From Saccharopolyspora sp. NFXS83 (GTDB lineage: Bacteria; Actinomycetota; Actinomycetes; Mycobacteriales; Pseudonocardiaceae), in contig NZ_JAPFGB010000014.1 in assembly GCF_026241095.1 (NCBI RefSeq), positions 1 through 64,000 on the forward strand: a stretch of 64,000 nucleotides of DNA, read 5' to 3'. Position 1 is the stretch's first letter, and each line of letters opens with the position of its first letter. Shown in pieces: positions 1 through 64,000 of this stretch. The notes under the pieces were generated by a model, which was not told the DNA's origin, did not search any database, and saw only the letters and a program-made list of their open reading frames with translations. Both the position numbers and the translations under genes were made by a program.

Positions 1-304
1 GCGCGGCCAGCGACACCGCGAGCGGGTCCAGCGAGCGCCGGATCTCCAGCAGGTCGCGGGCCTCTTCCGCGTGGAGCTCGGTGACCCGCGCGTCGCGGTG
101 CGCGTCCAGTTCGACCAGCCGCTCCGCCTTGAGCCTGCGCAGCGCCTCGCGCAGCGGCGTGGTGCTGATGCCGATGGTGCGCGCCAGCGTGGCCTGGTTG
201 AGCACCGAACCGGGCGGGAACTCGCCCGAGAGGATCTTGTCGCGGACGCTGACGTACGCCAGCTCGCTCTTGGTCATCAGCGGTGACACCGCCGGTTCGC
301 TCAT
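1..304 (-). CDS. GntR-family transcriptional regulator (FCD type), 3' end beyond window
   Basis: The visible 101 codons encode the N-terminal winged-helix domain of a GntR regulator. Residues about 10-75 carry the usual pattern (ILSGEFPPGSVL, then TLARTIGISTTPLREALRRL), followed by the start of an effector-binding helix (EEARDLLEIRRSLDPLA) typical of the FCD subfamily. The ATG at 304 is preceded by GGGAGGTG at good spacing. The gene is divergent from the dehydrogenase at 510, which is the classic arrangement for a regulator of its neighbour's acid substrate. Two perfect palindromes lie between them. The protein is cut at its C-terminus by the window edge, so the ligand pocket cannot be judged. 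Confidence 0.9.
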   Translation of the reverse strand, partial: MSEPAVSPLMTKSELAYVSVRDKILSGEFPPGSVLNQATLARTIGISTTPLREALRRLKAERLVELDAHRDARVTELHAEEARDLLEIRRSLDPLAVSLAA

Positions 305-389
305 GCCGCACCTCCCGTTCGGCTATAAGCTACCGCGCCGGCTTCCGCGCCCGACCACCAGGTGAAACGCCCTGGACGAACTCGCTATA

Positions 390-401
390 AGGAGTACTCC
401 T
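390..401. promoter_or_regulatory. 12-bp perfect palindrome, candidate GntR operator
   Basis: AGGAGTACTCCT is a perfect 12-bp palindrome lying between the divergent GntR and dehydrogenase genes. GntR/FCD dimers bind short AT-centred inverted repeats. Assignment to this regulator is inference from position. Confidence 0.45.
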
Positions 402-458
402 CGCATATTGGCTGGCTCCTCACCGATCGAAGACTTCAGATCCAAACATTGACCAACC

Positions 459-472
459 GAGGTTATAACCTC
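459..472. promoter_or_regulatory. 14-bp perfect palindrome, candidate operator
   Basis: GAGGTTATAACCTC is a perfect 14-bp palindrome 38 bases upstream of the dehydrogenase start codon. Its position would let a bound dimer block the promoter of the gene at 510. It differs in sequence from the palindrome at 390-401, so only one of them may be the GntR site. Confidence 0.5.
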
Positions 473-509
473 CAGGATATCGCCGTCCGCGACTTCCGGA
501 GGAGATTCC

Positions 510-1607
510 ATGACCGCACGCCCCACCCCCGCGTACCGACTCGGCCTGCTCGAAGGCGACGGGATCGGCGCGGAGATCGTGCCCGCGACGACCCGCGTCG
601 TCGATGCGGCGCTGGCCGCAGCCGAGGCGCCGGGCGTCGACTGGCTCCCGTTGCCGCTCGGCCGGTCCGCGATCGACGAGCACGGGACACCGATCCCGGA
701 ATCGACGCTGGAGGCGCTGGCCGGGCTGGACGCGTGGCTGCTGGGACCGCACGACAGCGCGGCCTACCCCGAACCGCACCGCTCGCGGCTCAACCCCAGT
801 GGGACCATCCGCACCCGCTTCGGGCTCTACGCCAACATCCGCCCGGCGAAGGCGTTCGAGGGCGCGAAGGCGATGGTGCCCGGCACCGACCTGGTCATCG
901 TGCGGGAGAACACCGAGGGCTTCTACGCCGACCGCAACACCCACGCGGGCACCGGCGAGTTCATGCCCACCCCCGACGTCGCCATCGCGCACGGCATCAT
1001 CACCCGGCCCGCGGTGGAGCGGATCGCGCACACCGCCTTCGAGCTGGCCCGCGGCCGGCGCAAGCGACTCACGATCGTGCACAAGGCGAACGTGCTGCGC
1101 CTGACCACCGGGCTGTTCCGCGACGTGTGCCGCGAGATCGCCGAGCAGTACCCCGACGTCACCGTCGACGACTTCCACATCGACGCGATGACCGTGCACC
1201 TGCTGCGCCGCGCTCCCGAGTTCGACGTGATCGTCACCGAGAACATGTTCGGCGACATCCTCTCCGACCTCACCGGCGAGCTCGCCGGATCGCTGGGCAT
1301 CGCGCCCTCCATCAACGCCTCCGACCGGCAGTGCATGGCCCAGGCCTCGCACGGTTCGGCCCCGGACATCGCGGGACGCGACATCGCCAACCCGATCGCG
1401 ATGATGCTCTCCGCCGCGATGTTGCTGGAGTGGCTGGGAAACCGCAACGACGACGACGCGCTGCGCCGGGCCGCGACACTGCTGGAATCCGCCATCGCCG
1501 CCGCGGTCGCCGCCGGGACGTGCACCGCGGACATGGGTGGGTCGACCGGCACCGCGGCGTTCGCCGACGCGGTCGCCGAGGCGATCGGCGACGGGGATCC
1601 GGCGTGA
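510..1607 (+). CDS. Isocitrate/isopropylmalate-family dehydrogenase
   Basis: This 365-residue protein is an NAD(P)-dependent beta-decarboxylating dehydrogenase. Visible family motifs are LEGDGIGAEIVP near the N-terminus, the substrate loop NPSGTIRTRFGLYANIRP (about residues 95-112), VRENTEGFYADR, the catalytic VHKAN lysine, IDAM and FGDILSDL for metal and substrate binding, and HGSAPDIAG near the C-terminus for the cofactor. Such enzymes oxidise 2-hydroxy acids with a neighbouring carboxylate (isocitrate, 3-isopropylmalate, tartrate, homoisocitrate). The exact substrate is not decidable by eye. The start is fixed by GGAGGAGATTCC before ATG. A divergent GntR regulator suggests an inducible catabolic role rather than housekeeping leuB or icd. 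Confidence 0.85.
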   Translation: MTARPTPAYRLGLLEGDGIGAEIVPATTRVVDAALAAAEAPGVDWLPLPLGRSAIDEHGTPIPESTLEALAGLDAWLLGPHDSAAYPEPHRSRLNPSGTIRTRFGLYANIRPAKAFEGAKAMVPGTDLVIVRENTEGFYADRNTHAGTGEFMPTPDVAIAHGIITRPAVERIAHTAFELARGRRKRLTIVHKANVLRLTTGLFRDVCREIAEQYPDVTVDDFHIDAMTVHLLRRAPEFDVIVTENMFGDILSDLTGELAGSLGIAPSINASDRQCMAQASHGSAPDIAGRDIANPIAMMLSAAMLLEWLGNRNDDDALRRAATLLESAIAAAVAAGTCTADMGGSTGTAAFADAVAEAIGDGDPA

Positions 1608-1826
1608 CGACCGGCCCGCTCGTGGCATTCGCGCACGCCACCCCCGGCTGAACTCGACGAGTCCGAGCCGGACCGGTCCGCGGTGCGCAAGGGCATGGAC
1701 CATCCTCGCCAATGCGACACCGGATCGCCTCGACCGGCTCTTTCCCAGTGATATCAAGGGATTCCGGCTCTGCGGGGCCTGCCTCGGCTAAGGCACGGGT
1801 CACTGCAAGTCGGAACGTTCGCACGG

Positions 1827-1865
1827 CACGGCTCGGGCGGCGGGCTCGCACCGCCCGAGCTCGTG
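1827..1865. terminator. Hairpin terminator between convergent genes
   Basis: A 10-bp perfect stem (GCTCGGGCGG at 1831-1840 with CCGCCCGAGC at 1851-1860) is extended by CACG/CGTG across a one-base bulge. It lies between the dehydrogenase and the convergent ABC importer operon and can serve either strand. There is no T-run, as usual in high-GC actinomycetes. Confidence 0.6.
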
Positions 1866-1884
1866 CGCACCGGACTCGGGGCCG

Positions 1885-2676
1885 TCAGCCGTGGTCGCGG
1901 ATGCGGCTGAGGAAGCGGCGGGTCCGGTCCTCCTGCGGGTCGCCGATCACCTGGGCGCTGGTGCCCTGCTCGACGATGACGCCGCCGTCGAGGAACAACA
2001 CCTGGTCGGCGACCTGCTGGGCGAAGCGGATCTCGTGGGTGACGACCACCATCGTCCAGCCTTCGGCGGCGAGGTCCTTGATCACCGCCAGCACCTCGCC
2101 CACCAGCTCCGGGTCCAGCGCCGACGTCGGCTCGTCGAACAGCACCACGCGCGGCTTCAACGCCAGCGCTCGCGCGATGCCGACGCGCTGCTGCTGCCCG
2201 CCGGAGAGCTGGAAAGGGTAGGAGTCGGCGCGGTCGCCGAGCCCCACCTGGTCGAGCAGGATCCGGGCGTCGGCGACGGCCTCCTCCTGCGGGCGCCGCT
2301 GCGCCACCACCGGGCCCTCGATGATGTTCTCCAGGACCGTGCGGTGCGGGAAGAGGTTGTGCGCCTGGAAGACCATCCCGCTCTGCGCCCGCAACCGGGC
2401 GCCCTCCCGGCGACCGGCCTTGCCGGTGGGCAGCCGGGCGAAGTCGATCTCGACGTCGTCGATGCCGATGACACCGGATTCGGGCGTCTCCAGCACGTTC
2501 AGCGAGCGCAGCACGGTGGTCTTGCCCGAACCGGACGGCCCCAGCAGCACGGTCGAGGTCCCGCGCCTGGACTCGAAATCGATGCCGCGCAGGACTTTCC
2601 GGTCGCCGAAGGACTTCTCCAGCCCGTGCACCCGGACGCGGGCGGGCTCTGCTCGGTGCGCTGTGGTGTCGGTCAT
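1885..2676 (-). CDS. Polar amino-acid ABC transporter, ATP-binding protein
   Basis: This 263-residue cytoplasmic ATPase energises the importer encoded just upstream. The Walker A motif GPSGSGKT is at residues 46-53. The Q-loop (MVFQAHNLFPH), signature LSGGQQQRVGIARAL, Walker B VVLFDEPTSALD and switch histidine (VVVTHE) follow in order. The FPHRTVLENI segment after the Q-loop is typical of the GlnQ/HisP/TcyN group of polar amino-acid transporters. The ATG at 2676 overlaps the stop of the permease fusion by four bases (ATGA), showing translational coupling. The residues before the ATG belong to a neighbouring frame and are not part of this gene. Confidence 0.92.
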   Translation of the reverse strand: MTDTTAHRAEPARVRVHGLEKSFGDRKVLRGIDFESRRGTSTVLLGPSGSGKTTVLRSLNVLETPESGVIGIDDVEIDFARLPTGKAGRREGARLRAQSGMVFQAHNLFPHRTVLENIIEGPVVAQRRPQEEAVADARILLDQVGLGDRADSYPFQLSGGQQQRVGIARALALKPRVVLFDEPTSALDPELVGEVLAVIKDLAAEGWTMVVVTHEIRFAQQVADQVLFLDGGVIVEQGTSAQVIGDPQEDRTRRFLSRIRDHG

Positions 2677-4151
2677 CGGGCCACGTACCTGTCCAGTCGG
2701 GTTTCCAGTCGTTTCTGCCCGGCGGAGAGCGCCACGCAGATCACCCAGTAGTACAGCCCGGCGAAGGCGTACAGGGCGAGGAACTCGTTGCTCTCGGCGG
2801 CGGCGAGCTGCGACTCCCGGAAGAGCTCCGTCAGCAGCACCACCGACCCCAGCGAGGTGTCCTTCAGCAGCGACAGCAACGTGTTCGACAGCGGCGGCAC
2901 CGCCGTCCGCGTCGCCTGCGGCAGGATGATCCGGCGCAGCGTCTGCCGGTAGTCGAGTCCGATCGTGGCCGCCGCCTCGAACTGCCCCTTCGGCACCGCG
3001 AGGATCGCCGAGCGCACGACCTCCGCCGCGTAACCGGCGACGTTGAGGCTGAACGCGATCACGGCCGCGGTGAACGGCGGGAACTTCACCCCGAGCTGCG
3101 GCAGCCCGTAGAAGACGATGAACAGCTGCAGCAGCAGCGGGGTGCCGCGGATGATCGAGATGAACGCGCGGGCCAGTCCGGACAGGACCTTGTAGGGCGA
3201 GATCCGCGCGAGGGCCACGAGCAGGGCGAGCGAGAGCCCGATCGCGAAGCTCAGCACCGTCAGCGGGATCGTCACCTGGACGAGGCCGACGAACATCGGC
3301 CACGCCGTGCTGCGCAGCACGTCCCAGGTGCTGCGGTGACCGCGCCCCTCGGACAGGTCGGCTTCACCGCCGTCGGGCACCGAGACGTCGGCCTTGAAGT
3401 ACTTCTCCGAGATGCCCTTGAGCGTCCCGTCGGCCTTGAGCTCGGCGATCGCCCGGTTCCCCTGGTCGAGCAGGGCCTGGTCGGTCTTGCGGAAGGTGAG
3501 GACCTGTTCGCTGGTCTCGGCACCGGCGTTGCCCGCGATCTCCACCTCGGTGGAGCCGGTGCTGGCCAGGTAGTCGAGCACGGCGATGTTGTCGTTGACG
3601 ATCGCGTCGACCCGGCCCTGCGTGAGCAGTGCCGCCGCCTGCGCGAAGCCTTCGACGGCTTCGACGTTCGCGCCCGCGTCCTTCGCGACCTGTGCCCAGT
3701 TGCTGGTGCTCGACTGCGCGGTCGTCTTGCCCCGCAGGTCGTCGAGCGTCTGGATGCCCTCGTCACCGGTGCGCCGGATGATCACACCGCGCGAGTAGGT
3801 GTAGGGATCGGACAGGCCGTACTTGGCGGCGCGTTCCTCGTTGACCGAGACCTGGTTGGCGATGACGTCGAGCCGCCCGGCGTCGAGCGCGGGGAACACG
3901 GCGTCCCACTGCGTCTCGACGAATTCGAGGTCCCACCCGGCCTTGTCGGCGATCGCCTTGATCACGTCGATGTCGTAGCCGGTGAGTTCCTGCGTCCCCG
4001 GATCGTGGAACGAGAAGGGCGGATAGGTCCCTTCGGTGCCGACCCGGACCACGGGCCGTTCGGGCTCCTGCGCCGAGGCCGCGCTCGCGTGCGCGGGCAG
4101 GGCCACCATCACCAGCAGGAACAGCACCGCGCACCTGAGCGCATGCCGCAT
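2673..4151 (-). CDS. Fused substrate-binding protein and permease, polar amino-acid ABC importer
   Basis: This 492-residue protein joins two usually separate subunits. A signal sequence (about residues 1-27, ending ASAASA) is followed by a type 3 solute-binding domain (about 33-250, with GTEGTYPPFSFHD and QWDAVFPALDAGRLDVIANQ). A HisM-type permease domain (about 270-490) carries the EAA-like loop EAAATIGLDYRQTLRRIILPQ and several membrane spans. The binding domain most resembles cystine/polar amino-acid binders, but the ligand is inference. The fusion tethers the receptor to the outer face of the membrane, replacing a lipoprotein anchor. It forms a two-gene operon with the ATPase downstream. 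Confidence 0.9.
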   Translation of the reverse strand: MRHALRCAVLFLLVMVALPAHASAASAQEPERPVVRVGTEGTYPPFSFHDPGTQELTGYDIDVIKAIADKAGWDLEFVETQWDAVFPALDAGRLDVIANQVSVNEERAAKYGLSDPYTYSRGVIIRRTGDEGIQTLDDLRGKTTAQSSTSNWAQVAKDAGANVEAVEGFAQAAALLTQGRVDAIVNDNIAVLDYLASTGSTEVEIAGNAGAETSEQVLTFRKTDQALLDQGNRAIAELKADGTLKGISEKYFKADVSVPDGGEADLSEGRGHRSTWDVLRSTAWPMFVGLVQVTIPLTVLSFAIGLSLALLVALARISPYKVLSGLARAFISIIRGTPLLLQLFIVFYGLPQLGVKFPPFTAAVIAFSLNVAGYAAEVVRSAILAVPKGQFEAAATIGLDYRQTLRRIILPQATRTAVPPLSNTLLSLLKDTSLGSVVLLTELFRESQLAAAESNEFLALYAFAGLYYWVICVALSAGQKRLETRLDRYVAR

Positions 4152-4281
4152 CAGCGATTCCCCTCACCTTCCACCGTGCCCGGAAGCGGCACCGCGCAGA
4201 CGAGCATAGGGCGAATTCGCGACCCGGCACTTCAAGATCCACATTGCGGGAATGCGCTGGTCGTGGCACCGAATCCGGGCA

Positions 4282-5526
4282 TCAGACCCCCGCCGGTTCC
4301 GGTGTCCGCTTGCGCTCCAGGCGGTCGAACAAGGTGAGCAGCGGCGTCGCCATGATCGTCGTGACCAGGGCGACGACCACGAGCACGCTGAACAGCTGCG
4401 GCGTCACGATGCCCGCCGCGAGCCCCACGTTGATCGCGATGAGCTGCATCAGCCCGCGGGCGTTCATCAGCGCGCCGACGCGGACGGCGACCGAGTTCGG
4501 CTCCCCCGCCAGCCGCGCGGCGGCCCAGCAGGCACCGAGCTTGCCCACGACCGCCACGAACACCGCGCCGATCGTGAACAGCAGCAGCCCCGGATCCAGC
4601 AGCAGCGCCATGTTCGTGTTGAGCCCCGAATAGGTGAAGAACAACGGCAGGAACAGCGTGCTGACCGGCTTCATCGCGTGCACCGCCGCGTCGACGGCCG
4701 CCGATCGCGGCAGCACCACTCCGAGGCTGAACGCGCCGAACACGGCGTAGAGCCCGATCTTGTCCGTGTACCAGGCGGCGAAGAAGAGCACCACGACCAC
4801 GGCCATCAGCAGGTGCTCCGGGTTGAGCCGCCGCACCGCGCGTTGGGCCCGGCCCCCGGCGCGGACGATCGCGACGAGCACCACGACGAACACCGCGCTG
4901 CCGCCGGCCGTGATCGCGAACGGGCCGATGCTGGCGGCGCTGATGCTGAGCACTCCGGCCAGCAGCACCCACGCGACGGCGTCGTCCACCGCGCCGGAAG
5001 CCAGCGACAACGACCCGAACCGGGTGCCGGACAGCCCCCGTTCGGTGATGATCCGAGCCAGCATCGGGAACGCGGTGATCGCCAGCGTGACACCCACGAA
5101 CAGCGCCGAGACCAGCAGCGGCACGCCCGGTGGGAACATGCCACCGGTGTCCGCGGCGATCCAGGTCAGCGCGATCCCCAGCAGCAGCGGGGTGAGCATC
5201 CCGGCCACCGACACCAGGGACGCGGGCCGCGCGACCTGGCGCAACCGGTCCACCCGGAACTCGTAGCCCGCCTGGAACATGAACACGACCAGCCCGATCT
5301 GCCCCACCACGTACAGCACCGGCCGCAGCGCCTCCGGGAACACGGCCTGCTCCGCGGCGGGCGCGATCCAGCCGAGCAGGGACGGGCCGAGCACCACCCC
5401 CGCCACCATCTCCCCCACCACCGGAGGCTGCCCGAAGGCCCGCAGCACGCGCCCGACCAACCGGCAGCTGACCAGGATCACGATCGCCGCCAAGAAGAAC
5501 GCCGGGGCGAGTTCGGTGGGGGACAT
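4282..5526 (-). CDS. Cation/proton antiporter, CPA2 family
   Basis: This 414-residue polytopic membrane protein has about 11-12 hydrophobic spans. Diagnostic segments are QPPVVGEMVAGVVLGPSLLG near the N-terminus and the ion-binding SGAVDDAVAW motif (about residues 177-186), whose paired aspartates carry protons and cations. It lacks the cytosolic TrkA/KTN domain found in KefB/KefC, so it is the short form. It lies 78 bases downstream of the P450 gene on the same strand and could be cotranscribed with that oxidative cassette, where such antiporters may give self-protection or export. That role is inference. Confidence 0.85.
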   Translation of the reverse strand: MSPTELAPAFFLAAIVILVSCRLVGRVLRAFGQPPVVGEMVAGVVLGPSLLGWIAPAAEQAVFPEALRPVLYVVGQIGLVVFMFQAGYEFRVDRLRQVARPASLVSVAGMLTPLLLGIALTWIAADTGGMFPPGVPLLVSALFVGVTLAITAFPMLARIITERGLSGTRFGSLSLASGAVDDAVAWVLLAGVLSISAASIGPFAITAGGSAVFVVVLVAIVRAGGRAQRAVRRLNPEHLLMAVVVVLFFAAWYTDKIGLYAVFGAFSLGVVLPRSAAVDAAVHAMKPVSTLFLPLFFTYSGLNTNMALLLDPGLLLFTIGAVFVAVVGKLGACWAAARLAGEPNSVAVRVGALMNARGLMQLIAINVGLAAGIVTPQLFSVLVVVALVTTIMATPLLTLFDRLERKRTPEPAGV

Positions 5527-5604
5527 GGTGCTTCCTCCGCGGGAGAGGGGCGCGACGACGCGCGCCGGACGGCGATTCCGTGCTGCTGCGGGAGATTCGA
5601 GACG

Positions 5605-6966
5605 TCAGCGGTGCGCCGGGCAGCCCGGCGGGGGTTGTTCGAAGTAGCGTCCGGCGAGGCGTTGCCTGCGGGCGTCGAGCACCATCCAGGTCCCCAGCAC
5701 CAGTTGCCGCAGGCTGCACTCGACGTCCTCCCACCGGTCGCGCACGCGCAGCAGACCGAGGACCGCGGCGGTCCCCCGCTCCGGCGCGCCCCGGCGCACC
5801 AGCAAGCACGGCCCGCGCGAGGGCAGCGACCGGGTGTGGCGCACGCTGGAATCGAGCCGGAACCGGCGCAGCACCTCCCCCGTCACCGCGCGCATCACCA
5901 GCGGCGACAACCGCCACGCCGGGCAGGGCCGGTTCGCGGCGATGCCGAACGGGACGTGCGGCACGTCGCGGGCGGAGAGCTCCGCCCAGCGGCACGGGTC
6001 GAACACCTCCGGGTCCCGGTGGCCGCTCGCGTGGTAGTCGGGATAGCTGAAGCACAGCACCGATCCGCGCGGCAGCGTGGTGTGCTCGTCCACGTCGATG
6101 TCGCCGGTGGTGATGCGGTGCGCGATGCCGAACAGCGGGAACACCCGCAGCGCCTCGTCGAGCACGTGGGAGAAGTAGCGCTCGTCGGACGGGTTCGCCG
6201 CGAGCCGCTGCTGCACGTCGTGGTGCTGGGCGAGCACCAGCAGCAGGTGCGCCATCGCTTCCGAGAGCTGCACGACCGAGGTGTTGAAGAACGTGCCCTG
6301 CAGGTAGTGCACCTGCTCGGGGATGTCCAGGGTGGCGGGCAGGTCGTGCACCACGTCCCCGGCCTCGACGCGGGCCCGCAGGTAGCGGGTGAGCCGGGCC
6401 CGGCGTTCCGGGTGGCGCAGGCCGGTGCACTTGAGCGCGTTGACGACGTCGGTGGCGTTGCCGACGATGAGATCGCGCGCGCGGCGCGGGCAGGGTTCGC
6501 CGAAAACGAGCTCGTAGTTGAACTCGGCCCAGATCGGCATCATCAGGTCCCGCAACCGCACCGCGGTCACGTCCCCCCGGACCTCCTCGTCGAGGACCGC
6601 CGCCGCGCACCGGGCCGCGGTGGCCGCCAGCGACGCGCTGCTCCCGGCGAGGAAGCGCTGGGTGGTGCGGGCGACGTCGTCGTAGCGCGGGCCCGCCTCG
6701 ATGTGCTCCTGGTGCACTTCGGGGCCGGGCGAGAGCCAGTACCAGAACAGGTCGGAGAGCCCGGCTCCTTCGCTGCGCCCACCTGCGTTCGGGTGCGAGT
6801 AGATCTCGCGGAACTCCTCGGGCCCGAACCGCTCGCCGGGCAGCGTGATCGCGTTGTCGCCGTTGACGAGTTCGAAGACCTTGCCGCGCAGCGCCACCAC
6901 GCGCTGCGGCAACCAGCGCGGCGCGGTCAGCACCGCGGCGGCGGCCAGCACGGGGACCACTCTCAC
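5605..6966 (-). CDS. Cytochrome P450
   Basis: This 453-residue heme monooxygenase shows the K-helix EALR (in VLDEALRVFP) and the heme-ligand loop FGIAANRPCPAW with the cysteine at about residue 348. The expected I-helix (A/G)Gx(D/E)T is replaced by a GTFFNTS stretch, so proton delivery may be atypical. About 105 residues follow the heme cysteine, some 60 more than usual, forming an unrecognised C-terminal extension. The N-terminus has a hydrophobic stretch (VVPVLAAAAVL) that could associate with the membrane. The GTG start at 6966 overlaps the stop of the upstream oxidase gene (GTGA), and GGAGG sits six bases ahead. Substrate unknown; context suggests specialised metabolism. Confidence 0.85.
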   Translation of the reverse strand: MRVVPVLAAAAVLTAPRWLPQRVVALRGKVFELVNGDNAITLPGERFGPEEFREIYSHPNAGGRSEGAGLSDLFWYWLSPGPEVHQEHIEAGPRYDDVARTTQRFLAGSSASLAATAARCAAAVLDEEVRGDVTAVRLRDLMMPIWAEFNYELVFGEPCPRRARDLIVGNATDVVNALKCTGLRHPERRARLTRYLRARVEAGDVVHDLPATLDIPEQVHYLQGTFFNTSVVQLSEAMAHLLLVLAQHHDVQQRLAANPSDERYFSHVLDEALRVFPLFGIAHRITTGDIDVDEHTTLPRGSVLCFSYPDYHASGHRDPEVFDPCRWAELSARDVPHVPFGIAANRPCPAWRLSPLVMRAVTGEVLRRFRLDSSVRHTRSLPSRGPCLLVRRGAPERGTAAVLGLLRVRDRWEDVECSLRQLVLGTWMVLDARRQRLAGRYFEQPPPGCPAHR

Positions 6967-8042
6967 CAGGAACCTCCGAAACCCCGGGGCACCACCACGT
7001 CGCGGGTCAGGTCGCCGCAGCAGCGCCCGCCGCACAACGCCAGCGCCTGGTCGAACTCGACGCGCAGCCGCTCCAGCACGTCGCGCACGCCCTTCTCCCC
7101 GTCGGCGGCGAGCCCCCACACCACGGGCCTGCCGACGCCGACCGCGGTGGCGCCGAGCGCGAGCGCCACGGCCACGTCGGTGCCGCGGCGCACTCCGCCG
7201 TCCAGCAGCAGCGGGATCGCGCCGCCGACGGCCTTCGTGATGTGCGGCAGCACGTCGATGGGCGCGGGCGTCGCGTCCAGCTGCCGCCCGCCGTGGTTGG
7301 ACACGATGATCCCGTCCACGCCGAAACCGACCGCGAGGTGCGCGTCATCGGGATGCAGAATTCCCTTGAGCAGCACCGGCAACCGGGTCATGGCCAGCAG
7401 CGATTCCACGTCCTGCCAGGAGATCTCCGGGGACATCTCGATGTCCCGCGTGCCACCGGCGGGCCCGCCGGGCAGACCGCGCATGTTCTCCGCCGCGTAC
7501 CCGTCGGGCAGGTCGTGGAACCCGTTGCGCCGATCCCGCTCGTGCATGCCGAACACCGGCGAGTCCACGGTCACCACCAGCGCCGAGCAGCCCGCGCGCT
7601 CGGCGCGTTCGACGAGCCGGGCGGTGACCCGCGGATCCGGCTGCAGGTAGAGCTGGAACCACACCGGGGCCTCGGCGCGCACCTGGCGGGCTGCCGCGGC
7701 GACCTCGTCGATGGCGACCGTCGAGGCCATGCTGGAGATGAGCACGGCGCCCGCCGCCGCGGCGGCACGCGCCGTGGCGAGCTCCCCCTCCGGGTGGGCG
7801 AGGCGGTGGAACGCGGTCGGCGCCACCATGATCGGCAGCGCGCTCGGGGCGCCGGGCAGGCGCACCGTCAGGTCCCGGTTCGCCCCGCCCCGCAGCACCC
7901 TGGGCAGCAGCGCCAGCCTCGCGAACGAGTTCTCGTTGTCCACCAGGGCGAGTTCGTCGCCCGCGCCGCCCGCGAAGTAGTCGTAGGCGACCGGGTCGAG
8001 CACTTCTTTCGCGCGGTCGTGCTGTTCGGCGAACCCGTTCAT
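6963..8042 (-). CDS. FMN-dependent alpha-hydroxyacid oxidase/dehydrogenase
   Basis: This 359-residue TIM-barrel flavoprotein oxidises an L-2-hydroxy acid to the 2-oxo acid. Family marks are YDYFAGGAGDE near the N-terminus, MVAPTAFHRLAHPEGE, WFQLYLQPD, the lysine in LLKGILHPDDA, the catalytic VSNHGGRQLD motif (base histidine and substrate arginine) and LLLDGGVRRGTDV. Length is usual for glycolate, lactate or mandelate oxidases. ATG at 8042 overlaps the stop of the flavin monooxygenase gene and its own stop overlaps the P450 start, so three redox enzymes are translationally coupled. This favours one pathway. The substrate side chain cannot be inferred. Confidence 0.9.
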   Translation of the reverse strand: MNGFAEQHDRAKEVLDPVAYDYFAGGAGDELALVDNENSFARLALLPRVLRGGANRDLTVRLPGAPSALPIMVAPTAFHRLAHPEGELATARAAAAAGAVLISSMASTVAIDEVAAAARQVRAEAPVWFQLYLQPDPRVTARLVERAERAGCSALVVTVDSPVFGMHERDRRNGFHDLPDGYAAENMRGLPGGPAGGTRDIEMSPEISWQDVESLLAMTRLPVLLKGILHPDDAHLAVGFGVDGIIVSNHGGRQLDATPAPIDVLPHITKAVGGAIPLLLDGGVRRGTDVAVALALGATAVGVGRPVVWGLAADGEKGVRDVLERLRVEFDQALALCGGRCCGDLTRDVVVPRGFGGSW

Positions 8043-9616
8043 CACGCGCCCGCCGGAACCGTCAGCCTGTCCCGCAGGAACTCGCGCAGCGGCGCGCGGT
8101 GCACCTGCTCGCCGTCCCATTCGTTCTCGAGGTTCTCGGTGATGTGGTGCTCGGCGAGCAGTTCCCCGGCTCGGAAGTGGCGCACCACAGGGTGCAGGTA
8201 GCGGCCGTCGAGCCCGGCGGTGTCCTGTTGGGACACCCGGCCGGCCGTGACGTCGAACGGGTTGATCCGGTCGTGGTCCTCGCCGTACTCCAAGGTGATC
8301 GTCAGGTACGACTCGACGTCGCCGAACGCGCCGCCGTCCGCCGCCTCGTGCAAGTAGGCGACCGGGACCTCCTCGGCGTAGCGCGGGCCGTCCGGCCCCA
8401 GCAGGACGGCGTCGCCGAGGAAGCCGAACAGCTGCCACAGCGCGGAGGTGCGGTTGACCCGCTCGATCACCGCGTCGGTCGTGGCCTCCGGGGTCGCGGC
8501 GAGCGCGCGCACCGGCCAGGCCACGCCGTGCTCCCGGTGTTCCAGGATGCGGTGCAGCGCGCGGACCCCGTAGCGGAATCCGTGGATGAATCCGTTCGTC
8601 GACTTCTTGAAGTCGAGCACCTGGGTGATCGTGCCCGCGAAGTGCAGCCCCGGCACGTTCGTCGATTCCCAAAAACTGTTCTGCGCCGGGAATCGGTCGT
8701 CGATGATGAGTTCCGGACGGCATTCCGACGCGAACAGGGACGCGTCGAACCGAAATCCGGTGGCGAGGATGACCCGGTCGTAGCGGATTTCCTTCACGAC
8801 TTCGTCGACGCGTTCGAAGCTCACCCGCACGACCAGTCCGTCGCCGTCCCGCCGGATGCCCAGGATGCGGCCGTCCAGCACCGCGTTCTGCGATTTCAGC
8901 TGGTAGGTGTCCAGGAAGTTGTTGTTCACCGCGCGCAGGTGTCCGACGAAGTGCGTCTGCCAGGCCAGCTTCAGCGACCCCGAACCCGCCACGTGGATGA
9001 CGGACGCGTTCTCGATGAGGTTGTCCGCGGTTTCGAAGGCCGAGTTGCCGCGCCCGATGATGAGGACCCGCTGCCCGGTGAAGTCCGCCGGGTCGACCGA
9101 CACCTCGGTGTAGGGCTCGGCGTGCTCGACGCCGTCGATCTCGGGGATGTTCGGCCGGGTCACCCCGGTCGCGACGATCACCCGCTTCGCCCGGTATGTG
9201 TTCCCGTGCTGGTCACGGGCCAGGAAGTCGTCCGGCTTGGTGACCTCGACGATGCGGGTGCCGAAGCGGACGGCCAGGCCGTGGGTGTCGGCGAAGTCGG
9301 CCAGGTAGCGCACGTAGTCGTCGGCGGCGGGGAAGTAGCGCGGCGTGTACTCGGTGAACAGCGGCGCGTTCTCCTCCGACAGCAGCGAGTTCCAGTCGGT
9401 GCGCAGGTTCAGCTCCGGATCGTCCGAGCCGGTGTGCACCTTGTTGATGGAGATGAGCTGCCGATGCCGCGGGTACTCGGTGAAGAAGGTTCCGGGGGAT
9501 TCCCCTGATTCCACGATCACATAATTGCGCCCGGCGCGTTCCAAGAAATACCCCGCCTGCAGACCGGCGGGACCGCCACCGATAACGAGATAATCAAGGG
9601 AGTAGTCTTCGGCCAC
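8042..9616 (-). CDS. FAD/NAD(P)-dependent flavin monooxygenase-like oxidoreductase
   Basis: This 524-residue protein has two nucleotide-binding folds: VIGGGPAGLQAGYFLERAG (about residues 11-29) for FAD and LIIGRGNSAFETADNL (about 180-195) for NAD(P)H, with an ATG motif (VIVATGVTRP) between them. The overall plan resembles the FOXRED2 and flavin-dependent N-hydroxylase/Baeyer-Villiger superfamily. The strict FxGxxxH signature of class B monooxygenases is not obvious, so the reaction is open. About 150 residues beyond the second fold are not recognised. The start is GTG at 9616 behind GGAGG. It is first in the operon with the hydroxyacid oxidase and P450 and is divergent from the acyl ligase. 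Confidence 0.82.
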   Translation of the reverse strand: MAEDYSLDYLVIGGGPAGLQAGYFLERAGRNYVIVESGESPGTFFTEYPRHRQLISINKVHTGSDDPELNLRTDWNSLLSEENAPLFTEYTPRYFPAADDYVRYLADFADTHGLAVRFGTRIVEVTKPDDFLARDQHGNTYRAKRVIVATGVTRPNIPEIDGVEHAEPYTEVSVDPADFTGQRVLIIGRGNSAFETADNLIENASVIHVAGSGSLKLAWQTHFVGHLRAVNNNFLDTYQLKSQNAVLDGRILGIRRDGDGLVVRVSFERVDEVVKEIRYDRVILATGFRFDASLFASECRPELIIDDRFPAQNSFWESTNVPGLHFAGTITQVLDFKKSTNGFIHGFRYGVRALHRILEHREHGVAWPVRALAATPEATTDAVIERVNRTSALWQLFGFLGDAVLLGPDGPRYAEEVPVAYLHEAADGGAFGDVESYLTITLEYGEDHDRINPFDVTAGRVSQQDTAGLDGRYLHPVVRHFRAGELLAEHHITENLENEWDGEQVHRAPLREFLRDRLTVPAGA

Positions 9617-9668
9617 GTATCGTTCGCCTCCGAACAGGGCAGGAAGTTTCTTACTTGAACCTTAAAGC

Positions 9669-9684
9669 ACTACCCCGGAGTAGT
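9669..9684. promoter_or_regulatory. 16-bp inverted repeat in divergent promoter region
   Basis: ACTACCCCGGAGTAGT is an inverted repeat with one mismatched pair out of eight. It lies in the 209-base gap between the flavin monooxygenase operon and the acyl ligase, where a single regulator could control both directions. No regulator gene is adjacent. Confidence 0.4.
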
Positions 9685-9825
9685 TGTTCGTGATGCACGT
9701 CACAGCGGCGATATGTGGTTGGACCACTGTTCCGGTGGTAGAGATCCACTTGCCGGGACCGCTCGTTCGAAACCGATGAGCCATGCGCCCGAAAACGTTC
9801 GACTATTCGACGGAAAGCGGTAAAA

Positions 9826-11364
9826 ATGGGAGCAGTGAATCCCGCAGGTGATCATCACCACGCAGATCGGGCACAACCTTTTCCGCAAGCACTGCTCGAT
9901 GCGCTCGGCGCGGACCCGCTCACCCCCGCGTTCGAACAGGACGGTCGCATCCTCGTTCGCGGTGAACTGCTGGAGCTGATCGGCCGGTGCACCGCGGGGC
10001 TGCGCGCCGCCGGGCTCGGCAACCGCAGCGGAGTCGCGATCGCGACGGCCGTGAGCGCGGAGGGCTTCGCCGCGCAGCTCGCCGCGCACACGCTCGGCTG
10101 CCGCGTCATCGTGCTGCGGCCCGGTCTCACCGCGCAGCAGCTCGCCCACATCCTCGACCAGGACATCGACGCCGTCGTCACCGACGAACCCACCGCCCGG
10201 CTGCGCACCGCGGCGGGCGAGGCGACGGTGCTCACGATCGGGCCGGAACTGCTGCGCGAGCAGGAAACCCCCGTGGCGCGCGGCGAACTCGACGACCCGG
10301 CGATCATCACGTTCACCAGCGGCAGCACCGGGACGCCGAAGGGGACGGTGTTCGACTACCGCGCCCTGACCCGGCACTGGTCCTGGCAGCTGCCGGAGTG
10401 GACGGACGAAACCGCGCGGCTCGCCGCGAACTACCGCCGCTTCCTGCTGTTCGGCACGCTCAGCAGCGCCGTGATGCAGGAACACCTCGCGCTGTGCCTG
10501 AACTCCGGCGGCACCGCGGTGATCCCCTCCGGCCCCCCGGAGTTCCCGGAAGTGCTGGCGGACCTGTCGATCACCGCCTGCCTGCTCACCGTGCCGCGGC
10601 TGCACCAGATCCTCGACGACCTGCGCGAGCGCGAAGTGGATCTGAGCGCGGCCCGGATGCTGCTGGTCGCCGGATCGCCGCTGGAACCGCACCGGCTGGC
10701 GCAGGCGCACGCGCGGATCGGCTCCGCGGTGCACGTGGGCTACGGGCAGACCGAACTGGGCATGGTCAGCCTGCTGTCCGCCGACGACATCGCGGCCTCC
10801 CCCGACGCGGCGCACTCGGTCGGGCGCCCGCGCGACGGGGTGCGGCTGGAGATCCGCGACGACTCCCGCGCACCCGTGCCCACCGGCGCGGAAGGCGAAG
10901 TGTGGGTGCGGGTGCCCAACGCCCTGTCCGAGTACTGGCGCGCTCCGGAGGAGACCGCCGCGGTGCTGCACGACGGCTGGGTCCGCACCCGCGACCTCGG
11001 CCACCTCGACCACGACGGATTCCTGCACCTCACCGGGCGCACCCGAGACGTGATCATGGTGAACGCGGTGCTGCAGTACGCGGGCCCGATCGAACGCGTC
11101 CTCGCCTCGCACCCAGACGTCGATCAGGCCTACGTGGCCGGAGCTCCCGACGACCGCACCGGCGAAGCGATCCACGCCTACCTGGTGGCCGCCGGCAGGC
11201 GGAATCCGGACCACGAGTCGTTGCGCGCCTTGGTGGCCGCCGAACTCGGCGCGGGCGCGGTGCCCGCCACCATCACCGCGCTGCCCGAGGTTCCGCTGAC
11301 GTCGGCGGGCAAGCCGGACAAGAACGCGCTGCTGGCCCTGCGCAGCATCCCGGCGCCGCGCTGA
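9826..11364 (+). CDS. AMP-dependent acyl ligase (ANL superfamily)
   Basis: This 512-residue stand-alone adenylating enzyme activates a carboxylic acid as acyl-AMP, and probably acyl-CoA. The P-loop motif FTSGSTGTPKG is at residues 163-173. YGQTE (A5), WVRTRDLG (A7), the hinge region LTGRTRDVIMVN (A8) and the C-terminal LTSAGKPDKN with the catalytic lysine (A10) follow in order. There is no carrier-protein or condensation domain. It is divergent from the flavin monooxygenase/hydroxyacid oxidase/P450 operon and may load the acid that those enzymes make or modify. Substrate is unknown; pocket residues were not analysed. Only a weak GGAAAG ribosome site precedes the ATG. Confidence 0.88.
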   Translation: MGAVNPAGDHHHADRAQPFPQALLDALGADPLTPAFEQDGRILVRGELLELIGRCTAGLRAAGLGNRSGVAIATAVSAEGFAAQLAAHTLGCRVIVLRPGLTAQQLAHILDQDIDAVVTDEPTARLRTAAGEATVLTIGPELLREQETPVARGELDDPAIITFTSGSTGTPKGTVFDYRALTRHWSWQLPEWTDETARLAANYRRFLLFGTLSSAVMQEHLALCLNSGGTAVIPSGPPEFPEVLADLSITACLLTVPRLHQILDDLREREVDLSAARMLLVAGSPLEPHRLAQAHARIGSAVHVGYGQTELGMVSLLSADDIAASPDAAHSVGRPRDGVRLEIRDDSRAPVPTGAEGEVWVRVPNALSEYWRAPEETAAVLHDGWVRTRDLGHLDHDGFLHLTGRTRDVIMVNAVLQYAGPIERVLASHPDVDQAYVAGAPDDRTGEAIHAYLVAAGRRNPDHESLRALVAAELGAGAVPATITALPEVPLTSAGKPDKNALLALRSIPAPR

Positions 11365-11641
11365 CCCCGCCGCCGACCGGCGGCGCCGACTGGGCCCAGC
11401 CGGTTCCGCACGCTCATCGGATCAGGAGCGCACCGCCGCCGAACGAGGAAAGGAGGACGCATTTTATGCCGACTCGTCCAGCACGGCGAACAATTGTCCT
11501 ATATTCGCCACAGCGGGATCGGAAGAAAGGTGAACCGGTCGTGAACCCGGCCGAACGCATCGGCCGACGCACTATCCAGCTCCACCACCGGACCTTATGA
11601 TCATGGCGATCTTATCGGCGCGATCGGAAGGCTCTGCTGCG

Positions 11642-12448
11642 ATGGGAACAATGGAGACCGACAGAACGCGGAGAAGCCCCCGGCGACTCGGGAAGTCCTC
11701 GTTCGCGTTCCGCGCGATGGTCGGCACGGCCGTGCTGTTCATCGGCCTGCCGCCCGCCGCGGCCCTGGCCGACCCGCCGCAGGCGCTGCCGGGCAGCGCC
11801 ACCGACGCCGACGCGAAATGGCAGCCCGCTTTCGATTACGACGGTGACGGCTGCTATCCCACTCCGGCGATCGGACCGGACGGAACGCTCGCTCCCGGAT
11901 TGGAACCGTCCGGTGCGTTGAACGGCAATTGCCACGACAAGTCGGACCTGGACAACACCAATTCCTACGTGCGCACCAAATGCGACAACGACTGGTGCGC
12001 GCACATGTACGACCTCTACTTCGAGAAGGACCAGGCACTCGACGGCGTGCACGACGCGTTCGGGCACCGCCACGACATCGAGCACGTCGTGGTGTGGGTG
12101 AACGAGGACCAGGCCAAGTACGTCTCCACTTCGGCGCACGGCGACTTCTCCACCTACCCCGCGTCGGACGTCGGCTTCGAGGACACCCACGCGAAGATCG
12201 TCTACCACAAGGACGGTCCCAGCACGCACTGCTTCCGCCTGGCGGGCAAGGACGAGCAGCCGGAGAACGACTACGGCACCTGGCAGTACCCCGACCCGGT
12301 CAGCTGGGACAACTACCCCGAAGGCATCCGGGACAAGCTGACCGGCGCCGACTTCGGCAGCGCCAGCCTCGGCATCAAGGACGGCAGTTTCGAGGACAAC
12401 CTCGCCAAGGCCAAGCCCGCCGACATCGAGTTCAACCCGAGCGCCTGA
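11642..12448 (+). CDS. Secreted NPP1-type (necrosis- and ethylene-inducing-like) protein
   Basis: This secreted protein of about 268 residues belongs to the NPP1/NLP family best known from plant-pathogenic oomycetes, fungi and bacteria. A long signal region (arginine-rich start, then FRAMVGTAVLFIGLPPAAALA) precedes the mature domain, which begins near KWQPAFDYDGDGCYPTPAI. The family metal-binding core is seen as GHRHDIEHVVVWV, matching GHRHDWE except Ile for Trp. Cysteine pairs (CYP/NCHD and TKCDNDWC) fit disulfides. Translation could also begin at in-frame ATGs at 11597, 11603 or 11651; 11642 was chosen for GGAAGG upstream. Membrane-lytic or cell-wall-related activity is possible, but many actinobacterial homologues are uncharacterised. 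Confidence 0.82.
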   Translation: MGTMETDRTRRSPRRLGKSSFAFRAMVGTAVLFIGLPPAAALADPPQALPGSATDADAKWQPAFDYDGDGCYPTPAIGPDGTLAPGLEPSGALNGNCHDKSDLDNTNSYVRTKCDNDWCAHMYDLYFEKDQALDGVHDAFGHRHDIEHVVVWVNEDQAKYVSTSAHGDFSTYPASDVGFEDTHAKIVYHKDGPSTHCFRLAGKDEQPENDYGTWQYPDPVSWDNYPEGIRDKLTGADFGSASLGIKDGSFEDNLAKAKPADIEFNPSA

Positions 12449-12468
12449 GCCAGGGCCGCCGAGAGGGG

Positions 12469-12624
12469 CGGGTGGCGCAACCTCAGTCGTCTTCTCGCTG
12501 CGGGATCTATTTCCCGAGTGGCTCGGCCACGAGGGAAAAAGCCGTCCTCTCGAGAGAGAAGACGACTGAGAACCCGCGGCGGTGCCGGCTGGTCCGGCGG
12601 TCGCTGCTCGGCGGCTTCGCCGCT
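12469..12624 (+). repeat. Structured intergenic repeat, copy 1
   Basis: This segment begins 21 bases after the NPP1 stop codon. It shares an ordered set of blocks with 32183-32340 and 45939-46080: GGGTGGCGcAACCTCAG, CGCTGCGGGATC, GCCGTCCTC, CTGAGAACCCGC and a trailing GCGGCTTCGCCGC hairpin. The outer stem is 15 perfect base pairs (12482-12496 with 12556-12570). Inside it is a second hairpin at 12510-12538 (TTTCCC/GGGAAA and GTGGC/GCCAC). The multi-branched fold looks more like an RNA element or a REP-type mobile palindrome than a simple terminator. Confidence 0.75.
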
Positions 12625-12682
12625 GACAAGACGTCGTGCTCCGCGGGGCGTCGTGTCGACGAATTTCCCCCAGCAGGGCGGT

Positions 12683-12719
12683 AAGCGGTGCGGAACCCCG
12701 GTCGGGTTCCGCACCGCTT
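12683..12719 (-). terminator. Strong hairpin terminator
   Basis: A perfect 16-bp stem (12683-12698 with 12704-12719) closes a five-base loop and directly abuts the stop codon of the small membrane protein gene on the minus strand. It may also end transcripts arriving from the NPP1 gene. Confidence 0.8.
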
Positions 12720-12908
12720 TCAGTGGTCCGCGCACGGGGTTCGGTGGTTCGGCGCCAGGTCGGCGAGCCGACGGTCTTTCGCCGGGCGACCCACCGGTCG
12801 CGGTCGTACGCGCCCGGTCCAGCTGTGCTGCGCCCAAGTCGCCAGGGCCGCCGCGATGCTGAAGACCACCGCGAATTCGACAAGCAGCGCGATCCACACC
12901 AGTGCCAT
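12720..12908 (-). CDS. Small single-span membrane protein
   Basis: This 62-residue protein starts MALVWIALLVEFAVVFSIAA, giving one clear transmembrane helix at residues 2-24, and ends in a basic cytoplasmic tail rich in Arg and Pro. The ATG at 12908 follows GAGAGGA with suitable spacing, and a 16-bp hairpin begins immediately after the stop. These two signals make it a credible gene despite its size. I do not recognise a family. It is divergent from the GlxA-type regulator at 13073, which could control it. Confidence 0.6.
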   Translation of the reverse strand: MALVWIALLVEFAVVFSIAAALATWAQHSWTGRVRPRPVGRPAKDRRLADLAPNHRTPCADH

Positions 12909-13072
12909 CGCCGGTTCCTCTCCGGAATCCGCCCGCAGCGGGCGTTGTTCACCTTCGGTTCCGCCCACCGGGTGGCCGGGCGGAGGCGTCATCGACGTCG
13001 TGCCACTCATCGTGGTGCCGCACCGGAGCCGGCACGAGTGGCCCGAAGGACAACATGTGCAAGGATCGGGCC

Positions 13073-14086
13073 ATGGGTGCTTCTCGCCAACCGGGCCGGT
13101 GCCGCGTCGCGGTGCTGGTGCGACCGGGGCTGCTGCCGATGGAACTGGGCTTCGTGCACCAGTTGTTCTCGCTGGCCCGCGACGCCGCCGGGGAGTCGCT
13201 GTACGACGTGGTGACCTGCGCGGTCCATCCGGGCGAGCTGCGGACCACCACCGACTTCTCCGTGCGCGTCCGGCACGGGACCGAGGCGTTGGCGGCGGCC
13301 GACATCGTGTTCGTGCCCGCCTCCGACGAGGACTACGAGCCGCGAACCGAACCGGATCCCGAACTGCTCGCCGCGCTCGCGCGGATCCCCGAACACGCGC
13401 GGATCGCGTCGATCTGCACCGGCGCGTTCGTGCTCGCGGGCGCGGGCTTGCTCGACGGCAGGACCGCGACCACGCACTGGAACGCGGCCGAGCGGTTCCG
13501 GCGGACGTTCCCGCAGGTGGAGCTCGACCCGTCGGTGCTCTACGTCGACGAGGGTTCCGTGCTGACGTCGGCGGGCGAGGCTGCGGGCATCGACCTGTGC
13601 CTGCACATGATCCGGGAGGAGCACGGCGCGACGGTCGCCAACGACGTGGCCCGCAGCGCCGTCGTGCCCGCGCACCGCGACGGCGGGCAGGCGCAGTTCA
13701 TCCGGCGCGCGGTGCCCGAGCCGCGGAGCTCCTCCACCGGGCGGGCGCGGGCGTGGGCGCTGGAGAACCTGCACCGGGTGCTGTCGCTGCGGGAGCTCGC
13801 CGACCTGGAATCGATGAGCGTGCGCACCTTCACCCGCCGGTTCCGCGACGAGACCGGGCTGTCACCGGTGCAGTGGCTCACCGGGCAGCGCGTCGAACGG
13901 GCGCGGCAGCTGCTGGAGGAGACCGAGCTGCCGGTCGACCAGGTGGCGGCGGATTCCGGGTTCGGGACGGCGGCCTCGATGCGCCAGCACTTGCGCGCCC
14001 GGCTCGGCATCTCCCCCAGCACGTACCGCAGCACCTTCCAACCGGGGCGGCTCGGCGGGGACACCGACGGCGCGGCGACCGCCTGA
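13073..14086 (+). CDS. GlxA-family transcriptional regulator (DJ-1/PfpI plus AraC domains)
   Basis: This 337-residue regulator has an N-terminal class I glutamine-amidotransferase-like domain (about residues 8-180). It includes the nucleophile-elbow region ASICTGAFVLAGAGLLDGR, which keeps the usual cysteine, and the following TTHW. Two AraC helix-turn-helix motifs lie near the C-terminus (about 235-325: SLRELADLESMSVRTFTRRF and PVDQVAADSGFGTAASMRQH). Members respond to small metabolites such as arginine, choline or glyoxylate products, or to stress. An alternative in-frame ATG at 13055 also has a ribosome-site-like GAAGGA; 13073 has AAGGA at better spacing. It is divergent from the small membrane protein. 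Its target is unknown. Confidence 0.88.
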   Translation: MGASRQPGRCRVAVLVRPGLLPMELGFVHQLFSLARDAAGESLYDVVTCAVHPGELRTTTDFSVRVRHGTEALAAADIVFVPASDEDYEPRTEPDPELLAALARIPEHARIASICTGAFVLAGAGLLDGRTATTHWNAAERFRRTFPQVELDPSVLYVDEGSVLTSAGEAAGIDLCLHMIREEHGATVANDVARSAVVPAHRDGGQAQFIRRAVPEPRSSSTGRARAWALENLHRVLSLRELADLESMSVRTFTRRFRDETGLSPVQWLTGQRVERARQLLEETELPVDQVAADSGFGTAASMRQHLRARLGISPSTYRSTFQPGRLGGDTDGAATA

Positions 14087-14202
14087 TCCCGCTCGGTCAC
14101 CGGCGGCGAATCCCGTTGCCACCGCCCGAATTCACCGGACCAGCGCTGCGCTTTCGGTGATCGCGGCGGGGAAACCCCAGCGTCGCAACGACTTCCGGCG
14201 AG

Positions 14203-14943
14203 TCAGAACGCGGGCACACCGGCCCAGACGGTGCTCAGCACCTCTCGCGTGAGGACCTCGCCAGGAGGCCCCGCCGCGAGCAGGCGGCCATCGCGCAGCA
14301 CCAGGCAGTGATCGGCTTCGCGCGCTTCGGCGAAGTCATGGGTGACCTGCACGACCGTGGTGCCGCGTGACCGCTCCTGGTCGAGCGCCGCGGTGATGTG
14401 CCGCTGCGCGGCGACGTCCAGCCCGGCCGCCGGTTCGTCCAGCAGCAGCAAACCCGCTCGCTGCGCCAATCCCTGCGCGACCAGGACGCGCTGCCGCTGG
14501 CCGCCGGACAGCGCACCCAGCGGGCGCTCGGCCAGTTCGGCCACGCCGAGCCGTTCCAGGCAGTCCGCCACGACCTCCCGGTCCCGCTTCGACAACCGGC
14601 GCCACGGGCCGGTGCTCGCCCACCGCCCCATCTCGACGGCGGCGCGCACCGTCAGCGGCAGCGCGTCCGACACCGAGCTGCGCTGCGCGACCAGGGCCGG
14701 ACCCGCCGAACCGGGTCGCCGCACGGAGCCCGAGAGGACCGGGAGGACGCCGGCGAGCACGCCCAGCAGCGTCGACTTCCCGGAACCGTTCGGCCCCACC
14801 ACCGCGGTCCGGCGCCCGGCCGGGAACTCGGCGGTGACGTCGTGCAGCACGGGATGCCTGCGGTACCCGGCGGAGACGCCGCGCAGGGCGGCTGGGCGAT
14901 CGTCGGTGGTCACGTCGTCGGTGATGGCTCTCACGAAGCTCAC
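14203..14943 (-). CDS. aztA: Zinc ABC transporter ATPase, AztA-like
   Basis: This 246-residue ATPase energises zinc uptake. Walker A GPNGSGKST is at about residues 50-58, the Q-loop is LVAQRSSVSDALPLTV, the signature is LSGGQRQRVLVAQGLAQ, Walker B is LLLLDEPAAGLD and the switch is VTHD. It is divergent from the permease, solute-binding and chaperone genes that together match the Azt system. The GTG at 14943 lies only a few bases from the probable Zur box, so the transcript is nearly leaderless or translation starts at a slightly later GTG (14934). The symbol rests on neighbourhood as much as on sequence. Confidence 0.82.
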   Translation of the reverse strand: MSFVRAITDDVTTDDRPAALRGVSAGYRRHPVLHDVTAEFPAGRRTAVVGPNGSGKSTLLGVLAGVLPVLSGSVRRPGSAGPALVAQRSSVSDALPLTVRAAVEMGRWASTGPWRRLSKRDREVVADCLERLGVAELAERPLGALSGGQRQRVLVAQGLAQRAGLLLLDEPAAGLDVAAQRHITAALDQERSRGTTVVQVTHDFAEAREADHCLVLRDGRLLAAGPPGEVLTREVLSTVWAGVPAF

Positions 14944-14950
14944 CCTACAA

Positions 14951-14965
14951 CGACAATCGTTTTCA
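14951..14965. promoter_or_regulatory. Probable Zur box
   Basis: Read on the minus strand the site is TGAAAACGATTGTCG, close to the actinobacterial Zur consensus of TGAAAAT-type half-sites. It sits exactly between the divergent zinc ATPase (14943) and permease (14983) genes. Under zinc sufficiency Zur would repress both arms. Confidence 0.65.
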
Positions 14966-14982
14966 CTATAGGGTGATCTGTC

Positions 14983-15846
14983 ATGGATTGGTTATTCGTC
15001 CCTTTTGAGGTGTCCTTCGTGCAGCGCGCGCTGTGGGCCGGGGTGCTGGTCTCGCTGATCTGCGCGCTCGCGGGCACCTGGGTCGTGCTGCGCGGCATGG
15101 CCTTCCTCGGGGACGCCATGTCGCACGGGATGCTGCCGGGGGTGGCGCTGGCCGCGCTGCTCGGCGGGGACCTGCTGCTCGGCGCGGCGCTCAGCGCGGG
15201 CGTGATGGCCTTCGGCGTGACCGCGCTCGGACGCTCGCAACGACTGTCGCGGGACACGAGCATCGGCCTGCTGTTCGTCGGAATGCTGTCGGCCGGCGTG
15301 ATCATCGTGTCGCACTCGCAGTCGTTCGCGGTGGACCTGACCGGGTTCCTGTTCGGCGACGTGCTCGCGGTGACCGGCCCCGAACTGGGCAAGCTCGCCG
15401 TCGCGCTGCTGCTCGCGGTGATCGTCTCCGTCGCGGGGCACCGCGCGTTCGTGGCGCTCTCGTTCGACCCGCGCAAGGCCCGCACCCTCGGATTGCGCCC
15501 CGGCCTGGCGAACGCGCTGCTGCTCGGTCTGGTGACGCTCGCGATCGTCGCCTCGTTCCGCATCGTCGGCACGCTGCTGGTGTTCGGGCTGCTCATCGCC
15601 CCGCCCGCGGCGGCCGTGCTGTGGGCCAAGCGCATCCCGGTGGTGATGGCCGGAGCCGCCGCGCTCGGCATGGCCGCCACCGCGATCGGGCTGCTCGTCT
15701 CCTGGCACTGGGGCACCGCCGCCGGAGCGACGATCGCCGCCACCGCCGTCGTCCTGTTCTTCCTGTCCGCACTCGGCGCCGAACTGCGCGACCGGGTCCG
15801 GGCCACCCCGGAGAAAACCAACACGGAAGTCGAGCACGCACTGTGA
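14983..15846 (+). CDS. aztB: Zinc ABC transporter permease, AztB-like
   Basis: This 287-residue inner-membrane permease of the ABC-3 (ZnuB/MntB) family has about eight spans. Diagnostic stretches are LAGTWVVLRGMAFLGDAMSHGMLPGVALA near the N-terminus and FRIVGTLLVFGLLIAPPAAA near residue 195. Its length is normal. It follows the Zur box and is coupled to the next gene by a GTGA overlap at 15843-15846. It would form the transmembrane channel for zinc delivered by the binding protein at 17033 and driven by the ATPase at 14203. Confidence 0.88.
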   Translation: MDWLFVPFEVSFVQRALWAGVLVSLICALAGTWVVLRGMAFLGDAMSHGMLPGVALAALLGGDLLLGAALSAGVMAFGVTALGRSQRLSRDTSIGLLFVGMLSAGVIIVSHSQSFAVDLTGFLFGDVLAVTGPELGKLAVALLLAVIVSVAGHRAFVALSFDPRKARTLGLRPGLANALLLGLVTLAIVASFRIVGTLLVFGLLIAPPAAAVLWAKRIPVVMAGAAALGMAATAIGLLVSWHWGTAAGATIAATAVVLFFLSALGAELRDRVRATPEKTNTEVEHAL

Positions 15847-17036
15847 GACCTCGTCAGACGAAACCCGCCGCGCTGGCCCTCGCGCTCGTCGCGCTGGCCG
15901 CCACCGCCTGCGACTCCCCCGGTGGCGAAGCCGCCCCGCCACCGGACGTGCCGCACGGCTACGTCGAAGGCGCCGAGGAGGCCGCCGAAGCCCAATCCCG
16001 CCTCGTCGTCGCCGATGGCGACACCGGCGCGGTGCGGGTGCTCGACCTGATCACCGAGGAAGTGGTGGAACTCGGCGCGGTGCCGGGAGTCCGGGACATC
16101 ACCGACGACGGCCGGTACGCCTACCTGACCGGGGACCGCGGCACGCGCGTCGTGGACAGCGGCTCGTGGAGGGTGGACCACGGCGATCACGTGCACTACT
16201 ACCGCGCCGACATCCGCGAGGTCGGCGACCTCCCCGGCCGAACCTCCGGCGCGCACAACGACACCGGCGTCGCCGCCGTGTCCACTTCGGACGGTTCGGC
16301 GACGTTGTTCGACCGGACCGCGCTCGACGGCGGCACCCTCACCGAGGTCGGCCGCGCCGAACTCGCCCCGGGCACCGCCGCCGTCCCCTACGAGGCGCAC
16401 GTGCTGACGGTCTCCCCCGACGGCGCGGTGCGGGTGCTCGACCGGGCGGGCGAGGCCACCGGCACCGTCGAGCCGTCCTGCCCGCGGCCGAGCGGTGCGG
16501 CGCTCACCCGGCGCGGAGTCGTGTTCGGCTGCGCCGACGGCGCGCTGCTCGTCTCCGAGGACGACGGCGCCTTCCACGGCGAGAAGATCCCCTACCCGCG
16601 CCCGGTCGGCGAGGACGAACGCGCCCGCGAGTTCCAGCAGCGCCCCGGCAGCGCCACCCTCGCCGCGAAGGCGGGCGAGCGCGGCGCGTGGTCGCTGGAC
16701 CTCTCGGACCGGAAGTGGACGCACGTCGAGACCGGGCCCGTCGTGGCCGTCAACGCCGTCGGTGAAGGCGGCCCGCTGCTCGCGCTCACCGCAGACGGCG
16801 TGCTGCACGCCCACGACCCCGAAACCGGTGCCGCCACGGCGAAGACCAGGGTCACCGAGCGTCCCGTCGACACCTCGGGACCGCTGCCGGTGATCCGGAT
16901 CGACACGACCCGCGCCTACGTCAACGACGTCGACGCCGGGACGATCCACGAGATCGACTACAACGATTCGCTGCGCCTGGCCCGCGAATTCCGGCTCGGC
17001 GGCAAGGCCGCGCACCTCGCGGAGACCGGACGATGA
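15843..17036 (+). CDS. Secreted beta-propeller lipoprotein, AztD-like paralogue
   Basis: This 397-residue lipoprotein has a signal peptide ending in the lipobox LAATAC (cysteine near residue 23). The rest is built of short repeated strands of the form 'VxVLDxxTG', consistent with a seven-bladed propeller. A His/Asp cluster (VDHGDHVHYYRADIRE and SGAHNDTGVA) could bind zinc, as in the AztD chaperone encoded two genes later. The start is GTG overlapping the permease stop, and its own stop overlaps the binding-protein ATG. It is likely an extracytoplasmic zinc-handling partner, but low-level similarity to AztD is the only basis for function. Confidence 0.65.
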   Translation: MRPRQTKPAALALALVALAATACDSPGGEAAPPPDVPHGYVEGAEEAAEAQSRLVVADGDTGAVRVLDLITEEVVELGAVPGVRDITDDGRYAYLTGDRGTRVVDSGSWRVDHGDHVHYYRADIREVGDLPGRTSGAHNDTGVAAVSTSDGSATLFDRTALDGGTLTEVGRAELAPGTAAVPYEAHVLTVSPDGAVRVLDRAGEATGTVEPSCPRPSGAALTRRGVVFGCADGALLVSEDDGAFHGEKIPYPRPVGEDERAREFQQRPGSATLAAKAGERGAWSLDLSDRKWTHVETGPVVAVNAVGEGGPLLALTADGVLHAHDPETGAATAKTRVTERPVDTSGPLPVIRIDTTRAYVNDVDAGTIHEIDYNDSLRLAREFRLGGKAAHLAETGR

Positions 17037-17953
17037 GCCGGCGGATCACGGCGGCGCTCACCGCGACCGCGGCGGCGGTGCTGCTCGTGCTCACCGGCTG
17101 CTCCGGCGGCGGACCGCAACGCGCCCAGGTGGTCGTGACCACCAACGTCCTCGGCGACATCACCCGCAACGTCCTCGGCGACCAGGCCCAGGTGTCGGTG
17201 CTGATGCGTCCCGGAGCGGATCCGCACTCGTTCGGCATCTCCGCCCAGCAGGCAGCCGAGTTCGAGCTCGCCGACCTCGTCGTCCACAACGGACTCGGTC
17301 TGGAGGAGGGCGTGCTGCGCAGCGTGCGGGCCGCGGAGACCGCCGGGGTCGCGACGCTGCCGGTGGGCGAACGGGTCGACCCGATCCGCTACACCAGCGA
17401 CGAGTCCCGCGGCCAGGCCGACCCGCACTTCTGGACCGACCCGCGCCGCGTCGCCGCCGCCGTCGACGTCATCGCGCAGCAGGTCGTCGAGCACGTCGAC
17501 GGAGTCGACCCGGCGGTCGTGCGGGCCAACGCCGCGCGCTACCGGGGCGAGGTGGAGGCGCTCGACACCGCCACCGCCGCGCGGTTCGCCGCCATTCCCG
17601 CGCAGCAGCGCAAGCTCGTCACCAACCACCACGTGTTCGGCTACCTCGCGCAGCGCTACGACTTCGAGGTCATCGGCGCGGTGATCCCCAGCGGGACGAC
17701 GCTGGCCTCCCCCAGCGCCTCCGACCTCGCCGGGCTCGCCGGAGCCGTGCGCCAGGCGGGCGTGCGGGCGGTCTTCGCCGACTCCTCGCAACCCGACCGG
17801 CTCGCCCGCGCGCTCGCCGACCAGGCCGGGCTCGACGTGCGGGTGGTGCCGCTGTTCTCCGAATCGCTGAGCCCGCCCGGCGAGGGCGCCGGCACCTACC
17901 TGGAGATGACCCGGTCCAACGCCGAAGCCATCGCCACCGGGCTCGGCGGATGA
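17033..17953 (+). CDS. aztC: Zinc-binding solute-binding lipoprotein, AztC/ZnuA-like
   Basis: This 306-residue cluster A-I binding protein captures extracellular zinc. The lipobox VLTGC places the acylated cysteine near residue 23. Metal ligands typical of the family are visible: the histidine in GADPHSFG, the histidine in ADPHFWTDPRR, the histidine pair in LVTNHHVFGYLA, and an acidic residue in AVFADSSQPD. The histidine-rich loop of ZnuA is missing, as in AztC proteins that rely on a separate chaperone. The ATG overlaps the upstream lipoprotein stop (ATGA), so it is translated as part of the Azt operon. Confidence 0.88.
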   Translation: MSRRITAALTATAAAVLLVLTGCSGGGPQRAQVVVTTNVLGDITRNVLGDQAQVSVLMRPGADPHSFGISAQQAAEFELADLVVHNGLGLEEGVLRSVRAAETAGVATLPVGERVDPIRYTSDESRGQADPHFWTDPRRVAAAVDVIAQQVVEHVDGVDPAVVRANAARYRGEVEALDTATAARFAAIPAQQRKLVTNHHVFGYLAQRYDFEVIGAVIPSGTTLASPSASDLAGLAGAVRQAGVRAVFADSSQPDRLARALADQAGLDVRVVPLFSESLSPPGEGAGTYLEMTRSNAEAIATGLGG

Positions 17954-18003
17954 CCCCGCCGAGCACCGGAACCACTCGACGGCACAAGAGAAGAGGAACC
18001 TCC

Positions 18004-19167
18004 ATGCCCACCACGAGGACCGCCGTCAAGACCGGCGTCGCGCTCGCCACCGCCGCGCTCGCGCTCAGCGCCTGCGCGTCGCCCGAACCGAAGCCGCAGG
18101 CCGCTCCCGCCGGTCCCGCCGTGCCGGAACCGGTCGTCGCCACCTACGACGGCGGCATCTGGGTGCTCGACGGCCGCACCCTCCAGGTCGCCGCCGACAT
18201 CCCGCTCGACGGCTTCAACCGCCTCAACCCGGCGGGCGACGACGAGCACGTGGTCGTGTCCACCTCCGACGGGTTCCAGCTGCTCGACGCCGCGCACCCC
18301 GCGCTGACCGACGTCACGTTCCCCGGCGCCAAGCCCGGCCACGTCGTCCGCCACGCCGGGCGCACCGTGCTGTTCAGCGACGGCACCGGCGAGGTCACCT
18401 CCTTCGACCCGAACGACCTCGGCGACGGGAAACCCGCCACCGAGCAGCACAAGACCGCCGAACCGCACCACGGCGTCGCCGTCGAACTCGCCGGTGGCGA
18501 ACTCCTCACCACCCTCGGCAACGAGGACGAACGCGTCGGCATCGTGGTGCTCGACGAGAACGGGAAGGAGATCGCGCGCAACGAGGACTGCCCCGGCGTG
18601 CACGGCGAAGCCGCCGCGCAGGGCGACGCGATCGTGGTCGGCTGCGAGAACGGCGCGGTGGTCTACCGGGACGGCACCATCACGAAGATCACCAGCCCGG
18701 CCGAGTACGGCCGCATCGGCAACCAGGCGGGCTCCGAGCACTCCCCCGTCGTGCTCGGCGACTACAAGGTCGACGAGGACGCCGAGCTGGAGCGCCCCGA
18801 ACAGATCTCGCTGATCGACACCGCGAACGGGAGCCTGCGGCTGGTCGACCTCGGCACCAGCTACACCTTCCGCTCGCTGGCGCGCGGCCCGCAGGGCGAG
18901 GCGCTCGTGCTGGGCACCGACGGCGGTCTGCGCGTGATCGACCCGGCCGGTGGACGCGTCGTGAACACGATCCCCGTCACCGGCTCGTGGCAGGAACCGC
19001 TGGAGTGGCAGCAGCCGCGCCCCGCGCTGTTCGTGCGCGGCGGCACCGCCTACGTCACCGACCCGAACCGGAAGGAGATCCACGCGATCGACCTGGCGAC
19101 CGGCGAGAAGACCGCCACGGGCACCCTGCCCGCCGCGCCGAACGAGCTCAGCGGCGTCGTGTCCTGA
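18004..19167 (+). CDS. aztD: Zinc metallochaperone lipoprotein, AztD-like
   Basis: This 387-residue beta-propeller lipoprotein has a lipobox ALSAC (cysteine near residue 23). Blades carry 'GGIWVLDGRTLQV'-like strands, and conserved metal-site motifs are seen as EPHHGVAVELAGGELL, GVHGEAAAQGD and GSEHSPVV. AztD delivers zinc to AztC outside the cytoplasm. I chose ATG at 18004 because AGAGGA precedes it and the signal peptide begins there. An ATG at 17950 overlapping the aztC stop is in frame but would add an unsuited leader. It is the last gene before a hairpin terminator. Confidence 0.82.
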   Translation: MPTTRTAVKTGVALATAALALSACASPEPKPQAAPAGPAVPEPVVATYDGGIWVLDGRTLQVAADIPLDGFNRLNPAGDDEHVVVSTSDGFQLLDAAHPALTDVTFPGAKPGHVVRHAGRTVLFSDGTGEVTSFDPNDLGDGKPATEQHKTAEPHHGVAVELAGGELLTTLGNEDERVGIVVLDENGKEIARNEDCPGVHGEAAAQGDAIVVGCENGAVVYRDGTITKITSPAEYGRIGNQAGSEHSPVVLGDYKVDEDAELERPEQISLIDTANGSLRLVDLGTSYTFRSLARGPQGEALVLGTDGGLRVIDPAGGRVVNTIPVTGSWQEPLEWQQPRPALFVRGGTAYVTDPNRKEIHAIDLATGEKTATGTLPAAPNELSGVVS

Positions 19168-19175
19168 TCACCCGG

Positions 19176-19222
19176 TCCCGCCGCCCGGCTCGTGGTGTCG
19201 AGCCACGACGCGGGCGGCGGGA
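19176..19222 (+). terminator. Terminator of the zinc operon
   Basis: TCCCGCCGCCCG (19176-19187) pairs with CGGGCGGCGGGA (19211-19222), and an inner CGTGG/CCACG pairing extends the hairpin. It lies nine bases after the aztD stop codon. Confidence 0.75.
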
Positions 19223-19345
19223 TCGGCGGCTGCCGGGGCGGCGCGCCGAGTTGCCGACATATGCACGGTGACTAATGTGACGAGGACCGCGAGGTTGCTC
19301 CACCTGGCGGTGCCGACCGACCGAAACGCAGTTGCGAGGTTCCTC

Positions 19346-19642
19346 ATGACGACGGCTCACGCCCAGCACGCCGACCACCCGCACGCGCACGGGCCGGACT
19401 GCGGGCACACCGCGGTGCCGCACGGCGACCACACCGACTACGCGCACGACGGTCACCTGCACCGGGCCCACGACGACCACTACGACGAGTGCGAACCGTC
19501 GGACCACATCGCGCACGACGGGCATTCCCACGCGCACGGGCCGGACTGCGGCCACACCGCCGTGCCGCACGGCGACCACACCGACTACCTGCACGACGGC
19601 CACCGCCACGCCGTCCACGGCGATCACTACGACGAGCACTGA
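19346..19642 (+). CDS. Histidine-rich tandem-repeat protein, likely zinc-binding
   Basis: This 98-residue soluble protein is about one quarter histidine. It consists of two near-identical units of about 37 residues (each with HAHGPDCGHTAVPHGDH, then DYxHDGHxH and DHYDE), joined by a short acidic linker (CEPSDHIAHDG). Each unit has one cysteine in GPDCGH. The composition suits storage or buffering of zinc or another transition metal, and its place right after the Azt zinc operon supports zinc. The ATG at 19346 follows GAGGT; an upstream in-frame ATG (19268) would add residues without the repeat character. No signal peptide is seen. A strong terminator follows. Confidence 0.75.
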   Translation: MTTAHAQHADHPHAHGPDCGHTAVPHGDHTDYAHDGHLHRAHDDHYDECEPSDHIAHDGHSHAHGPDCGHTAVPHGDHTDYLHDGHRHAVHGDHYDEH

Positions 19643-19654
19643 CACCGGAACCCG

Positions 19655-19691
19655 TCCGGCCGGTCGAGATCCCTCGGCCGGCCGGATTTTT
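19655..19691 (+). terminator. Rho-independent terminator
   Basis: TCCGGCCGG (19655-19663) pairs with CCGGCCGGA (19678-19686), with an inner CGAG/CTCG pairing, followed directly by a run of five T. It ends the histidine-rich gene and is one of the few hairpins here with a T tract. Confidence 0.85.
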
Positions 19692-19779
19692 CTTGCACCC
19701 ACCTCCACGACCGGGGATACGTCGCGGGACCGAGGTGCGGAACGCCTGGTGCCGCAGAAAGAACCGCCAGGCGGAGTCA

Positions 19780-20142
19780 GCACCGCACCTGAAGACCCTG
19801 GAGCGGGCAGGTCGCGGGGCGGGTTCACCACGAAGGATTCACCTGGCGTGCGAGCAGGGGCAGAAACCGCTGTCGCTGCTGATCACCGCCGGGCAGTGCG
19901 GCGACGGTCCGCAGTTCGAGCCGGTCCTGAACGCGATCGAGGTGCCCCGGCCTGGGGTCAGTCGGCCGAGGAGCCGCCCGCTGCGGGGCGCGGGCGACAA
20001 GGCGTGCTCTTCACGCGCGAATCGCGCCTACCTGCGCGGATGCGGCAACAGGTGCACGATTCCTGACCCGGCCGATCAGATCCGCAACCGCAGGGGCCGC
20101 GGACGTGGCGGTGGCCGTCCGCCCTTCTTCGACCCGGCGGCG
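19780..20142 (+). pseudogene. IS5-family transposase remnant (frameshifted, truncated)
   Basis: Two frames together give the central part of an IS5-type DDE transposase. GRSRGGFTTK is in one frame. After one extra base near 19835 the reading continues as IHLACEQGQKPLSLLITAG, GDGPQFEPVL, RPRSRP, ADKA-like and NRRGRGRGGGRPPFFDP in the next frame. The N-terminal domain and the final catalytic glutamate region are missing, and no terminal inverted repeats were found, so it is a dead fragment. It marks an old insertion between the histidine-rich gene and the MerR regulator. Confidence 0.75.
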
Positions 20143-20218
20143 CGGTGTGGATGGGGTTGCACCTTCCGTAGCGGCATGTGGTCCGGTGGACTTACGTCCC
20201 GAGGAAAGGTCCCAGTTC

Positions 20219-21127
20219 ATGCATTCGTCCTTCATGTCACCCCGCCAGGTCAAGATCGGTGACGCGGCGGCCTTCGTCGGCAGCACGCCACGGGCGATCC
20301 GCCATTACCACGAGATCGGCCTGCTCCCCGAGCCTGAGCGGGGCGGCGATGGCCGCCGCCGCTACGGGTACGAGGACATGATCCGCCTGCTGTGGATTCG
20401 CAGGATGGCCGACGCCGGGATCGCCCTGGACGACATCCGCGACGCCCTTACCACCGGGGCCGGCGCGGACAGCGGAGACGGTGTCGCGGGCATCCTGGAG
20501 CGGTTGGAGGAAGCCCTCGCCGAGCAGGAGGCGGAATTGCGGCGGCAACGGACCGCCGTGCAGCGGATGCGCACCGAAGGCAGCCGGATGGGCCTGCTCT
20601 CCGATTTCGTCACCGAACGCCTCAAGGACCTGCCCGAAGACTCCCTGCGTCAGGCGGACCTGGACAGCCTGCTGGTCACTGAGCGGATCTTCGGCCCGCT
20701 CGGCGCCGCCGTCCAGGCCACCCGCTTCGTCGCCCTGGCCACGCATCCCGCTCTGCGGGAGGATTCCGACCGCATCGATGACGCCGAGGAGGCACTCGAC
20801 GACAGCGTCGCCGTCGATGATCCACGGGTGGCTCGAGTGGCCGCCGAGCGGCACGCCTTCGAAAGCGCCCTGCACGCCGTCATCGAGGAGTCCGGCCTGG
20901 ATGAGGACGACGATGCCCTCTTCGACGCCTGGGACACCCTGCACCCTGCCACCGCCGATGACGGCGAGGCCGACCTCGGCTCTGGCAGGCGGGAGGCTGG
21001 TTCCATGAGCGCGCTCGAAACCAGCGGCAAGATGCCCTACGACTTCTCCCCAGCCCGCCTGCGCTGCATGGAACTGGCCGTAGAGCTATCCGCCCAAGAC
21101 CCACCCGCTACCTGCAGCACCGCCTAG
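20219..21127 (+). CDS. MerR-family transcriptional regulator
   Basis: This 302-residue protein has an N-terminal MerR winged helix (about residues 6-75: KIGDAAAFVGSTPRAIRHYH, EIGLLPEPERGGDGRRRYGYEDMIRL) and the coiled dimerisation helix (about 105-145, rich in Glu and Arg). A C-terminal part of about 150 acidic residues has no motif I recognise and no cysteine pattern for metals. GAGGAAAGG precedes the ATG at 20219; ATG at 20234 is an alternative. The gene lies just after an IS5 remnant. Its 3' end overlaps the convergent DeoR gene by four bases (shared CTAG), leaving no room for a terminator. The target is unknown. Confidence 0.85.
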   Translation: MHSSFMSPRQVKIGDAAAFVGSTPRAIRHYHEIGLLPEPERGGDGRRRYGYEDMIRLLWIRRMADAGIALDDIRDALTTGAGADSGDGVAGILERLEEALAEQEAELRRQRTAVQRMRTEGSRMGLLSDFVTERLKDLPEDSLRQADLDSLLVTERIFGPLGAAVQATRFVALATHPALREDSDRIDDAEEALDDSVAVDDPRVARVAAERHAFESALHAVIEESGLDEDDDALFDAWDTLHPATADDGEADLGSGRREAGSMSALETSGKMPYDFSPARLRCMELAVELSAQDPPATCSTA

Positions 21128-21921
21128 TCCTCCGGGCTCACCAGCCGCAGGTCGGCCCCCTCCGCGCGGATCCCTTCCGCCGCGGCGCCGGCCAAGGCGG
21201 CGTCGGTGATCACCTCGTCGAAGGCGTGCAGCGACGCGACCTTGTACCGGCCGAAGGTCCCGTACTTCGACGAACCCGCCACCAGCAGCGACCGCGAGGC
21301 GGCGGCCATCGCGGCGTGCTTGACCTCGACCTTGCGCTCCGACGGGGTGGTCACGCCGCGCAGCAGGTCCCAGGAGCTCGCGCTGATGAACGCCACGTCC
21401 AGCGCCAGCTGGCGCAGCGTCGCCGCCGCCAGCCGCCCCACGCTGGAGCGGTTCGCCGGTTCGACGAGCCCGCCGAGGTGGATCACGTCGAGGTGGGTGG
21501 CGGGCAGCAGTCGTTCCACGGCGGTGAAGTCGTTGGTGACGACGGTGAGTTCGGCGTGCTCCACCAGCAGCGGGATCATCGTGAGCATCGTGGTGCCCGC
21601 GTCGAGGTAGACCGTCATGCCGTCGTGGACGTGCCGGGCGGCTTCCCGCGCCATCGCCTGCTTCTCGGGCTGCTCGGTCACCGACTTCGTCTGGAACGTC
21701 GGTTCGGCGTGCACCTGGCTGGCGATGCGCGCGCCGCCGGGCACCGAGAACACCAGGCCTTGTCGTTCCAGTTCGGCGAGGTCGCGGCGCACGGTCATGT
21801 GCGAAATGCCGAACAGCTGGGTGATCTGCTGGACGCTGAGCACCCCTTCCCGCCGCAGGTGCTTGACCAGCTGCTCGCGGCGCTGATCAGGAATGAGCGG
21901 CGGATTCTCCGACGCGTCCAT
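21124..21921 (-). CDS. DeoR/GlpR-family sugar-metabolism regulator
   Basis: This 265-residue repressor has an N-terminal DeoR helix-turn-helix (about residues 8-60: RREQLVKHLRREGVLSVQQI, LFGISHMTVRRDLAELERQG) followed by the sugar-phosphate-sensing DeoRC domain (about 75-235, with VYLDAGTTMLTMIP, VVTNDF and HLGGLVEPANRSSVG). Such proteins are released from DNA by phosphorylated sugars. It lies at the distal end of the four-carbon acid catabolic gene group, and the AT-rich divergent promoter at 24890-24955 is its likely target. The ATG at 21921 follows GGGGAGTGGGG; an upstream ATG at 21969 is less likely. Confidence 0.88.
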   Translation of the reverse strand: MDASENPPLIPDQRREQLVKHLRREGVLSVQQITQLFGISHMTVRRDLAELERQGLVFSVPGGARIASQVHAEPTFQTKSVTEQPEKQAMAREAARHVHDGMTVYLDAGTTMLTMIPLLVEHAELTVVTNDFTAVERLLPATHLDVIHLGGLVEPANRSSVGRLAAATLRQLALDVAFISASSWDLLRGVTTPSERKVEVKHAAMAAASRSLLVAGSSKYGTFGRYKVASLHAFDEVITDAALAGAAAEGIRAEGADLRLVSPED

Positions 21922-22017
21922 GCCCCACTCCCCATTCGTCGGCGAACCGATCACGTCCATTGTCGCCACCGCACGTCGGCGGCTCCCCGGAACCCACCGC
22001 TGCCCTTTCCGGTGAAC

Positions 22018-22051
22018 GCCTCCTCCGCCGTTGCTCGTGGGCGGAGGAGGC
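22018..22051 (-). terminator. Hairpin terminator after the GntP permease gene
   Basis: GCCTCCTCCGCC (22018-22029) pairs perfectly with GGCGGAGGAGGC (22040-22051), 12 bp, 15 bases beyond the permease stop codon on the minus strand. Confidence 0.7.
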
Positions 22052-22066
22052 GGTCACCGACGGGCG

Positions 22067-23422
22067 TCAGGAGACGATGGCGCTCAGCAGGAGCACGCCG
22101 CCGAGGCTCAGCAGGGACTGCAAGGAGAGCATCAGCGTCCAGGTCCGGAAGGTCTGGGACACGCTGAGCTGGAAGTACTCCTTGAACAGCCAGAACCCGG
22201 AATCGTTGACGTGCGAGAGCATCACGGCACCGGACGCGGTCGCCAGCACCAGCAGTTCCGGCGACAGCCCGGGATACGCGGCCACCAGCGGAGCCACGAT
22301 GCCGGTCGCGGCGGCGGTGGCGACCGTCGCCGAACCAAGGCAGATCCGCAGCAGCGCGGCCACGGTCCACGCCAGCAGCAGCGGCGGCACCGCCCAGTCG
22401 ACGGCGTACTGCGTGATCAGCTTGTCGACCTCGGTGGCGGAGAGCATCTCCTTGAGGCCGCCGCCCGCGCCGAGGATCAGGATGATCGCGCCGACGGGAC
22501 CGAGTCCCTTCGCGGCCATCTTCTGCAACTTCGCGAACCCGAACCCGGACCGCACGCCCAGCGCGAAGAACGCGAACACGACCGCCGCCAGCAGCGACAG
22601 CACCGGCGTGTCGCAGGCCTCGAACAGCACGTTCGCCCAGGTTCCCGGTGCGGTCATCGAGGTGCCGAGGGTGCCGATGAGCATCAGGCCCGCCGGGAGC
22701 ACCACGGTGATCAGCGCCAGCACCAGCGACACGGGACGGCGGAGTTCGCCCTCGGCCGGACCGGGGTCGGGCACCGGGCTCTTGTCCAGGTCGGGCGCGG
22801 GCCCGAACCAGCGGGCCAGCAGCGGTGTCAGCACCGGGCCGCAGATGATCGCCACCGGAATCGCGATGACCAGGCCGAAGAAGATGGTCATCCCGGTGTT
22901 GGCGTCGTAGGCGGCGACCGCCAGCGTCGGCGCCGGGTGCGGCGGCAGCAGGCCGTGCGAGACGTAGAGCCCGGCCGCCATCGGCAGCCCGACGAACAGC
23001 AGGTGCGAGCCGGTCCGCTTGGCCACCGCGTACACCAGCGGCACCAGCATCACGAAGCTCACGTCGAACAGGTGCGGCATGCCGATCAGCAGCGCGGCGG
23101 CGGCGATCGCCGCGGGGATCCACTTGACGGGCCGGGTCCCGATGAACGCGGTCGCGATGCGGTCCGCTCCCCCGGATCCGAGCAGGATGCCGCCGAGGAT
23201 GGTGCCGAGCCCGATGACGGGTCCGGTGTCGCTGAGGGCGTCGCCGAATCCGGTCTGGAAGTGCTCGGCGGTCTCGCCGGGTGCGATGCCGTTGGCGAAG
23301 CCGAGCCCGAGGGCGGCGATCATCAACGCCAGGAACGGGTGCAGCTTCATCTTCGTGATCAGCACGATCAGGACGACGATCGCGCCTGCCGCCAGCAGCA
23401 GCGGGGTGAGTTCGGCGCTCAT
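22067..23422 (-). CDS. GntP-family gluconate/acid-sugar:proton symporter
   Basis: This 451-residue permease has about 12-14 membrane spans. It shows GntP hallmarks such as KMKLHPFLALMIAALGLG, GLGTILGGILLGSGGADRIA, the HPAPT motif in HGLLPPHPAPTLAVAAY, GATVATAAATGIVAPL-like segments and HVNDSGFWLFKEYF near the C-terminus. The family imports gluconate and other sugar acids. The ATG at 23422 overlaps the upstream oxidoreductase stop. With the OtnK/OtnC-type genes it probably brings in the four-carbon acid sugar that the locus degrades. Confidence 0.9.
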   Translation of the reverse strand: MSAELTPLLLAAGAIVVLIVLITKMKLHPFLALMIAALGLGFANGIAPGETAEHFQTGFGDALSDTGPVIGLGTILGGILLGSGGADRIATAFIGTRPVKWIPAAIAAAALLIGMPHLFDVSFVMLVPLVYAVAKRTGSHLLFVGLPMAAGLYVSHGLLPPHPAPTLAVAAYDANTGMTIFFGLVIAIPVAIICGPVLTPLLARWFGPAPDLDKSPVPDPGPAEGELRRPVSLVLALITVVLPAGLMLIGTLGTSMTAPGTWANVLFEACDTPVLSLLAAVVFAFFALGVRSGFGFAKLQKMAAKGLGPVGAIILILGAGGGLKEMLSATEVDKLITQYAVDWAVPPLLLAWTVAALLRICLGSATVATAAATGIVAPLVAAYPGLSPELLVLATASGAVMLSHVNDSGFWLFKEYFQLSVSQTFRTWTLMLSLQSLLSLGGVLLLSAIVS

Positions 23423-24810
23423 CGGGCGATCTCCCGCGCCCACTCGCCGCCCAGGTTCCAGGCCTCGACGAGCGCCGGGTCGGGGTTCGCCAGGTCGGAC
23501 AGGGTGATCAGCTCTCCGGCGGCGACGTCGCGTCCCAGCGCGGTGTGCGCGGCGAGGTACAGCGGGGCGACGTCGGCGGGGGCGTTCTCGTCGCGCAGCA
23601 GGACGGCCTGCACGCCGGTGACGTCGTGGTGGTGCCCGCCCATGTCGAGCACGGTGCCCGCGGCGAGGTCGCGCTGGGCGCGTCCGGCGAGCACCGCGTG
23701 CCTGCCCGGTGGCGTCGCGTCCGGCGTCCGGCCGTGCGCGGCGATCGCGAGCAGCGTCGCCGGGGTCTCGACGCCCATCAGGTGGTACGGGAGGTAGACG
23801 GTCGCGTAGCGCCCGTCCTCGCTCACCACGTGGCCCTTCTCGGCGAGGATCCGCCAGGTCTCGGCGTCGTTGGTGCGCAGCACGACGAACTCGCCGCCGG
23901 CGAACGAGGCCTCGTCGGGCAGGCGCAGCGCGCTGAACACGTCCACGGCGCCGGCCTCGTGCAGCACGCCGCCGTGCTCGCGCAGCGAGTAGATGTCGGC
24001 GAGCTCGGCGATCCGCGCGACCGGGTAGTGCAGCCGTTCCACGTCGGGCCGGAACCCGGTGTTGTTGGCGACGACGGCCATTTCGCAGTAGTCGGCGGTC
24101 GCCCCGGTGGGCAGTTCCGCGACGGCGTCCGCGCGGGCCGCGAGGGTGCCGCGCACGTCCTCGCCGAGGGTGAGCAGCTCGCCGATCGCCGGGGCGGGCA
24201 CGGTCCGGTCGAGCTGCGTCACCGTGTCGGTCGCCGGGTCGAAGACCAGGTCGTACTCGCTGGACTTGCCGATGGCCACGACGTCCATGCCCAGCAGCCG
24301 GGCCCAGTCGAGCAACCGGATGAGGTTGCCGGGCTGGTCGCCTTCGGCGGGGGCGTAGACGACGTCGTTGTCCGCGGCCAGCCTCGCCAGGTGCAGTCCG
24401 GCGACGGAGTCGACCTCCTTGCTGACCATGGCCACGTGCCTGCCCGCGGTGAGCGCGGCGCGGGCCATCGCGTAGCCGTGGGCGGGGCTGCCGGTGGCCT
24501 CGACGAGCACGTCCCACTGCCCGGCGCCGAGCAGTTCCTGGTCGGCGACGAGCGCGATCCGCCCGGCGGCGGTGGCCGCGGCGGTCTGCTCGGCGTCGGT
24601 GCAGGTGCGCAGTTGTTCGGGCGCGTAGCCCAGTTCGAGGCACAGCGCGTGCAGCCGGGGCACGTCCACGTCGCACAGCACTGCCGGGGCCAGCGCGGGG
24701 ATCAGCAGGGTCTGCGCCAGCAGGGTGCGCGCGAATCCGCCGGCCGCGCCGGAGAGCGCGTAGCCGACGGGCCGATCGCCGGTGCCCGGTGGGCGTGGCT
24801 GCACGTTCAT
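23419..24810 (-). CDS. NAD(P)-dependent homoserine-dehydrogenase-like oxidoreductase with SAF domain
   Basis: This 463-residue protein has an N-terminal Rossmann fold (GYALSGAAGGFARTLL, then VLVEATGSP and VAMVSKEVDS) like homoserine dehydrogenase. A central catalytic region follows, and a C-terminal SAF domain (about 370-440: GRAQRDLAAGTVLDMGGHHH to AAGELITLSDL) of the kind found in altronate dehydratase and sialate synthase. GGAG precedes ATG 24810. The operon with a GntP permease, divergent from an OtnK-type kinase and an OtnC-type aldolase, suggests it oxidises a four-carbon sugar acid to the 2- or 3-keto acid that OtnK phosphorylates. In described versions this step is done by LtnD-type dehydrogenases, so this would be a different enzyme. 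That role is inference. Confidence 0.7.
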   Translation of the reverse strand: MNVQPRPPGTGDRPVGYALSGAAGGFARTLLAQTLLIPALAPAVLCDVDVPRLHALCLELGYAPEQLRTCTDAEQTAAATAAGRIALVADQELLGAGQWDVLVEATGSPAHGYAMARAALTAGRHVAMVSKEVDSVAGLHLARLAADNDVVYAPAEGDQPGNLIRLLDWARLLGMDVVAIGKSSEYDLVFDPATDTVTQLDRTVPAPAIGELLTLGEDVRGTLAARADAVAELPTGATADYCEMAVVANNTGFRPDVERLHYPVARIAELADIYSLREHGGVLHEAGAVDVFSALRLPDEASFAGGEFVVLRTNDAETWRILAEKGHVVSEDGRYATVYLPYHLMGVETPATLLAIAAHGRTPDATPPGRHAVLAGRAQRDLAAGTVLDMGGHHHDVTGVQAVLLRDENAPADVAPLYLAAHTALGRDVAAGELITLSDLANPDPALVEAWNLGGEWAREIAR

Positions 24811-24889
24811 GGGTCTCCTCGTTGAGTCCTCGCGTCGTCGAGCGCTGGCGCTGCGGCGCGATGGCCGATCCGGTCAAGTCCGGCATCAC

Positions 24890-24955
24890 ACGGTTTAACA
24901 GAACATATTCATTGATTCACATAATAGTCAAGCGTGCTAACATTTTTTCACGGAT
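24890..24955. promoter_or_regulatory. AT-rich divergent promoter/operator of the acid-sugar locus
   Basis: Between the oxidoreductase (24810) and the OtnK-type kinase (25097) is a sharply AT-rich island (GGTTTAACAGAACATATTC, ATTCACATAATAG, GCTAACATTTTTT). It stands out against roughly 70 percent GC surroundings. It should contain the two divergent promoters and the binding site of the DeoR protein at 21124. Half-sites of the form GTTTAAC/GCTAAC are visible, but no perfect palindrome. Confidence 0.5.
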
Positions 24956-25096
24956 GCGGATCGGCTCGTCCTCCCCCACGAGGGCGGCTCCCGCACGAAC
25001 GCGGCCGGGCAGCAGCACCGGCCCACCACCCCGTCCGCGTCCCGCGGACGACCGAACCGCCCGCTCCCCGCGGGCGCACCGCGACCGGGAGGACGC

Positions 25097-26347
25097 ATGC
25101 CGCTGATCGGCGCGATCGCCGACGACTTCACCGGGGCGACCGACCTCGCGACGATGCTCGTCTCCCGCGGCTTCCGCACCGCCGTGGTGATCGGCACGGC
25201 CGAACCCGCCGAGCCGCTGGACGAGCTGGACGCGGTGGTGGTGGCGCTGAAGTCGCGCACCGCCCCCGTCGAGGAAGCCGTGCGCGACTCCCTCGCCGCG
25301 CTGCGCGCGTTGCGGGCGGTCGGATGCGAGCGGATCTACGTGAAGTACTGCTCCACGTTCGACTCCACGCCCACCGGCAACATCGGCCCGGTCGTGGACG
25401 CCGTGCTCGACGAGCTCGGGGCCGGCCGGGCCGTCGTGGTGCCCTCGTTCCCGGCCACCGGCCGCACCGTGCACCGCGGGCACCTGTTCGTCGGCGATCA
25501 GCCGCTGGCGGAGAGCCCGATGCGCGACCACCCGCTGACTCCGATGCGGGACTCGGACCTGCTGCGGCTGCTCGCCCCGCAGACCCGCCGCCCGGTGCGG
25601 CTGATCGGCCACGACGTGGTGCGGGCAGGCTCCGACGCGGTGCGCGACGAGCTGGCCGGATCGGGATCGGCGCTGGTGGTGGTCGACGCCGCCACCGACG
25701 CGGACCTGATGACGATCGCCGCGGCCACCGCCGAGGATCCGGTGCTCACCGGCGGCGCGGGGCTCGCGCTCGGCCTCACCGGTCCGCACCCGGGCAGCGC
25801 CCGCGCGGAGTCGGCCGGGCCGGGGCCCGCCGTGGTGCTCGCCGGGAGCGCTTCGGCGGCGACCCGGGGGCAGGTGGAGCACGCGAAGTCCCTGCTGCCG
25901 AACCGGAAGCTCGACGTCGCGGCGCTGCGCGCGGACTTCGAGGCAGCCGTCGCCGAGCTGATCGAGTTCGTCCGTACCCGGTGGGAGGCGGATCCCGCCC
26001 TGCCGCCGATGATCTACGCGGTGGGCGCGGGCGACGAGCTCGAACCGGCGGAGGGCGCGACGCCCGCCGGGGAGCTGCTGGAACGGGCATTGGCGCGCTG
26101 CGCGAGCGAACTGGTCGTGTCCAGAGCGCGGCGGCTGCTCGTCGCGGGCGGCGAGACCTCCGGCGCGGTGGTGCTGGCGCTGGGCGCGACCGCGCTGCAC
26201 GTCGGCTCGCAGATCGCTCCGGGCGTGCCGTGGTGCCGAACCGAGTCCCATGTGGACGGAGAGGTCCGCGCGGTGGACGTGGCGTTGAAATCGGGGAACT
26301 TCGGAGGGGTCGACATCTTCACCACGGCTTGGGACGTGCTGTCATGA
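25097..26347 (+). CDS. otnK: Four-carbon acid sugar kinase (DUF1537, OtnK-like)
   Basis: This 416-residue kinase phosphorylates 3-keto four-carbon acids such as 3-oxo-tetronates. It opens with the family signature IGAIADDFTGATDLATMLV and has the YVKYCSTFDSTPTGNIGPV substrate segment. The C-terminal nucleotide-binding domain shows LLVAGGETSGAVVLAL and PGVPWC. Length is normal for OtnK/DtnK. GGGAGGACGC precedes the ATG. Its stop overlaps the ATG of the class II aldolase, the usual OtnK-OtnC partnership that ends in dihydroxyacetone phosphate plus carbon dioxide. Confidence 0.88.
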   Translation: MPLIGAIADDFTGATDLATMLVSRGFRTAVVIGTAEPAEPLDELDAVVVALKSRTAPVEEAVRDSLAALRALRAVGCERIYVKYCSTFDSTPTGNIGPVVDAVLDELGAGRAVVVPSFPATGRTVHRGHLFVGDQPLAESPMRDHPLTPMRDSDLLRLLAPQTRRPVRLIGHDVVRAGSDAVRDELAGSGSALVVVDAATDADLMTIAAATAEDPVLTGGAGLALGLTGPHPGSARAESAGPGPAVVLAGSASAATRGQVEHAKSLLPNRKLDVAALRADFEAAVAELIEFVRTRWEADPALPPMIYAVGAGDELEPAEGATPAGELLERALARCASELVVSRARRLLVAGGETSGAVVLALGATALHVGSQIAPGVPWCRTESHVDGEVRAVDVALKSGNFGGVDIFTTAWDVLS

Positions 26348-26976
26348 CGAGGCGAGAACTGGTCGCCGCCGGTGCCCGCTTGGCCGCGCTCGGCCTCAGC
26401 CCGGGTTCCTCCGGCAACATCAGCGTCCGCGAAGGCGACCGGATGCTGCTCACGCCGACCGGAGCGGACCTCGCCGAACTCGACCCCGAAGCGCTCTCCG
26501 AGTTGTCGCTCGACGGCGAGCACCTGGCCGGTCCCCGGCCGTCGAAGGAGTTCCCGCTGCACGGCGCGTTCTACCGCCGAGAACCGGGCACGAACGCGGT
26601 GGTGCACCTGCACTCCCGCAACGCGGCCGGGGTCGCGTGCCTGTCACCGTGGTCGCAGCGCAGCGCGATCCCGCCGCTGACCCCGTACTTCGTGATGCGC
26701 GTCGGCCAGTCCCCGCTGATCCCCTACGCGGCACCCGGCGACCCGGCGCAGGCCGACGTGCTGGAAGCGCTCGACTTCGACTTCCGCGCGGCGCTGCTGC
26801 AGAACCACGGGCCCATCACCTCCGGGGCGACGCTCGCGGCGGCGGTGGACGCGGCGGTGGAGATCGAGGAGGTCGCGGCGTTGCTGCTGCGCCTGGGCAC
26901 GCACACGCCTCGACTGCTGGAACCGGAGCAGATCCGCGAGCTCACGAAGAAGTACGGGACCCCCTGGGACGTGTGA
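26344..26976 (+). CDS. otnC: Class II aldolase/adducin-domain protein (OtnC-like decarboxylase)
   Basis: This 210-residue metal-dependent aldolase-fold protein contains GLSPGSSGNISVR, the acid-base glutamate in SKEFPLHG, the zinc histidines in VVHLHSRNA and a third in LLQNHGPITSG. It is coupled to the kinase upstream by a four-base overlap. In characterised loci OtnC decarboxylates 3-oxo-tetronate 4-phosphate to dihydroxyacetone phosphate. By size and motifs it could also be a fuculose-phosphate-type aldolase, but the kinase partner favours OtnC. Confidence 0.85.
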   Translation: MTRRELVAAGARLAALGLSPGSSGNISVREGDRMLLTPTGADLAELDPEALSELSLDGEHLAGPRPSKEFPLHGAFYRREPGTNAVVHLHSRNAAGVACLSPWSQRSAIPPLTPYFVMRVGQSPLIPYAAPGDPAQADVLEALDFDFRAALLQNHGPITSGATLAAAVDAAVEIEEVAALLLRLGTHTPRLLEPEQIRELTKKYGTPWDV

Positions 26977-27033
26977 TCCCACCGGGGTAGGACACCGGGC
27001 CGAGCAGGCGCGGGAGCACCCGCTCGGCCCAGG

Positions 27034-27111
27034 TCAGCCTTCTGGGGTGATTTCGACGCCACCACGCCAGATCCGCCGCAGCGCGCGGGTCGCGCGGACG
27101 TCGGCCAGCGG
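27034..27111 (-). pseudogene. Possible C-terminal scrap of an amidohydrolase
   Basis: On the minus strand 25 codons read PLADVRATRALRRIWRGGVE and end in TGA. This resembles the last strand of metal-dependent amidohydrolases ('DPLAD...RIRRVWRGG'). Nothing upstream in frame continues the family, so it is at most a relic in the 298-base gap between the aldolase and the mannosidase. Low certainty. Confidence 0.3.
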
Positions 27112-27196
27112 ACGCGGTGCCGTGCCCGAGGCCGAGGTCCGCGCGATCGTCGACGAGGTCCTGCTCCCGCTGCTCGCCTCTCGGAGCCGAACGGAC

Positions 27197-27226
27197 CGAG
27201 GCCCCCGGCGCGAGCCGAGGGCCTCG
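27197..27226 (-). terminator. Hairpin downstream of the GH92 gene
   Basis: CGAGGCCC (27197-27204) pairs with GGGCCTCG (27219-27226), 49 bases beyond the mannosidase stop on the minus strand. It is a short but GC-rich stem. Confidence 0.5.
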
Positions 27227-27274
27227 AACCTTCTCCACCGCAGCGGAGTCGGACCATCCTGTTCGGACTGATCA

Positions 27275-29614
27275 TCACTGGCCGGGGGCGCCGAACGACG
27301 GCGGCGCGTCCTCCGGTGCGCTGCCCCACTCGGCGTTCGGTTCGGCGCCGAGGGTGTAGTCCAGCGTGCCGCCCTCGTTGACGAACTGCTCGGACAGCCA
27401 CGCCTTGCCGCTCGGCGCGCCGTTGACCGCCAGGCCCTGCACGTACTTCGTGTCCCGGGAGGCGTCCGGGGCGTTGATGTTGATCGTCTTCCCGTTGCCC
27501 CGGTCGATGCTGATCGACGAGAACAGCGGGCTGGCCAGGACGAGCTCGGCCCGGCCCGGCGCCTCCGGGTACATGCCGAGCGACGCCCACACCGCCCAGG
27601 ACGACATCTGGCCGAGGTCGTCGTTGCCGACCAGACCGTTGGGTTCCGCGCTGAACAGGTCGGTCAGCGCACGCCGCACCACGTCCTGGGTCTTGTGCGG
27701 CTGTCCCGCGTAGGCGTACGCCCAGGGGGTGTTCGCGGAGGGCTCGTTGCCGAGGTAGGCGTTGGCCTTGTCCGGGCCACCGTTGAGCTCGGCGAAGAAC
27801 TCGTCGAGCCGCCCGGTGACCTGCTCGTCCCCGCCCATCTGGTCGAACAGCTCCCGGTGGTTGAACGGCACCATCCAGGTGTACTGCGCGGCGTTGCCCT
27901 CGACGTAGCCGTCCTGCTGCTCAGGGGCGAACGCCGGCCAGGCGCCGTCGGCCTCGCGCGGCTGGATCCAGCCGTTGCCGGGGTTGAACAGGTTCTTCCA
28001 GTTCTGCGCGCGGCGCTGGAACTCGTCGTGCGTGCCGCTCTCACCGATCCGCTGGGCGAACTGGGCCACCGCGAAGTCCGCGCTGGTGTACTCCAGCGTG
28101 GTCGACACCGATCCCCAGGATTCCTCGTCATCGGCCGGGATGTAGCCGAGCTCCCCGTACTTGTCGTGGACGGGGCGCTCATCGGCGTTCGAGGCGCCCG
28201 CCACCATCCGCTCCAGCGCCGCGGCCGTGTCGAAGTCGGTGGCGCCGAAGGCGTGCGCGCTCGCGATCATGATCGGCAGCGGGTCGCCGGTCATCACGCC
28301 GGTACCGCCGTTGGCGACCGTCCAGCGGTCGAAGTAGCCGCCCTGGACGGACTGGTTCACCGCGGACTGCGCGATGTCGGAGGCGATGTCCGGCGCGATC
28401 AGCGAGACCAGCTGCATCTGCGAGCGGTACACGTCCCAGCCCGAGTAGTTCGCGTACTGGGCGTGCCCCGGTTCCGCGGTGTGCACGTTGCCGTCGAAGC
28501 CCGTGTACTCGCCGTTGACGTCGCTGAAGACGTTCGGGTGCAGCAGCGAGTGGTAGAGCCCGGTGTAGAGGCGACGCCGGTCCTGCTCCTCACCGCCGCC
28601 GACGTCGATCCGGCCGAGCATCTCGTTCCACGCGGCCCTGGTGCCGTCGCGCACTTCGCCGATGCCGCGCTCACCGAGTTCCTCGGCGGCGTTGGCCTTC
28701 GCTCCGTCGAGGCTGACGAAGGACATGCCGACGCGGGCGGTCACCGTGCGGTCGGCGCCGGGGTCGAAGGACACGAACGCCTGCGCGCCGTCGTCCTGCG
28801 GGGCCGGCCGCCCGTCGTTCGCGGGTGCGGTTCCCTCGGCCGAGCCGGTGATCTCCTTGCTCGACGGGTCGACCTTGCCGTCGCGCACGACGCCGCTGCC
28901 GGTGAAGTCCTCGTCGAACTCGGCGTGGAAGTAGATCCGGTACTTGTTGCTGCCACCGCAGAAACCGCCGCCGTCGGTGTAGCCGCTGATGCTGTTGCCT
29001 TCGACGGTCACCGATCCGGACGCGTCGTTGAACGCCTTCGCGGCGTCGACCGACAGCGACGCGGTCTGCCCTTCCGGATAGGTGAACTTCGCGATCCCCG
29101 CCCGCTGGGTGGCGGTGAGCTCGGTCCGCAGGCCGTTGTCGAAGGTGACGTCGTAGGCGCCGGGCGACGCGGACTCGTTCTCGTGCGAGAACGCGTAGTC
29201 CGCCACCGGGGCGTCACCGAGCACGGGCAGGAACGGGATGTTGCCGAAGTCCCCGCAGCCGGCACCGGAGATGTGGGTGAGGCTGAAACCGCGAATCCGG
29301 TCGTCCTCGTACTGGTAGCCGCCGTGCTGGTATTCGGCGGTGTCCGGGCTCCACTGCATCATCCCGAACGGCGCCACCGCACCGGGGAAGGTGTTGCCCG
29401 CGCCGCCGCCGTGGCCGAAGTCGGGACCGCCGACCTGGGTTCCGGTGAACGGGTTGACGTACTGCGCGGGATCTTCGACGTCCGGCGCGGCCGGTGCCGC
29501 GGCGATGGCCGGTACCGCTGCCGCGGGCATGGCCAGTGCGGTGACCAGCCCGACCGTGGTGACCAGCGCTGATCGGTATCGGCCGGATGTGCGTCTGCGC
29601 CTGGATGTGCGCAT
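27275..29614 (-). CDS. Secreted GH92 alpha-mannosidase
   Basis: This 779-residue exported glycosidase has a Tat- or Sec-type signal (twin arginines, then LVTTVGLVTALAMPAAAVPA). GH92 enzymes are calcium-dependent inverting exo-mannosidases acting on mannans or N-glycans. Family motifs are YVNPFTGTQVG, GGAGNTFPGAVAPFGM, the general-acid region VSTTLEYTSADFAVAQ, GYVEGNAAQYTWMVPFN and the base-bearing GNDDLGQMSSWAVWASLGMYP. No extra carbohydrate-binding module is attached. GAGAGGAGCACG precedes the ATG at 29614. It appears monocistronic. A LacI-type operator lies about 340 bases upstream. Confidence 0.92.
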   Translation of the reverse strand: MRTSRRRRTSGRYRSALVTTVGLVTALAMPAAAVPAIAAAPAAPDVEDPAQYVNPFTGTQVGGPDFGHGGGAGNTFPGAVAPFGMMQWSPDTAEYQHGGYQYEDDRIRGFSLTHISGAGCGDFGNIPFLPVLGDAPVADYAFSHENESASPGAYDVTFDNGLRTELTATQRAGIAKFTYPEGQTASLSVDAAKAFNDASGSVTVEGNSISGYTDGGGFCGGSNKYRIYFHAEFDEDFTGSGVVRDGKVDPSSKEITGSAEGTAPANDGRPAPQDDGAQAFVSFDPGADRTVTARVGMSFVSLDGAKANAAEELGERGIGEVRDGTRAAWNEMLGRIDVGGGEEQDRRRLYTGLYHSLLHPNVFSDVNGEYTGFDGNVHTAEPGHAQYANYSGWDVYRSQMQLVSLIAPDIASDIAQSAVNQSVQGGYFDRWTVANGGTGVMTGDPLPIMIASAHAFGATDFDTAAALERMVAGASNADERPVHDKYGELGYIPADDEESWGSVSTTLEYTSADFAVAQFAQRIGESGTHDEFQRRAQNWKNLFNPGNGWIQPREADGAWPAFAPEQQDGYVEGNAAQYTWMVPFNHRELFDQMGGDEQVTGRLDEFFAELNGGPDKANAYLGNEPSANTPWAYAYAGQPHKTQDVVRRALTDLFSAEPNGLVGNDDLGQMSSWAVWASLGMYPEAPGRAELVLASPLFSSISIDRGNGKTININAPDASRDTKYVQGLAVNGAPSGKAWLSEQFVNEGGTLDYTLGAEPNAEWGSAPEDAPPSFGAPGQ

Positions 29615-29956
29615 CGTGCTCCTCTCCCTGGTGACGGGACGACGGGTCAGGACGAGGTGGCGGCGGGAACGCCCGGCGCGGGAATCGCGAACCGGAATTC
29701 TCCGCGGGAACTCGATCGGTCCGCTACCGGATGCGAGGAGGCGGCGCCTTTCCGGCGTGAGCGCGAACGGGCTGCGAGCGCGGATCGCGAATCCGGGCGC
29801 CGCTGCATCATTTCCTCCGGCGGTTCCGCCGGAACGTATTCAGCGGATCCCGTTCTGCGCGAAGGGGACGCCGAGCCTGCTCCGGTCGCAGCAACGCCCC
29901 GGAGAACCGTCGCCGACAGCAGGAGGAAGACCCCGAAGCGCGCACAAATCCCCCAT

Positions 29957-29968
29957 GACAACGTTGTC
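29957..29968. promoter_or_regulatory. LacI-family-type operator palindrome
   Basis: GACAACGTTGTC is a perfect 12-bp palindrome with the central CG typical of LacI-family sites. It lies in the 570-base gene-free stretch (29615-30184) upstream of the GH92 mannosidase, where I see no other coding region. Control of the mannosidase would need a long leader or a distant promoter. No LacI gene is in the window. Confidence 0.5.
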
Positions 29969-30184
29969 TAATGCGGTGATCACAACCGTACAGATCCGCC
30001 TCGGAAGCGGCAACGACCACCGTCGGCAGATCGCTCGGACCAGCCGATTCCGGAAAGTTTTCCATCCATTCAGGGCAATCTCGAACCACCCGCTCACATA
30101 TTTACCAGAAGAATCCCCGGATCCGACTCCGGACGCCGATTCCGGCGATGTCGCCGTCCGGGTGAAAAGGCCTGCGGGATCTGG

Positions 30185-30560
30185 TCAGAACTTCCCGGCC
30201 GGACCGCGGCTGCGATCCGGCCCGTTCCACTGCGCCAGCAACCGCAGCGACGTCTGCGACGGTGAATCCGGTTCGGTGGTGCAGACGAACAGGGTCTGCT
30301 CCGGATCTCCGGCGGGCTGCAGGGCCTGGTAGGTGACGGCGAGCTCGCCTACGAGCGGGTGGCGGTAGCCCTTGGTGCCAGTGGTGCGCCGGTGGACGCG
30401 GTGATCCGGCCACCAGCGGCGGAATTCCCCGCTGTGGATGGACGATTCGCCGTTCAACGCCGAGAGCTTCGGATCGTCCGGGTGGCGGCCCGCGTCGAGG
30501 CGCGGCATCGCCACGGTGTCGGCGGCGACGGCCGCCCACCTTCGCACCTCGTGCTCGGTC
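30185..30560 (-). pseudogene. MmyB-type XRE regulator, 5'-truncated
   Basis: The minus strand encodes only the C-terminal half of the MmyB-like ligand-binding domain (RRWAAVAADTVAM, AGRHPDDPKLSALNGESS, FRRWWPDHRVHRRTTGTK, LAVTYQALQPAGDPEQTLFV, TSLRLLAQW). The helix-turn-helix and the first half of the sensor domain are absent in all frames. The upstream in-frame sequence turns into Arg/Gly-rich noise. It is a remnant of a regulator about 270 residues long. Confidence 0.75.
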
Positions 30561-30748
30561 CGGACGCCGTCGAACGACTCCAGGTCAAGATCGCCGCACT
30601 GCACGACGATCTGGTGCGCAGTCAGGAGAAATCGGCCGCGACCATCCGCTGACTCCCCCTCGCGGACTCCGCGACCGCCCGCGGATCGGCTCGGGTAAGC
30701 GCCACCGTCGTCCCACCGGCCGAACGGGCCGACGGGGCCTGCGGCCGG

Positions 30749-30787
30749 GTGCCTCCTCCGTCCGGTCCCACCGGACGGAGGAGGCAC
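30749..30787 (-). terminator. Strong hairpin terminator of the TetR gene
   Basis: A perfect 18-bp stem (30749-30766 with 30770-30787) closes a three-base loop, 24 bases after the TetR stop codon on the minus strand. Confidence 0.85.
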
Positions 30788-30811
30788 TCACTTCAGGGAC
30801 TGCGGTGGCGG

Positions 30812-31399
30812 TTACGCGCGCTGGGCGACTCGTTCGTCCAGCAGGCTCGCCGCGAGTTCCTTGCCGAGGTCGATGGGGTCGGTGCTACGGCTGAACTTCG
30901 AACCCGCGACCGCGCCGTCGTAGAGCAAGCGGACGCGTTCGGCGGTGGCCTCGGCCTCGGCGACGCCCGCCTGCTCGGCCAGGTCGACCAGCAGCTCGTG
31001 CAACCAGGCGCGGTGCCGGTCCACGGCGGCGCGGGCGGGGTGCCCCGCGTCGGGGAACTCGGTGGCGGCGTTGAGGTACAGGCAGCCTCGGAACCGCCGG
31101 GCGACAGCCGCGCCGTGGGCCAGGTCGAACAGGGCGAGGATCTTGTCCCGCGGGGCGTCGAGGCCCGCGGTGGCCTTCTCCCACTTCTTGCGGTCGGCGT
31201 CGTCCTGGTCGTCGAGGTACGCCGCGACGAGGGCGTCCTTCGAACCGAACGCGTGGTACAGGCTGGCCCGCGCCACGCCCGCCTCGGCGATCACCCGGTC
31301 GATCCCGACCGCCCGGATCCCCTCGCGCACGAACAGGTCGCCGGCCGCCTCCAGCAGCCGCTGGGCGGGTGCGGTCCCGCCTGATCGCGTGGTGGCCAT
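30812..31399 (-). CDS. TetR-family transcriptional regulator
   Basis: This 195-residue repressor has a helix-turn-helix at about residues 12-58 (LLEAAGDLFVREGIRAVGID, IAEAGVARASLYHAFGSKDA) and a helical ligand domain. It is closest in style to the TetR_C_33-like or YcdC-type regulators often found by oxidoreductases. ATG 31399 has little ribosome site and may be leaderless; GTG 31405 is an alternative. It is divergent from the leader-peptide operon starting at 31455, with an inverted repeat between them that is its probable operator. Confidence 0.9.
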   Translation of the reverse strand: MATTRSGGTAPAQRLLEAAGDLFVREGIRAVGIDRVIAEAGVARASLYHAFGSKDALVAAYLDDQDDADRKKWEKATAGLDAPRDKILALFDLAHGAAVARRFRGCLYLNAATEFPDAGHPARAAVDRHRAWLHELLVDLAEQAGVAEAEATAERVRLLYDGAVAGSKFSRSTDPIDLGKELAASLLDERVAQRA

Positions 31400-31422
31400 G
31401 ACCACACCGTAACACCAATAGA

Positions 31423-31438
31423 CAGACCGATCCGTCTG
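31423..31438. promoter_or_regulatory. Probable TetR operator
   Basis: CAGACCGATCCGTCTG is an inverted repeat (CAGAC/GTCTG, six-base centre) 24 bases from the TetR start and 17 bases before the leader-peptide ATG. It overlaps the expected promoter of both genes. Confidence 0.6.
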
Positions 31439-31454
31439 GCCCTAGGGTGGGGCC

Positions 31455-31538
31455 ATGCCACGTTCGGAGCTCGTGCGGCGACTGCAGGTGGACCTGCTTC
31501 GGGTCGCCAGCGCGGTCTGTCCTGCTCCCCTGGCCTGA
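31455..31538 (+). CDS. Putative sulfur-linked leader peptide (VDLLRVASAVC type)
   Basis: This 27-residue ORF reads MPRSELVRRLQVDLL then RVASAVCPAPLA. The basic pair plus VDLLRVASAxC core matches the short 'putative leader peptides' that many actinomycetes carry ahead of sulfonate and sulfur assimilation operons. These are thought to act as cysteine-sensing attenuators because ribosomes pause at the late Cys codon. It is followed by 82 untranslated bases with a GACGGCTGAGAGCCGTC hairpin and then the DUF4242 gene. The sulfonate-type ABC importer genes downstream support a sulfur role. The peptide itself probably has no function once made. Confidence 0.7.
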   Translation: MPRSELVRRLQVDLLRVASAVCPAPLA

Positions 31539-31620
31539 ATCTCCCCTTTCCGCGGTACCTCTGCGACGGCTGAGAGCCGTCCGACGCCGCATGTCCCGAG
31601 CCAGTTCCGGAGGCTTCGCC

Positions 31621-32157
31621 ATGTCCCTGTACCTGTACGAGATCGTGCCCACCGACAACGCCCGCCCGGAGACGGAGAAGCTGCTCAGCACCTTCGACGC
31701 CGCCGCCCGCACCGCAGGCGGCGAAGTGATCGAGTCCCAGGTGACCGGCTCGCTGGACCGGGTGTTCGTCGTGGTGGAGGCCGCCGACGACGCCGACCTC
31801 GGCGGCGCGCTGAACACCGAGCGGCTCCCCGAGGTCGCGGAGCTCTCCGGCCCGCACCTGGTCCGCCTGGTCGGCGCCGAACTCGCCGACGTGAAGGCCG
31901 CCCGCCCGGACGCCGGGTACCTCGTCGAGTGGGACTTCCCCGCCGACCTGGACATGGACACCTACCTGGCGAACAAGAAGGCCAAGGCCCCGAAGTACGC
32001 CGAGGTCCCCGAGGTCACGTTCCTGCGCACCTACGTGCGCGAGGACATGGCGAAGTGCCTGTGCTTCTACGACGCGCCGGACGAAGACGTCGTCCGCAAG
32101 GCCCGAGACGTCGTGAGCACCCCCATCGACCGCCTGCACACCTTGGATCGGGGCTGA
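31621..32157 (+). CDS. DUF4242-domain protein
   Basis: This 178-residue soluble protein has a C-terminal DUF4242/SCO4226-like ferredoxin-fold segment (EVTFLRTYVREDMAKCLCFYDAP, then DVVRKARDVVSTPIDRLHTL). The first half (LYLYEIVPTDNARPETEKLL) may be a second, diverged copy. Related small proteins bind nickel or have no known role. The ATG at 31621 follows GGAGG with eight-base spacing. It is the first full gene after the leader peptide. A structured repeat separates it from the flavoenzyme gene, so it may be expressed more strongly than the genes downstream. Confidence 0.75.
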   Translation: MSLYLYEIVPTDNARPETEKLLSTFDAAARTAGGEVIESQVTGSLDRVFVVVEAADDADLGGALNTERLPEVAELSGPHLVRLVGAELADVKAARPDAGYLVEWDFPADLDMDTYLANKKAKAPKYAEVPEVTFLRTYVREDMAKCLCFYDAPDEDVVRKARDVVSTPIDRLHTLDRG

Positions 32158-32182
32158 GCAAGCCGCGGATTCGCGCGGCGGG

Positions 32183-32340
32183 CCGGGTGGCGGAACCAGC
32201 GGCCCCTTCGCTGCGGGATCGATCTCCCGCGCAGCTCCGCACGGCGAACTCGCCGTCCTCGCGAGGGAGCCGCTGAGAACCCGCCGGTGGTCACCTCTCC
32301 CGAACTGGTCACTGCGCAGCGGCTCCGCCGCTGGGACGGC
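32183..32340 (+). repeat. Structured intergenic repeat, copy 2
   Basis: This copy begins 26 bases after the DUF4242 stop codon. It contains GGGTGGCGGAACCAGCGGC, an outer stem of about 13 of 15 pairs (CAGCGGCCCCTTCGC with GCGAGGGAGCCGCTG), an inner GCGGGA/TCCCGC hairpin at 32213-32230, an ACGGCG/CGCCGT hairpin at 32241-32256, then CTGAGAACCCGCCGGTGGTC. A trailing AGCGGC/GCCGCT hairpin lies at 32318-32332. The layout matches copies at 12469 and 45939. Confidence 0.78.
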
Positions 32341-32374
32341 ACCACGAAAGACCATCTTGGAAGGACCTTGAACC

Positions 32375-33454
32375 ATGACCTCCGCGCACACCGCCGCGCA
32401 GGTCGCGGCGCCCACCGGCTACCCGGAGCGCGCGGCCGTCGCGGAGTTCTTCACCGCGCAGGCCGGTGAGCTGGACCGGGGCGGCTGCGACGTCCGTCCC
32501 GGTCTGCGCTTCCTCGGCGAACGCGGACTGCTCGGCCTCGGCGCCCCGGACAACGCGGGCGACGAGCTGGCGACCATGCTGCTGGTGGTCGAGGACGTCG
32601 CCGCGAGCTGCATGAGCTCCGGGTTCTCGTTGTGGGCGCAGCGGATGGTCGTCGAGTACCTCGCTCGCGGATCCACCGGTCCGGAACTCGACGGCGAGCT
32701 CGCGGCATTGCGGGCCGGTTCCCGGATCGGTGTCACCGCGATGGCTCCGGCGATGAAGCACGTCGCCGGACTCGAACCCGTTCCGGTGATCGCCGAGCGC
32801 ACCGCGGGAGGCGTCCGGCTCGACGGACCGATCCGCTGGGCGTCGAACCTCTTCGAGGACGCGCTGGTCGTGGTGCCCGCCCGGTTCGCCGACGGCGGCG
32901 GGCTGATCGCGGTGCTGCGCATCGACGATCCCGGGGTGACCGTCCACGATGCACCGGAGCTGCTGGCGCTGGGCGGCACGCGGTCGTCCTCGGCGACACT
33001 CTCGCGGGTCGAGGTGCCCGCCGAGCACGTGCTCAGCGAGGACCTCACCGGGTTCGTGCGCTCGGTGCGCCCGACGTTCCTGCTGGTGCAGAGCGCGTTC
33101 TGCGCCGGGCTCGCCGGGGCCTCCCGGCGGTGCTCGGCGGAGCTGCTGACCGGTTTGAACGCCGAGTTCGACGACGACTTCGACGAGCTCGCATCCGAGC
33201 ACGATTCGGTGCGCGCCCGGTTGTTCGACTTCGCCAGGTCAACGCACCGCCCGTCGGCGGCGGACCTGCTGCGGCTGCGGCTGGACGCCGCGCGCGTCGC
33301 GGGCGCGGCGACCAGGCTGGAGTCCGCCGTCACCGGCGGTCGCGGCTACGTCGCCACGAGCGCCACGAGCCGCCGGCTGCGCGAAGCGGCCTTCCTCCCG
33401 ATCCAGGCTCCGACGGAAGGGCAACTGCGGTGGGAACTTTCACGGTCCGCCTGA
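32375..33454 (+). CDS. Acyl-CoA dehydrogenase-like flavoprotein (SfnB/DszC-type candidate)
   Basis: This 359-residue protein has the acyl-CoA dehydrogenase fold: helical N-domain (LGERGLLGLGAPDNAGDELA, VVEDVAASCMSSGFSLWAQRM), beta domain (IGVTAMAPAMKHVAG, VRLDGPIRWASNLFEDALVV) and helical C-domain ending in GGRGYVATSATSRRLREAAF. The catalytic glutamate of true dehydrogenases is not evident, which fits the flavin-dependent monooxygenase branch that attacks organosulfur compounds. It sits directly upstream of a sulfonate/taurine-type ABC importer, which supports that reading. The ATPase gene starts 25 bases before its stop. Confidence 0.75.
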   Translation: MTSAHTAAQVAAPTGYPERAAVAEFFTAQAGELDRGGCDVRPGLRFLGERGLLGLGAPDNAGDELATMLLVVEDVAASCMSSGFSLWAQRMVVEYLARGSTGPELDGELAALRAGSRIGVTAMAPAMKHVAGLEPVPVIAERTAGGVRLDGPIRWASNLFEDALVVVPARFADGGGLIAVLRIDDPGVTVHDAPELLALGGTRSSSATLSRVEVPAEHVLSEDLTGFVRSVRPTFLLVQSAFCAGLAGASRRCSAELLTGLNAEFDDDFDELASEHDSVRARLFDFARSTHRPSAADLLRLRLDAARVAGAATRLESAVTGGRGYVATSATSRRLREAAFLPIQAPTEGQLRWELSRSA

Positions 33455-34170
33455 CCGGAGCGGACAAGTCCTACGGCCGCGGTCCGCGCCGCCGCAGAGT
33501 CCTCAATGGACTCGAACTGGCGGTGCGGGACGGGGAGTTCCTGGTGCTCCTCGGGCCCAGCGGCTGCGGCAAGTCCACCTTGCTGCGGGTGCTCGCCGGG
33601 CTGGAATCCCTCGACGGCGGCACCGTCGAGTGGTCCGGTGGCGACGCCCGGCCGCCCATCGGGGCCGTGTTCCAGCAGCCGCACCTGATGCCGTGGTCGA
33701 CGGTGCGGGACAACGTGCTGCTCGGCGGGCGCTACCGCGCCAACCGGGACCGCTTCGCCCCGGCCTGGGCCGAAGAGCTCGTGTCCCGCCTCGGTCTGGC
33801 CGAGCTCGCGGACTCCTACCCGGACCAGCTCTCGGGCGGGCAGGCGCAGCGCGTCGCGGTGGCGCGGGCGGCGGCGATCGAACCGGCGTTGCTGCTGCTC
33901 GACGAACCGTTCAGCGCGCTCGACCCGGCCGCGCGCGACGACCTGCGGCGCTGGGTCCGGTCGACCACCGATGACCTGGCGCTGACCACGGTGCTGGTGA
34001 CCCACGACGTGGACGAGGCGCTGCTGGTCGGCGACCGCATCGCGATGCTCGACGGGTCCGGTGGCGTGGCCCAGGAGTGGTCGAACGCTCCGGGCGGCGT
34101 CGACGGACCGCTGCGCGACGAACTGCTGGCGCGGTACCCGGCGGGGCCGGTCAGCGCAGGGGCGATCTGA
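33430..34170 (+). CDS. Nitrate/sulfonate/taurine-type ABC transporter ATPase
   Basis: This 246-residue ATPase carries Walker A GPSGCGKST (about residues 38-46), a Q-loop AVFQQPHLMPWSTVRDNV typical of the SsuB/TauB group, signature LSGGQAQRVAVARA, Walker B LLLLDEPFSALDP and switch VTHDVDEAL. The GTG start at 33430 has GGAAGG upstream and lies inside the end of the flavoenzyme gene. The stop overlaps the next gene's ATG by one base (TGATG). It powers the importer formed with the two following genes. Confidence 0.9.
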   Translation: MGTFTVRLTGADKSYGRGPRRRRVLNGLELAVRDGEFLVLLGPSGCGKSTLLRVLAGLESLDGGTVEWSGGDARPPIGAVFQQPHLMPWSTVRDNVLLGGRYRANRDRFAPAWAEELVSRLGLAELADSYPDQLSGGQAQRVAVARAAAIEPALLLLDEPFSALDPAARDDLRRWVRSTTDDLALTTVLVTHDVDEALLVGDRIAMLDGSGGVAQEWSNAPGGVDGPLRDELLARYPAGPVSAGAI

Positions 34171-35351
34171 TGGGGCCGCCGTGGAGCCGCCGCTCGCTGC
34201 TGCTCGGCGCGGGCGCGCTCGGGGCGGCGGCCGGGATCGGCGCCACCGCGGACCTCGGCCTGCACGCCGCCCAGCACCGCGATGCCTCGTCGGCCGCCAT
34301 GCGGATCGGCTACCTGCCGATCACCGACGCCGCGCCGCTGCTCGTCGCGCACGGCAGCGGACTGCTCGACGACCACGGCACCGGGGCGCAACGTCCCGTG
34401 AAGTTCCGCAGCTGGGCCTCGCTGGCCGAAGCGTTCCTGACCCGCCAGGTCGACGTGGTGCACCTGCTGATGCCGTTCGCGGTGCAGCTGCGCTACGCGA
34501 TGGGCACCGCGTGCCGGGTGCTGGCGTGGAACCACACCAACGGCTCCGCGCTGACCGTGCACCGCTCCCTCGACCGGATCGAGCAGCTCGCCGGGCGCAA
34601 GGTCGCCATCCCGTTCTGGTGGTCCATCCACAACATCGTGCTGCAGCGGATGCTGCGCGCCGCCGGGCTCACCCCCGTCGTACGGCAACGGCCCTCGGTC
34701 TCGGACGGGACGGTGGAGCTGGTGGTGATGAGCCCGTCGGACATGGTTCCCGCGCTGGACAACGGTTCCGTCGGCGGCTTCATCGTCGCCGACCCGTTCA
34801 ACGCGATCGCCGAGATCAAAGGCGTGGGGCGCATCCTGCGCTTCGTCGGCGACGTGTGGCGCGACCACGCCTGCTGCGTGGTGCTGGCCCACGAGGACTT
34901 CCTGCGCGCCGCACCGGACCGGGCGCAGGGGCTGGTCGACGCGCTGGCGCTGGCGCAGCTGGGACTCGCGCGGGACCGGCAGGCCGGGGCGCGGGCGCTC
35001 ACCGGCGGCAAGTACCTGCCGCAGCCGCTCACAGCCGTGTCGAAGGCGTTGGACTACCCGCCCGCCGACTACGTCGAGCGCGGCGCGCTGCGCCACCCCG
35101 GCTGGGCCGGTCAGCGCATCGGGTTCCAGCCGTTCCCGTTCCCCGGCTTCACCGCCGAACTCGTGGCGGCCATGCGGGACACGGTCGTGGACGGCGACAC
35201 CGGGTTCCTCACCGGCATCCGCCCCGACGAGGTGCACGGGCAGCTCGTCGACGACCGGTTCGTGCGCAGCAGCCTGGACCGCTTCGGCGGGCCCGGCGCG
35301 TTCGGCCTGCCCGACTCCCTACTCCGCAGCGAAGAGGTGAACCCCGCATGA
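34170..35351 (+). CDS. ABC transporter substrate-binding protein, sulfonate/nitrate type
   Basis: This 393-residue exported binding protein begins with a twin-arginine signal (SRRSLLLGAGALGAAAG). The NMT1/SsuA-like fold follows (MRIGYLPITDAAPLLVAHGS, VDVVHLLMPFAVQLRYAMG, LAGRKVAIPFWWSIHNIVLQ, VGGFIVADPFNAIAEIKGVG). The DPFNA/CCVVLAHEDFL pattern is shared with nitrate/bicarbonate and aliphatic-sulfonate binders. The sulfur leader peptide upstream makes a sulfonate or related organosulfur ligand most likely. It is coupled on both sides to the ATPase and permease genes. Confidence 0.88.
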   Translation: MGPPWSRRSLLLGAGALGAAAGIGATADLGLHAAQHRDASSAAMRIGYLPITDAAPLLVAHGSGLLDDHGTGAQRPVKFRSWASLAEAFLTRQVDVVHLLMPFAVQLRYAMGTACRVLAWNHTNGSALTVHRSLDRIEQLAGRKVAIPFWWSIHNIVLQRMLRAAGLTPVVRQRPSVSDGTVELVVMSPSDMVPALDNGSVGGFIVADPFNAIAEIKGVGRILRFVGDVWRDHACCVVLAHEDFLRAAPDRAQGLVDALALAQLGLARDRQAGARALTGGKYLPQPLTAVSKALDYPPADYVERGALRHPGWAGQRIGFQPFPFPGFTAELVAAMRDTVVDGDTGFLTGIRPDEVHGQLVDDRFVRSSLDRFGGPGAFGLPDSLLRSEEVNPA

Positions 35352-36151
35352 CCGCGACCTCCCCGCGCGGAGCCGAGGAGACCGCCCCGCAATCCTCGAA
35401 CGACGGGCGGCTGCTGCACCGCGCCGGACCGCCGCTGGTCGCGGTCCTGGTCGCGGTGGCGCTGTGGTGGCTGGTGACCGACGTGCTCACCGGCGACCGG
35501 TTGCTGTCCTCGTTCGCCCCGCAGCACGCGGTGCCCGCGGTGGGCGACCTGATGGCTCGGGGCGTGCTGCTGCCGGACGTGGCGGCGAGCCTGTGGCGGC
35601 TGCTGCTGGGCATGCTCATCGCCGCCGTCATCGGCATCCCGGTGGGGCTGCTGGTGGGCTCGCTCGACGTCGTCGAGCGGGCCACCCGCCCGGTGTTCCA
35701 GTTCCTGCGGATGATCTCGCCGCTGTCCTGGGCGCCGATCGCGGTGGCCGTGTTCGGCATCGGCCACCGGCCGGTGACGTTCCTTGTCGCGGCGGCGGCC
35801 GTGTGGCCGATCGTGCTCAACACGGCCGCGGGCGTGCACTCCGTGTCCCCCGGCCACCTCCAGGTGGCGCGCTCGCTCGGCGCGAGCCGGTTCGAGGTGC
35901 TCACCAGCGTGGTGCTGCCGACCGCGCGCGGCCACGTGCTGACCGGGTTGCGGCTGGCGCTGGGCATCGCGTGGGTCGTGCTGGTGCCCGCGGAGATGCT
36001 GGGCGTCGATTCCGGGCTGGGCTACCAGATCCTGAACTCGCGGGACCAGCTCGCCTACGACCAGGTGATGGCGGTGATCCTGGTGATCGGCGTGCTCGGC
36101 TACGCCCTCGACGCGCTCGCCCGCACCGTCCTGCGTCCCCGCCGGGGCTGA
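35348..36151 (+). CDS. ABC transporter permease, sulfonate/nitrate type
   Basis: This 267-residue permease of the SsuC/TauC family has six predicted spans. It includes SLWRLLLGMLIAAVIGIPVG, LRMISPLSWAPIAVAVFGIG, and the EAA loop QVARSLGASRFEVLTSVVLPTARGHVLTGL. The ATG overlaps the binding-protein stop by four bases. It closes the operon 31455-36151; no clear terminator was seen after it. Confidence 0.9.
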   Translation: MTATSPRGAEETAPQSSNDGRLLHRAGPPLVAVLVAVALWWLVTDVLTGDRLLSSFAPQHAVPAVGDLMARGVLLPDVAASLWRLLLGMLIAAVIGIPVGLLVGSLDVVERATRPVFQFLRMISPLSWAPIAVAVFGIGHRPVTFLVAAAAVWPIVLNTAAGVHSVSPGHLQVARSLGASRFEVLTSVVLPTARGHVLTGLRLALGIAWVVLVPAEMLGVDSGLGYQILNSRDQLAYDQVMAVILVIGVLGYALDALARTVLRPRRG

Positions 36152-36472
36152 GCCCGGCTCGGGGACCGGCTGGACGCGGCCCGCTGCGACATCGCCGACG
36201 AGCCCCACCGCACGACCACGCCGCACCCAACCACGAGGACCACGAGCGGGCCGGTGGCTCGCTCCGGCCGCCCGGATCCCGCCACCGAGCCACGAGCCCC
36301 GGCGACTGCGCCGCGGTGAACCGGACCATCCGGATCCTTCGAATGCCGGCCGCGATCCCGCTTTCCACGCGGCGACCTCGACGCGGTTCCCGTTGCCACC
36401 ACTCGATCGCCTCGCGGAATCCCCCGCGACGAGAGCGGCGGATCGCGGTGAGCCGCGCTCCGCCGAGCACCG
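36152..36472. other. Gene-free stretch
   Basis: These 321 bases between the importer permease and the membrane hydrolase show no ORF with family signal, no strong palindrome and no clear terminator. Codon-like periodicity is weak. I see nothing to annotate. Confidence 0.5.
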
Positions 36473-38059
36473 ATGATCTTCGGCGGGCGGGGGGCGTGGG
36501 ACGATCTCGGGGTGGTGAGGTCTTCGTGGTCCGAGGCCGGAGGGTCCGGTCCGCTGCTGTTGTCGTGCGTCGTGGTGGTGCTGCTGCTCGTCGGGGCCGG
36601 GTTCGGGGTGGCGCGGGTCGATTCGGGGGTGGTCCGCACGACGACCGTCGCCGACGGCGTACCGATCGACCTGGTGCGCCCCGCCGACATGAGCGCCGAG
36701 AAGGCGCCCGCGGTGATCGTGGCGCACGGGTACGCCGGGAGCCGTCGACTGATGGCCGACTGGGGCACGACGCTGGCGCGGTCGGGATTCGTCGTCGCGT
36801 TGCCGGACTTCGCCGGGCACGGAGCCAACCGGACGCCGCTGCCCGAAGGCTCCGCGCGGGAGTCCCGGCTCGCGGCGGACCTGACCGCGACCGTCGGCCT
36901 GCTGCGCCGGACGCCGGAGGTGGATCCGGACCGCATCGGCCTCGCCGGGCACTCCATGGGAGCGGGGGCGGTGCACCGGTTCGCCTCCGAGCACCCCGAG
37001 ATCGCGGCGACGGTGGCGATCTCGCTGCCCGGCGGCGGTGACTCGCTCCAGGACCCGGCATTGCCGAAGGACCTCCTCCTGCTCACCGGCCAGTACGAGT
37101 TCCCGGCGTTCCACCGGGCGGCCGAAGACGCCTTGCGGGCCGGATATCCCGACTCGGTTCGAGGGTCGCCGAACGGGGATCCCGCGCTGGGCAACGCTCG
37201 GCAGGGCCGCACCGTCGAGCACGCCGAGCACATCACGATCCTCTTCGCGCCCCGAGCGCACGCGGAAGCCGCGCGCTGGCTGCGGGCGTCGCTGCACGGC
37301 ACCGCCGCGCCGGACGGGAACGCGGCCGGCGAACGGGTGCTCGCCGCCGCGCTGCTCTGGGGCGCGTTCGCGGTCGGCTTCCTCCCCTTCGTGCGCAAGC
37401 TCTTCCGCCCTGCGCCTCCAGGCACGGCGCGGGCAGGCGCGTCAGCCCGGATCGCCGGTGCGGTCGCGGCCGGAACCGTCCTCGCCGTCACCGGTTCCGC
37501 ACTGGTCCCGACCGGATGGTCACCGCTGGCGGTCGGAGGCGAGGTCGGGTGGTTCCTCGCGCTGTTCGGGCTCGGCAGCGGACTCGCGTTCGCCCTGCTC
37601 GCCCCGGATTCGGTCCACCGTGGACGGGGGTTCGCTCCGTGGAGGTCGAGCGCGGTCACCAGCTACGCCGTGCTCGCGGTCGCCGTTCCCATCGGGTTCG
37701 GCCTGGCCGAGCCGATTCCGCACGGTCCGCGCTGGTGGTGGACCCCGCTGGTGGTCGCCGGCTGCGGCATCGCTTGCGCCGCCGCGGAGCTCCTGGCCCG
37801 CGGCCTGCACGGTCGGCGGCGGGACGGCGTGCGGGCGGCGGTGCTGTGCACCGCGCTGCTCGGCATCGGGGCGGCGGCGGTCGCGGGCGTCCTGCCGAGC
37901 TTCGTGCTCCTGATCGCGCCGCTGCTCGGGGCACTGCTGCTGTGGCACCTCGCCTGGGCCGCGGTCCTCGCCAGGAGCGGCGCCCCGTGGTGGCTCCCGG
38001 CCGTCGTCGGCGGCGTGCTGCTCGGGTTGCCGCCCGCCGCCGTGAGCCCGCTCATGTGA
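36473..38059 (+). CDS. Membrane-anchored alpha/beta hydrolase with C-terminal transmembrane domain
   Basis: This protein of about 528 residues has one N-terminal anchor (LLLSCVVVVLLLVGAGFGVA). An extracytoplasmic alpha/beta-hydrolase domain follows (about 50-275) with AVIVAHGYAGSRRLM, the nucleophile elbow GHSMG in IGLAGHSMGAGAVHRF and a late histidine (EHAEHITILF). A C-terminal half of about seven spans (295-525) has no family I recognise. The hydrolase part resembles dienelactone hydrolase or platelet-activating-factor acetylhydrolase-like enzymes. The start is uncertain; GTGs at 36512 or 36515 are also in frame. It is convergent with the glutamate dehydrogenase gene across a shared terminator. 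Confidence 0.72.
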   Translation: MIFGGRGAWDDLGVVRSSWSEAGGSGPLLLSCVVVVLLLVGAGFGVARVDSGVVRTTTVADGVPIDLVRPADMSAEKAPAVIVAHGYAGSRRLMADWGTTLARSGFVVALPDFAGHGANRTPLPEGSARESRLAADLTATVGLLRRTPEVDPDRIGLAGHSMGAGAVHRFASEHPEIAATVAISLPGGGDSLQDPALPKDLLLLTGQYEFPAFHRAAEDALRAGYPDSVRGSPNGDPALGNARQGRTVEHAEHITILFAPRAHAEAARWLRASLHGTAAPDGNAAGERVLAAALLWGAFAVGFLPFVRKLFRPAPPGTARAGASARIAGAVAAGTVLAVTGSALVPTGWSPLAVGGEVGWFLALFGLGSGLAFALLAPDSVHRGRGFAPWRSSAVTSYAVLAVAVPIGFGLAEPIPHGPRWWWTPLVVAGCGIACAAAELLARGLHGRRRDGVRAAVLCTALLGIGAAAVAGVLPSFVLLIAPLLGALLLWHLAWAAVLARSGAPWWLPAVVGGVLLGLPPAAVSPLM

Positions 38060-38100
38060 GACCGACCTTCGCCGCCCGGAACCCCGTGCCAGGTGGTGGT

Positions 38101-38140
38101 GCGACCGGCCCGGCCGCGGTTCGGATGCCGGGCCGGTCGC
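38101..38140. terminator. Bidirectional terminator
   Basis: GCGACCGGCCCGGC (38101-38114) pairs perfectly with GCCGGGCCGGTCGC (38127-38140), 14 bp, between convergent genes ending at 38059 and 38146. Confidence 0.85.
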
Positions 38141-38145
38141 GCGGC

Positions 38146-39914
<1,769 letters not shown>

Positions 39915-41336
39915 TCACGCCCCGATCGGCTCGCGCGGCGCGGGGGTGCGGCGCCGCAGCGCGACGGCGACGCCCAGCACCAGCAGGTTCACCGCCAGGC
40001 CGGTCAGCCCCGAGTTGACGCCGAACGGGCTCACGCCGAGCAGCGCCGCGCCCAGCACCACGCACTCCCCCGCGATCAACCCGGCCAGCACCGCCGACGA
40101 CCGCACCGGGACCGGTTCGCGCAGCGCCAGCAGGTTCGCCGGCGCCAGCTGGATCATGCCGCTGTAGGTGAGCAAGTACAGGTCGGCCATCAAGTCGGGC
40201 CGCCCCAGCGTCAACGCCAGCACCAGCACCGACACCACCGCCGCCGTGATCCGGCTCGCCCGCAGCCGCCCCTGCTCCGGCACGCCGCTGGGCACCAGGT
40301 TGCTCGACACCAGCGTCGCCACGCAGATCAGGCCGCCCGCCGCGGGCACCATGGCGCAGGCCGCGCCGCCGATGAGCACCACCGCCAGCAACCACGGCGG
40401 CAACGTCGCCTGCGCCAGGCCCAGCAGCGCGGCGTTCTCGTCCCCGGCTCGGGTCGTGGCGTCCGCGACGGCGTAGAAGCCCACCATGACGGGGATCGCG
40501 ACGGCCATCGTGTAGAGCGGCAGGAACACGTGGTTGGACGCCACGGCCTTCGAGGACCGGCCCGACAGCACCGCGGGCCAGCTCGACGGCAGCGTCATGC
40601 ACCCGAAACCGGCCGCGCTGACCAGGATGCTCGTCACGTACCAGGCCGTTCCGTAGGTTCCGGACGGCTGGATCGTGAGCAGTTCCCGCGCGCCCTGGAA
40701 CACGGCGGTGAACAGCCCGCCCTCCGGTTGCCGCGCCAGCAGCACGCCACCGGCGATGACGACGAGCGCGACCACCATCAGCACGTCCTTCAAGTAGGAC
40801 GTCGCCGCCACCCCGTGCAGGCCCGACCACAGCACGAACAGCAGGATCAGCAGCATCGCCACCACGATGCTCACCGTCCCCGACGACTCGTCGCCGGTCA
40901 TGAACGAGACGATCGTGCCGAGCCCCACCAGCTGCACCTGGATGACGGGCATGAAGAACACGATCGCCAGCACCGCGGTCAACCCGCCCAGCAGCGGGCT
41001 GCCGAAGCGGTGGCGCAGGAAGTCCGAGTTCGTCCGGTAGCCGTGGCGCTTGCCCAGCCGCCACACCAACGGACCCACCAGGAACATCCCCACGTAGCCG
41101 AGCACCAGGTACGACGGCATGTACATCGCGGCGACCCCGCCGCCGAGCACCATCCCGGACATGCCGAGGAACGTGAAGGTCGTGAAGATCTCCCCGGCCT
41201 GCAGGAAGAACGTGGCCACGGCACCGAAGCGGCGCCCGCCGACGGTCCAGGCCGCCAGGTCGAACCCGCCGCCGCGCCTGCCGAGCAGGCCGACGACGGC
41301 GATCAGCACTAGGCCGACCAACGCGATGGCGATCAT
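39915..41336 (-). CDS. Sodium:solute symporter (SSS family)
   Basis: This 473-residue permease has about 12-13 spans. It contains AWTVGGRRFGAVATFFLQAGEIFTTFTFLGMSG near the N-terminus and GVAATSYLKDVLMVVALVVI, both placed as in SSS members of the MctC/PutP group. Together with the small DUF3311 subunit that overlaps its start codon it forms the YhdX-like pairing found with monocarboxylate or acetate-type symporters. The substrate is not defined. ATG 41336 overlaps the DUF3311 stop (ATGA). Confidence 0.88.
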   Translation of the reverse strand: MIAIALVGLVLIAVVGLLGRRGGGFDLAAWTVGGRRFGAVATFFLQAGEIFTTFTFLGMSGMVLGGGVAAMYMPSYLVLGYVGMFLVGPLVWRLGKRHGYRTNSDFLRHRFGSPLLGGLTAVLAIVFFMPVIQVQLVGLGTIVSFMTGDESSGTVSIVVAMLLILLFVLWSGLHGVAATSYLKDVLMVVALVVIAGGVLLARQPEGGLFTAVFQGARELLTIQPSGTYGTAWYVTSILVSAAGFGCMTLPSSWPAVLSGRSSKAVASNHVFLPLYTMAVAIPVMVGFYAVADATTRAGDENAALLGLAQATLPPWLLAVVLIGGAACAMVPAAGGLICVATLVSSNLVPSGVPEQGRLRASRITAAVVSVLVLALTLGRPDLMADLYLLTYSGMIQLAPANLLALREPVPVRSSAVLAGLIAGECVVLGAALLGVSPFGVNSGLTGLAVNLLVLGVAVALRRRTPAPREPIGA

Positions 41337-41611
41337 GCCCGGTCCTCCCGTCCCGCGGAGCCGGCCGGAGGCCGCTCACCAGGATCCGGGGCGTCGGCCT
41401 CGGCCGGATCGTCGTCGCCGATCAGCCCGGCGCTCTCCTCGCGGCGCAGCACCCACGCCAGCAGCAGGCTGGTGAGCACGCACCACGCGCACACCCACAC
41501 CACCACCGAGGGCAGCCCGAACCACGGCGTCGCGGCGTTGACGAACGGGAAGAACGGAGTCCCCAGCAGCGCGACGACCGGTAACAGCAACACCACGTGG
41601 AAGGGCTTCAT
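41333..41611 (-). CDS. DUF3311 small membrane subunit
   Basis: This 92-residue protein has two transmembrane helices (about residues 5-28 and 33-54: VVLLLPVVALLGTPFFPFVN, PSVVVWVCAWCVLTSLLLAW) and an acidic cytoplasmic tail. DUF3311 proteins are found in operons with SSS symporters and probably act as an accessory subunit. It is the first gene of the pair; two inverted repeats lie 230-270 bases upstream. Confidence 0.85.
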   Translation of the reverse strand: MKPFHVVLLLPVVALLGTPFFPFVNAATPWFGLPSVVVWVCAWCVLTSLLLAWVLRREESAGLIGDDDPAEADAPDPGERPPAGSAGREDRA

Positions 41612-41837
41612 CGACGACCTCGCCCTCGGTCGCGATCGGCCCGCCTCGTCCCGGGCGACGGCCCGCTCCCACCTCGTCCGCTCACGCCATCCTCCTCAGC
41701 AGGTGGCCGTTCCCGCCCGCGGTCGTCGCGGGTCGAGCGGACACCGTGCGCAGGACACGCTAAGAACCCCGGCCCCCGGAGGCAACGACCCACCGGAGAC
41801 CGCACGAGTAACGCCGCTCACCCCGAAACCGATCGGA

Positions 41838-41854
41838 GCGAACGGACCGTTCGC
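41838..41854. promoter_or_regulatory. 17-bp inverted repeat, candidate operator (site 1)
   Basis: GCGAACGGACCGTTCGC is a perfect eight-base inverted repeat around a single central base. It forms a tandem pair with a related site centred 30 bp (three helical turns) further on, upstream of the DUF3311/SSS operon. Confidence 0.5.
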
Positions 41855-41867
41855 CCAATCACCTTGG

Positions 41868-41884
41868 ACGAACGAGCCGTTCAC
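41868..41884. promoter_or_regulatory. Related inverted repeat, candidate operator (site 2)
   Basis: The core GAACGAGCCGTTC repeats the GAACG/CGTTC arms of the site at 41838-41854 with a three-base centre. Its spacing from that site is a whole number of turns, which suggests cooperative binding by one dimeric regulator. Confidence 0.45.
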
Positions 41885-41896
41885 TCGAGGAAGCGG

Positions 41897-42859
41897 TCAG
41901 ACGACCGGGGGTACCGGGGTGACGAGGGTGCCGTCGGTCATGAAGTGGTCCAGGTTGCGGAAGGTGAGCTCCCCCATCGCCTGCCGGGTCTCGTGCGTGG
42001 CGCTGGCGATGTGCGGCAGCAGCAGGACGTTGTCCGCCTCCAGCAGCGCAGCGGGCACGTTCGGCTCGTCGGCGAAGACGTCCAGGGCGGCGCCCGCGAT
42101 GCGCCCCTCGACGAGCGCCGCGACCAAGGCGGGTTCGTCTACGACGCTGCCGCGGGCGATGTTCACTAGGTACCCGCGCGGTCCGAGCGCGTCGAGCACG
42201 TCGGCGGACACCAGGTTCCGCGTCTCGGCGCCGCCGGAGGTGGCGACCACCAGCACGTCGGCGCCGTCGGCCAGCGCGCGCGGCGAGTCGGCGTAGCGGT
42301 ATCCGACACCGTCGACGGGACGCCGCGAGTGGTAGCTGATCTCGGCGTCGAACCCTTCCAGGCGGCGCGCGATGGCCTGCCCGATGCGGCCGAGCCCGAG
42401 GATGCCGACGCGTGTGCCGCTCACCTTGGTGCGCAGCCCGAACCCGTTCGGCACCCACTCGCCCGCGCGCACGTAGCGGTCGGCCGCGGCGAGGCCGCGC
42501 AGCACGTCGATGAGCCCGCCCACGGCGAGGTCCGCGACGCAGTCGGTGAGCACGTCGGGCGTGTTGCTCACGTCGATGCCGCGGGCGCGGGCGCGCGCCA
42601 CGTCGGTCGTCTCGTAGCCGACTCCGAAGTGGACGATCGCGCCGAGCTTCGGCAGCGCGTCCATGAGTTCGTGGCTCAACCCGACGCGCGCACTGGTCAC
42701 CGCGGCCACCACCTCGGAGCCGTGTTCGGCGAGGTAGCGGGCCGGGTCGGGCTGCTCGGCGAGGCGGACCACGTCGTAGCGGGCCGCGAGGGACTCCTCC
42801 AGCGACGGCAACAGCGGGCAGACCTGCAGGACGGTGCCGTGCGGGGCGGACTGGGGCAT
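41897..42859 (-). CDS. D-isomer-specific 2-hydroxyacid dehydrogenase
   Basis: This 320-residue enzyme reduces 2-oxo acids such as glyoxylate or hydroxypyruvate, or oxidises D-2-hydroxy acids. NAD-binding VGILGLGRIGQAIARRLEGF is at about residues 150-169, with catalytic arginine in NIARGSVVDE, glutamate in FADEPNVP and histidine in LLPHIASATHETR. IDVSNTPDVLTDCVADLAVG precedes the fold as usual. It has no ACT regulatory domain, so it is not the long serA form. It lies divergent from the peptide importer operon across a 494-base gap. Confidence 0.88.
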   Translation of the reverse strand: MPQSAPHGTVLQVCPLLPSLEESLAARYDVVRLAEQPDPARYLAEHGSEVVAAVTSARVGLSHELMDALPKLGAIVHFGVGYETTDVARARARGIDVSNTPDVLTDCVADLAVGGLIDVLRGLAAADRYVRAGEWVPNGFGLRTKVSGTRVGILGLGRIGQAIARRLEGFDAEISYHSRRPVDGVGYRYADSPRALADGADVLVVATSGGAETRNLVSADVLDALGPRGYLVNIARGSVVDEPALVAALVEGRIAGAALDVFADEPNVPAALLEADNVLLLPHIASATHETRQAMGELTFRNLDHFMTDGTLVTPVPPVV

Positions 42860-43219
42860 GCGGAACTCCTCGTGCTGTCCGGCGCTCGTGGTGCTCGCGC
42901 TTCGCCGGGAGGTGGGCGGCTGCTGGCGAGCCTAGGTCGGCGGTGATGCCGGATCTAACACCGATCCGGCATCCGCCGATACCTTTTCTGACTTCGTCCG
43001 GCACGTGCGATGCCCGCCGGCAGGAGGTGGTCCGGATCGACGCCCACCCCGCCGATCACTTGGCCCCGCACCTCGCGAAAGCCTCGACGAACGGGCCTTG
43101 ACCACCACCGATACCGGCCGGCGAGCGATCCGGACTCCAGGTGGGCGGCGGGATCGAAGCACTCCGGGAGCTCGCCTCGACCTCCTCGGGGGCGGACCCG
43201 GAGCGGCGTCCCGGGTGTA

Positions 43220-43248
43220 TTGACGGTCACGTTCGACACGCCTAGGTT
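43220..43248 (+). promoter_or_regulatory. Sigma-70-like promoter of the peptide importer operon
   Basis: TTGACG (43220-43225) and TAGGTT (43243-43248) are separated by 17 bases, a near-consensus vegetative promoter about 105 bases upstream of the binding-protein start. The rest of the 42860-43353 gap shows no gene. Confidence 0.55.
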
Positions 43249-43353
43249 CCGTCTACACATGCAGACCGATTGCACGTTTATAGACAGCTCGGTGTTTCGG
43301 GACCGGGTGAACGTGTCGCCGGGAGCGAACGACAAGAGGACCCCGGAGAGACG

Positions 43354-44979
43354 ATGATGTCTTCCGCACCTGCCGCGACCGGGCCACGCCCCGGCGAACC
43401 CGACCGCACCGGGCGCGCGCCCCTCCGGGAGTTCCTGCGCCACGCCGTCGTGCTCACCACCGTCGCGGCGACGCTGTCGGGCTGCGCGGTCGCCAACAGC
43501 GACTCCACCGGCGACGCGGGTGCGGCCGACGGAGCCACGTTGCGCGTCGTGCTCACCCAGGAACCGCCGACGCTCGAACCGTGCGAGTCCTCGCTGACCT
43601 CCACCGGCGTGGTGGTGCGCTCCAACATCAGCGAACCGCTGATCGAGCGCGACCCGACCTCCGGCGCGTTGCGGCCTCTGCTGTCGACCGGCTGGCGCCA
43701 GAGCTCCCCCACCACGTGGACGTTCACCACCCGGCCGGGAGTGCGATTCCACGACGGGCGCCCGTTCACCGCCGAGGACGCCGCGTTCTCCATCGACCGC
43801 GCCGTGAACTCCGACCTCGCGTGCAATGTGGACGGTTACGTCTTCGAGGGCCGCGACCTCAGCGTGCGGGCCGACGACGCGAACAGCCTCACGATCACCA
43901 CGGCCGAACCGGACCCGATCCTGCCGCTGCGGCTGAGCTTCGTGGAGATCGTGCCGCGCGGCACCAGCACCGAGGCGAAGGTGCGCGAGCCCGTCGGCAC
44001 CGGCCCCTACTCGATCGCCGACTGGCAGACCGGCGTGTCCATCTCGTTGCACCGCAACGACGACTACTGGGGCCCGCGGCCCGCGTTCCCCGCCGCGCGC
44101 TACGTCTGGCGCGGCGAATCGAGCGTGCGCGCCGCGATGATCACGAAGGGCGAGGCGGACATCGCCACCGGACTCGACCCGGAGGACGCCGACCAGGACG
44201 ACTCCGTCGCGTACCCGAACAACGAGACCACCGCGCTGCGCCTCGACGGGCGGGAGGCACCGCTCGACGACATCCGGGTGCGCACAGCGATCGGGCTGGC
44301 CATCGACCGGCAGGGGATCACGGACGCGCTGCTCGACGGGCTCGCCCAGCCCGCCGCGCAGCTGGTGCCCGAAGGCGTGGTCGGCTTCAACCCGGCGATG
44401 ACCGCGCCACCCCCCGACCCCGAGACCGCGCGGCGCCTGGTCGCCGAAGCCGCCGCCGACGGCGTGCCGGTGGACCGCCCGATCACGCTCATCGCCCGCA
44501 ACGCGCAGTTCCCCAGGGTTTCCGAGACTGCCGAAGCCCTGCAGTACCAGCTCAACCAGGTCGGCCTCCGGGTGCGGATCCAGATGGCCGACACCGCCGA
44601 ACACCTCCAGTACCAGCTGCGGCCGATGCCGGTGGACGCCGGACCGGTGGCGCTGCTGATCATGCACGGCAACCAGGCCGGGGACGCCGCGTTCACCACC
44701 AGCCAGTACCTGATCAGCGACGGGCCGCAGTCCAACTTCGGCACGCCCGAGCTCGACGAGCGCATCGCCCGCGCCGACGGGCTCTCCGGCCAGGCGCGCC
44801 AGGACGCCTTCGCGGCGATCTTCGCCGTCGAGCGGGACGCGGTCGCGCAGTACGCCTACCTCGCGCACATGCGCGGGCTGCTGGGCATCGCGAAGACCGT
44901 GCGCTACGCACCGAACTCCGCCACCGGTGACGAACTGCGGCTCGCCGCCGTCACCCCCGCCGACGGGCAGGTCCGCTGA
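43354..44979 (+). CDS. Peptide/nickel-type ABC transporter substrate-binding lipoprotein
   Basis: This 541-residue family 5 binding protein has an N-terminal lipoprotein signal (HAVVLTTVAATLSGC, cysteine near residue 47). Typical DppA/OppA segments are VVLTQEPPTLEPCES, TFTTRPGVRFHDGRPFTAED, VGTGPYSIADWQTGVSISLH and ALQYQLNQVGLRVRIQ. The signal is preceded by about 30 hydrophilic residues, so the true start could be later. GGAGAGACG precedes the ATG pair at 43354/43357. It opens an operon with permease and ATPase genes; the ligand is unknown. Confidence 0.88.
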   Translation: MMSSAPAATGPRPGEPDRTGRAPLREFLRHAVVLTTVAATLSGCAVANSDSTGDAGAADGATLRVVLTQEPPTLEPCESSLTSTGVVVRSNISEPLIERDPTSGALRPLLSTGWRQSSPTTWTFTTRPGVRFHDGRPFTAEDAAFSIDRAVNSDLACNVDGYVFEGRDLSVRADDANSLTITTAEPDPILPLRLSFVEIVPRGTSTEAKVREPVGTGPYSIADWQTGVSISLHRNDDYWGPRPAFPAARYVWRGESSVRAAMITKGEADIATGLDPEDADQDDSVAYPNNETTALRLDGREAPLDDIRVRTAIGLAIDRQGITDALLDGLAQPAAQLVPEGVVGFNPAMTAPPPDPETARRLVAEAAADGVPVDRPITLIARNAQFPRVSETAEALQYQLNQVGLRVRIQMADTAEHLQYQLRPMPVDAGPVALLIMHGNQAGDAAFTTSQYLISDGPQSNFGTPELDERIARADGLSGQARQDAFAAIFAVERDAVAQYAYLAHMRGLLGIAKTVRYAPNSATGDELRLAAVTPADGQVR

Positions 44980-44980
44980 C

Positions 44981-45910
44981 ATGACGACCTTCCTGCGCAA
45001 GCGCATCGTCTCCAGCGCGATCCCGCTGCTCGTGGTGGTGCTGGGCGTGTTCTGCCTGGCCCGGCTCACCGGCAGCCCGGTGAACCTGTACCTGCCGCTG
45101 AGCGCCACCGCCGAGCAGCGCGCCGAGTTCGCCGCCGAGCACGGCTTCGACCAGCCGATCCTGGTGCAGCTGTGGGACTACGTGCTGGGCGCGCTGCGGC
45201 TGGACTTCGGCGAATCGCTGCGCACCGGGCAGGGCGCGGGCGAGATGGTGCTCGCCGCGTTCCCCGCCACCTTGCAGCTCGCGGCCGTCACGATGCTCAT
45301 CGCGATCGCGGGGGCGGTGCTGATCGGCAGCCTCGCCGCGTACCGGCCGAACTCGCCCGCCGACCGGACCGCGAGCTTCCTGTCGATGACCGCGGCAAGC
45401 ATCCCGGACTTCTGGTTCGCGATCATGGGCGTGCTGGTGTTCGGGGTGAGCCTGGCGCTGCTGCCGACCTCCGGCGTCGACGGCGGCGCCGAGGTGTGGG
45501 TGCTGCCCATCGCGACGCTGCTGATCCGGCCGTTCGGCGTGCTGGTGCAGGTGGTGCGCGGGGCGATGGTGGCGGCGCTGTCCGCGCCCTACGTGAAGCT
45601 GGCGCGCAGCAAGGGAGCGAGCGAGCGGCGGGTCGTGTTCGGGCACGCGCTGCGCAACGCCACGGTGCCCGCGCTGACCGTCGCGGGCGACCTGACGATC
45701 GGCCTGGTCAACGGCGCCGTCGTGGTGGAGACGATCTTCGGCTGGCCGGGCATCGGCAAGCTGATGATCGACTCGATCCTGCAGCGCGACTTCGCGGTGC
45801 TGCAGGCGGCCGTGCTGCTGACCGCCGTGACGATCTTCGCCCTGAACATCCTCATCGACGTCTGCTACGCGCTGCTCGATCCGCGCGTGCGCCAGACCGC
45901 ACCGGCCTAA
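44981..45910 (+). CDS. Dipeptide-type ABC transporter permease (DppB-like)
   Basis: This 309-residue permease has six spans. It begins with the DppB signature (RKRIVSSAIPLLVVVLGVF, then a large periplasmic loop AEFAAEHGFDQPILVQLWDY). It contains the EAA loop LARSKGASERRVVFGHALRN and NGAVVVETIFGWPGIGKLM. It begins one base after the binding-protein stop. Unusually, the next operon gene is 247 bases away, and the gap holds the third copy of the structured repeat. Confidence 0.9.
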   Translation: MTTFLRKRIVSSAIPLLVVVLGVFCLARLTGSPVNLYLPLSATAEQRAEFAAEHGFDQPILVQLWDYVLGALRLDFGESLRTGQGAGEMVLAAFPATLQLAAVTMLIAIAGAVLIGSLAAYRPNSPADRTASFLSMTAASIPDFWFAIMGVLVFGVSLALLPTSGVDGGAEVWVLPIATLLIRPFGVLVQVVRGAMVAALSAPYVKLARSKGASERRVVFGHALRNATVPALTVAGDLTIGLVNGAVVVETIFGWPGIGKLMIDSILQRDFAVLQAAVLLTAVTIFALNILIDVCYALLDPRVRQTAPA

Positions 45911-45938
45911 GGAGTTACGGGATGACCTGCGCAGGTGT

Positions 45939-46080
45939 CCGGGTAGCGGAACCTCAGCGGCTTCCTCGCCGCGGGATCGCCTTCTCGTGCGGCTCCCCCG
46001 GCGAAATCGCCGTCCGCACGACGAAGCCGCGCAGAACCCGCCGGTGGTCCGGCTGCGCGCGCTCAGCGGCTCCGCCCCCG
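45939..46080 (+). repeat. Structured intergenic repeat, copy 3 (inside an operon)
   Basis: This copy begins 29 bases after the DppB stop. Shared blocks are GGGTAGCGGAACCTCAGCGGC, CTTCCTCGCCGCGGGATCG, GGCGAAATCGCC (a hairpin at 46000-46011), CAGAACCCGCCGGTGGTCC and a trailing GCTCAGCGGCTCCGCC. The outer stem is shorter (GCGGCTTC 45957-45964 with GAAGCCGC 46023-46030). It splits the peptide importer operon between its two permease genes. Confidence 0.75.
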
Positions 46081-46157
46081 GCAGCACGACGAGCCGGAGC
46101 ACCTCGTTCAGACGCCCACATGGCCGCCGCAGCACTGCCGAGCCGGAGGAAACGACG

Positions 46158-48128
46158 ATGACGACTGCCGAAACCGCGGCCGACGCGTCCCGGCGACCGC
46201 CGCGCTGGTGGGCGCTGCTGGGCAAGGACCGGATGGCGGCGGTGGCCGCCGTGGTCCTGGGGCTCGTGCTGGTCACCGCCGTGTTCGGCCCGCTGCTGCT
46301 GGGCGACGCGGCCGTGCGCCAGGACCTGCGGGCGTCCCTGCTGGCGCCGTCGTTCGACCACGGCGTCACCGGCCTGCTGGGCACCGACGTGCTGGGCCGC
46401 AGCGTGCTCGCCCGGCTCGTCGAGGCCGCCGGCACCACGTTGTCCATCGCCGTGCCGGCAGTGCTGTGCTCGCTGCTGCTGGGTTCCGCCGTGGGCATGT
46501 GGGCGGGATTCCACGGCGGCCGGCGGGAGAACGTGGCGATGCGCGTCGCCGACGTGATCCTGAGCTTCCCGTCGCTGCTGCTGGCGGTGGTGGTGCTGTA
46601 CGTGTTCGCGCCGAGCGCGGCGAACATCGTGCTCATCATCGCGCTGGCCCGCATCCCCGTGTACCTGCGCACCGCCCGCGCCGAGGCCGCGGAGCTCAAG
46701 AGCCGGTTGTTCGTCGACGCGGCGCGCACCTTCGGCACCGGCAGCGGTCCGACGATCTACCGGCACGTCCTGCCGATCGCGATGCCGACGCTGCTGACGG
46801 TGGCCGCCACCGACTTCTGCTTCGTGATGCTCACCGAGTCCTCGCTGAGCTTCCTCGGCATCGGCATCCAGCCGCCGGAGGTGAGCTGGGGCCTGATGGT
46901 GGCGCAGGGCCGCCAATACCTGCAGACGGCCTGGTGGATAGCGGTGCTGCCGGGCCTGGCGATCGTGGTGACCACGGTGTCGGCGACGGTGCTGGCGGCG
47001 TGGGTGCGGCTGGCCACGGATCCGGCGCAGCGCTGGCGGCTCACGCTGCCGCGCGCGGAGGAGGGCGCCGTCCCCACCGGGAACCGTTCCACCGCAACGA
47101 CTTCCTCCACCACGGAGGCCGGCGCGACGCCCGCGAGCGCGCCCGGCGCACCGGATGCCGCGCTGGCCGTCGAGGACCTCACCGTCGACCTGCGCACCCC
47201 GCACGTGACGGTGCGCGCCGTCGACCACGTCGGATTCTCCGTCCACAAGGGACGCACGTTGGCGCTGCTCGGCGAGTCCGGCTGCGGGAAGTCGATGACC
47301 GCGCAGGCCATCGTCGGCCTGCTCGACCCGATCGCGCGGGTCACCGACGGTTCCGTGCGGGTCGCCGGGACCGACGTGCTCCGGCTCGACACCACCGCCC
47401 GCCGCAAGCTCGCCGGACCGGCGCTGTCCATCGTGTTCCAGGACGCGCTCACCGCGCTCAACCCGGTGCAGCCGGTCGGCAGGCAGCTCGCCGAACCGTT
47501 CCGGATCCACCGGGGCCTGTCGCGGCGCAAGGCCCGGGAGAAGGCCGTGGAGCTGATGGAGACCGTCGGCATCCCCGAACCGCGCGCCCGCGCGCGCTCC
47601 TACCCGCACCAGTTCTCCGGCGGGATGCGGCAGCGGCTGCTCATCGCGATGGCCGTGGCGCTGGAGCCGCACGTGCTGCTGGCGGACGAGCCGACCACGG
47701 CGCTCGACGTGACGGTGCAGGCGCAGATCATGCGGCTGCTGCGGGACCTGCAGGCGCGCCACGACATGGCGCTGGTGCTCATCACGCACGACCTGGCCGT
47801 CGTCGCCGAGCACGCCGACGACGTGGCGATCATGTACGCGGGCACCGTGGTGGAGACCGGCCCGGTCGCCGAGGTCTTCGCGAACCCGCGCCACCCGTAC
47901 ACCAAGGGCCTGCTCGACTCCGTTCCCGAGCACGCCGAGAAGGGCAGGCCGCTGCCCGCGGTACCGGGCAGCCCGCCGGAACTCAGCGCCCTCCCCGCGG
48001 GCTGCGCGTTCCAGGCCCGGTGCCCGATGGCCCGCGAGCGCTGCACCGAGCAGCGCCCCGCCCTGACCGCCACCGGCGACTCCCGCGCCGCCGCCTGCCA
48101 CTTCACCGAGGAGCTCACCCATGCCTGA
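46158..48128 (+). CDS. Fused peptide ABC permease and ATPase (DppC-DppD)
   Basis: This 656-residue protein joins a DppC-type permease (about residues 1-295, with LLGTDVLGRSVLARLVEAAG and the EAA loop AARTFGTGSGPTIYRHVLPI) to a DppD-type ATPase (about 330-650). The ATPase part has Walker A GESGCGKS, signature FSGGMRQRLLIAMA, Walker B LLADEPTTALDVT, switch LITHDLAVV, and the C-terminal oligopeptide domain PALRCTEQRP-like CAFQARCPMARERC with its cysteine-rich cluster. A low-complexity Thr/Ala linker (about 298-330) connects them. GGAGGAAACG precedes ATG 46158. The fusion fixes permease and one ATPase at one to one. Confidence 0.9.
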   Translation: MTTAETAADASRRPPRWWALLGKDRMAAVAAVVLGLVLVTAVFGPLLLGDAAVRQDLRASLLAPSFDHGVTGLLGTDVLGRSVLARLVEAAGTTLSIAVPAVLCSLLLGSAVGMWAGFHGGRRENVAMRVADVILSFPSLLLAVVVLYVFAPSAANIVLIIALARIPVYLRTARAEAAELKSRLFVDAARTFGTGSGPTIYRHVLPIAMPTLLTVAATDFCFVMLTESSLSFLGIGIQPPEVSWGLMVAQGRQYLQTAWWIAVLPGLAIVVTTVSATVLAAWVRLATDPAQRWRLTLPRAEEGAVPTGNRSTATTSSTTEAGATPASAPGAPDAALAVEDLTVDLRTPHVTVRAVDHVGFSVHKGRTLALLGESGCGKSMTAQAIVGLLDPIARVTDGSVRVAGTDVLRLDTTARRKLAGPALSIVFQDALTALNPVQPVGRQLAEPFRIHRGLSRRKAREKAVELMETVGIPEPRARARSYPHQFSGGMRQRLLIAMAVALEPHVLLADEPTTALDVTVQAQIMRLLRDLQARHDMALVLITHDLAVVAEHADDVAIMYAGTVVETGPVAEVFANPRHPYTKGLLDSVPEHAEKGRPLPAVPGSPPELSALPAGCAFQARCPMARERCTEQRPALTATGDSRAAACHFTEELTHA

Positions 48129-49098
48129 GCCGTTGCTGGAGGTCTCCGGTCTGCGCAAGACGTTCCGCGTGGCGCGCGGCGCTCGGCTCACCGCGCTCGA
48201 CGGCGTCGACCTGCGGCTGGGGCGCGGCGAGACGCTCGGGCTGGTCGGCGAGTCCGGCTGCGGCAAGTCGACGCTGGCCCGCGTGCTGCTGATGCTGGAT
48301 CGCCCCGACGAGGGCGCGGTGCGCTTCGCCGGAACGGACCCGTTCTCGTTGCGCGGCAAGGAGTTGCTGGCGTGGCGGCGGCGGGTGCAGATGGTGTTCC
48401 AAGATCCGTTCGCCTCGCTGAACTCGCGGATGACGGCCGCCGACATCATCGGCGAGCCGTGGCGCACGCACCGCGATGCCGCGCCCACTGGCCCCGCGAA
48501 GGACGCCCGGATCCGCGAACTGCTGGACCTGGTGGGGTTGCGCGCAGGCGATGCCCACCGCTACCCGAACGAGTTCTCCGGCGGCCAGCGGCAACGCCTC
48601 GGCATCGCCCGCGCGCTGGCGCTCGGCCCGGACCTGATCGTGTGCGACGAACCGGTCTCCGCGCTGGACCTGTCGGTGCAGGCCCAAGTGCTGAACCTGC
48701 TGGCGGAGCTGCAGCAGCGGCTCGGCGTGTCGTACGTGTTCATCTCCCACGACCTGTCGGTGGTGCGTCACGTCGCCGACCGGGTGTCGGTGATGTACCT
48801 CGGCAAGATCATCGAACAGGGCCGCACCTCGGACGTCTTCGACCGGCCGCTGCACCCGTACACCGCCGCTTTGATGTCCGCGGCACCGAAGCTCAACCCC
48901 GCGCCGGGATCCGAGCGGATCCTGCTCGGCGGCGAGATCCCGTCCCCGCTGAACCCGCCCTCGGGTTGCCGGTTCCGCACCCGCTGCCACCACGCCACCG
49001 ACCGGTGCGCGGCCGAAGCACCCGGCGTGGTGAGCCGCGGCGACGTGCGCGCCGAACCGCACGAAGGCCGGTGCCACTTCCCGCTGACGCCCGCATGA
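48121..49098 (+). CDS. Peptide ABC transporter ATPase (DppF-like)
   Basis: This 325-residue second ATPase has Walker A GESGCGKST (about residues 44-52), MVFQDPFASLNSRMTAADII, signature FSGGQRQRLGIARAL, Walker B VCDEPVSALDLS, switch ISHDLSVV and the oligopeptide C-terminal domain (GCRFRTRCHHATDRC). It starts eight bases before the fusion gene's stop, so the two ATPase subunits are translated together. The next gene also overlaps it. Confidence 0.92.
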   Translation: MPEPLLEVSGLRKTFRVARGARLTALDGVDLRLGRGETLGLVGESGCGKSTLARVLLMLDRPDEGAVRFAGTDPFSLRGKELLAWRRRVQMVFQDPFASLNSRMTAADIIGEPWRTHRDAAPTGPAKDARIRELLDLVGLRAGDAHRYPNEFSGGQRQRLGIARALALGPDLIVCDEPVSALDLSVQAQVLNLLAELQQRLGVSYVFISHDLSVVRHVADRVSVMYLGKIIEQGRTSDVFDRPLHPYTAALMSAAPKLNPAPGSERILLGGEIPSPLNPPSGCRFRTRCHHATDRCAAEAPGVVSRGDVRAEPHEGRCHFPLTPA

Positions 49099-49811
49099 GC
49101 GGCGGCGTGTTCGCGGCGCTGTGCGTCGTGGTGCTCGTCGGCGCGCTGCTGCAGGTGTCGATCGGGTTCGGGCTGGGCATGCTCGCGGCCCCCGTCCTCG
49201 CGCTGCTCGCGCCGGAGCTGCTGCCCGCGGTGGTGGTGCTGCTGGCGGCGGCGGTGACCGGGGCGGTCGTGCTGCTGGAAGGCGAACACCTGGACGTGCG
49301 CGGCACCGCGTGGGCGCTGCTCGGCCGCGTTCCCGGAGTGGCCGCCGGGGCGGTGCTGGTGGCGGCGCTGCCCGCGCGTGCGCTCGCGCTGTGCGTGGCG
49401 GCCGTGGTGGCGCTCGGCGTGCTCGCGTCGTGGTGGGGTTTCACCCCGCACCCGACGCGGCGCGCCGTGGTGGTGGCGGGCCTGGCTTCGGGCCTGATGG
49501 CGACCACCACGGCCATCGGCGGCCCACCGATGGCGATGGTGTGGCAGCGGTTGGCCGGCCCGAGGCTGCGCAGCACGATGAGCGCGTACTTCCTGCTCGG
49601 TTCGATCATGACCTTCACCGGCCTGTGCCTGGCGGGCGTGGTGACCACCGAGAGCCTGCGCTACGCGGTGCTGCTCGCTCCCGCCGCGGCGGCGGGCGTG
49701 CTGCTCGCCCGCCCGCTGGCCGCCCACCTCGACGTGGGCCGCACGCGGAACCTGGCGATGCTCCTGTCCCTCGCGGGCGCAGCCACCCTCACCGCCCAGC
49801 AGCTCACGTAG
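49095..49811 (+). CDS. TauE/SafE-family membrane exporter
   Basis: This 238-residue protein has about eight spans and the two-fold TauE/SafE pattern (LLQVSIGFGLGMLAAPVLAL near the start and GLMATTTAIGGPPMAMVWQR in the second half). Family members export sulfite, sulfoacetate or similar anions, or act as uncharacterised permeases. The ATG overlaps the DppF-like stop by four bases, so it belongs to the peptide importer operon. That pairing hints at export of a by-product of the imported compound, which is inference. Confidence 0.85.
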   Translation: MSGGVFAALCVVVLVGALLQVSIGFGLGMLAAPVLALLAPELLPAVVVLLAAAVTGAVVLLEGEHLDVRGTAWALLGRVPGVAAGAVLVAALPARALALCVAAVVALGVLASWWGFTPHPTRRAVVVAGLASGLMATTTAIGGPPMAMVWQRLAGPRLRSTMSAYFLLGSIMTFTGLCLAGVVTTESLRYAVLLAPAAAAGVLLARPLAAHLDVGRTRNLAMLLSLAGAATLTAQQLT

Positions 49812-49885
49812 CGGGACCGACGCTCCTCTCCCGATACCCTGCGAGGGAAGCGAAGCACTGACCGGTCTTCCTGCCGAGGAGTCCA

Positions 49886-50794
49886 GTGGACGACACCGCG
49901 AGCACGGCTCCGCGAGGAGAGCTCTTCGACGTCTCGGGCGGCGCGATGCTGCTGCACCGTTCCGGCACCGGCGACCCGCCCGTGGTGTTCCTCGCCGGTG
50001 GCGGGATGTCCGGGCTGTACTACTGGAACGTGCACGACCTCGTCGCGGAGTTCACCACCAGCGTCATCCACGACCGGCTCGGCCTGGGCTGGAGCGACGC
50101 GGTGGACCTCCCCCGCAGCGGCGCGCAGGTGACCGACGACCTGCGCGAACTGCTGCGCGCGGCGGCCGTGCCCGGCCCGTACCTGCTGGTCGGGCACTCG
50201 CTCGGTGGCCTGCACGCACGGCTCTACGCGAAGCGCTTCCCCGCTGAGGTCGCCGGTCTGGTCCTGCTGGACCCCACGCACGAGGACATCGCCGACTACC
50301 TCCCGGAGCAGGAAGCCCGGCGGTTGCGGAACTGGAACACCGACCCCTCGGCCCCGCACGCCGAGCAGGTGAACGCGATGCGCTCCGCGTACCGGGCCGC
50401 GTTCGACCGAGCGCTCACCGGCTGGCCCGGCGACATCCGGGAACCGCTGTTGGACCGGGCGTTCGGCGACGAGGGCTACCGGCGATCGCTGCGGGAACCG
50501 CTGAACCTGCGGCACCTGTTCGACGAAGTCCGCGACGCCGGTTCCGAGCCCGACGTGCCGCTGATCGTCGTGTCCGCCATGGGGCCCGATCCGATCGCCG
50601 ACGAGCTCGCACCGCCCGGATCTCGGGACGAGTCCGCCGAATCCGGCCGGGCCAAGCACCGGCTCTACTCGGACCTGGCCGCGGCGCGCCCCCGAGCCGA
50701 GATCCGGCGGCTGGACGACGCCGGACATTCGAACATCACCTGGAGCCGACCGGACGCGGTCGTGCGAGCGATCCGGGACGTCCTGACGCGCTGA
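49886..50794 (+). CDS. Alpha/beta hydrolase
   Basis: This 302-residue cytoplasmic hydrolase shows the oxyanion region VVFLAGGGMSGLYYW, nucleophile elbow GHSLGG (about residue 105), the acid after LIVVSAMGPDP and the histidine in DDAGHSNITW. It resembles proline iminopeptidase/haloalkane-dehalogenase-like esterases; the substrate is unknown. The GTG start follows GAGGAGTCCA. It lies 74 bases after the exporter gene and may be read from the same transcript. Confidence 0.82.
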   Translation: MDDTASTAPRGELFDVSGGAMLLHRSGTGDPPVVFLAGGGMSGLYYWNVHDLVAEFTTSVIHDRLGLGWSDAVDLPRSGAQVTDDLRELLRAAAVPGPYLLVGHSLGGLHARLYAKRFPAEVAGLVLLDPTHEDIADYLPEQEARRLRNWNTDPSAPHAEQVNAMRSAYRAAFDRALTGWPGDIREPLLDRAFGDEGYRRSLREPLNLRHLFDEVRDAGSEPDVPLIVVSAMGPDPIADELAPPGSRDESAESGRAKHRLYSDLAAARPRAEIRRLDDAGHSNITWSRPDAVVRAIRDVLTR

Positions 50795-50882
50795 CCTGAC
50801 GGTTCCGGTGGTGGGCCGAGCGCGCGGAAACCCCGCTGCGCGGCGGAAATCGCTCGGCTCGCGAATGCGGAGGCCGAACAGG

Positions 50883-50896
50883 TTACTCGCGCGTAA
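50883..50896. promoter_or_regulatory. Inverted repeat upstream of the secreted lipase
   Basis: TTACTCGCGCGTAA is a 14-bp inverted repeat with one mismatched pair, of the kind bound by TetR dimers. It lies in the 363-base gap 50795-51157, which holds no gene I can support. Confidence 0.35.
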
Positions 50897-51157
50897 TGAG
50901 ATCGTCGAGGAGTTCCACGTCCCGCTTCGGCGATCTACACTTCCGTCCTCGCACGGCTGTGATCAGCGACGATCTCGCCGAACACGGCATCTGTTCCGGC
51001 CCACGACCGCCTGCCGCCGACGAACGCCCCGGCACCGGAGCCCGCCCGGCGCACCCCGCTCGCACCGACGATGGCGACCCCGCACCCACCGGGTTTCGCG
51101 ACCGTCCACATCGGTCAGGAAGCGCACGACGGCGTGCGCGCTCAACGAGGAGTTCCC

Positions 51158-52363
51158 GTGCCACCGATCTCGTCCTCCCGCACCCCACTCCGCACGTTCG
51201 GCTGGCGGACGCTCGCGGTCGCCGCGGCGCTGGCGCTGGCCGTTCCTTCCGGAGCCGCCGCGGCCACCGCCGAACCGCCGCAAGGCCCGCCCGGCGACGA
51301 GTTCTACCAACCGCCCGCTCCCCTGCCCGACGGCGTGAACGGCGACGTGATCTGGTGGCGCGAACTGCCGCAGCAGCTGGGCACCAAGGCGTACCTCGTG
51401 CTCTACCGCTCCGAATCCGCGACCGGGCGGCCGATCGCCGTCACCGGCCGCGTCCTGGTGCCGACCACCGAGTGGCGCGGCGAGGGCGAGCGGCCGGTCG
51501 TGTCGATCGGGAGCGGAACGCGCGGGATCGGGGACGATTGCGCGCCGTCGAAGTTCCAGCCGGACTACGAGCGCCCGCTGGTCGAGCCGATGCTCCAGCG
51601 GGGCTGGGCGGTGGCGATCACCGACTACGAAGGTCTCGGCACTCCCGGAACACACCCTTACGTGGTCGGAAAATCCGAGGGCCGCACCGTGATCGACGCG
51701 GCTCGCGCCGCCACCGGACTGCCTGCTGCCGGGTTGAGCCCGGACGGGCCGATCGCGTTCTCCGGGTACTCGCAAGGCGGCGGTGCCGCGGCCTGGGCCG
51801 GTGAGCTCTCGCCGGACTACGCGCCGGAGATGGACGTCGTGGGGGTGGCAGCGGGCGGGAACCCGGCGGATCTGGCGGCGGTGTCGACCTTCCTGGACGG
51901 CGGCATCGGGTTCGGGTTCGCGATGCTCACCGCCGCCGGTTTCGACGCGGCGTACCCAGAGCTGGACCTGATGTCGTTCCTCAACGACAAGGGCAAGGAG
52001 ACCTTCGAGGAGGAGAAGGACGCCTGCGTGGACGCCGTGTTCGGGCACGCCTTCGAGCGCCTGAAGGACTACACGACGCACAGCCCGCTGGAGGATCCGC
52101 GCTGGCAGGCGCGGTTGGAGGAGAACTCGCTCGGTTCCCGCCCGCAGCAGGCACCGATCTACCTGTTCCACGGCACCCACGACGAGATCCTCCCGCGCGA
52201 CCAGGCGGAAGGACTCCGCGATCAGTACTGCGCGGCGGGCTCCGAGGTCACCTGGCGCACCTTCCCCGGTGAGCACGTGAGCACCCTGATCACCGGCGCG
52301 GGCTCCGCCGTCGACTACCTCGCCGACCGCTTCGACGGCGACACCCCGGAATCCGACTGCTGA
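51158..52363 (+). CDS. Secreted lipase (fungal-LIP/secretory-lipase family)
   Basis: This 401-residue exported protein has a signal peptide (GWRTLAVAAALALAVPSGAAAA). The lipase core shows RVLVPTTEWRGEGERPVVSI, WAVAITDYEGLGTPGTHPYVVG, the nucleophile elbow GYSQGGGAAAW (serine near residue 208), LFHGTHDEILP for the acid, and HVSTLITG for the histidine. The YSQGG elbow is characteristic of secretory lipases of this family rather than GHSMG types. GTG 51158 follows GAGGAG; an upstream ATG at 51071 would bury the signal peptide. Confidence 0.87.
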   Translation: MPPISSSRTPLRTFGWRTLAVAAALALAVPSGAAAATAEPPQGPPGDEFYQPPAPLPDGVNGDVIWWRELPQQLGTKAYLVLYRSESATGRPIAVTGRVLVPTTEWRGEGERPVVSIGSGTRGIGDDCAPSKFQPDYERPLVEPMLQRGWAVAITDYEGLGTPGTHPYVVGKSEGRTVIDAARAATGLPAAGLSPDGPIAFSGYSQGGGAAAWAGELSPDYAPEMDVVGVAAGGNPADLAAVSTFLDGGIGFGFAMLTAAGFDAAYPELDLMSFLNDKGKETFEEEKDACVDAVFGHAFERLKDYTTHSPLEDPRWQARLEENSLGSRPQQAPIYLFHGTHDEILPRDQAEGLRDQYCAAGSEVTWRTFPGEHVSTLITGAGSAVDYLADRFDGDTPESDC

Positions 52364-52369
52364 CGCACC

Positions 52370-52399
52370 GGACGGGCCGCTCCCCGGGGCGGCCCGTCC
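52370..52399. terminator. Hairpin terminator between convergent genes
   Basis: GGACGGGCCGC (52370-52380) pairs with GCGGCCCGTCC (52389-52399), 11 bp, between the lipase stop (52363) and the EamA transporter stop (52427). Confidence 0.75.
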
Positions 52400-52426
52400 A
52401 CGTCCTGCCAGGCCGGGCGGAGCGCA

Positions 52427-53440
52427 TCAGGGCTTCGTCGCTGCGACCGCTCGTTCCGCGTCCCGCGCGAGGTCACCTCCGGAACCGGACTCGGGCCCCT
52501 TCCCCCGCTTCGAACGCGCGCTTCCCGCGGTCAGGACCCAGACGGTGGCCAGCACGATCGCGCAGCCCGCGGATTGCAGCGGCGTCGGAACGTCGCCGAG
52601 CCAGATGATCCCGATCAGCACCGCGCCGATCGGCTGCAGCAGCAGCAACGTCGACGACAGCGCCGGGGCCAACCTGGGCAGCGCCGCCCCCACCAGGAGC
52701 CAGCCGACCGCCTGGCCGAACAGCGCGACCAGCACGAGGCACACCCAGGTCCGCGGCGGGAGGTCGACCTCGATGCCCGACGTGAACAGGCCCGTGATCG
52801 CGGCCATCGCGGCGGCGGCGAACGTCGCCAGGAACACCGGAGCGACCAGGTACTCCGGCGACCGGACGCCGCAGTCCCTGGTGAAGTAGAGGTACCCGGA
52901 GTAGCCCAGCGCCGCGGCCAGCGCGAGCAGCGTGCCCCGCAGCGGAGCGGCTCCCCCGGGAGCGGGGCCGACGACTCCGCCCGCCAACATCACCGCCACC
53001 AGCAGCACCGGGATCGCGACGACGAACCGGCGGGCGAGCGGAGTTCCGGTGATCACGCGCACCACGACGGGGAACAGCACGATCTGCATGTTCACCAGCA
53101 CGGTCGCGATGCCCGGGCCGACGTCGCCGATGCTCACGTTCCACAGCAGGTAGTCCGCGCCGAGGAACGCGCCGCCGAGCAGCGCCATCACGACGAAGCG
53201 CCGGTCCGGCAGGCCGTGCCTGCGCACCTCGCGGACCAGCAGCGGCAGCAGCATGACCAGCGCCAGCGAACACCGGTAGAACGCCGTCGTCACCGAGGAC
53301 GTGCCGGCCAGCGCGATCAGCGTCGCCGACACCGACAGCGACAGCGCCCCCAGCACGACCCACACCACGGGCGCCGTCGATCCCTTCGCGGCGTGCTTCC
53401 ACCCATCAGCGTTCACGGCTTTCACTCTGCCGCCGCACAC
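52427..53440 (-). CDS. EamA/DMT-family transporter
   Basis: This 337-residue membrane protein has ten spans in two EamA repeats (first: VVWVVLGALSLSVSATLIAL to LVNMQIVLFPVVV; second: LRGTLLALAAALGYSGYLYF to LLQPIGAVLIGIIWLGDVPT). The family exports metabolites such as amino acids, purines or cofactors. The start may be GTG at 53440, 53425 or 53416. It is divergent from a LysR gene 50 bases away, so that regulator probably controls it. Confidence 0.87.
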   Translation of the reverse strand: MCGGRVKAVNADGWKHAAKGSTAPVVWVVLGALSLSVSATLIALAGTSSVTTAFYRCSLALVMLLPLLVREVRRHGLPDRRFVVMALLGGAFLGADYLLWNVSIGDVGPGIATVLVNMQIVLFPVVVRVITGTPLARRFVVAIPVLLVAVMLAGGVVGPAPGGAAPLRGTLLALAAALGYSGYLYFTRDCGVRSPEYLVAPVFLATFAAAAMAAITGLFTSGIEVDLPPRTWVCLVLVALFGQAVGWLLVGAALPRLAPALSSTLLLLQPIGAVLIGIIWLGDVPTPLQSAGCAIVLATVWVLTAGSARSKRGKGPESGSGGDLARDAERAVAATKP

Positions 53441-53445
53441 TGCTC

Positions 53446-53490
53446 AGCACTAGTTACTATTTTTCGGCTGATCAGATTAGTATCGCTTAG
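53446..53490. promoter_or_regulatory. Divergent EamA/LysR promoter-operator
   Basis: The gap is AT-rich relative to its surroundings and has two related arms in inverted order (TAGTTACTA near the EamA side, TTAGTATC near the LysR side), as expected for a LysR-type site repressing its own gene and activating its neighbour. Confidence 0.5.
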
Positions 53491-54414
53491 GTGTTGAACT
53501 GGGAGCGCCTCCGCGTGCTGGCCGCGGTGGCCGAGCACGGCTCGGTCGCAGCGGCAGCCGCCGCCCTGCACGTCACCGGTCCCGCCATCACGCAGCAGAT
53601 CCGCAAGCTGGAACGCGAGGCCGGTACCGCGCTGGTGGAGCCGGAGGGGCGCGGGATGCGCCTCACCACGGCCGGCTGGATCGTCGCGGAGGCCGCCGGC
53701 GCGGCGGGCGGCAAGATCGCCGCGGCCGAGCACGCGCTGTCCGAGCTCGACGGCCGCGCCGTCGGACCGCTGCGCATCGGCGCCCTGCACAGCAGCTTCC
53801 GCCTGCTGCTGGCACCGGCCCTGCACAAGCTGGCGCTGCGCCACCCCGACGTCCTGCCCAGCGCGCGCAGCGGCGGCGGGGCGATCGACATGATCCCGCT
53901 GCTGCTCAGCCACGACCTCGATGCGGTGATCATCGAGAACTGGTCGTCGCTGCCGATGCGCATGCCGCCGCGGGTCCAGCTGCACCCGCTCGTCGACCAC
54001 GACGTGGTGCTCGCCGTCGGATCCGAGCACCCGCTCGCCTCCCGCGAGCGCATCGACCTGTCCGACGTGCGCGACCAGGTCTGGGCCGCGTGCCCGCCCG
54101 GAACGGACCACCACGAGGCGCAGCTGCACATCATGCGCCGCCACGACATCGAAGTGGACGTCCGGTTCGTCGCCGACGACTTCCCGACGCAGATGACGAT
54201 CGTCGCGGGCGGACTGGCCGTGTCGCTGGCGCCGCGCGCCGCCGTCGAAAGCTTCCCGGGCGTCCGGCTGATCCCCGTCAGCCCCACGGTCACCCGCACC
54301 ATCGCCGTCGCGATCCGCGGCGGCCCGCCGTCACCCGCCGTCGAAGCCCTCGTCGTCGCACTCCGCGAGGTCGTCCGGGTGATCCCCGGCCAAACCCCGG
54401 CCGACCGCATGTGA
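53491..54414 (+). CDS. LysR-family transcriptional regulator
   Basis: This 307-residue regulator starts at GTG with the LysR winged helix (NWERLRVLAAVAEHGSVAAA, then TGPAITQQIRKLEREAGTAL) at residues 2-62. The periplasmic-binding-like effector domain follows (about 90-295: GPLRIGALHSSFRLLLAPAL, DHDVVLAVGSEHPLAS, ADDFPTQMTIVAGGLAVSLAPR). It is divergent from and probably regulates the EamA exporter. Confidence 0.92.
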   Translation: MLNWERLRVLAAVAEHGSVAAAAAALHVTGPAITQQIRKLEREAGTALVEPEGRGMRLTTAGWIVAEAAGAAGGKIAAAEHALSELDGRAVGPLRIGALHSSFRLLLAPALHKLALRHPDVLPSARSGGGAIDMIPLLLSHDLDAVIIENWSSLPMRMPPRVQLHPLVDHDVVLAVGSEHPLASRERIDLSDVRDQVWAACPPGTDHHEAQLHIMRRHDIEVDVRFVADDFPTQMTIVAGGLAVSLAPRAAVESFPGVRLIPVSPTVTRTIAVAIRGGPPSPAVEALVVALREVVRVIPGQTPADRM

Positions 54415-54436
54415 CCGGGGTTCGGCCGAGCTCTCG

Positions 54437-55255
54437 TCAGGAGGCCTTGGCCTCTTCCGCGGCTCGTTCGGCCGCTTTTTCCTTGCGCCACTGCTCGTCG
54501 TTCTTGCCTTCGCGCCAGTAGCCGGAGATCGACAGGCGGTCCTTGCCCACTCCGCGCTCGTTGAGCAGGTAGCGGCGCAGCTCCCGCACGAAACCGGCCT
54601 CGCCGTGCACGAAGGCGTGCACGTCACCGGACGGGAACTCCGAGTCCCGCACGGCACCGACGAGGTCGTCGCCCGACGAGCGGTGCAGCCAGCGGATCTC
54701 CGCGTCGGCCTTGGTGGACAGCGCCTGCTGCTCGTCGGCACCGTCGACCAGGACGAACGCCCGGACCTGGGATCCGGCGGGCATCGCTTCCAGGGCCGCG
54801 GCGATCGCGGGCAGCGCGCTCTCGTCCCCGACCAGCAGGTGCCAGTCCGCGGCGGCGTCCGGCGCGTACGCCCCGCCGGGTCCGGCCAGCAGCAGTTCGT
54901 CACCGGGCGCGGCGTTCGCCGCCCACGGCCCGGCGAGCCCGGTGTCGCCGTGGTGGACGAAGTCCAAGGTGAGCTCGCCGGCCTGCTGGTCGTAGTGGCG
55001 CACGGTGTAGGTGCGGGTGCTCGGCCACTGCTCGCGGGGCAGCTCGGCGTTGATCACGCCGAGGTCGAACGGCTCCGGGTAGGACACGCCGTCGACGGGA
55101 AAGACCACCTTCACGTACGCGTCGGTGAACTCGTTGGCCTGGAAGGCCCGCATTCCCTCCCCTCCCGCGACGATGCGGATCATGTGCGGGGTGAGTTGTT
55201 CCTTGCGCAGCACTCGCAGCCGCTTGACCGGCCTGGACTTGCCCGCTTGAGCCAT
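54437..55255 (-). CDS. Siderophore-interacting protein (NAD(P)H ferric-siderophore reductase)
   Basis: This 272-residue flavoprotein reduces ferric siderophores in the cytosol to release iron. The FAD-binding domain contains the RTYTVRHYD motif and VHHGDTGLAGPWA. The C-terminal SIP domain has LLVGDESALPAIAAALEAMP and VHGEAGFVRELRRYL, YWREGKNDEQW. A lysine/glutamate-rich tail ends the protein. Upstream is a clear DtxR/IdeR box, so it is iron-repressed. Confidence 0.92.
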   Translation of the reverse strand: MAQAGKSRPVKRLRVLRKEQLTPHMIRIVAGGEGMRAFQANEFTDAYVKVVFPVDGVSYPEPFDLGVINAELPREQWPSTRTYTVRHYDQQAGELTLDFVHHGDTGLAGPWAANAAPGDELLLAGPGGAYAPDAAADWHLLVGDESALPAIAAALEAMPAGSQVRAFVLVDGADEQQALSTKADAEIRWLHRSSGDDLVGAVRDSEFPSGDVHAFVHGEAGFVRELRRYLLNERGVGKDRLSISGYWREGKNDEQWRKEKAAERAAEEAKAS

Positions 55256-55282
55256 CAGCTCTCCTCATCGCGACTGGTTCTC

Positions 55283-55301
55283 TGAGGCAAGGCTAACCTG
55301 A
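55283..55301 (-). promoter_or_regulatory. DtxR/IdeR iron box
   Basis: Read on the minus strand, TCAGGTTAGCCTTGCCTCA closely follows the 19-bp actinobacterial iron box (AGGTTAGCC-type half-sites) 28 bases ahead of the siderophore-interacting protein start. Confidence 0.8.
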
Positions 55302-55347
55302 CAGCGGGGGCGGGTTCAGCTCACCCGGTCAGGACCGCCCGAAACGA

Positions 55348-57264
55348 TCAGCGCACCGCGATCACCGCGAACGGACCCGCGTCACGCCGGACGAAGGCGG
55401 CCGAGTCGAACAGCGCCGGGTCGAACCGCACGTCGTAGACCTGGACGTTGGGCTGGTGCGGGAACGCGTCGTGCGACAGCGTCAGGTGCAGCCCGTCGCT
55501 CTCGCGGCGCAGCAGGAACGCGTCCGGCGCCGGGTACGGGCTGCGCCGCAGCAGCGCGGCGAGCTCCTCGGGGCCGCTCGCCGCCGCCCACTCGCGGATC
55601 ACGGCGGCGCGGTCCTCGTAGGCCGACAGCGGGTTCGCGTAGTGCGGCGTCTCCTGCTGGAAGCCCCAGTACGGGGCGAACGACATGATCGGGTGGTAGG
55701 TCGTGAGCACCGTGATGTCCGCCGGTGCGCGCCCCGTGAGATCGCCGAGCGCTGCCGTGAGCTCGTCGTTCCAGGAGCCGGGTTCCGCCGGATCGGCCCG
55801 GCGCTGCGCGTTGGCGCCCGTCGGGTAGTAGTCCTGGTACGCCGGAGCCGCCGACTCGTCCACCGCGGACGCGAGCGCGGTCTCGACGGTGCTCACCGCG
55901 CCCGCCAGCGGCAGCAGGAACCCGAGCACCGCGACCTGCCGCCGGAACCGGGCGTCCAGCCGCGTGCGCGCCCAGCCCCACAGGTCGAGCAGCCCCAGCA
56001 CTCCGGCCACCGCCAGCAGCACCTCCAGCGCGGCCGTGGTCCGGAACGCCAGCAACGTCGTCTGCGCCGCCACCGCCAGCGCCGACAACCCGAACCACGC
56101 GTACACCGAGGCCGTCAGCACCAGCAGCGCCGCCGCGGCCTCGCTGCGCCGGAACGCCAGCACCAGCCAGCAGAAACCGGCCAGGCACAACGCGCCGAAC
56201 AAGGTCGGTTCGAGGAACGGGAACGGCGGCACCGACTCCGCGGGCAGGTACCGGTTCGCCGCGCCCGCCGACCCGGCACCGCCCAGCTTCGCCAGCACGA
56301 ACGGCGCCCACACCAGCAGCGCCACCGCCGCCGCGACCGCGCCGATCACCGCGAGCCGCAGCGCCGGCCCACCGGCCACGCGGCGCCACGCGCCGCCCGC
56401 CCGCAGCCGCCGCGCGGCGACCACGGCCGCCATCACCACCAGCACCATCGTGGCGAACGCCAGGTACAGCGCGTAGGTGATCGCGGCGAAGCCCAGGAAC
56501 AGCCCGAGCCCCACCGTCGCCGCCCGGTGCGGATGCTCCCGGCAGCGCAGCACGTGCCAGGCCGCCACCGCGACCGGCACCAGCCACGCCACCGACATCC
56601 ACGCGTACGGCTCGTCGAAGCCGCGCAGGAACCCGCTGAGCGTGGTGGCGACCGCGCACAGCACGGCGATCCGCCTGCGGACCACGACGCTCCACAACGT
56701 GAACGCGACCCCGGCGGTCACCGCGATCGTCAGCAGCGCGAACGGCTTGAACGCGGCCCACGCCGGCATCCCGGTCAGCTCGGCGAAGCGGCCCCCGAGC
56801 CAGAACCAGCCCGCCGGGTAGTACGGCGCCAGGCCCGGGTAGTTCATGTCGGCGAGCGCGGGCGAGTCGGCGAACCGCGTCAGGTACTGCATCCGGAACA
56901 TCTGGTCGACGGAGACGCCGCCGTAGTACAGCCGCGTCGGCTCCAGCGGCCACGCCAGCACGGTGGTCGCCAGCGCGGGCAGCGCCACCCACACCGCGGG
57001 CAGCCGCAGTGCCGCGGGAATCCGGTCCGCCCAGCGGGCGCCGCCGAGCAGCAGCGCCAGCAGCAGCGCGGCGCAGGCGGTGGCGGCGAGCGCGGGGAGC
57101 TCGGTGGGCTCGCTGAGCCCGAGCCGGGCGATGGGGAACTGCACCGCGAGGCTCACGACGACGGCCACCAGCACGACTACCGAGAGTTCGCCTGCCAGCC
57201 GCCGCGGCGACATCCGGAGCGAGCATCCCTGCGCATCGCCTGCGCCACCTGCGGCCGAGCCCAT
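55348..57264 (-). CDS. aftA: Galactan 5-O-arabinofuranosyltransferase, AftA-like
   Basis: This GT-C membrane enzyme of about 638 residues adds the first arabinofuranose from decaprenyl-phospho-arabinose onto cell-wall galactan. About 11-13 spans are followed by a soluble extracytoplasmic C-terminal domain (about 480-638). The conserved loop YYGGVSVDQMFRMQYLTRF with LADMNYPGLAPYYPAGWFW (about residues 113-152) contains the acidic residues typical of AftA. Translation may start at M18 (57213). Its presence implies an arabinogalactan wall. Confidence 0.85.
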   Translation of the reverse strand: MGSAAGGAGDAQGCSLRMSPRRLAGELSVVVLVAVVVSLAVQFPIARLGLSEPTELPALAATACAALLLALLLGGARWADRIPAALRLPAVWVALPALATTVLAWPLEPTRLYYGGVSVDQMFRMQYLTRFADSPALADMNYPGLAPYYPAGWFWLGGRFAELTGMPAWAAFKPFALLTIAVTAGVAFTLWSVVVRRRIAVLCAVATTLSGFLRGFDEPYAWMSVAWLVPVAVAAWHVLRCREHPHRAATVGLGLFLGFAAITYALYLAFATMVLVVMAAVVAARRLRAGGAWRRVAGGPALRLAVIGAVAAAVALLVWAPFVLAKLGGAGSAGAANRYLPAESVPPFPFLEPTLFGALCLAGFCWLVLAFRRSEAAAALLVLTASVYAWFGLSALAVAAQTTLLAFRTTAALEVLLAVAGVLGLLDLWGWARTRLDARFRRQVAVLGFLLPLAGAVSTVETALASAVDESAAPAYQDYYPTGANAQRRADPAEPGSWNDELTAALGDLTGRAPADITVLTTYHPIMSFAPYWGFQQETPHYANPLSAYEDRAAVIREWAAASGPEELAALLRRSPYPAPDAFLLRRESDGLHLTLSHDAFPHQPNVQVYDVRFDPALFDSAAFVRRDAGPFAVIAVR

Positions 57265-57378
57265 GATCAGGTGACTATACGTATCTAAGACTCACTCGCA
57301 AGAGTGAAAAGGAGGAGCCGACGACAAGACCAACGACCGCTGATCCGAACGGATCGCACCGCCGTCGCGCCGCGGTGC

Positions 57379-58014
57379 TCAGTCCGGGCGGAGCCCCTGG
57401 GCCAACCGGGCGAACGCCGAGTCGAGGTGATCGTGCAGAGCGGAATCCGGGTCGGCCCGGTGCCAGCACTGGATCGCCACCCGCAGCGTCGTCACCGCCG
57501 TCGCCGCCAGCTGCCGCACGTACGGATCCTCCTGCTCGCTCCCGGTGCGGCGAGCCAGCCCTTCGGCCAGCGCCTGCTCCAAGTCCCACGAGGCCAGCGC
57601 CACCCGGCTCACCAGGTCGGGGTGATCGCGCAGGACCAAGGCCTGATCGCGCCAGGTGGGCGCGGCCATCGCGGTGTCGATCGCCTCCCCGAGCACCTGG
57701 TGCACGACGCTCAGCAACGATTCCGCGGCCGGGCGGTCGACGATGCGCCGCGCGGTGCTCCCGACGGTCTGCGGATCCCAGGGGACCAGCACCTCTTCCT
57801 TCGAGGCGAAGTAGTTGAAGAAGGTGCGCGCCGACACGTCCGCCGCGGCGCAGATGTCCTCCACGGTGACCGACACCGGGCCGTGATCCCGGAACAACCG
57901 GACCGCGGCCTGCTGCAGCGCCCGCCTGGTGGCGCGCTTCTTGCGCTCGCGCAGGCCCTCCTGCTCGCGCGGCGGGAGGTCGCCGGACGCTCGGGGCATC
58001 GTGGTTCTGGACAT
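57379..58014 (-). CDS. TetR-family transcriptional regulator
   Basis: This 211-residue repressor has an N-terminal helix-turn-helix at about residues 22-68 (RRALQQAAVRLFRDHGPVSV, ICAAADVSARTFFNYFASKE; the RTFFNYFASKEE recognition helix is typical of TetR efflux regulators) and a helical ligand domain. It is divergent from the exporter-like membrane protein at 58373. The gap between them has a 35-bp palindrome that is its probable operator. It may thus sense a product of the oxygenase/methyltransferase/acyltransferase cassette further on. Confidence 0.9.
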   Translation of the reverse strand: MSRTTMPRASGDLPPREQEGLRERKKRATRRALQQAAVRLFRDHGPVSVTVEDICAAADVSARTFFNYFASKEEVLVPWDPQTVGSTARRIVDRPAAESLLSVVHQVLGEAIDTAMAAPTWRDQALVLRDHPDLVSRVALASWDLEQALAEGLARRTGSEQEDPYVRQLAATAVTTLRVAIQCWHRADPDSALHDHLDSAFARLAQGLRPD

Positions 58015-58139
58015 CCTGGGCTCCCGTTCACGGATCCGTCGCGGCCGGATGCACGTCGGGCCGTCCATCGTAGTGCGCGGCACCCCCGGCACTCCGACTC
58101 CGCCCCAACCGGACAAAGCACGACACCGGGAAAAAGTTG

Positions 58140-58174
58140 CAGTACGTGCATTCTTGCATCGAATGCAGGTACTG
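58140..58174. promoter_or_regulatory. 35-bp TetR-type operator palindrome
   Basis: CAGTAC-g-TGCATTC, a seven-base centre, then GAATGCA-g-GTACTG: thirteen paired bases per arm with a single mismatched pair. It lies between the divergent TetR gene and the membrane protein gene, in a gap (58015-58372) with no other gene. Confidence 0.75.
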
Positions 58175-58372
58175 ATACCGTTTCGGAGCCCGGGTCGCCG
58201 GGGCAGCAGGCATCGTCGCCGCGCCCGGAGTCCCGCATCGCCGACATCGCCCCGCACTCGACTCCGCGCAGCCGACCTGTCACGGGGCGCCCGGACGGCG
58301 GTTCGCCGCACTCGATCCGCAGCCCGGCACGAGCTCACCCGCTCACGCCGCCACCGAGACAAGGAGCAAGTC

Positions 58373-59695
58373 GTGCCCGAGCAGCAGCCGACATCGCTGG
58401 TCCGCACCCTGGCATCGTCGCTGTGGTTCCCGATCTTCTTCATCCTCGGCTTCGTGCTGTGCTACCTGCTGCCGTTCCACGCGCCGTCGCCGCACCACTT
58501 GCCGGTGGTGGCCGTCGGCGAGCAGGTCGCCCAGCAGCTCGACGCGAAGTTCGCCGCGGCACTGCCCGGCGGAGTCGACGTGGCCGCCGTCCCCGACGCC
58601 GCGGCGGCTCGCGCGGCGATCACCGACCGGGAGGCCGTCGCCGCCTACGACCCGGCCTCGGGCGAACTGTTCTACGCCAAGGCCAACGGCGCCGCCCTGG
58701 TGCAGTTCCTGCAGCAGATGTTCACGCCCGTCGCCGCCGCGGGCGGGCATGCGCTGACCACCGTCGACCTCGCCCCCACCGCCCCGGGCGACGTGCTGGG
58801 CACCGGGCTGTTCTACCTGCTGCTGGCGATGAACATCCCGCCGTACGTCACGGTCATGGTGCTGCTGCGCGCCGAACTCACCACCCGCCAGAAGCTGCTG
58901 TCGCTGGTCGGCGTCGGAGCGTTCGCCTCGATCGTCTGCTACGCGGCGGGCCGCCTCCTCGACGTGATCCCCGCGCACCCGGTGGTGGTGCTGCTCGGGT
59001 TCCTGCTCACCCAGGCCGTCGGCTGGACGACGTTCGGCCTGGTGCCGCTGGTGAAGCAGTTCATCCCCGGTGTCGCCATGACGCTGTTCGTGCTGCTGAG
59101 CATGCCCTCCAGCGGCGGGGCGATCCCGAAGGAGCTGGTGCACCCGTTCTTCCAGTTCTTCCACCTGCTGCTGCCGCTGGGCGAGGCGGCCGACTCGATC
59201 CGCGGCATCCTCTACTTCGACGGCGCCGGATCGTGGCCGGGGATCGTCGGGCTCGTGGCCTGGTGCGTGGCCGGGGTGGCGCTCACCGCCGCGACCCAGT
59301 GGTACGCGAAGCGCAAGCAGGACCGGGACCCGGAGGCCGTGGCCGAAGCCGGTTCCTACGAGCACGAGGACGACAGCGCAACCGTGGTCGACCCGCTCTT
59401 CGAGCCCCCGCAGCCCGCGCACCACCGGACGCTGGCGGGCAGCGTCCGGCTGCGGGGCGACGTGCCCGCGGCGGGCGCCGTGGTGACCGTGACGGACTCG
59501 GCGGGCAACCAGCTCGCGCGGGTCGACGCCGACGCCGACGGCTGCTACGAGGTGCACGACCTGCCGGACCGGTTCGTCACCGTCGTCGCCGCCGCGCGCG
59601 GAGCGGCACCCGCGGCCAGCCGGGTCTCGGTGCCGAACGGGCGCAGCGGTCACGACTTCGTGCTCGTGCCGATCTCCGAGCCCGCAGGGCGCTGA
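58373..59695 (+). CDS. YhgE/ABC-2-type membrane protein with C-terminal carboxypeptidase-regulatory-like domain
   Basis: This 440-residue protein has one N-terminal span (LWFPIFFILGFVLCYLLPF), an extracytoplasmic domain (about 45-135), five further spans (about 140-310, including MNIPPYVTVMVLLRAELTTR and SMPSSGGAIPKELVHPFFQF), then a cytoplasmic-side linker. It ends in a beta-sandwich of the carboxypeptidase regulatory type (GSVRLRGDVPAAGAVVTVTD to VPNGRSGHDFVLVP). The plan resembles YhgE/Pip proteins linked to export or phage infection. GTG 58373 follows AAGGAGCAAGTC. TetR control suggests an inducible export function. Confidence 0.7.
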   Translation: MPEQQPTSLVRTLASSLWFPIFFILGFVLCYLLPFHAPSPHHLPVVAVGEQVAQQLDAKFAAALPGGVDVAAVPDAAAARAAITDREAVAAYDPASGELFYAKANGAALVQFLQQMFTPVAAAGGHALTTVDLAPTAPGDVLGTGLFYLLLAMNIPPYVTVMVLLRAELTTRQKLLSLVGVGAFASIVCYAAGRLLDVIPAHPVVVLLGFLLTQAVGWTTFGLVPLVKQFIPGVAMTLFVLLSMPSSGGAIPKELVHPFFQFFHLLLPLGEAADSIRGILYFDGAGSWPGIVGLVAWCVAGVALTAATQWYAKRKQDRDPEAVAEAGSYEHEDDSATVVDPLFEPPQPAHHRTLAGSVRLRGDVPAAGAVVTVTDSAGNQLARVDADADGCYEVHDLPDRFVTVVAAARGAAPAASRVSVPNGRSGHDFVLVPISEPAGR

Positions 59696-59992
59696 GGCGA
59701 TCTCCCGAGGGGCGCGGCCGATCCGGTCACGCCCCTTTACACGTCGCGGCACCGGAGGCACAAAGCGATCCCGATCACACGATCCGCGTTCGCGAACCTG
59801 CTGCGCTCCCAGCAAATCCGCTAATTTGATCTTCGCGAGAAAAACCGCCCGGATTCCCCGACGCGGCGGGCACCCGCCAGTAACCGCGCCATGCCAGATT
59901 CGTTGGATCCGGAGTACACCGCAGCGGCGCGGATCGCGTGCACCGGGCCCGCTTCGCTCGGGTCGGTGAACTCGACGTGCGGAGAGGACCAC

Positions 59993-60862
59993 ATGAGCGC
60001 ATCCGAGTCCCCACTGGTCGAGCGAGTGGTCGACACGACCCGCTACCCCCTCGCGGAACCGGACGGTCCCGGCTGGACCGAGGTGGTCGCCCGTGCTCGC
60101 CACGACCTGGCCGAGCACGGCTGCAGCGTGCTGCCCGACTTCATCCGTCCCGCGCTGCAGGAGGAACTGCGGCGGGAATGCGCGGAGATCGCGCCGGAAG
60201 CGCACTACGACGTCGAGGTCGTCAACGCCTACAACATCGACACCAGCATCGAGCTGCCTCCGGAGCACCCCGGCCGCAAGACCCTGGAGCGCGGCAACGC
60301 GTTCGTGGCGCGCGACCAGATCCCCGCCGAGGCCATCATCCACCGGCTCTACGCGAACCCGCTGTTCCAGCGGTTCCTCGCCGACTGCGTGCAGCTGCCG
60401 CGGATCCACCCGCTCGCCGACCCGCTGGCCGGGCTCACGCTCAACGTCGTCAATCCCGGCATGGCGCACCCGTGGCACTTCGACACCAACGAGTTCGCGG
60501 TCAGCATGCTGACCCAGGAACCGGAGTCCGGCGGCGGATTCGAGTACTGCCAGGACATCCGCTCCGGCGACGAGGAGAACTTCGACGACGTGCGGGCCGT
60601 GCTCGACGGCGACGGCGAGCACCTCGTCCGGCGGCTGACCTTGCGGCCCGGCGACCTGCAGCTGTTCAAGGGGCGCTACTCGCTGCACCGGGTCACCGAG
60701 GTCGGCGGGTCGACGGCGCGCTACTCGGCGATCTTCGCCTACAGCGAGCGGCCCGGAGTCATCGGCAGCGTCTCGCGCACCAAGCAGATCTTCGGCCGGG
60801 TCCTGCCCGAGCACGTAGCGGCCGAGGGCAACGCCGTGCGCGGCGACGCGCTGCTCGACTGA
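59993..60862 (+). CDS. Non-heme iron 2-oxoglutarate-dependent oxygenase
   Basis: This 289-residue cupin-fold enzyme shows a facial triad: H162 and D164 in HPWHFDTNEF, H232 in RYSLHRVTEV, with R243 (TARYSAIFAYSERPG) to bind 2-oxoglutarate. Because the second ligand is Asp, not Gly or Ala, it should hydroxylate or desaturate rather than halogenate. It is not of the TauD/gamma-butyrobetaine-hydroxylase type by eye. GGAGAGGACCAC precedes ATG 59993; an upstream ATG at 59891 lacks such a site. It is first of three closely spaced genes with a methyltransferase and an acyltransferase. Confidence 0.8.
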   Translation: MSASESPLVERVVDTTRYPLAEPDGPGWTEVVARARHDLAEHGCSVLPDFIRPALQEELRRECAEIAPEAHYDVEVVNAYNIDTSIELPPEHPGRKTLERGNAFVARDQIPAEAIIHRLYANPLFQRFLADCVQLPRIHPLADPLAGLTLNVVNPGMAHPWHFDTNEFAVSMLTQEPESGGGFEYCQDIRSGDEENFDDVRAVLDGDGEHLVRRLTLRPGDLQLFKGRYSLHRVTEVGGSTARYSAIFAYSERPGVIGSVSRTKQIFGRVLPEHVAAEGNAVRGDALLD

Positions 60863-60894
60863 CCACGTCCCCCCTCGCAGAGGAGCACCGGCCC

Positions 60895-61704
60895 GTGCAG
60901 TTCGATTCCACCGGAAAAGTCACGCTGGACCACATCTACACCCGTCCCGATCCGCGGGACTACTTCCGCACCTTGCGGACCCTGGACTACCGGATTCCGC
61001 AACTGGCGAAACCGTACTTCGGCAAATTCCTCGACGAGTACCGGCAGGCACGCCAGGTGGCGGTACCGACGGTCGTCGACATCGGCAGTTCCTACGGCAT
61101 CAACGCCGCGCTGCTGAAGTGCGACGCGGCGCTGGACGAGCTCTACGCGCACTACACCGACCCGGCCGCCGATTCGCTGGGGCACGAGGAGATGCTGGCC
61201 CGCGACCGGGACTGGCTGCGGGCGCGCGGCGGCGGGCGCGACGCGCGGTTCATCGGCCTCGACACCTCGCGGCCCGCCCTGGACTACGCCCTCGACGCCG
61301 GGTTCCTCGACGACGTCGTGCACGCCGACCTGGAGGCGCGGGAACCGGACGAGCAGCAGCGGCGGCGGCTCGCCACCGCCGACGTGGTCGTGTCCACCGG
61401 TTGCCTCGGCTACGTCGGGGAGCGCACGGTCCGCCGCATCGCCGACGCCGCGGGACCGCGCAAGCCGTGGATGGCGCATTTCGTGCTGCGCATGTTCCCG
61501 TTCACCGAAGTGGCCGCGAGCCTCGCGGAGCTAGGCTACGAAACCGTGCACGTCGACGGCGCTTTCGAACAGCGCCGGTTCGCCTCGCCGCAAGAACGGG
61601 CCCTGATGCTGGACACGCTGGCCGGCGCCGGAGTTTCCCCGGACGGCTTGGAAAGCGAGGGCTGGCTCTACGCGGAACTGTTCCTGTCCCGACCACCCGA
61701 ATGA
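60895..61704 (+). CDS. Class I SAM-dependent methyltransferase-like protein
   Basis: This 269-residue protein has the SAM-binding motif I VVDIGSSYGINAALLK (about residues 60-75), an acidic loop after the second strand (RFIGLDTSRPALDYALDAG) and VVVSTGCLGYVGE for motif IV. The N-terminal 55 residues (TLDYRIPQLAKPYFGKFLDE) and the rest do not point to a known substrate class; O- or N-methylation are both possible. GTG 60895 follows GAGGAG. Its stop overlaps a possible ATG of the acyltransferase gene. Confidence 0.8.
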   Translation: MQFDSTGKVTLDHIYTRPDPRDYFRTLRTLDYRIPQLAKPYFGKFLDEYRQARQVAVPTVVDIGSSYGINAALLKCDAALDELYAHYTDPAADSLGHEEMLARDRDWLRARGGGRDARFIGLDTSRPALDYALDAGFLDDVVHADLEAREPDEQQRRRLATADVVVSTGCLGYVGERTVRRIADAAGPRKPWMAHFVLRMFPFTEVAASLAELGYETVHVDGAFEQRRFASPQERALMLDTLAGAGVSPDGLESEGWLYAELFLSRPPE

Positions 61705-63572
61705 CACCGCGAAGCACCGCCGAATACCCGACCCCCCATTTCGCGAGGATGACCGTGAACGACACACAGCAATGGTCCACCCGAACCTTCGGAAACGAGG
61801 ACCGGCTGCCGCGCGTGCCGGTGCCCACGCTGGAGAACAGTTGCGCGCGCTTCCTCGAATGGTGCGCGCCGCTGCTGACCGCCGACGAGCTCGCCCGCAC
61901 CGAGCAGGCCGTCGCCGAGTACCTGCGCCCCGAGAGCCCGGCCCGCGCGCTGCACGCCGACCTGGAGCGCTTCGACGCGAGCGAGGGCGTGCACAGCTGG
62001 CTCGACGAGTTCTGGCCGTCGCGCTACCTCGGCAGGCGGGACCGGATCGCGCTGAACGCGAACTTCTTCTTCCTGTTCCAGGACTCCGAGCTCGGGCAGA
62101 TCGATCGCGCCGCGGGGCTCATCGCCGGCGCGGTGGCCTACAAGCAGGCCCTCGACGAGGAGGCGCTGCCGCCGCTGGTCCAGCGCGGCCAGGCGTCCTC
62201 GATGGAGCAGAACAAGTTCCTGTTCTCCACCACCAGGATTCCCGGTGAGCAGCAGGACACCGTGCGGACCCCGTACTCCGCCGACCACCCCGGTCCGTCG
62301 CCCGCCCGGCACATCGTGGTGTTCTTCCGCGGCAACCTGTTCCGCCTCGACGTGATCGCCCCCGACGGCACGCCGCACGACCTCGCGGACCTGGCAGCCG
62401 GGCTGGAAGAGGTCCGCAAGGCCGGTTCCTCGCGCGCCACCGTCGACGACGCCGTCGGGAACCTCACCACGAAGGCCCGCGCGGACTGGGCGCGGACGCG
62501 TCAGCGGCTGCTCGACCTCGGCAACGCCGAGGAGCTCGACACCGTGGAGTCGGCGTTGTTCTGCGTGTGCCTGGAGGACTTCGCGCCCACCGACACCCAG
62601 GAGGCATGCGACCAGCTGCTGCACGGCGACAGCGGCAACCGCTGGTTCGACAAGGCCGTGTCGCTCATCGTCTTCGAGGACGGCCGGGCCGGCATCAACG
62701 TGGAGCACTGCGGCCTGGACGGCACCACGATCCTGACGTTCGTCGACGCCCTGCTTAACTCCACGCCCGAGCAGCACGCCGCGAACTCCGGGGCGCGCTC
62801 GCAGGGCACCCCGGAGGTCGCGGGCGTCGAGTTCACCCTCGACGACGCGCTGCGGGCCGAGGTGCGCGGCGCGGCGGGCGCGTTCGCCACCTTCGCCGCC
62901 GAGACCTCCAACAAGATCCTGGCGTTCGAGGACTTCGGCTCGGACCGGGCGAAGCGGCTGGGCATGTCCCCTGACGCGTTCGTGCAGATGGCGTACCAGC
63001 TCGCCCACAAGCGCACCAAGGGCATCGGCGCCACCTACGAGTCGATCGCGACCCGGCAGTGGCGGCACGGCCGCACCGAGGCGATGCGGGTGGTGACTCC
63101 CGAGATCGTCGAGTTCGTGACCACGATGGACGATCCCGCGGCGGACGCGGCGAAGCGCACCGCGGCGTTCCGGGCCGCCGCCGACAAGCACGTGGCGCGG
63201 GCCAAGCAGTGCCAGGCAGGGGACGCACCGGAGCAGCACCTGTGGGAGCTGCAGCTCGTCCAGCGCCGCCGGGGCACCGAGCTGGGCGCGACCGAACCGC
63301 TGGCGCTCTACGACACGCCGGGCTGGAACATCATGCGCGACGACTACCTGAGCACCAGCTCGGCGCCGTCGACGAACATCCAGTACTTCGGCTTCGGCTC
63401 CACGAGCGGGAAGTGCATCGGCGTGGCCTACGTGCTGCTGCCCGACCGGCTGCACCTCTACCTGAGCACGCCGCTGGCGGTCTCGGGCGGCATGTACGCG
63501 TTCGCCGACAACCTCCGCACCGCCATGCGCGAGTTGGAGGACCTGCTGATCACGGAGAAGTCCGCGGGCTGA
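61701..63572 (+). CDS. Choline/carnitine-type O-acyltransferase
   Basis: This protein of about 623 residues belongs to the choline/carnitine acyltransferase superfamily. The N-terminal PVPTLENSCARFLEWCAPLL, the QASSMEQNKFLFSTTRIPG segment and the catalytic histidine in INVEHCGLDGTTI (H336) are in the expected order. The CoA-site lysines are suggested by LAHKRTKGIGATYES, and the C-terminal STSSAPSTNIQYFGFGSTSG and YVLLPDRLHLYLS match the family. It should move an acyl group between CoA and a hydroxylated, often quaternary-ammonium, acceptor. ATG 61701 overlaps the methyltransferase stop; ATG 61749 (607 residues) is the alternative. This family is uncommon in bacteria. Confidence 0.85.
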   Translation: MTPRSTAEYPTPHFARMTVNDTQQWSTRTFGNEDRLPRVPVPTLENSCARFLEWCAPLLTADELARTEQAVAEYLRPESPARALHADLERFDASEGVHSWLDEFWPSRYLGRRDRIALNANFFFLFQDSELGQIDRAAGLIAGAVAYKQALDEEALPPLVQRGQASSMEQNKFLFSTTRIPGEQQDTVRTPYSADHPGPSPARHIVVFFRGNLFRLDVIAPDGTPHDLADLAAGLEEVRKAGSSRATVDDAVGNLTTKARADWARTRQRLLDLGNAEELDTVESALFCVCLEDFAPTDTQEACDQLLHGDSGNRWFDKAVSLIVFEDGRAGINVEHCGLDGTTILTFVDALLNSTPEQHAANSGARSQGTPEVAGVEFTLDDALRAEVRGAAGAFATFAAETSNKILAFEDFGSDRAKRLGMSPDAFVQMAYQLAHKRTKGIGATYESIATRQWRHGRTEAMRVVTPEIVEFVTTMDDPAADAAKRTAAFRAAADKHVARAKQCQAGDAPEQHLWELQLVQRRRGTELGATEPLALYDTPGWNIMRDDYLSTSSAPSTNIQYFGFGSTSGKCIGVAYVLLPDRLHLYLSTPLAVSGGMYAFADNLRTAMRELEDLLITEKSAG

Positions 63573-63591
63573 GCGGCACGCTCGGAACAGG

Positions 63592-63626
63592 TCGAGCCCC
63601 GGACGACGTGGTCGTCCGGGGCTCGA
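63592..63626. terminator. Bidirectional terminator
   Basis: A 16-bp perfect stem (TCGAGCCCCGGACGAC with its complement, three-base loop GTG) lies between the convergent acyltransferase and dapA-family genes. Confidence 0.88.
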
Positions 63627-63638
63627 TTCGCGAGGACC

Positions 63639-64000
63639 TCAGGCTGCCAGGAAGCCGCCGGCGACGAGGGCTGCGCGGACCACCTCGGTCTCGGCCTCGT
63701 CGGCCTCGGCCAGGGGCAGCCGCGGGCCGCCGACGGGGTGGCCGAGCAGGTTCAGCGCGGCCTTCACCGGGATCGGGTTCGTCGTCACCGACAGCGCCGA
63801 GTACAGGTCCTTGAGCGAGGCGTCGATCTCCGCGCGGCGCTCCGGCTCGTCGATCATCCGCCGCATCTGCGGGCCCGCGATGTGGCTGGCCACGACGATG
63901 CCGCCCGCGCCGCCCATGTCCAGGGTGCGCGCGAACGTCTCGTTGTTGCCCGCGTACACGCCGAGCCCGTCCACCAGGGCCAGGTTGTCGTCGTTGGCCT
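63639..64000 (-). CDS. dapA: Dihydrodipicolinate synthase (DapA) family protein, 3' portion
   Basis: The visible 120 residues are the C-terminal part of a DapA/NAL-family class I aldolase: VYAGNNETF, then LDMGGAGGIVVASHIAGPQM with the usual loop of the barrel's last strands, KDLYSALSVTTNPIPVKAAL and GGPRLPLAEADE. DapA condenses pyruvate with aspartate semialdehyde in the lysine/diaminopimelate pathway. The catalytic lysine lies outside the window. Side branches of the family (for example N-acetylneuraminate lyase) cannot be fully excluded. Confidence 0.85.
   Translation of the reverse strand, partial: ANDDNLALVDGLGVYAGNNETFARTLDMGGAGGIVVASHIAGPQMRRMIDEPERRAEIDASLKDLYSALSVTTNPIPVKAALNLLGHPVGGPRLPLAEADEAETEVVRAALVAGGFLAA

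Follow-up and report, generated by a model that had tools for sequence, protein, structure and literature searches.

An oxygenase-acyltransferase gene pair, usually joined by a methyltransferase gene, as a conserved candidate pathway in actinomycetes

Three closely spaced enzyme genes of Saccharopolyspora sp. NFXS83 raise the question of whether they form a metabolic pathway, which of the adjacent genes belong to it, and what it might produce. The window (the whole stretch of DNA analyzed, 64,000 nucleotides) carries on its forward strand the genes for a 2OG/Fe(II) oxygenase of the HalD/BesD family (2OG; 59993–60862, 289 aa), a class I SAM-dependent methyltransferase from a family without a name (MT; 60895–61704, 269 aa, GTG start), and a choline/carnitine-type O-acyltransferase with a variant acceptor site (CAT; 61749–63572, 607 aa). 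They are co-directional and separated by 32 and 44 bp, in agreement with the first-pass annotation. The complete His-Asp-His triad of 2OG (H162-D164-H232, accompanied by R243) and the intact EHxxxDG motif of CAT (E319-H320-x-x-x-D324-G325, with H320 as the catalytic residue), both of which had been claimed there, were found again and are invariant across the aligned relatives. A perfect 16-bp inverted repeat with a 3-nt loop (63592–63626) is located between the convergent genes for CAT and dapA. With a predicted fold of -36.6 kcal/mol it is a possible terminator; it is devoid of a T-run and is not among the three sites from the terminator scan. There is no Rfam match within positions 57000–64000, and 2OG, MT, and CAT are all without a PHROGs match.

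The conserved core is the pair of 2OG and CAT, usually joined by MT, and the pair is co-inherited. The 2OG gene is located beside the CAT gene in all 80 loci from the best 80 of 431 relatives, and in all 31 loci of a second set (the 30 best-scoring loci of a same-family search plus the window); these sets overlap, with some genomes in both. Among 390 genomes of the same family, CAT is encoded in 160, 2OG (counted at E ≤ 1e-10) in 161, and both in 158. The genes are adjacent in each of the 142 genomes compared out of these 158 (gap 42–1241 bp), with 2OG upstream and co-directional in 139 and the two genes divergent in 3. The first-pass annotation had held that scattered homologues would speak against a shared pathway, and for 2OG and CAT every locus compared shows neighbours. 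CAT without 2OG occurs in two of the 390 family genomes only (G374 and G375), where it follows an amino-acid permease gene at a distance of about 10 bp; weaker 2OG homologues without CAT occur in G093, in G224, and, as a remnant, in G351. The protein distances of 2OG, MT, and CAT correlate (r 0.88–0.90, 65 loci), a correlation that vertical descent also gives. A housekeeping role of the acyltransferase, raised earlier as an objection to a shared pathway, is spoken against by its patchy distribution, since CAT is missing from 230 of the 390 family genomes and is present in only 4 of 6 genomes of the genus of the window.

Upstream of the three genes, a divergent TetR regulator (57379–58014, reverse strand, 211 aa; Pfam TetR_N, 9.6e-13) and an ABC-2/YhgE-like membrane protein with a C-terminal carboxypeptidase-regulatory-like domain (58370–59695, forward strand, 441 aa) are encoded, the latter ending 297 bp before 2OG. 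These had been annotated as a TetR-controlled exporter. Both open reading frames are in place and the TetR gene is divergent, but the exporter matches are weak: at 28.1 bits, ABC2_membrane_3 does not reach its curated cut-off of 31.6, nor does YhgE/Pip with 33.7 bits against 102.2, and the CarboxypepD_reg domain is just over its own, so that an exporter identity is at most tentatively suggested. According to a broader reading, all five genes form a single TetR-controlled biosynthesis-and-export operon. The same five genes are indeed syntenic in three other genomes of the genus, and not outside it. However, neither TetR nor exporter homologues were detected in any of the 80 loci from the best 80 of 431 relatives (flanks up to 10 kb), and the same-genus genome G368 has the order AftA-TetR-exporter-DapA without the cassette. 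In this genome, the TetR copy (69% identical) adjoins the exporter gene, and exporter copies 73% identical are found in G368 and in G367, which is likewise cassette-less. BLASTn of the G368 locus (L164) against the window showed that homology stops at 59664 and restarts at 63666; about 270 bp of other sequence occupy the place of the cassette between the exporter gene and dapA. The stretch without a DNA match in G368 (59665–63665) comprises the cassette together with the last nucleotides of both flanking genes, the exporter gene and dapA. We consider TetR and the exporter to be local neighbours rather than cassette members, contrary to the initial proposal; the five-gene operon is quite improbable and, for the cassette in general, mostly refuted, while recruitment of the exporter within this genus is possible.

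A shared fourth gene was rejected as well. Flank clustering revealed no other gene family that accompanies the cassette across genera. Beyond 2OG and CAT/MT, the clusters were an ABC-ATPase-like one (21 loci, 8 labels), made up mostly of genes from Actinomadura and from the window itself, and a protein-kinase one (28 loci, 5 genera), mostly from Actinomadura and Nocardia. When 107 of the 228 neighbour representatives were scanned against Pfam, none of the 25 families listed, of 174, was a recurrent partner; the commonest, MFS_1, occurred in 6 of 107 representatives. Some loci have amino-acid transporters nearby: a LysE-type transporter is encoded downstream of 2OG in L141, and an APC permease upstream of the cassette in 5 of 5 loci examined of one genus.

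2OG matches the Pfam family HalD (PF23169; 1.8e-13, 50.9 bits against a curated cut-off of 26), as do all 39 aligned relatives; the alignment comprises, besides the window, all but one (L065) of 39 non-redundant sequences, hence 38. The AlphaFold2 model (pLDDT 92) was compared with the PDB by Foldseek, and the best 41 rows consist entirely of entries for BesD, HalA, HalB, and HalD and for their hydroxylase homologue (E down to 3.6e-14, probability 1.00), at 15–19% identity. A halogenase identity was rejected, as halogenases have Gly (or Ala) at the metal-site position that is held by Asp, not Gly, in all 126 cassette sequences; this residue pattern indicates the hydroxylase type. The TauD/BBOX kind, to which trimethyllysine and butyrobetaine hydroxylases belong, was also rejected (PF02668 in 1 of 39 relatives, E 0.0048). 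Two residues of BesD hold the amino group of lysine (PMC13244439). When these positions were mapped onto 2OG via the HalD alignment (the first one by counting residues), residue 145 is Leu in 119 and Tyr in 7 of 126 sequences, and residue 165 is Thr in 120 of 126. As the amino-group-binding acids of BesD are not conserved, lysine is an unlikely substrate. From its modelled fold, which is closest to BesD/HalD, we predict 2OG to be a hydroxylase of the type acting on free amino acids.

CAT is covered by PF00755 almost end to end (profile positions 1–572 of 574; 1.9e-157, 525.7 bits, cut-off 22.3). Its nearest solved relatives are CPT2 and CrAT, with profile E-values of 2.7e-98 and 6.3e-97, the whole protein being aligned. 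The alignment of CAT relatives covers the window and 19 of the 30 other best-scoring same-family loci. Acyltransferases of the choline/carnitine type have mostly been described from eukaryotes. That CAT is uncommon in bacteria, as noted earlier, is borne out by PF00755 matches in 0 of 14 control genomes and in 5 of the 396 genomes of a phylum-wide sample, one of these 5 being the genome that contains the window. In 145 cassette sequences (the distant L114 set apart, truncated gene copies excluded, fragment L115 unused; only motifs were read for G374 and G375, which are outside this count), residues H320, D324, Y93, W89, Y430, T443, S535, S537, and F549 are each invariant. The position of CrAT R518, which we take to be the arginine that binds the carboxylate of carnitine, is Q496 in all 145 (EQH instead of DRH), whereas L114, which has no 2OG neighbour, retains the arginine (DR). 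The position of CrAT M564, presumably an acyl-pocket residue, is bulky in all 145 (residue 547, Phe or Trp; F547 in the window). Because the carnitine-carboxylate arginine is replaced, carnitine is not expected to be the acceptor, which weakens the initial suggestion of an acylcarnitine-like product. CAT likely catalyzes short-chain O-acylation of another acceptor.

MT has only a sub-threshold Pfam match (Methyltransf_12, 1.9e-4), and the matches of its relatives are of this kind too. Its model (pLDDT 91) adopts a Rossmann fold, and the Foldseek matches are SAM methyltransferases; as judged from this model, MT belongs to class I. The SAM-binding motif is D62-x-G-x-S-Y-G, with D62, S66, Y67, and G68 invariant in 42 aligned sequences (the window and 41 of 46; L054, L081, L096, L107, and L113 were left out). 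Foldseek revealed no close PDB relative (query TM 0.31–0.49 in the best 50 rows), these rows are a mixture of C-, N-, S-, and other methyltransferases, and no close relative of known function was found by sequence or Foldseek comparison. The three-enzyme set described initially stands as regards the conserved 2OG-CAT pair, but MT is not obligatory: it is present in 72 of the 80 loci (missing from L034, L042, L043, L049, L057, L059, L077, and L087) and in 18 of the 31. No homologue exists genome-wide in 11 of 17 MT-less cassette genomes searched (probably with one genome counted twice, as L034 and G088), and MT stands alone in G094, G140, G144, and G168. As MT is missing from many cassettes, occurs alone in four genomes, and has relatives without known function, it is possibly off the 2OG-CAT pathway.

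Regarding function, we see about an even chance that 2OG, CAT, and, where present, MT constitute a stand-alone small-molecule pathway consisting of hydroxylation of a free amino acid or a close derivative, short-chain O-acylation, and methylation. Probably the cassette introduces a hydroxyl group into a small amino-acid-like molecule, which is also capped with a short acid. What was observed directly is the conservation, the adjacency, the co-occurrence, and the residue patterns; substrate, step order, and product are what we infer here. The sequence of methylation, hydroxylation, and acylation put forward in the first-pass annotation is hypothetical. 2OG would hydroxylate the free amino acid or derivative, as its fold family and active site suggest, and CAT, going by its family, would transfer a short acyl group from CoA onto the new hydroxyl; in its pocket, the catalytic His, the STS motif, and the aromatics are retained and the carnitine-carboxylate arginine is gone. 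Where MT is present, the same molecule might be methylated, perhaps on its amine, resulting in an acylated hydroxy-betaine or an acyl-choline-like compound. In lineages without MT, the un-methylated ester may be the product, or the methylation could come from another source.

A betaine product is putative and possible. The more specific reading that MT makes a quaternary nitrogen, and that the cassette yields a quaternary amine of the acylated hydroxy-betaine or acyl-choline-like kind serving as signal, osmolyte, or secreted mimic, appears doubtful to us. It is favoured by the pocket residues invariant in all 145 CAT rows, which presumably correspond to the trimethylammonium cage of CrAT/ChAT, and by an OsmF/ProV-like osmoprotectant ABC transporter that adjoins the cassette in L169 and L173, from different genera; yet an OsmF-like gene was detected in just 2 of 116 loci scanned. 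In all 5 loci examined of one genus, choline-dehydrogenase-like and permease genes are located upstream, and 4 of these 5 have a gene resembling betaine-aldehyde dehydrogenases (NCBIfam matches under the curated cut-offs). However, of 5 genomes of that genus that lack the cassette, 4 have the choline-dehydrogenase-like gene too, so that this gene is not specifically linked to the cassette and choline-oxidation genes were ruled out as partners. The absence of MT from many cassettes and the mixture of methyltransferase types among its Foldseek rows also argue against this reading.

Detoxification or resistance, in which 2OG and CAT would hydroxylate and O-acylate a toxic compound similar to an amino acid and thereby inactivate it, would agree with a stand-alone, patchy cassette in variable genomic surroundings and with the CAT genes directly behind a permease gene in G374 and G375. 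We regard it as unlikely, since two enzymes that almost always occur together and each provide a dedicated step, with methylation often added, look to us more like a pathway. Ordinary carnitine metabolism, in which CAT would be a bacterial carnitine acyltransferase for fatty-acid transport or carnitine use, is suggested by the full-length PF00755 match and by CPT2 and CrAT as nearest solved relatives. The Arg-to-Gln change, set against the arginine in L114, and the 2OG subfamily speak against it, as do the bulky acyl-pocket residue and the many family genomes without CAT, and we judge it very unlikely indeed. A pathway that hydroxylates and acylates a small amino-acid-like molecule is the reading that we prefer.

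The absence of a description of such a gene set, claimed by the first-pass annotation, agrees with our search: the 2OG-MT-CAT set was not found in the open-access full-text literature, among the matches listed, and within this scope the cassette is probably an undescribed conserved pathway. In actinomycetes, a diverged CAT branch is paired almost perfectly with a predicted hydroxylase of the free-amino-acid type, and no further gene is regularly found nearby. This makes the cassette a small, testable candidate pathway of two or three genes, and EQH instead of DRH is a residue marker for finding CATs of this type. If the preferred reading is correct, bacteria would be making a type of metabolite that is new, an acyl ester of a hydroxylated amino acid or betaine, and would be putting the acyltransferase fold to a new use. 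More tentatively, and with the odds rather against it, O-acylated hydroxy-amino-acid betaines might be an unrecognised class of actinomycete metabolites, made by the three-gene cassette in several hundred species via a carnitine-acyltransferase branch re-tooled for a new acceptor; if so, they would be built on a plan like that of acylcarnitine or acetylcholine, as bacterial counterparts of these compounds.

Three known systems invite comparison. The halogenases BesD, HalA, HalB, and HalD and the lysine hydroxylase homologue of BesD have the fold and PF23169 in common with 2OG, in which both metal His residues and the carboxylate-side His are conserved. In contrast to 2OG, the halogenases have Gly at the metal site, and the amino-group-binding acids of BesD are not conserved in 2OG; sequence-only similarity to this family is weak (best E 0.0025), and the gene partners are different. 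CrAT, COT, CPT2, and ChAT (PF00755) resemble CAT in whole-length alignment, the catalytic His, the STS motif, and the pocket Tyr and Thr, and equivalents of CrAT K423, D430, and E453 are present. They differ in that R518 of CrAT is replaced by Gln and M564 by Phe or Trp, that the K419 position is non-lysine, and that CAT is bacterial and paired with a 2OG enzyme. In eukaryotic carnitine biosynthesis, trimethyllysine and butyrobetaine hydroxylases act before acylcarnitine is formed. This route is like the cassette in its general logic, in which a small amine is hydroxylated by a 2OG enzyme and then O-acylated; it differs in using another 2OG subfamily, whereas the cassette has a free-standing MT and a CAT without the carnitine arginine.

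Three genes on the forward strand form the cassette: a 2OG/Fe(II) oxygenase gene (2OG; 59993-60862; Pfam HalD, PF23169), a methyltransferase gene with a GTG start (MT; 60895-61704; sub-threshold Pfam methyltransferase match only), and the gene for a choline/carnitine-type acyltransferase (CAT; 61749-63572) which is matched by PF00755 over its whole length. The spacing is 32 bp between 2OG and MT and 44 bp between MT and CAT. Upstream of 2OG are a membrane-protein gene (58370-59695), here called the exporter, and a divergent TetR gene (57379-58014), beyond which an AftA-type arabinofuranosyltransferase is encoded (55348-57264). A dapA-like gene converges from downstream, with its C-terminal part at 63639-63998, and a perfect 16-bp inverted repeat (63592-63626) lies between it and CAT. 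The exporter has an unusual architecture, with an ABC-2/YhgE-like membrane region and a C-terminal carboxypeptidase-regulatory-like domain.

Scanning the 84,980 species in a collection of named genomes yielded 431 CAT relatives, the best 80 of which are termed named loci. In all of these (80/80) CAT is adjoined by 2OG, and MT lies between in 72/80. Among 31 family loci (the 30 best-scoring PF00755 loci of a search in 390 genomes of the window's taxonomic family, plus the window), CAT is adjoined by 2OG in 31/31 and MT is present in 18/31; because some genomes are in both sets, these counts are not independent. Within the 390 family genomes, the 2OG profile matched 161 (E <= 1e-10), PF00755 160, and the MT profile 133 (E <= 1e-40). 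Comparison of the two match lists placed 2OG and CAT together in 158 genomes; at the threshold used, only G374 and G375 have CAT without 2OG, and three genomes (G093, G224, G351) have a weaker 2OG match and no CAT. Pair coordinates were compared for 142 of the 158 genomes. In every one of them, 2OG and CAT are neighbours on a single contig, 42-1241 bp apart; 139 pairs are co-directional with 2OG upstream, and 3 are divergent. The co-occurrence of the three enzymes in actinomycete genomes, which the first-pass annotation proposed as a check, is borne out for 2OG and CAT, usually together with MT, which is missing from part of the loci. Over 65 loci, the protein distances measured for 2OG, MT, and CAT are correlated with one another (r 0.88-0.90), as is expected from vertical descent alone, too.

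Genome-wide searches of 17 genome entries with MT-less cassettes revealed no homologue anywhere in 11, a close copy elsewhere in one, and a distant paralogue elsewhere in five Streptomyces (cassettes L042, L057, L059, L077, L087). Streptomyces locus L076 carries MT and falls into the same part of a quick CAT tree as the five; since these also keep the distant paralogue, MT was likely lost within Streptomyces. Certain lineages carry a methyltransferase after CAT that is less closely related (37-42% identical). An apparent cassette remnant occurs in G351 (locus L200, 5147-6199), where a short match to the terminal part of 2OG (residues 223-280) is followed by a full-length MT match. MT homologues (56-61%) with no 2OG or CAT in the fetched 11-kb stretch were seen at four loci (L193, L194, L195, L196, from G094, G140, G144, G168, respectively), and none of the four genomes belongs to the CAT or 2OG matches in the family. 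The predicted MT model (pLDDT 91) has only distant and mixed structural relatives. Because of this, and because MT occurs in certain genomes without the other two genes, N-methylation and hence a betaine product cannot be claimed.

The first-pass annotation had also included a TetR-controlled exporter in the set. The order TetR-exporter-2OG-MT-CAT does recur in three other genomes of the genus (L146-L148). Homologues of TetR or exporter were found at 0/80 named loci (flanks up to 10 kb, shorter on short contigs). Two genomes of the genus without CAT (G367, G368) encode an exporter 73% and an AftA 72% identical to those of the window; in G368, from which the region was fetched (L164), the gene order is AftA-TetR-exporter-DapA, without the cassette. 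Homology between G368 and the window ends at 59664 and restarts at 63666, with ca. 270 bp of other sequence between in G368. We thus reject TetR and exporter as cassette members. Both G367 and G368 carry two AftA copies (72% and 52% identical to that of the window). When genes called in the flanks of the window and of the 80 named loci were clustered, two clusters came next after those of 2OG and CAT/MT: one ABC-ATPase-like (21 loci under 8 labels, chiefly Actinomadura and genes of the window itself), the other of protein kinases (28 loci from 5 genera, chiefly Actinomadura and Nocardia). We read both as generic or lineage-specific neighbours. No recurrent partner family was seen among the 25 Pfam families listed of 174 when 107 of the 228 representative neighbours were scanned.

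PF00755 matched 0/14 control genomes and 5/396 genomes sampled across the phylum, one being the window's own. The other four are L112 and L113, from another family of the same order and with the same three genes, the distant L114, and a 21.7-bit fragment. Genera among the best 80 of 431 relatives include Streptomyces, Actinomadura, Nocardia, Frankia, Saccharopolyspora, Amycolatopsis, and Actinokineospora. One record titled Candidatus Melainabacteria (L069) has a cassette 61-70% identical to the three proteins of the window, and its CAT clusters with Lentzea; its taxon label may thus be wrong.

The 2OG and CAT enzymes are members of known families, and the combination 2OG-(MT)-CAT is best explained as a stand-alone pathway. 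What the comparisons show directly is the conservation, the adjacency, and the residue patterns. For its substrate, step order, and product, we infer that 2OG would hydroxylate an amino-acid-like substrate and that CAT would then perform short-chain O-acylation on an acceptor other than carnitine, usually joined by a methylation. The combination was not found among the matches listed in the open-access literature, outside which most subscription journals lie. In kind, the cassette would be a small cluster of amino-acid-tailoring genes, and there is a real chance that its products form a new class.

The CATs of G374 and G375 are 57-60% identical and have the same EQH motif; an amino-acid permease gene ends ca. 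10 bp upstream of the called CAT start, which would fit an amino-acid-type acceptor that is imported instead of synthesised. At 5/5 fetched loci of one genus, 2OG-CAT is preceded by a choline-dehydrogenase-like and a permease gene, with a betaine-aldehyde-dehydrogenase-like gene in 4/5; the choline-dehydrogenase-like gene also occurs in 4/5 genomes of the genus that lack the cassette. An OsmF-like betaine-type ABC transporter adjoins the cassette in 2/116 loci and a LysE-type gene in one. The NCBIfam matches behind these names are under curated cut-offs, and the gene neighbourhoods are at most hints of amino-acid or betaine chemistry.

PF23169 is found in 39/39 aligned 2OG relatives and WelO5 in 33/39 (E <= 0.01, best 5.9e-5), the WelO5 match in the window's protein being under the curated cut-off. 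Against HalD, HalB, lysine hydroxylase, and lysine halogenase chains, the 2OG profile scored weakly (E 0.0025-0.29), intermixed with WelO5-type oxidoreductases. The 41 best Foldseek rows for the predicted model (pLDDT 92) are BesD, HalA, HalB, HalD, and their hydroxylase homologue. The fact that the metal-binding Asp is present in 126/126 sequences indicates that 2OG is of the hydroxylase type. According to a simulation of BesD (PMC13244439), D239, D143, and E123 hold the substrate at its amino group, and R77, H137, and W241 at its carboxylate. By alignment via HalD, the carboxylate His corresponds to H159 of 2OG (126/126) and D143 to Thr (120/126); the probable E123 position, placed by counting, is Leu in 119 and Tyr in 7 of 126. 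The carboxylate-side His is common to both enzymes, but the amino-group acids D143 and E123 are not kept in 2OG; on these residues, an amino-acid-like substrate is plausible and lysine itself is not.

CAT aligned end to end with the carnitine acetyltransferase CrAT. Residues were counted in 145 cassette-type rows, which are redundant between collections, with L114 set apart. The catalytic His and following Asp are invariant, as are the equivalents of CrAT Y107, W102, Y452, T465, S552, S554, and F566. Gln stands at the R518 position in 145/145, and Phe (139) or Trp (6) at that of M564. In CrAT, R518 binds the carboxylate of carnitine, M564 is an acyl-pocket residue, and the cage residues enclose the trimethylammonium group; a bulky side chain in place of M564 would point to acyl groups that are short. 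The L114 CAT is 28% identical and retains Arg at the R518 position; no 2OG homologue was seen in its fetched 17-kb stretch. L114/L145 (G528) represents a distant actinobacterial PF00755 protein with the carnitine-type Arg. Roles of CrAT H343, K419, K423, D430, and E453 are described in PMC11852590. K423, D430, and E453 correspond to CAT K402, D409, and E431, invariant in 20 aligned sequences; K419 aligns with S398, a position outside that invariant list. Cassette CATs have the catalytic His and the K423/D430/E453 equivalents in common with CrAT but differ from it at R518 (Gln) and M564 (Phe/Trp) and, in the window's protein, at K419 (Ser).
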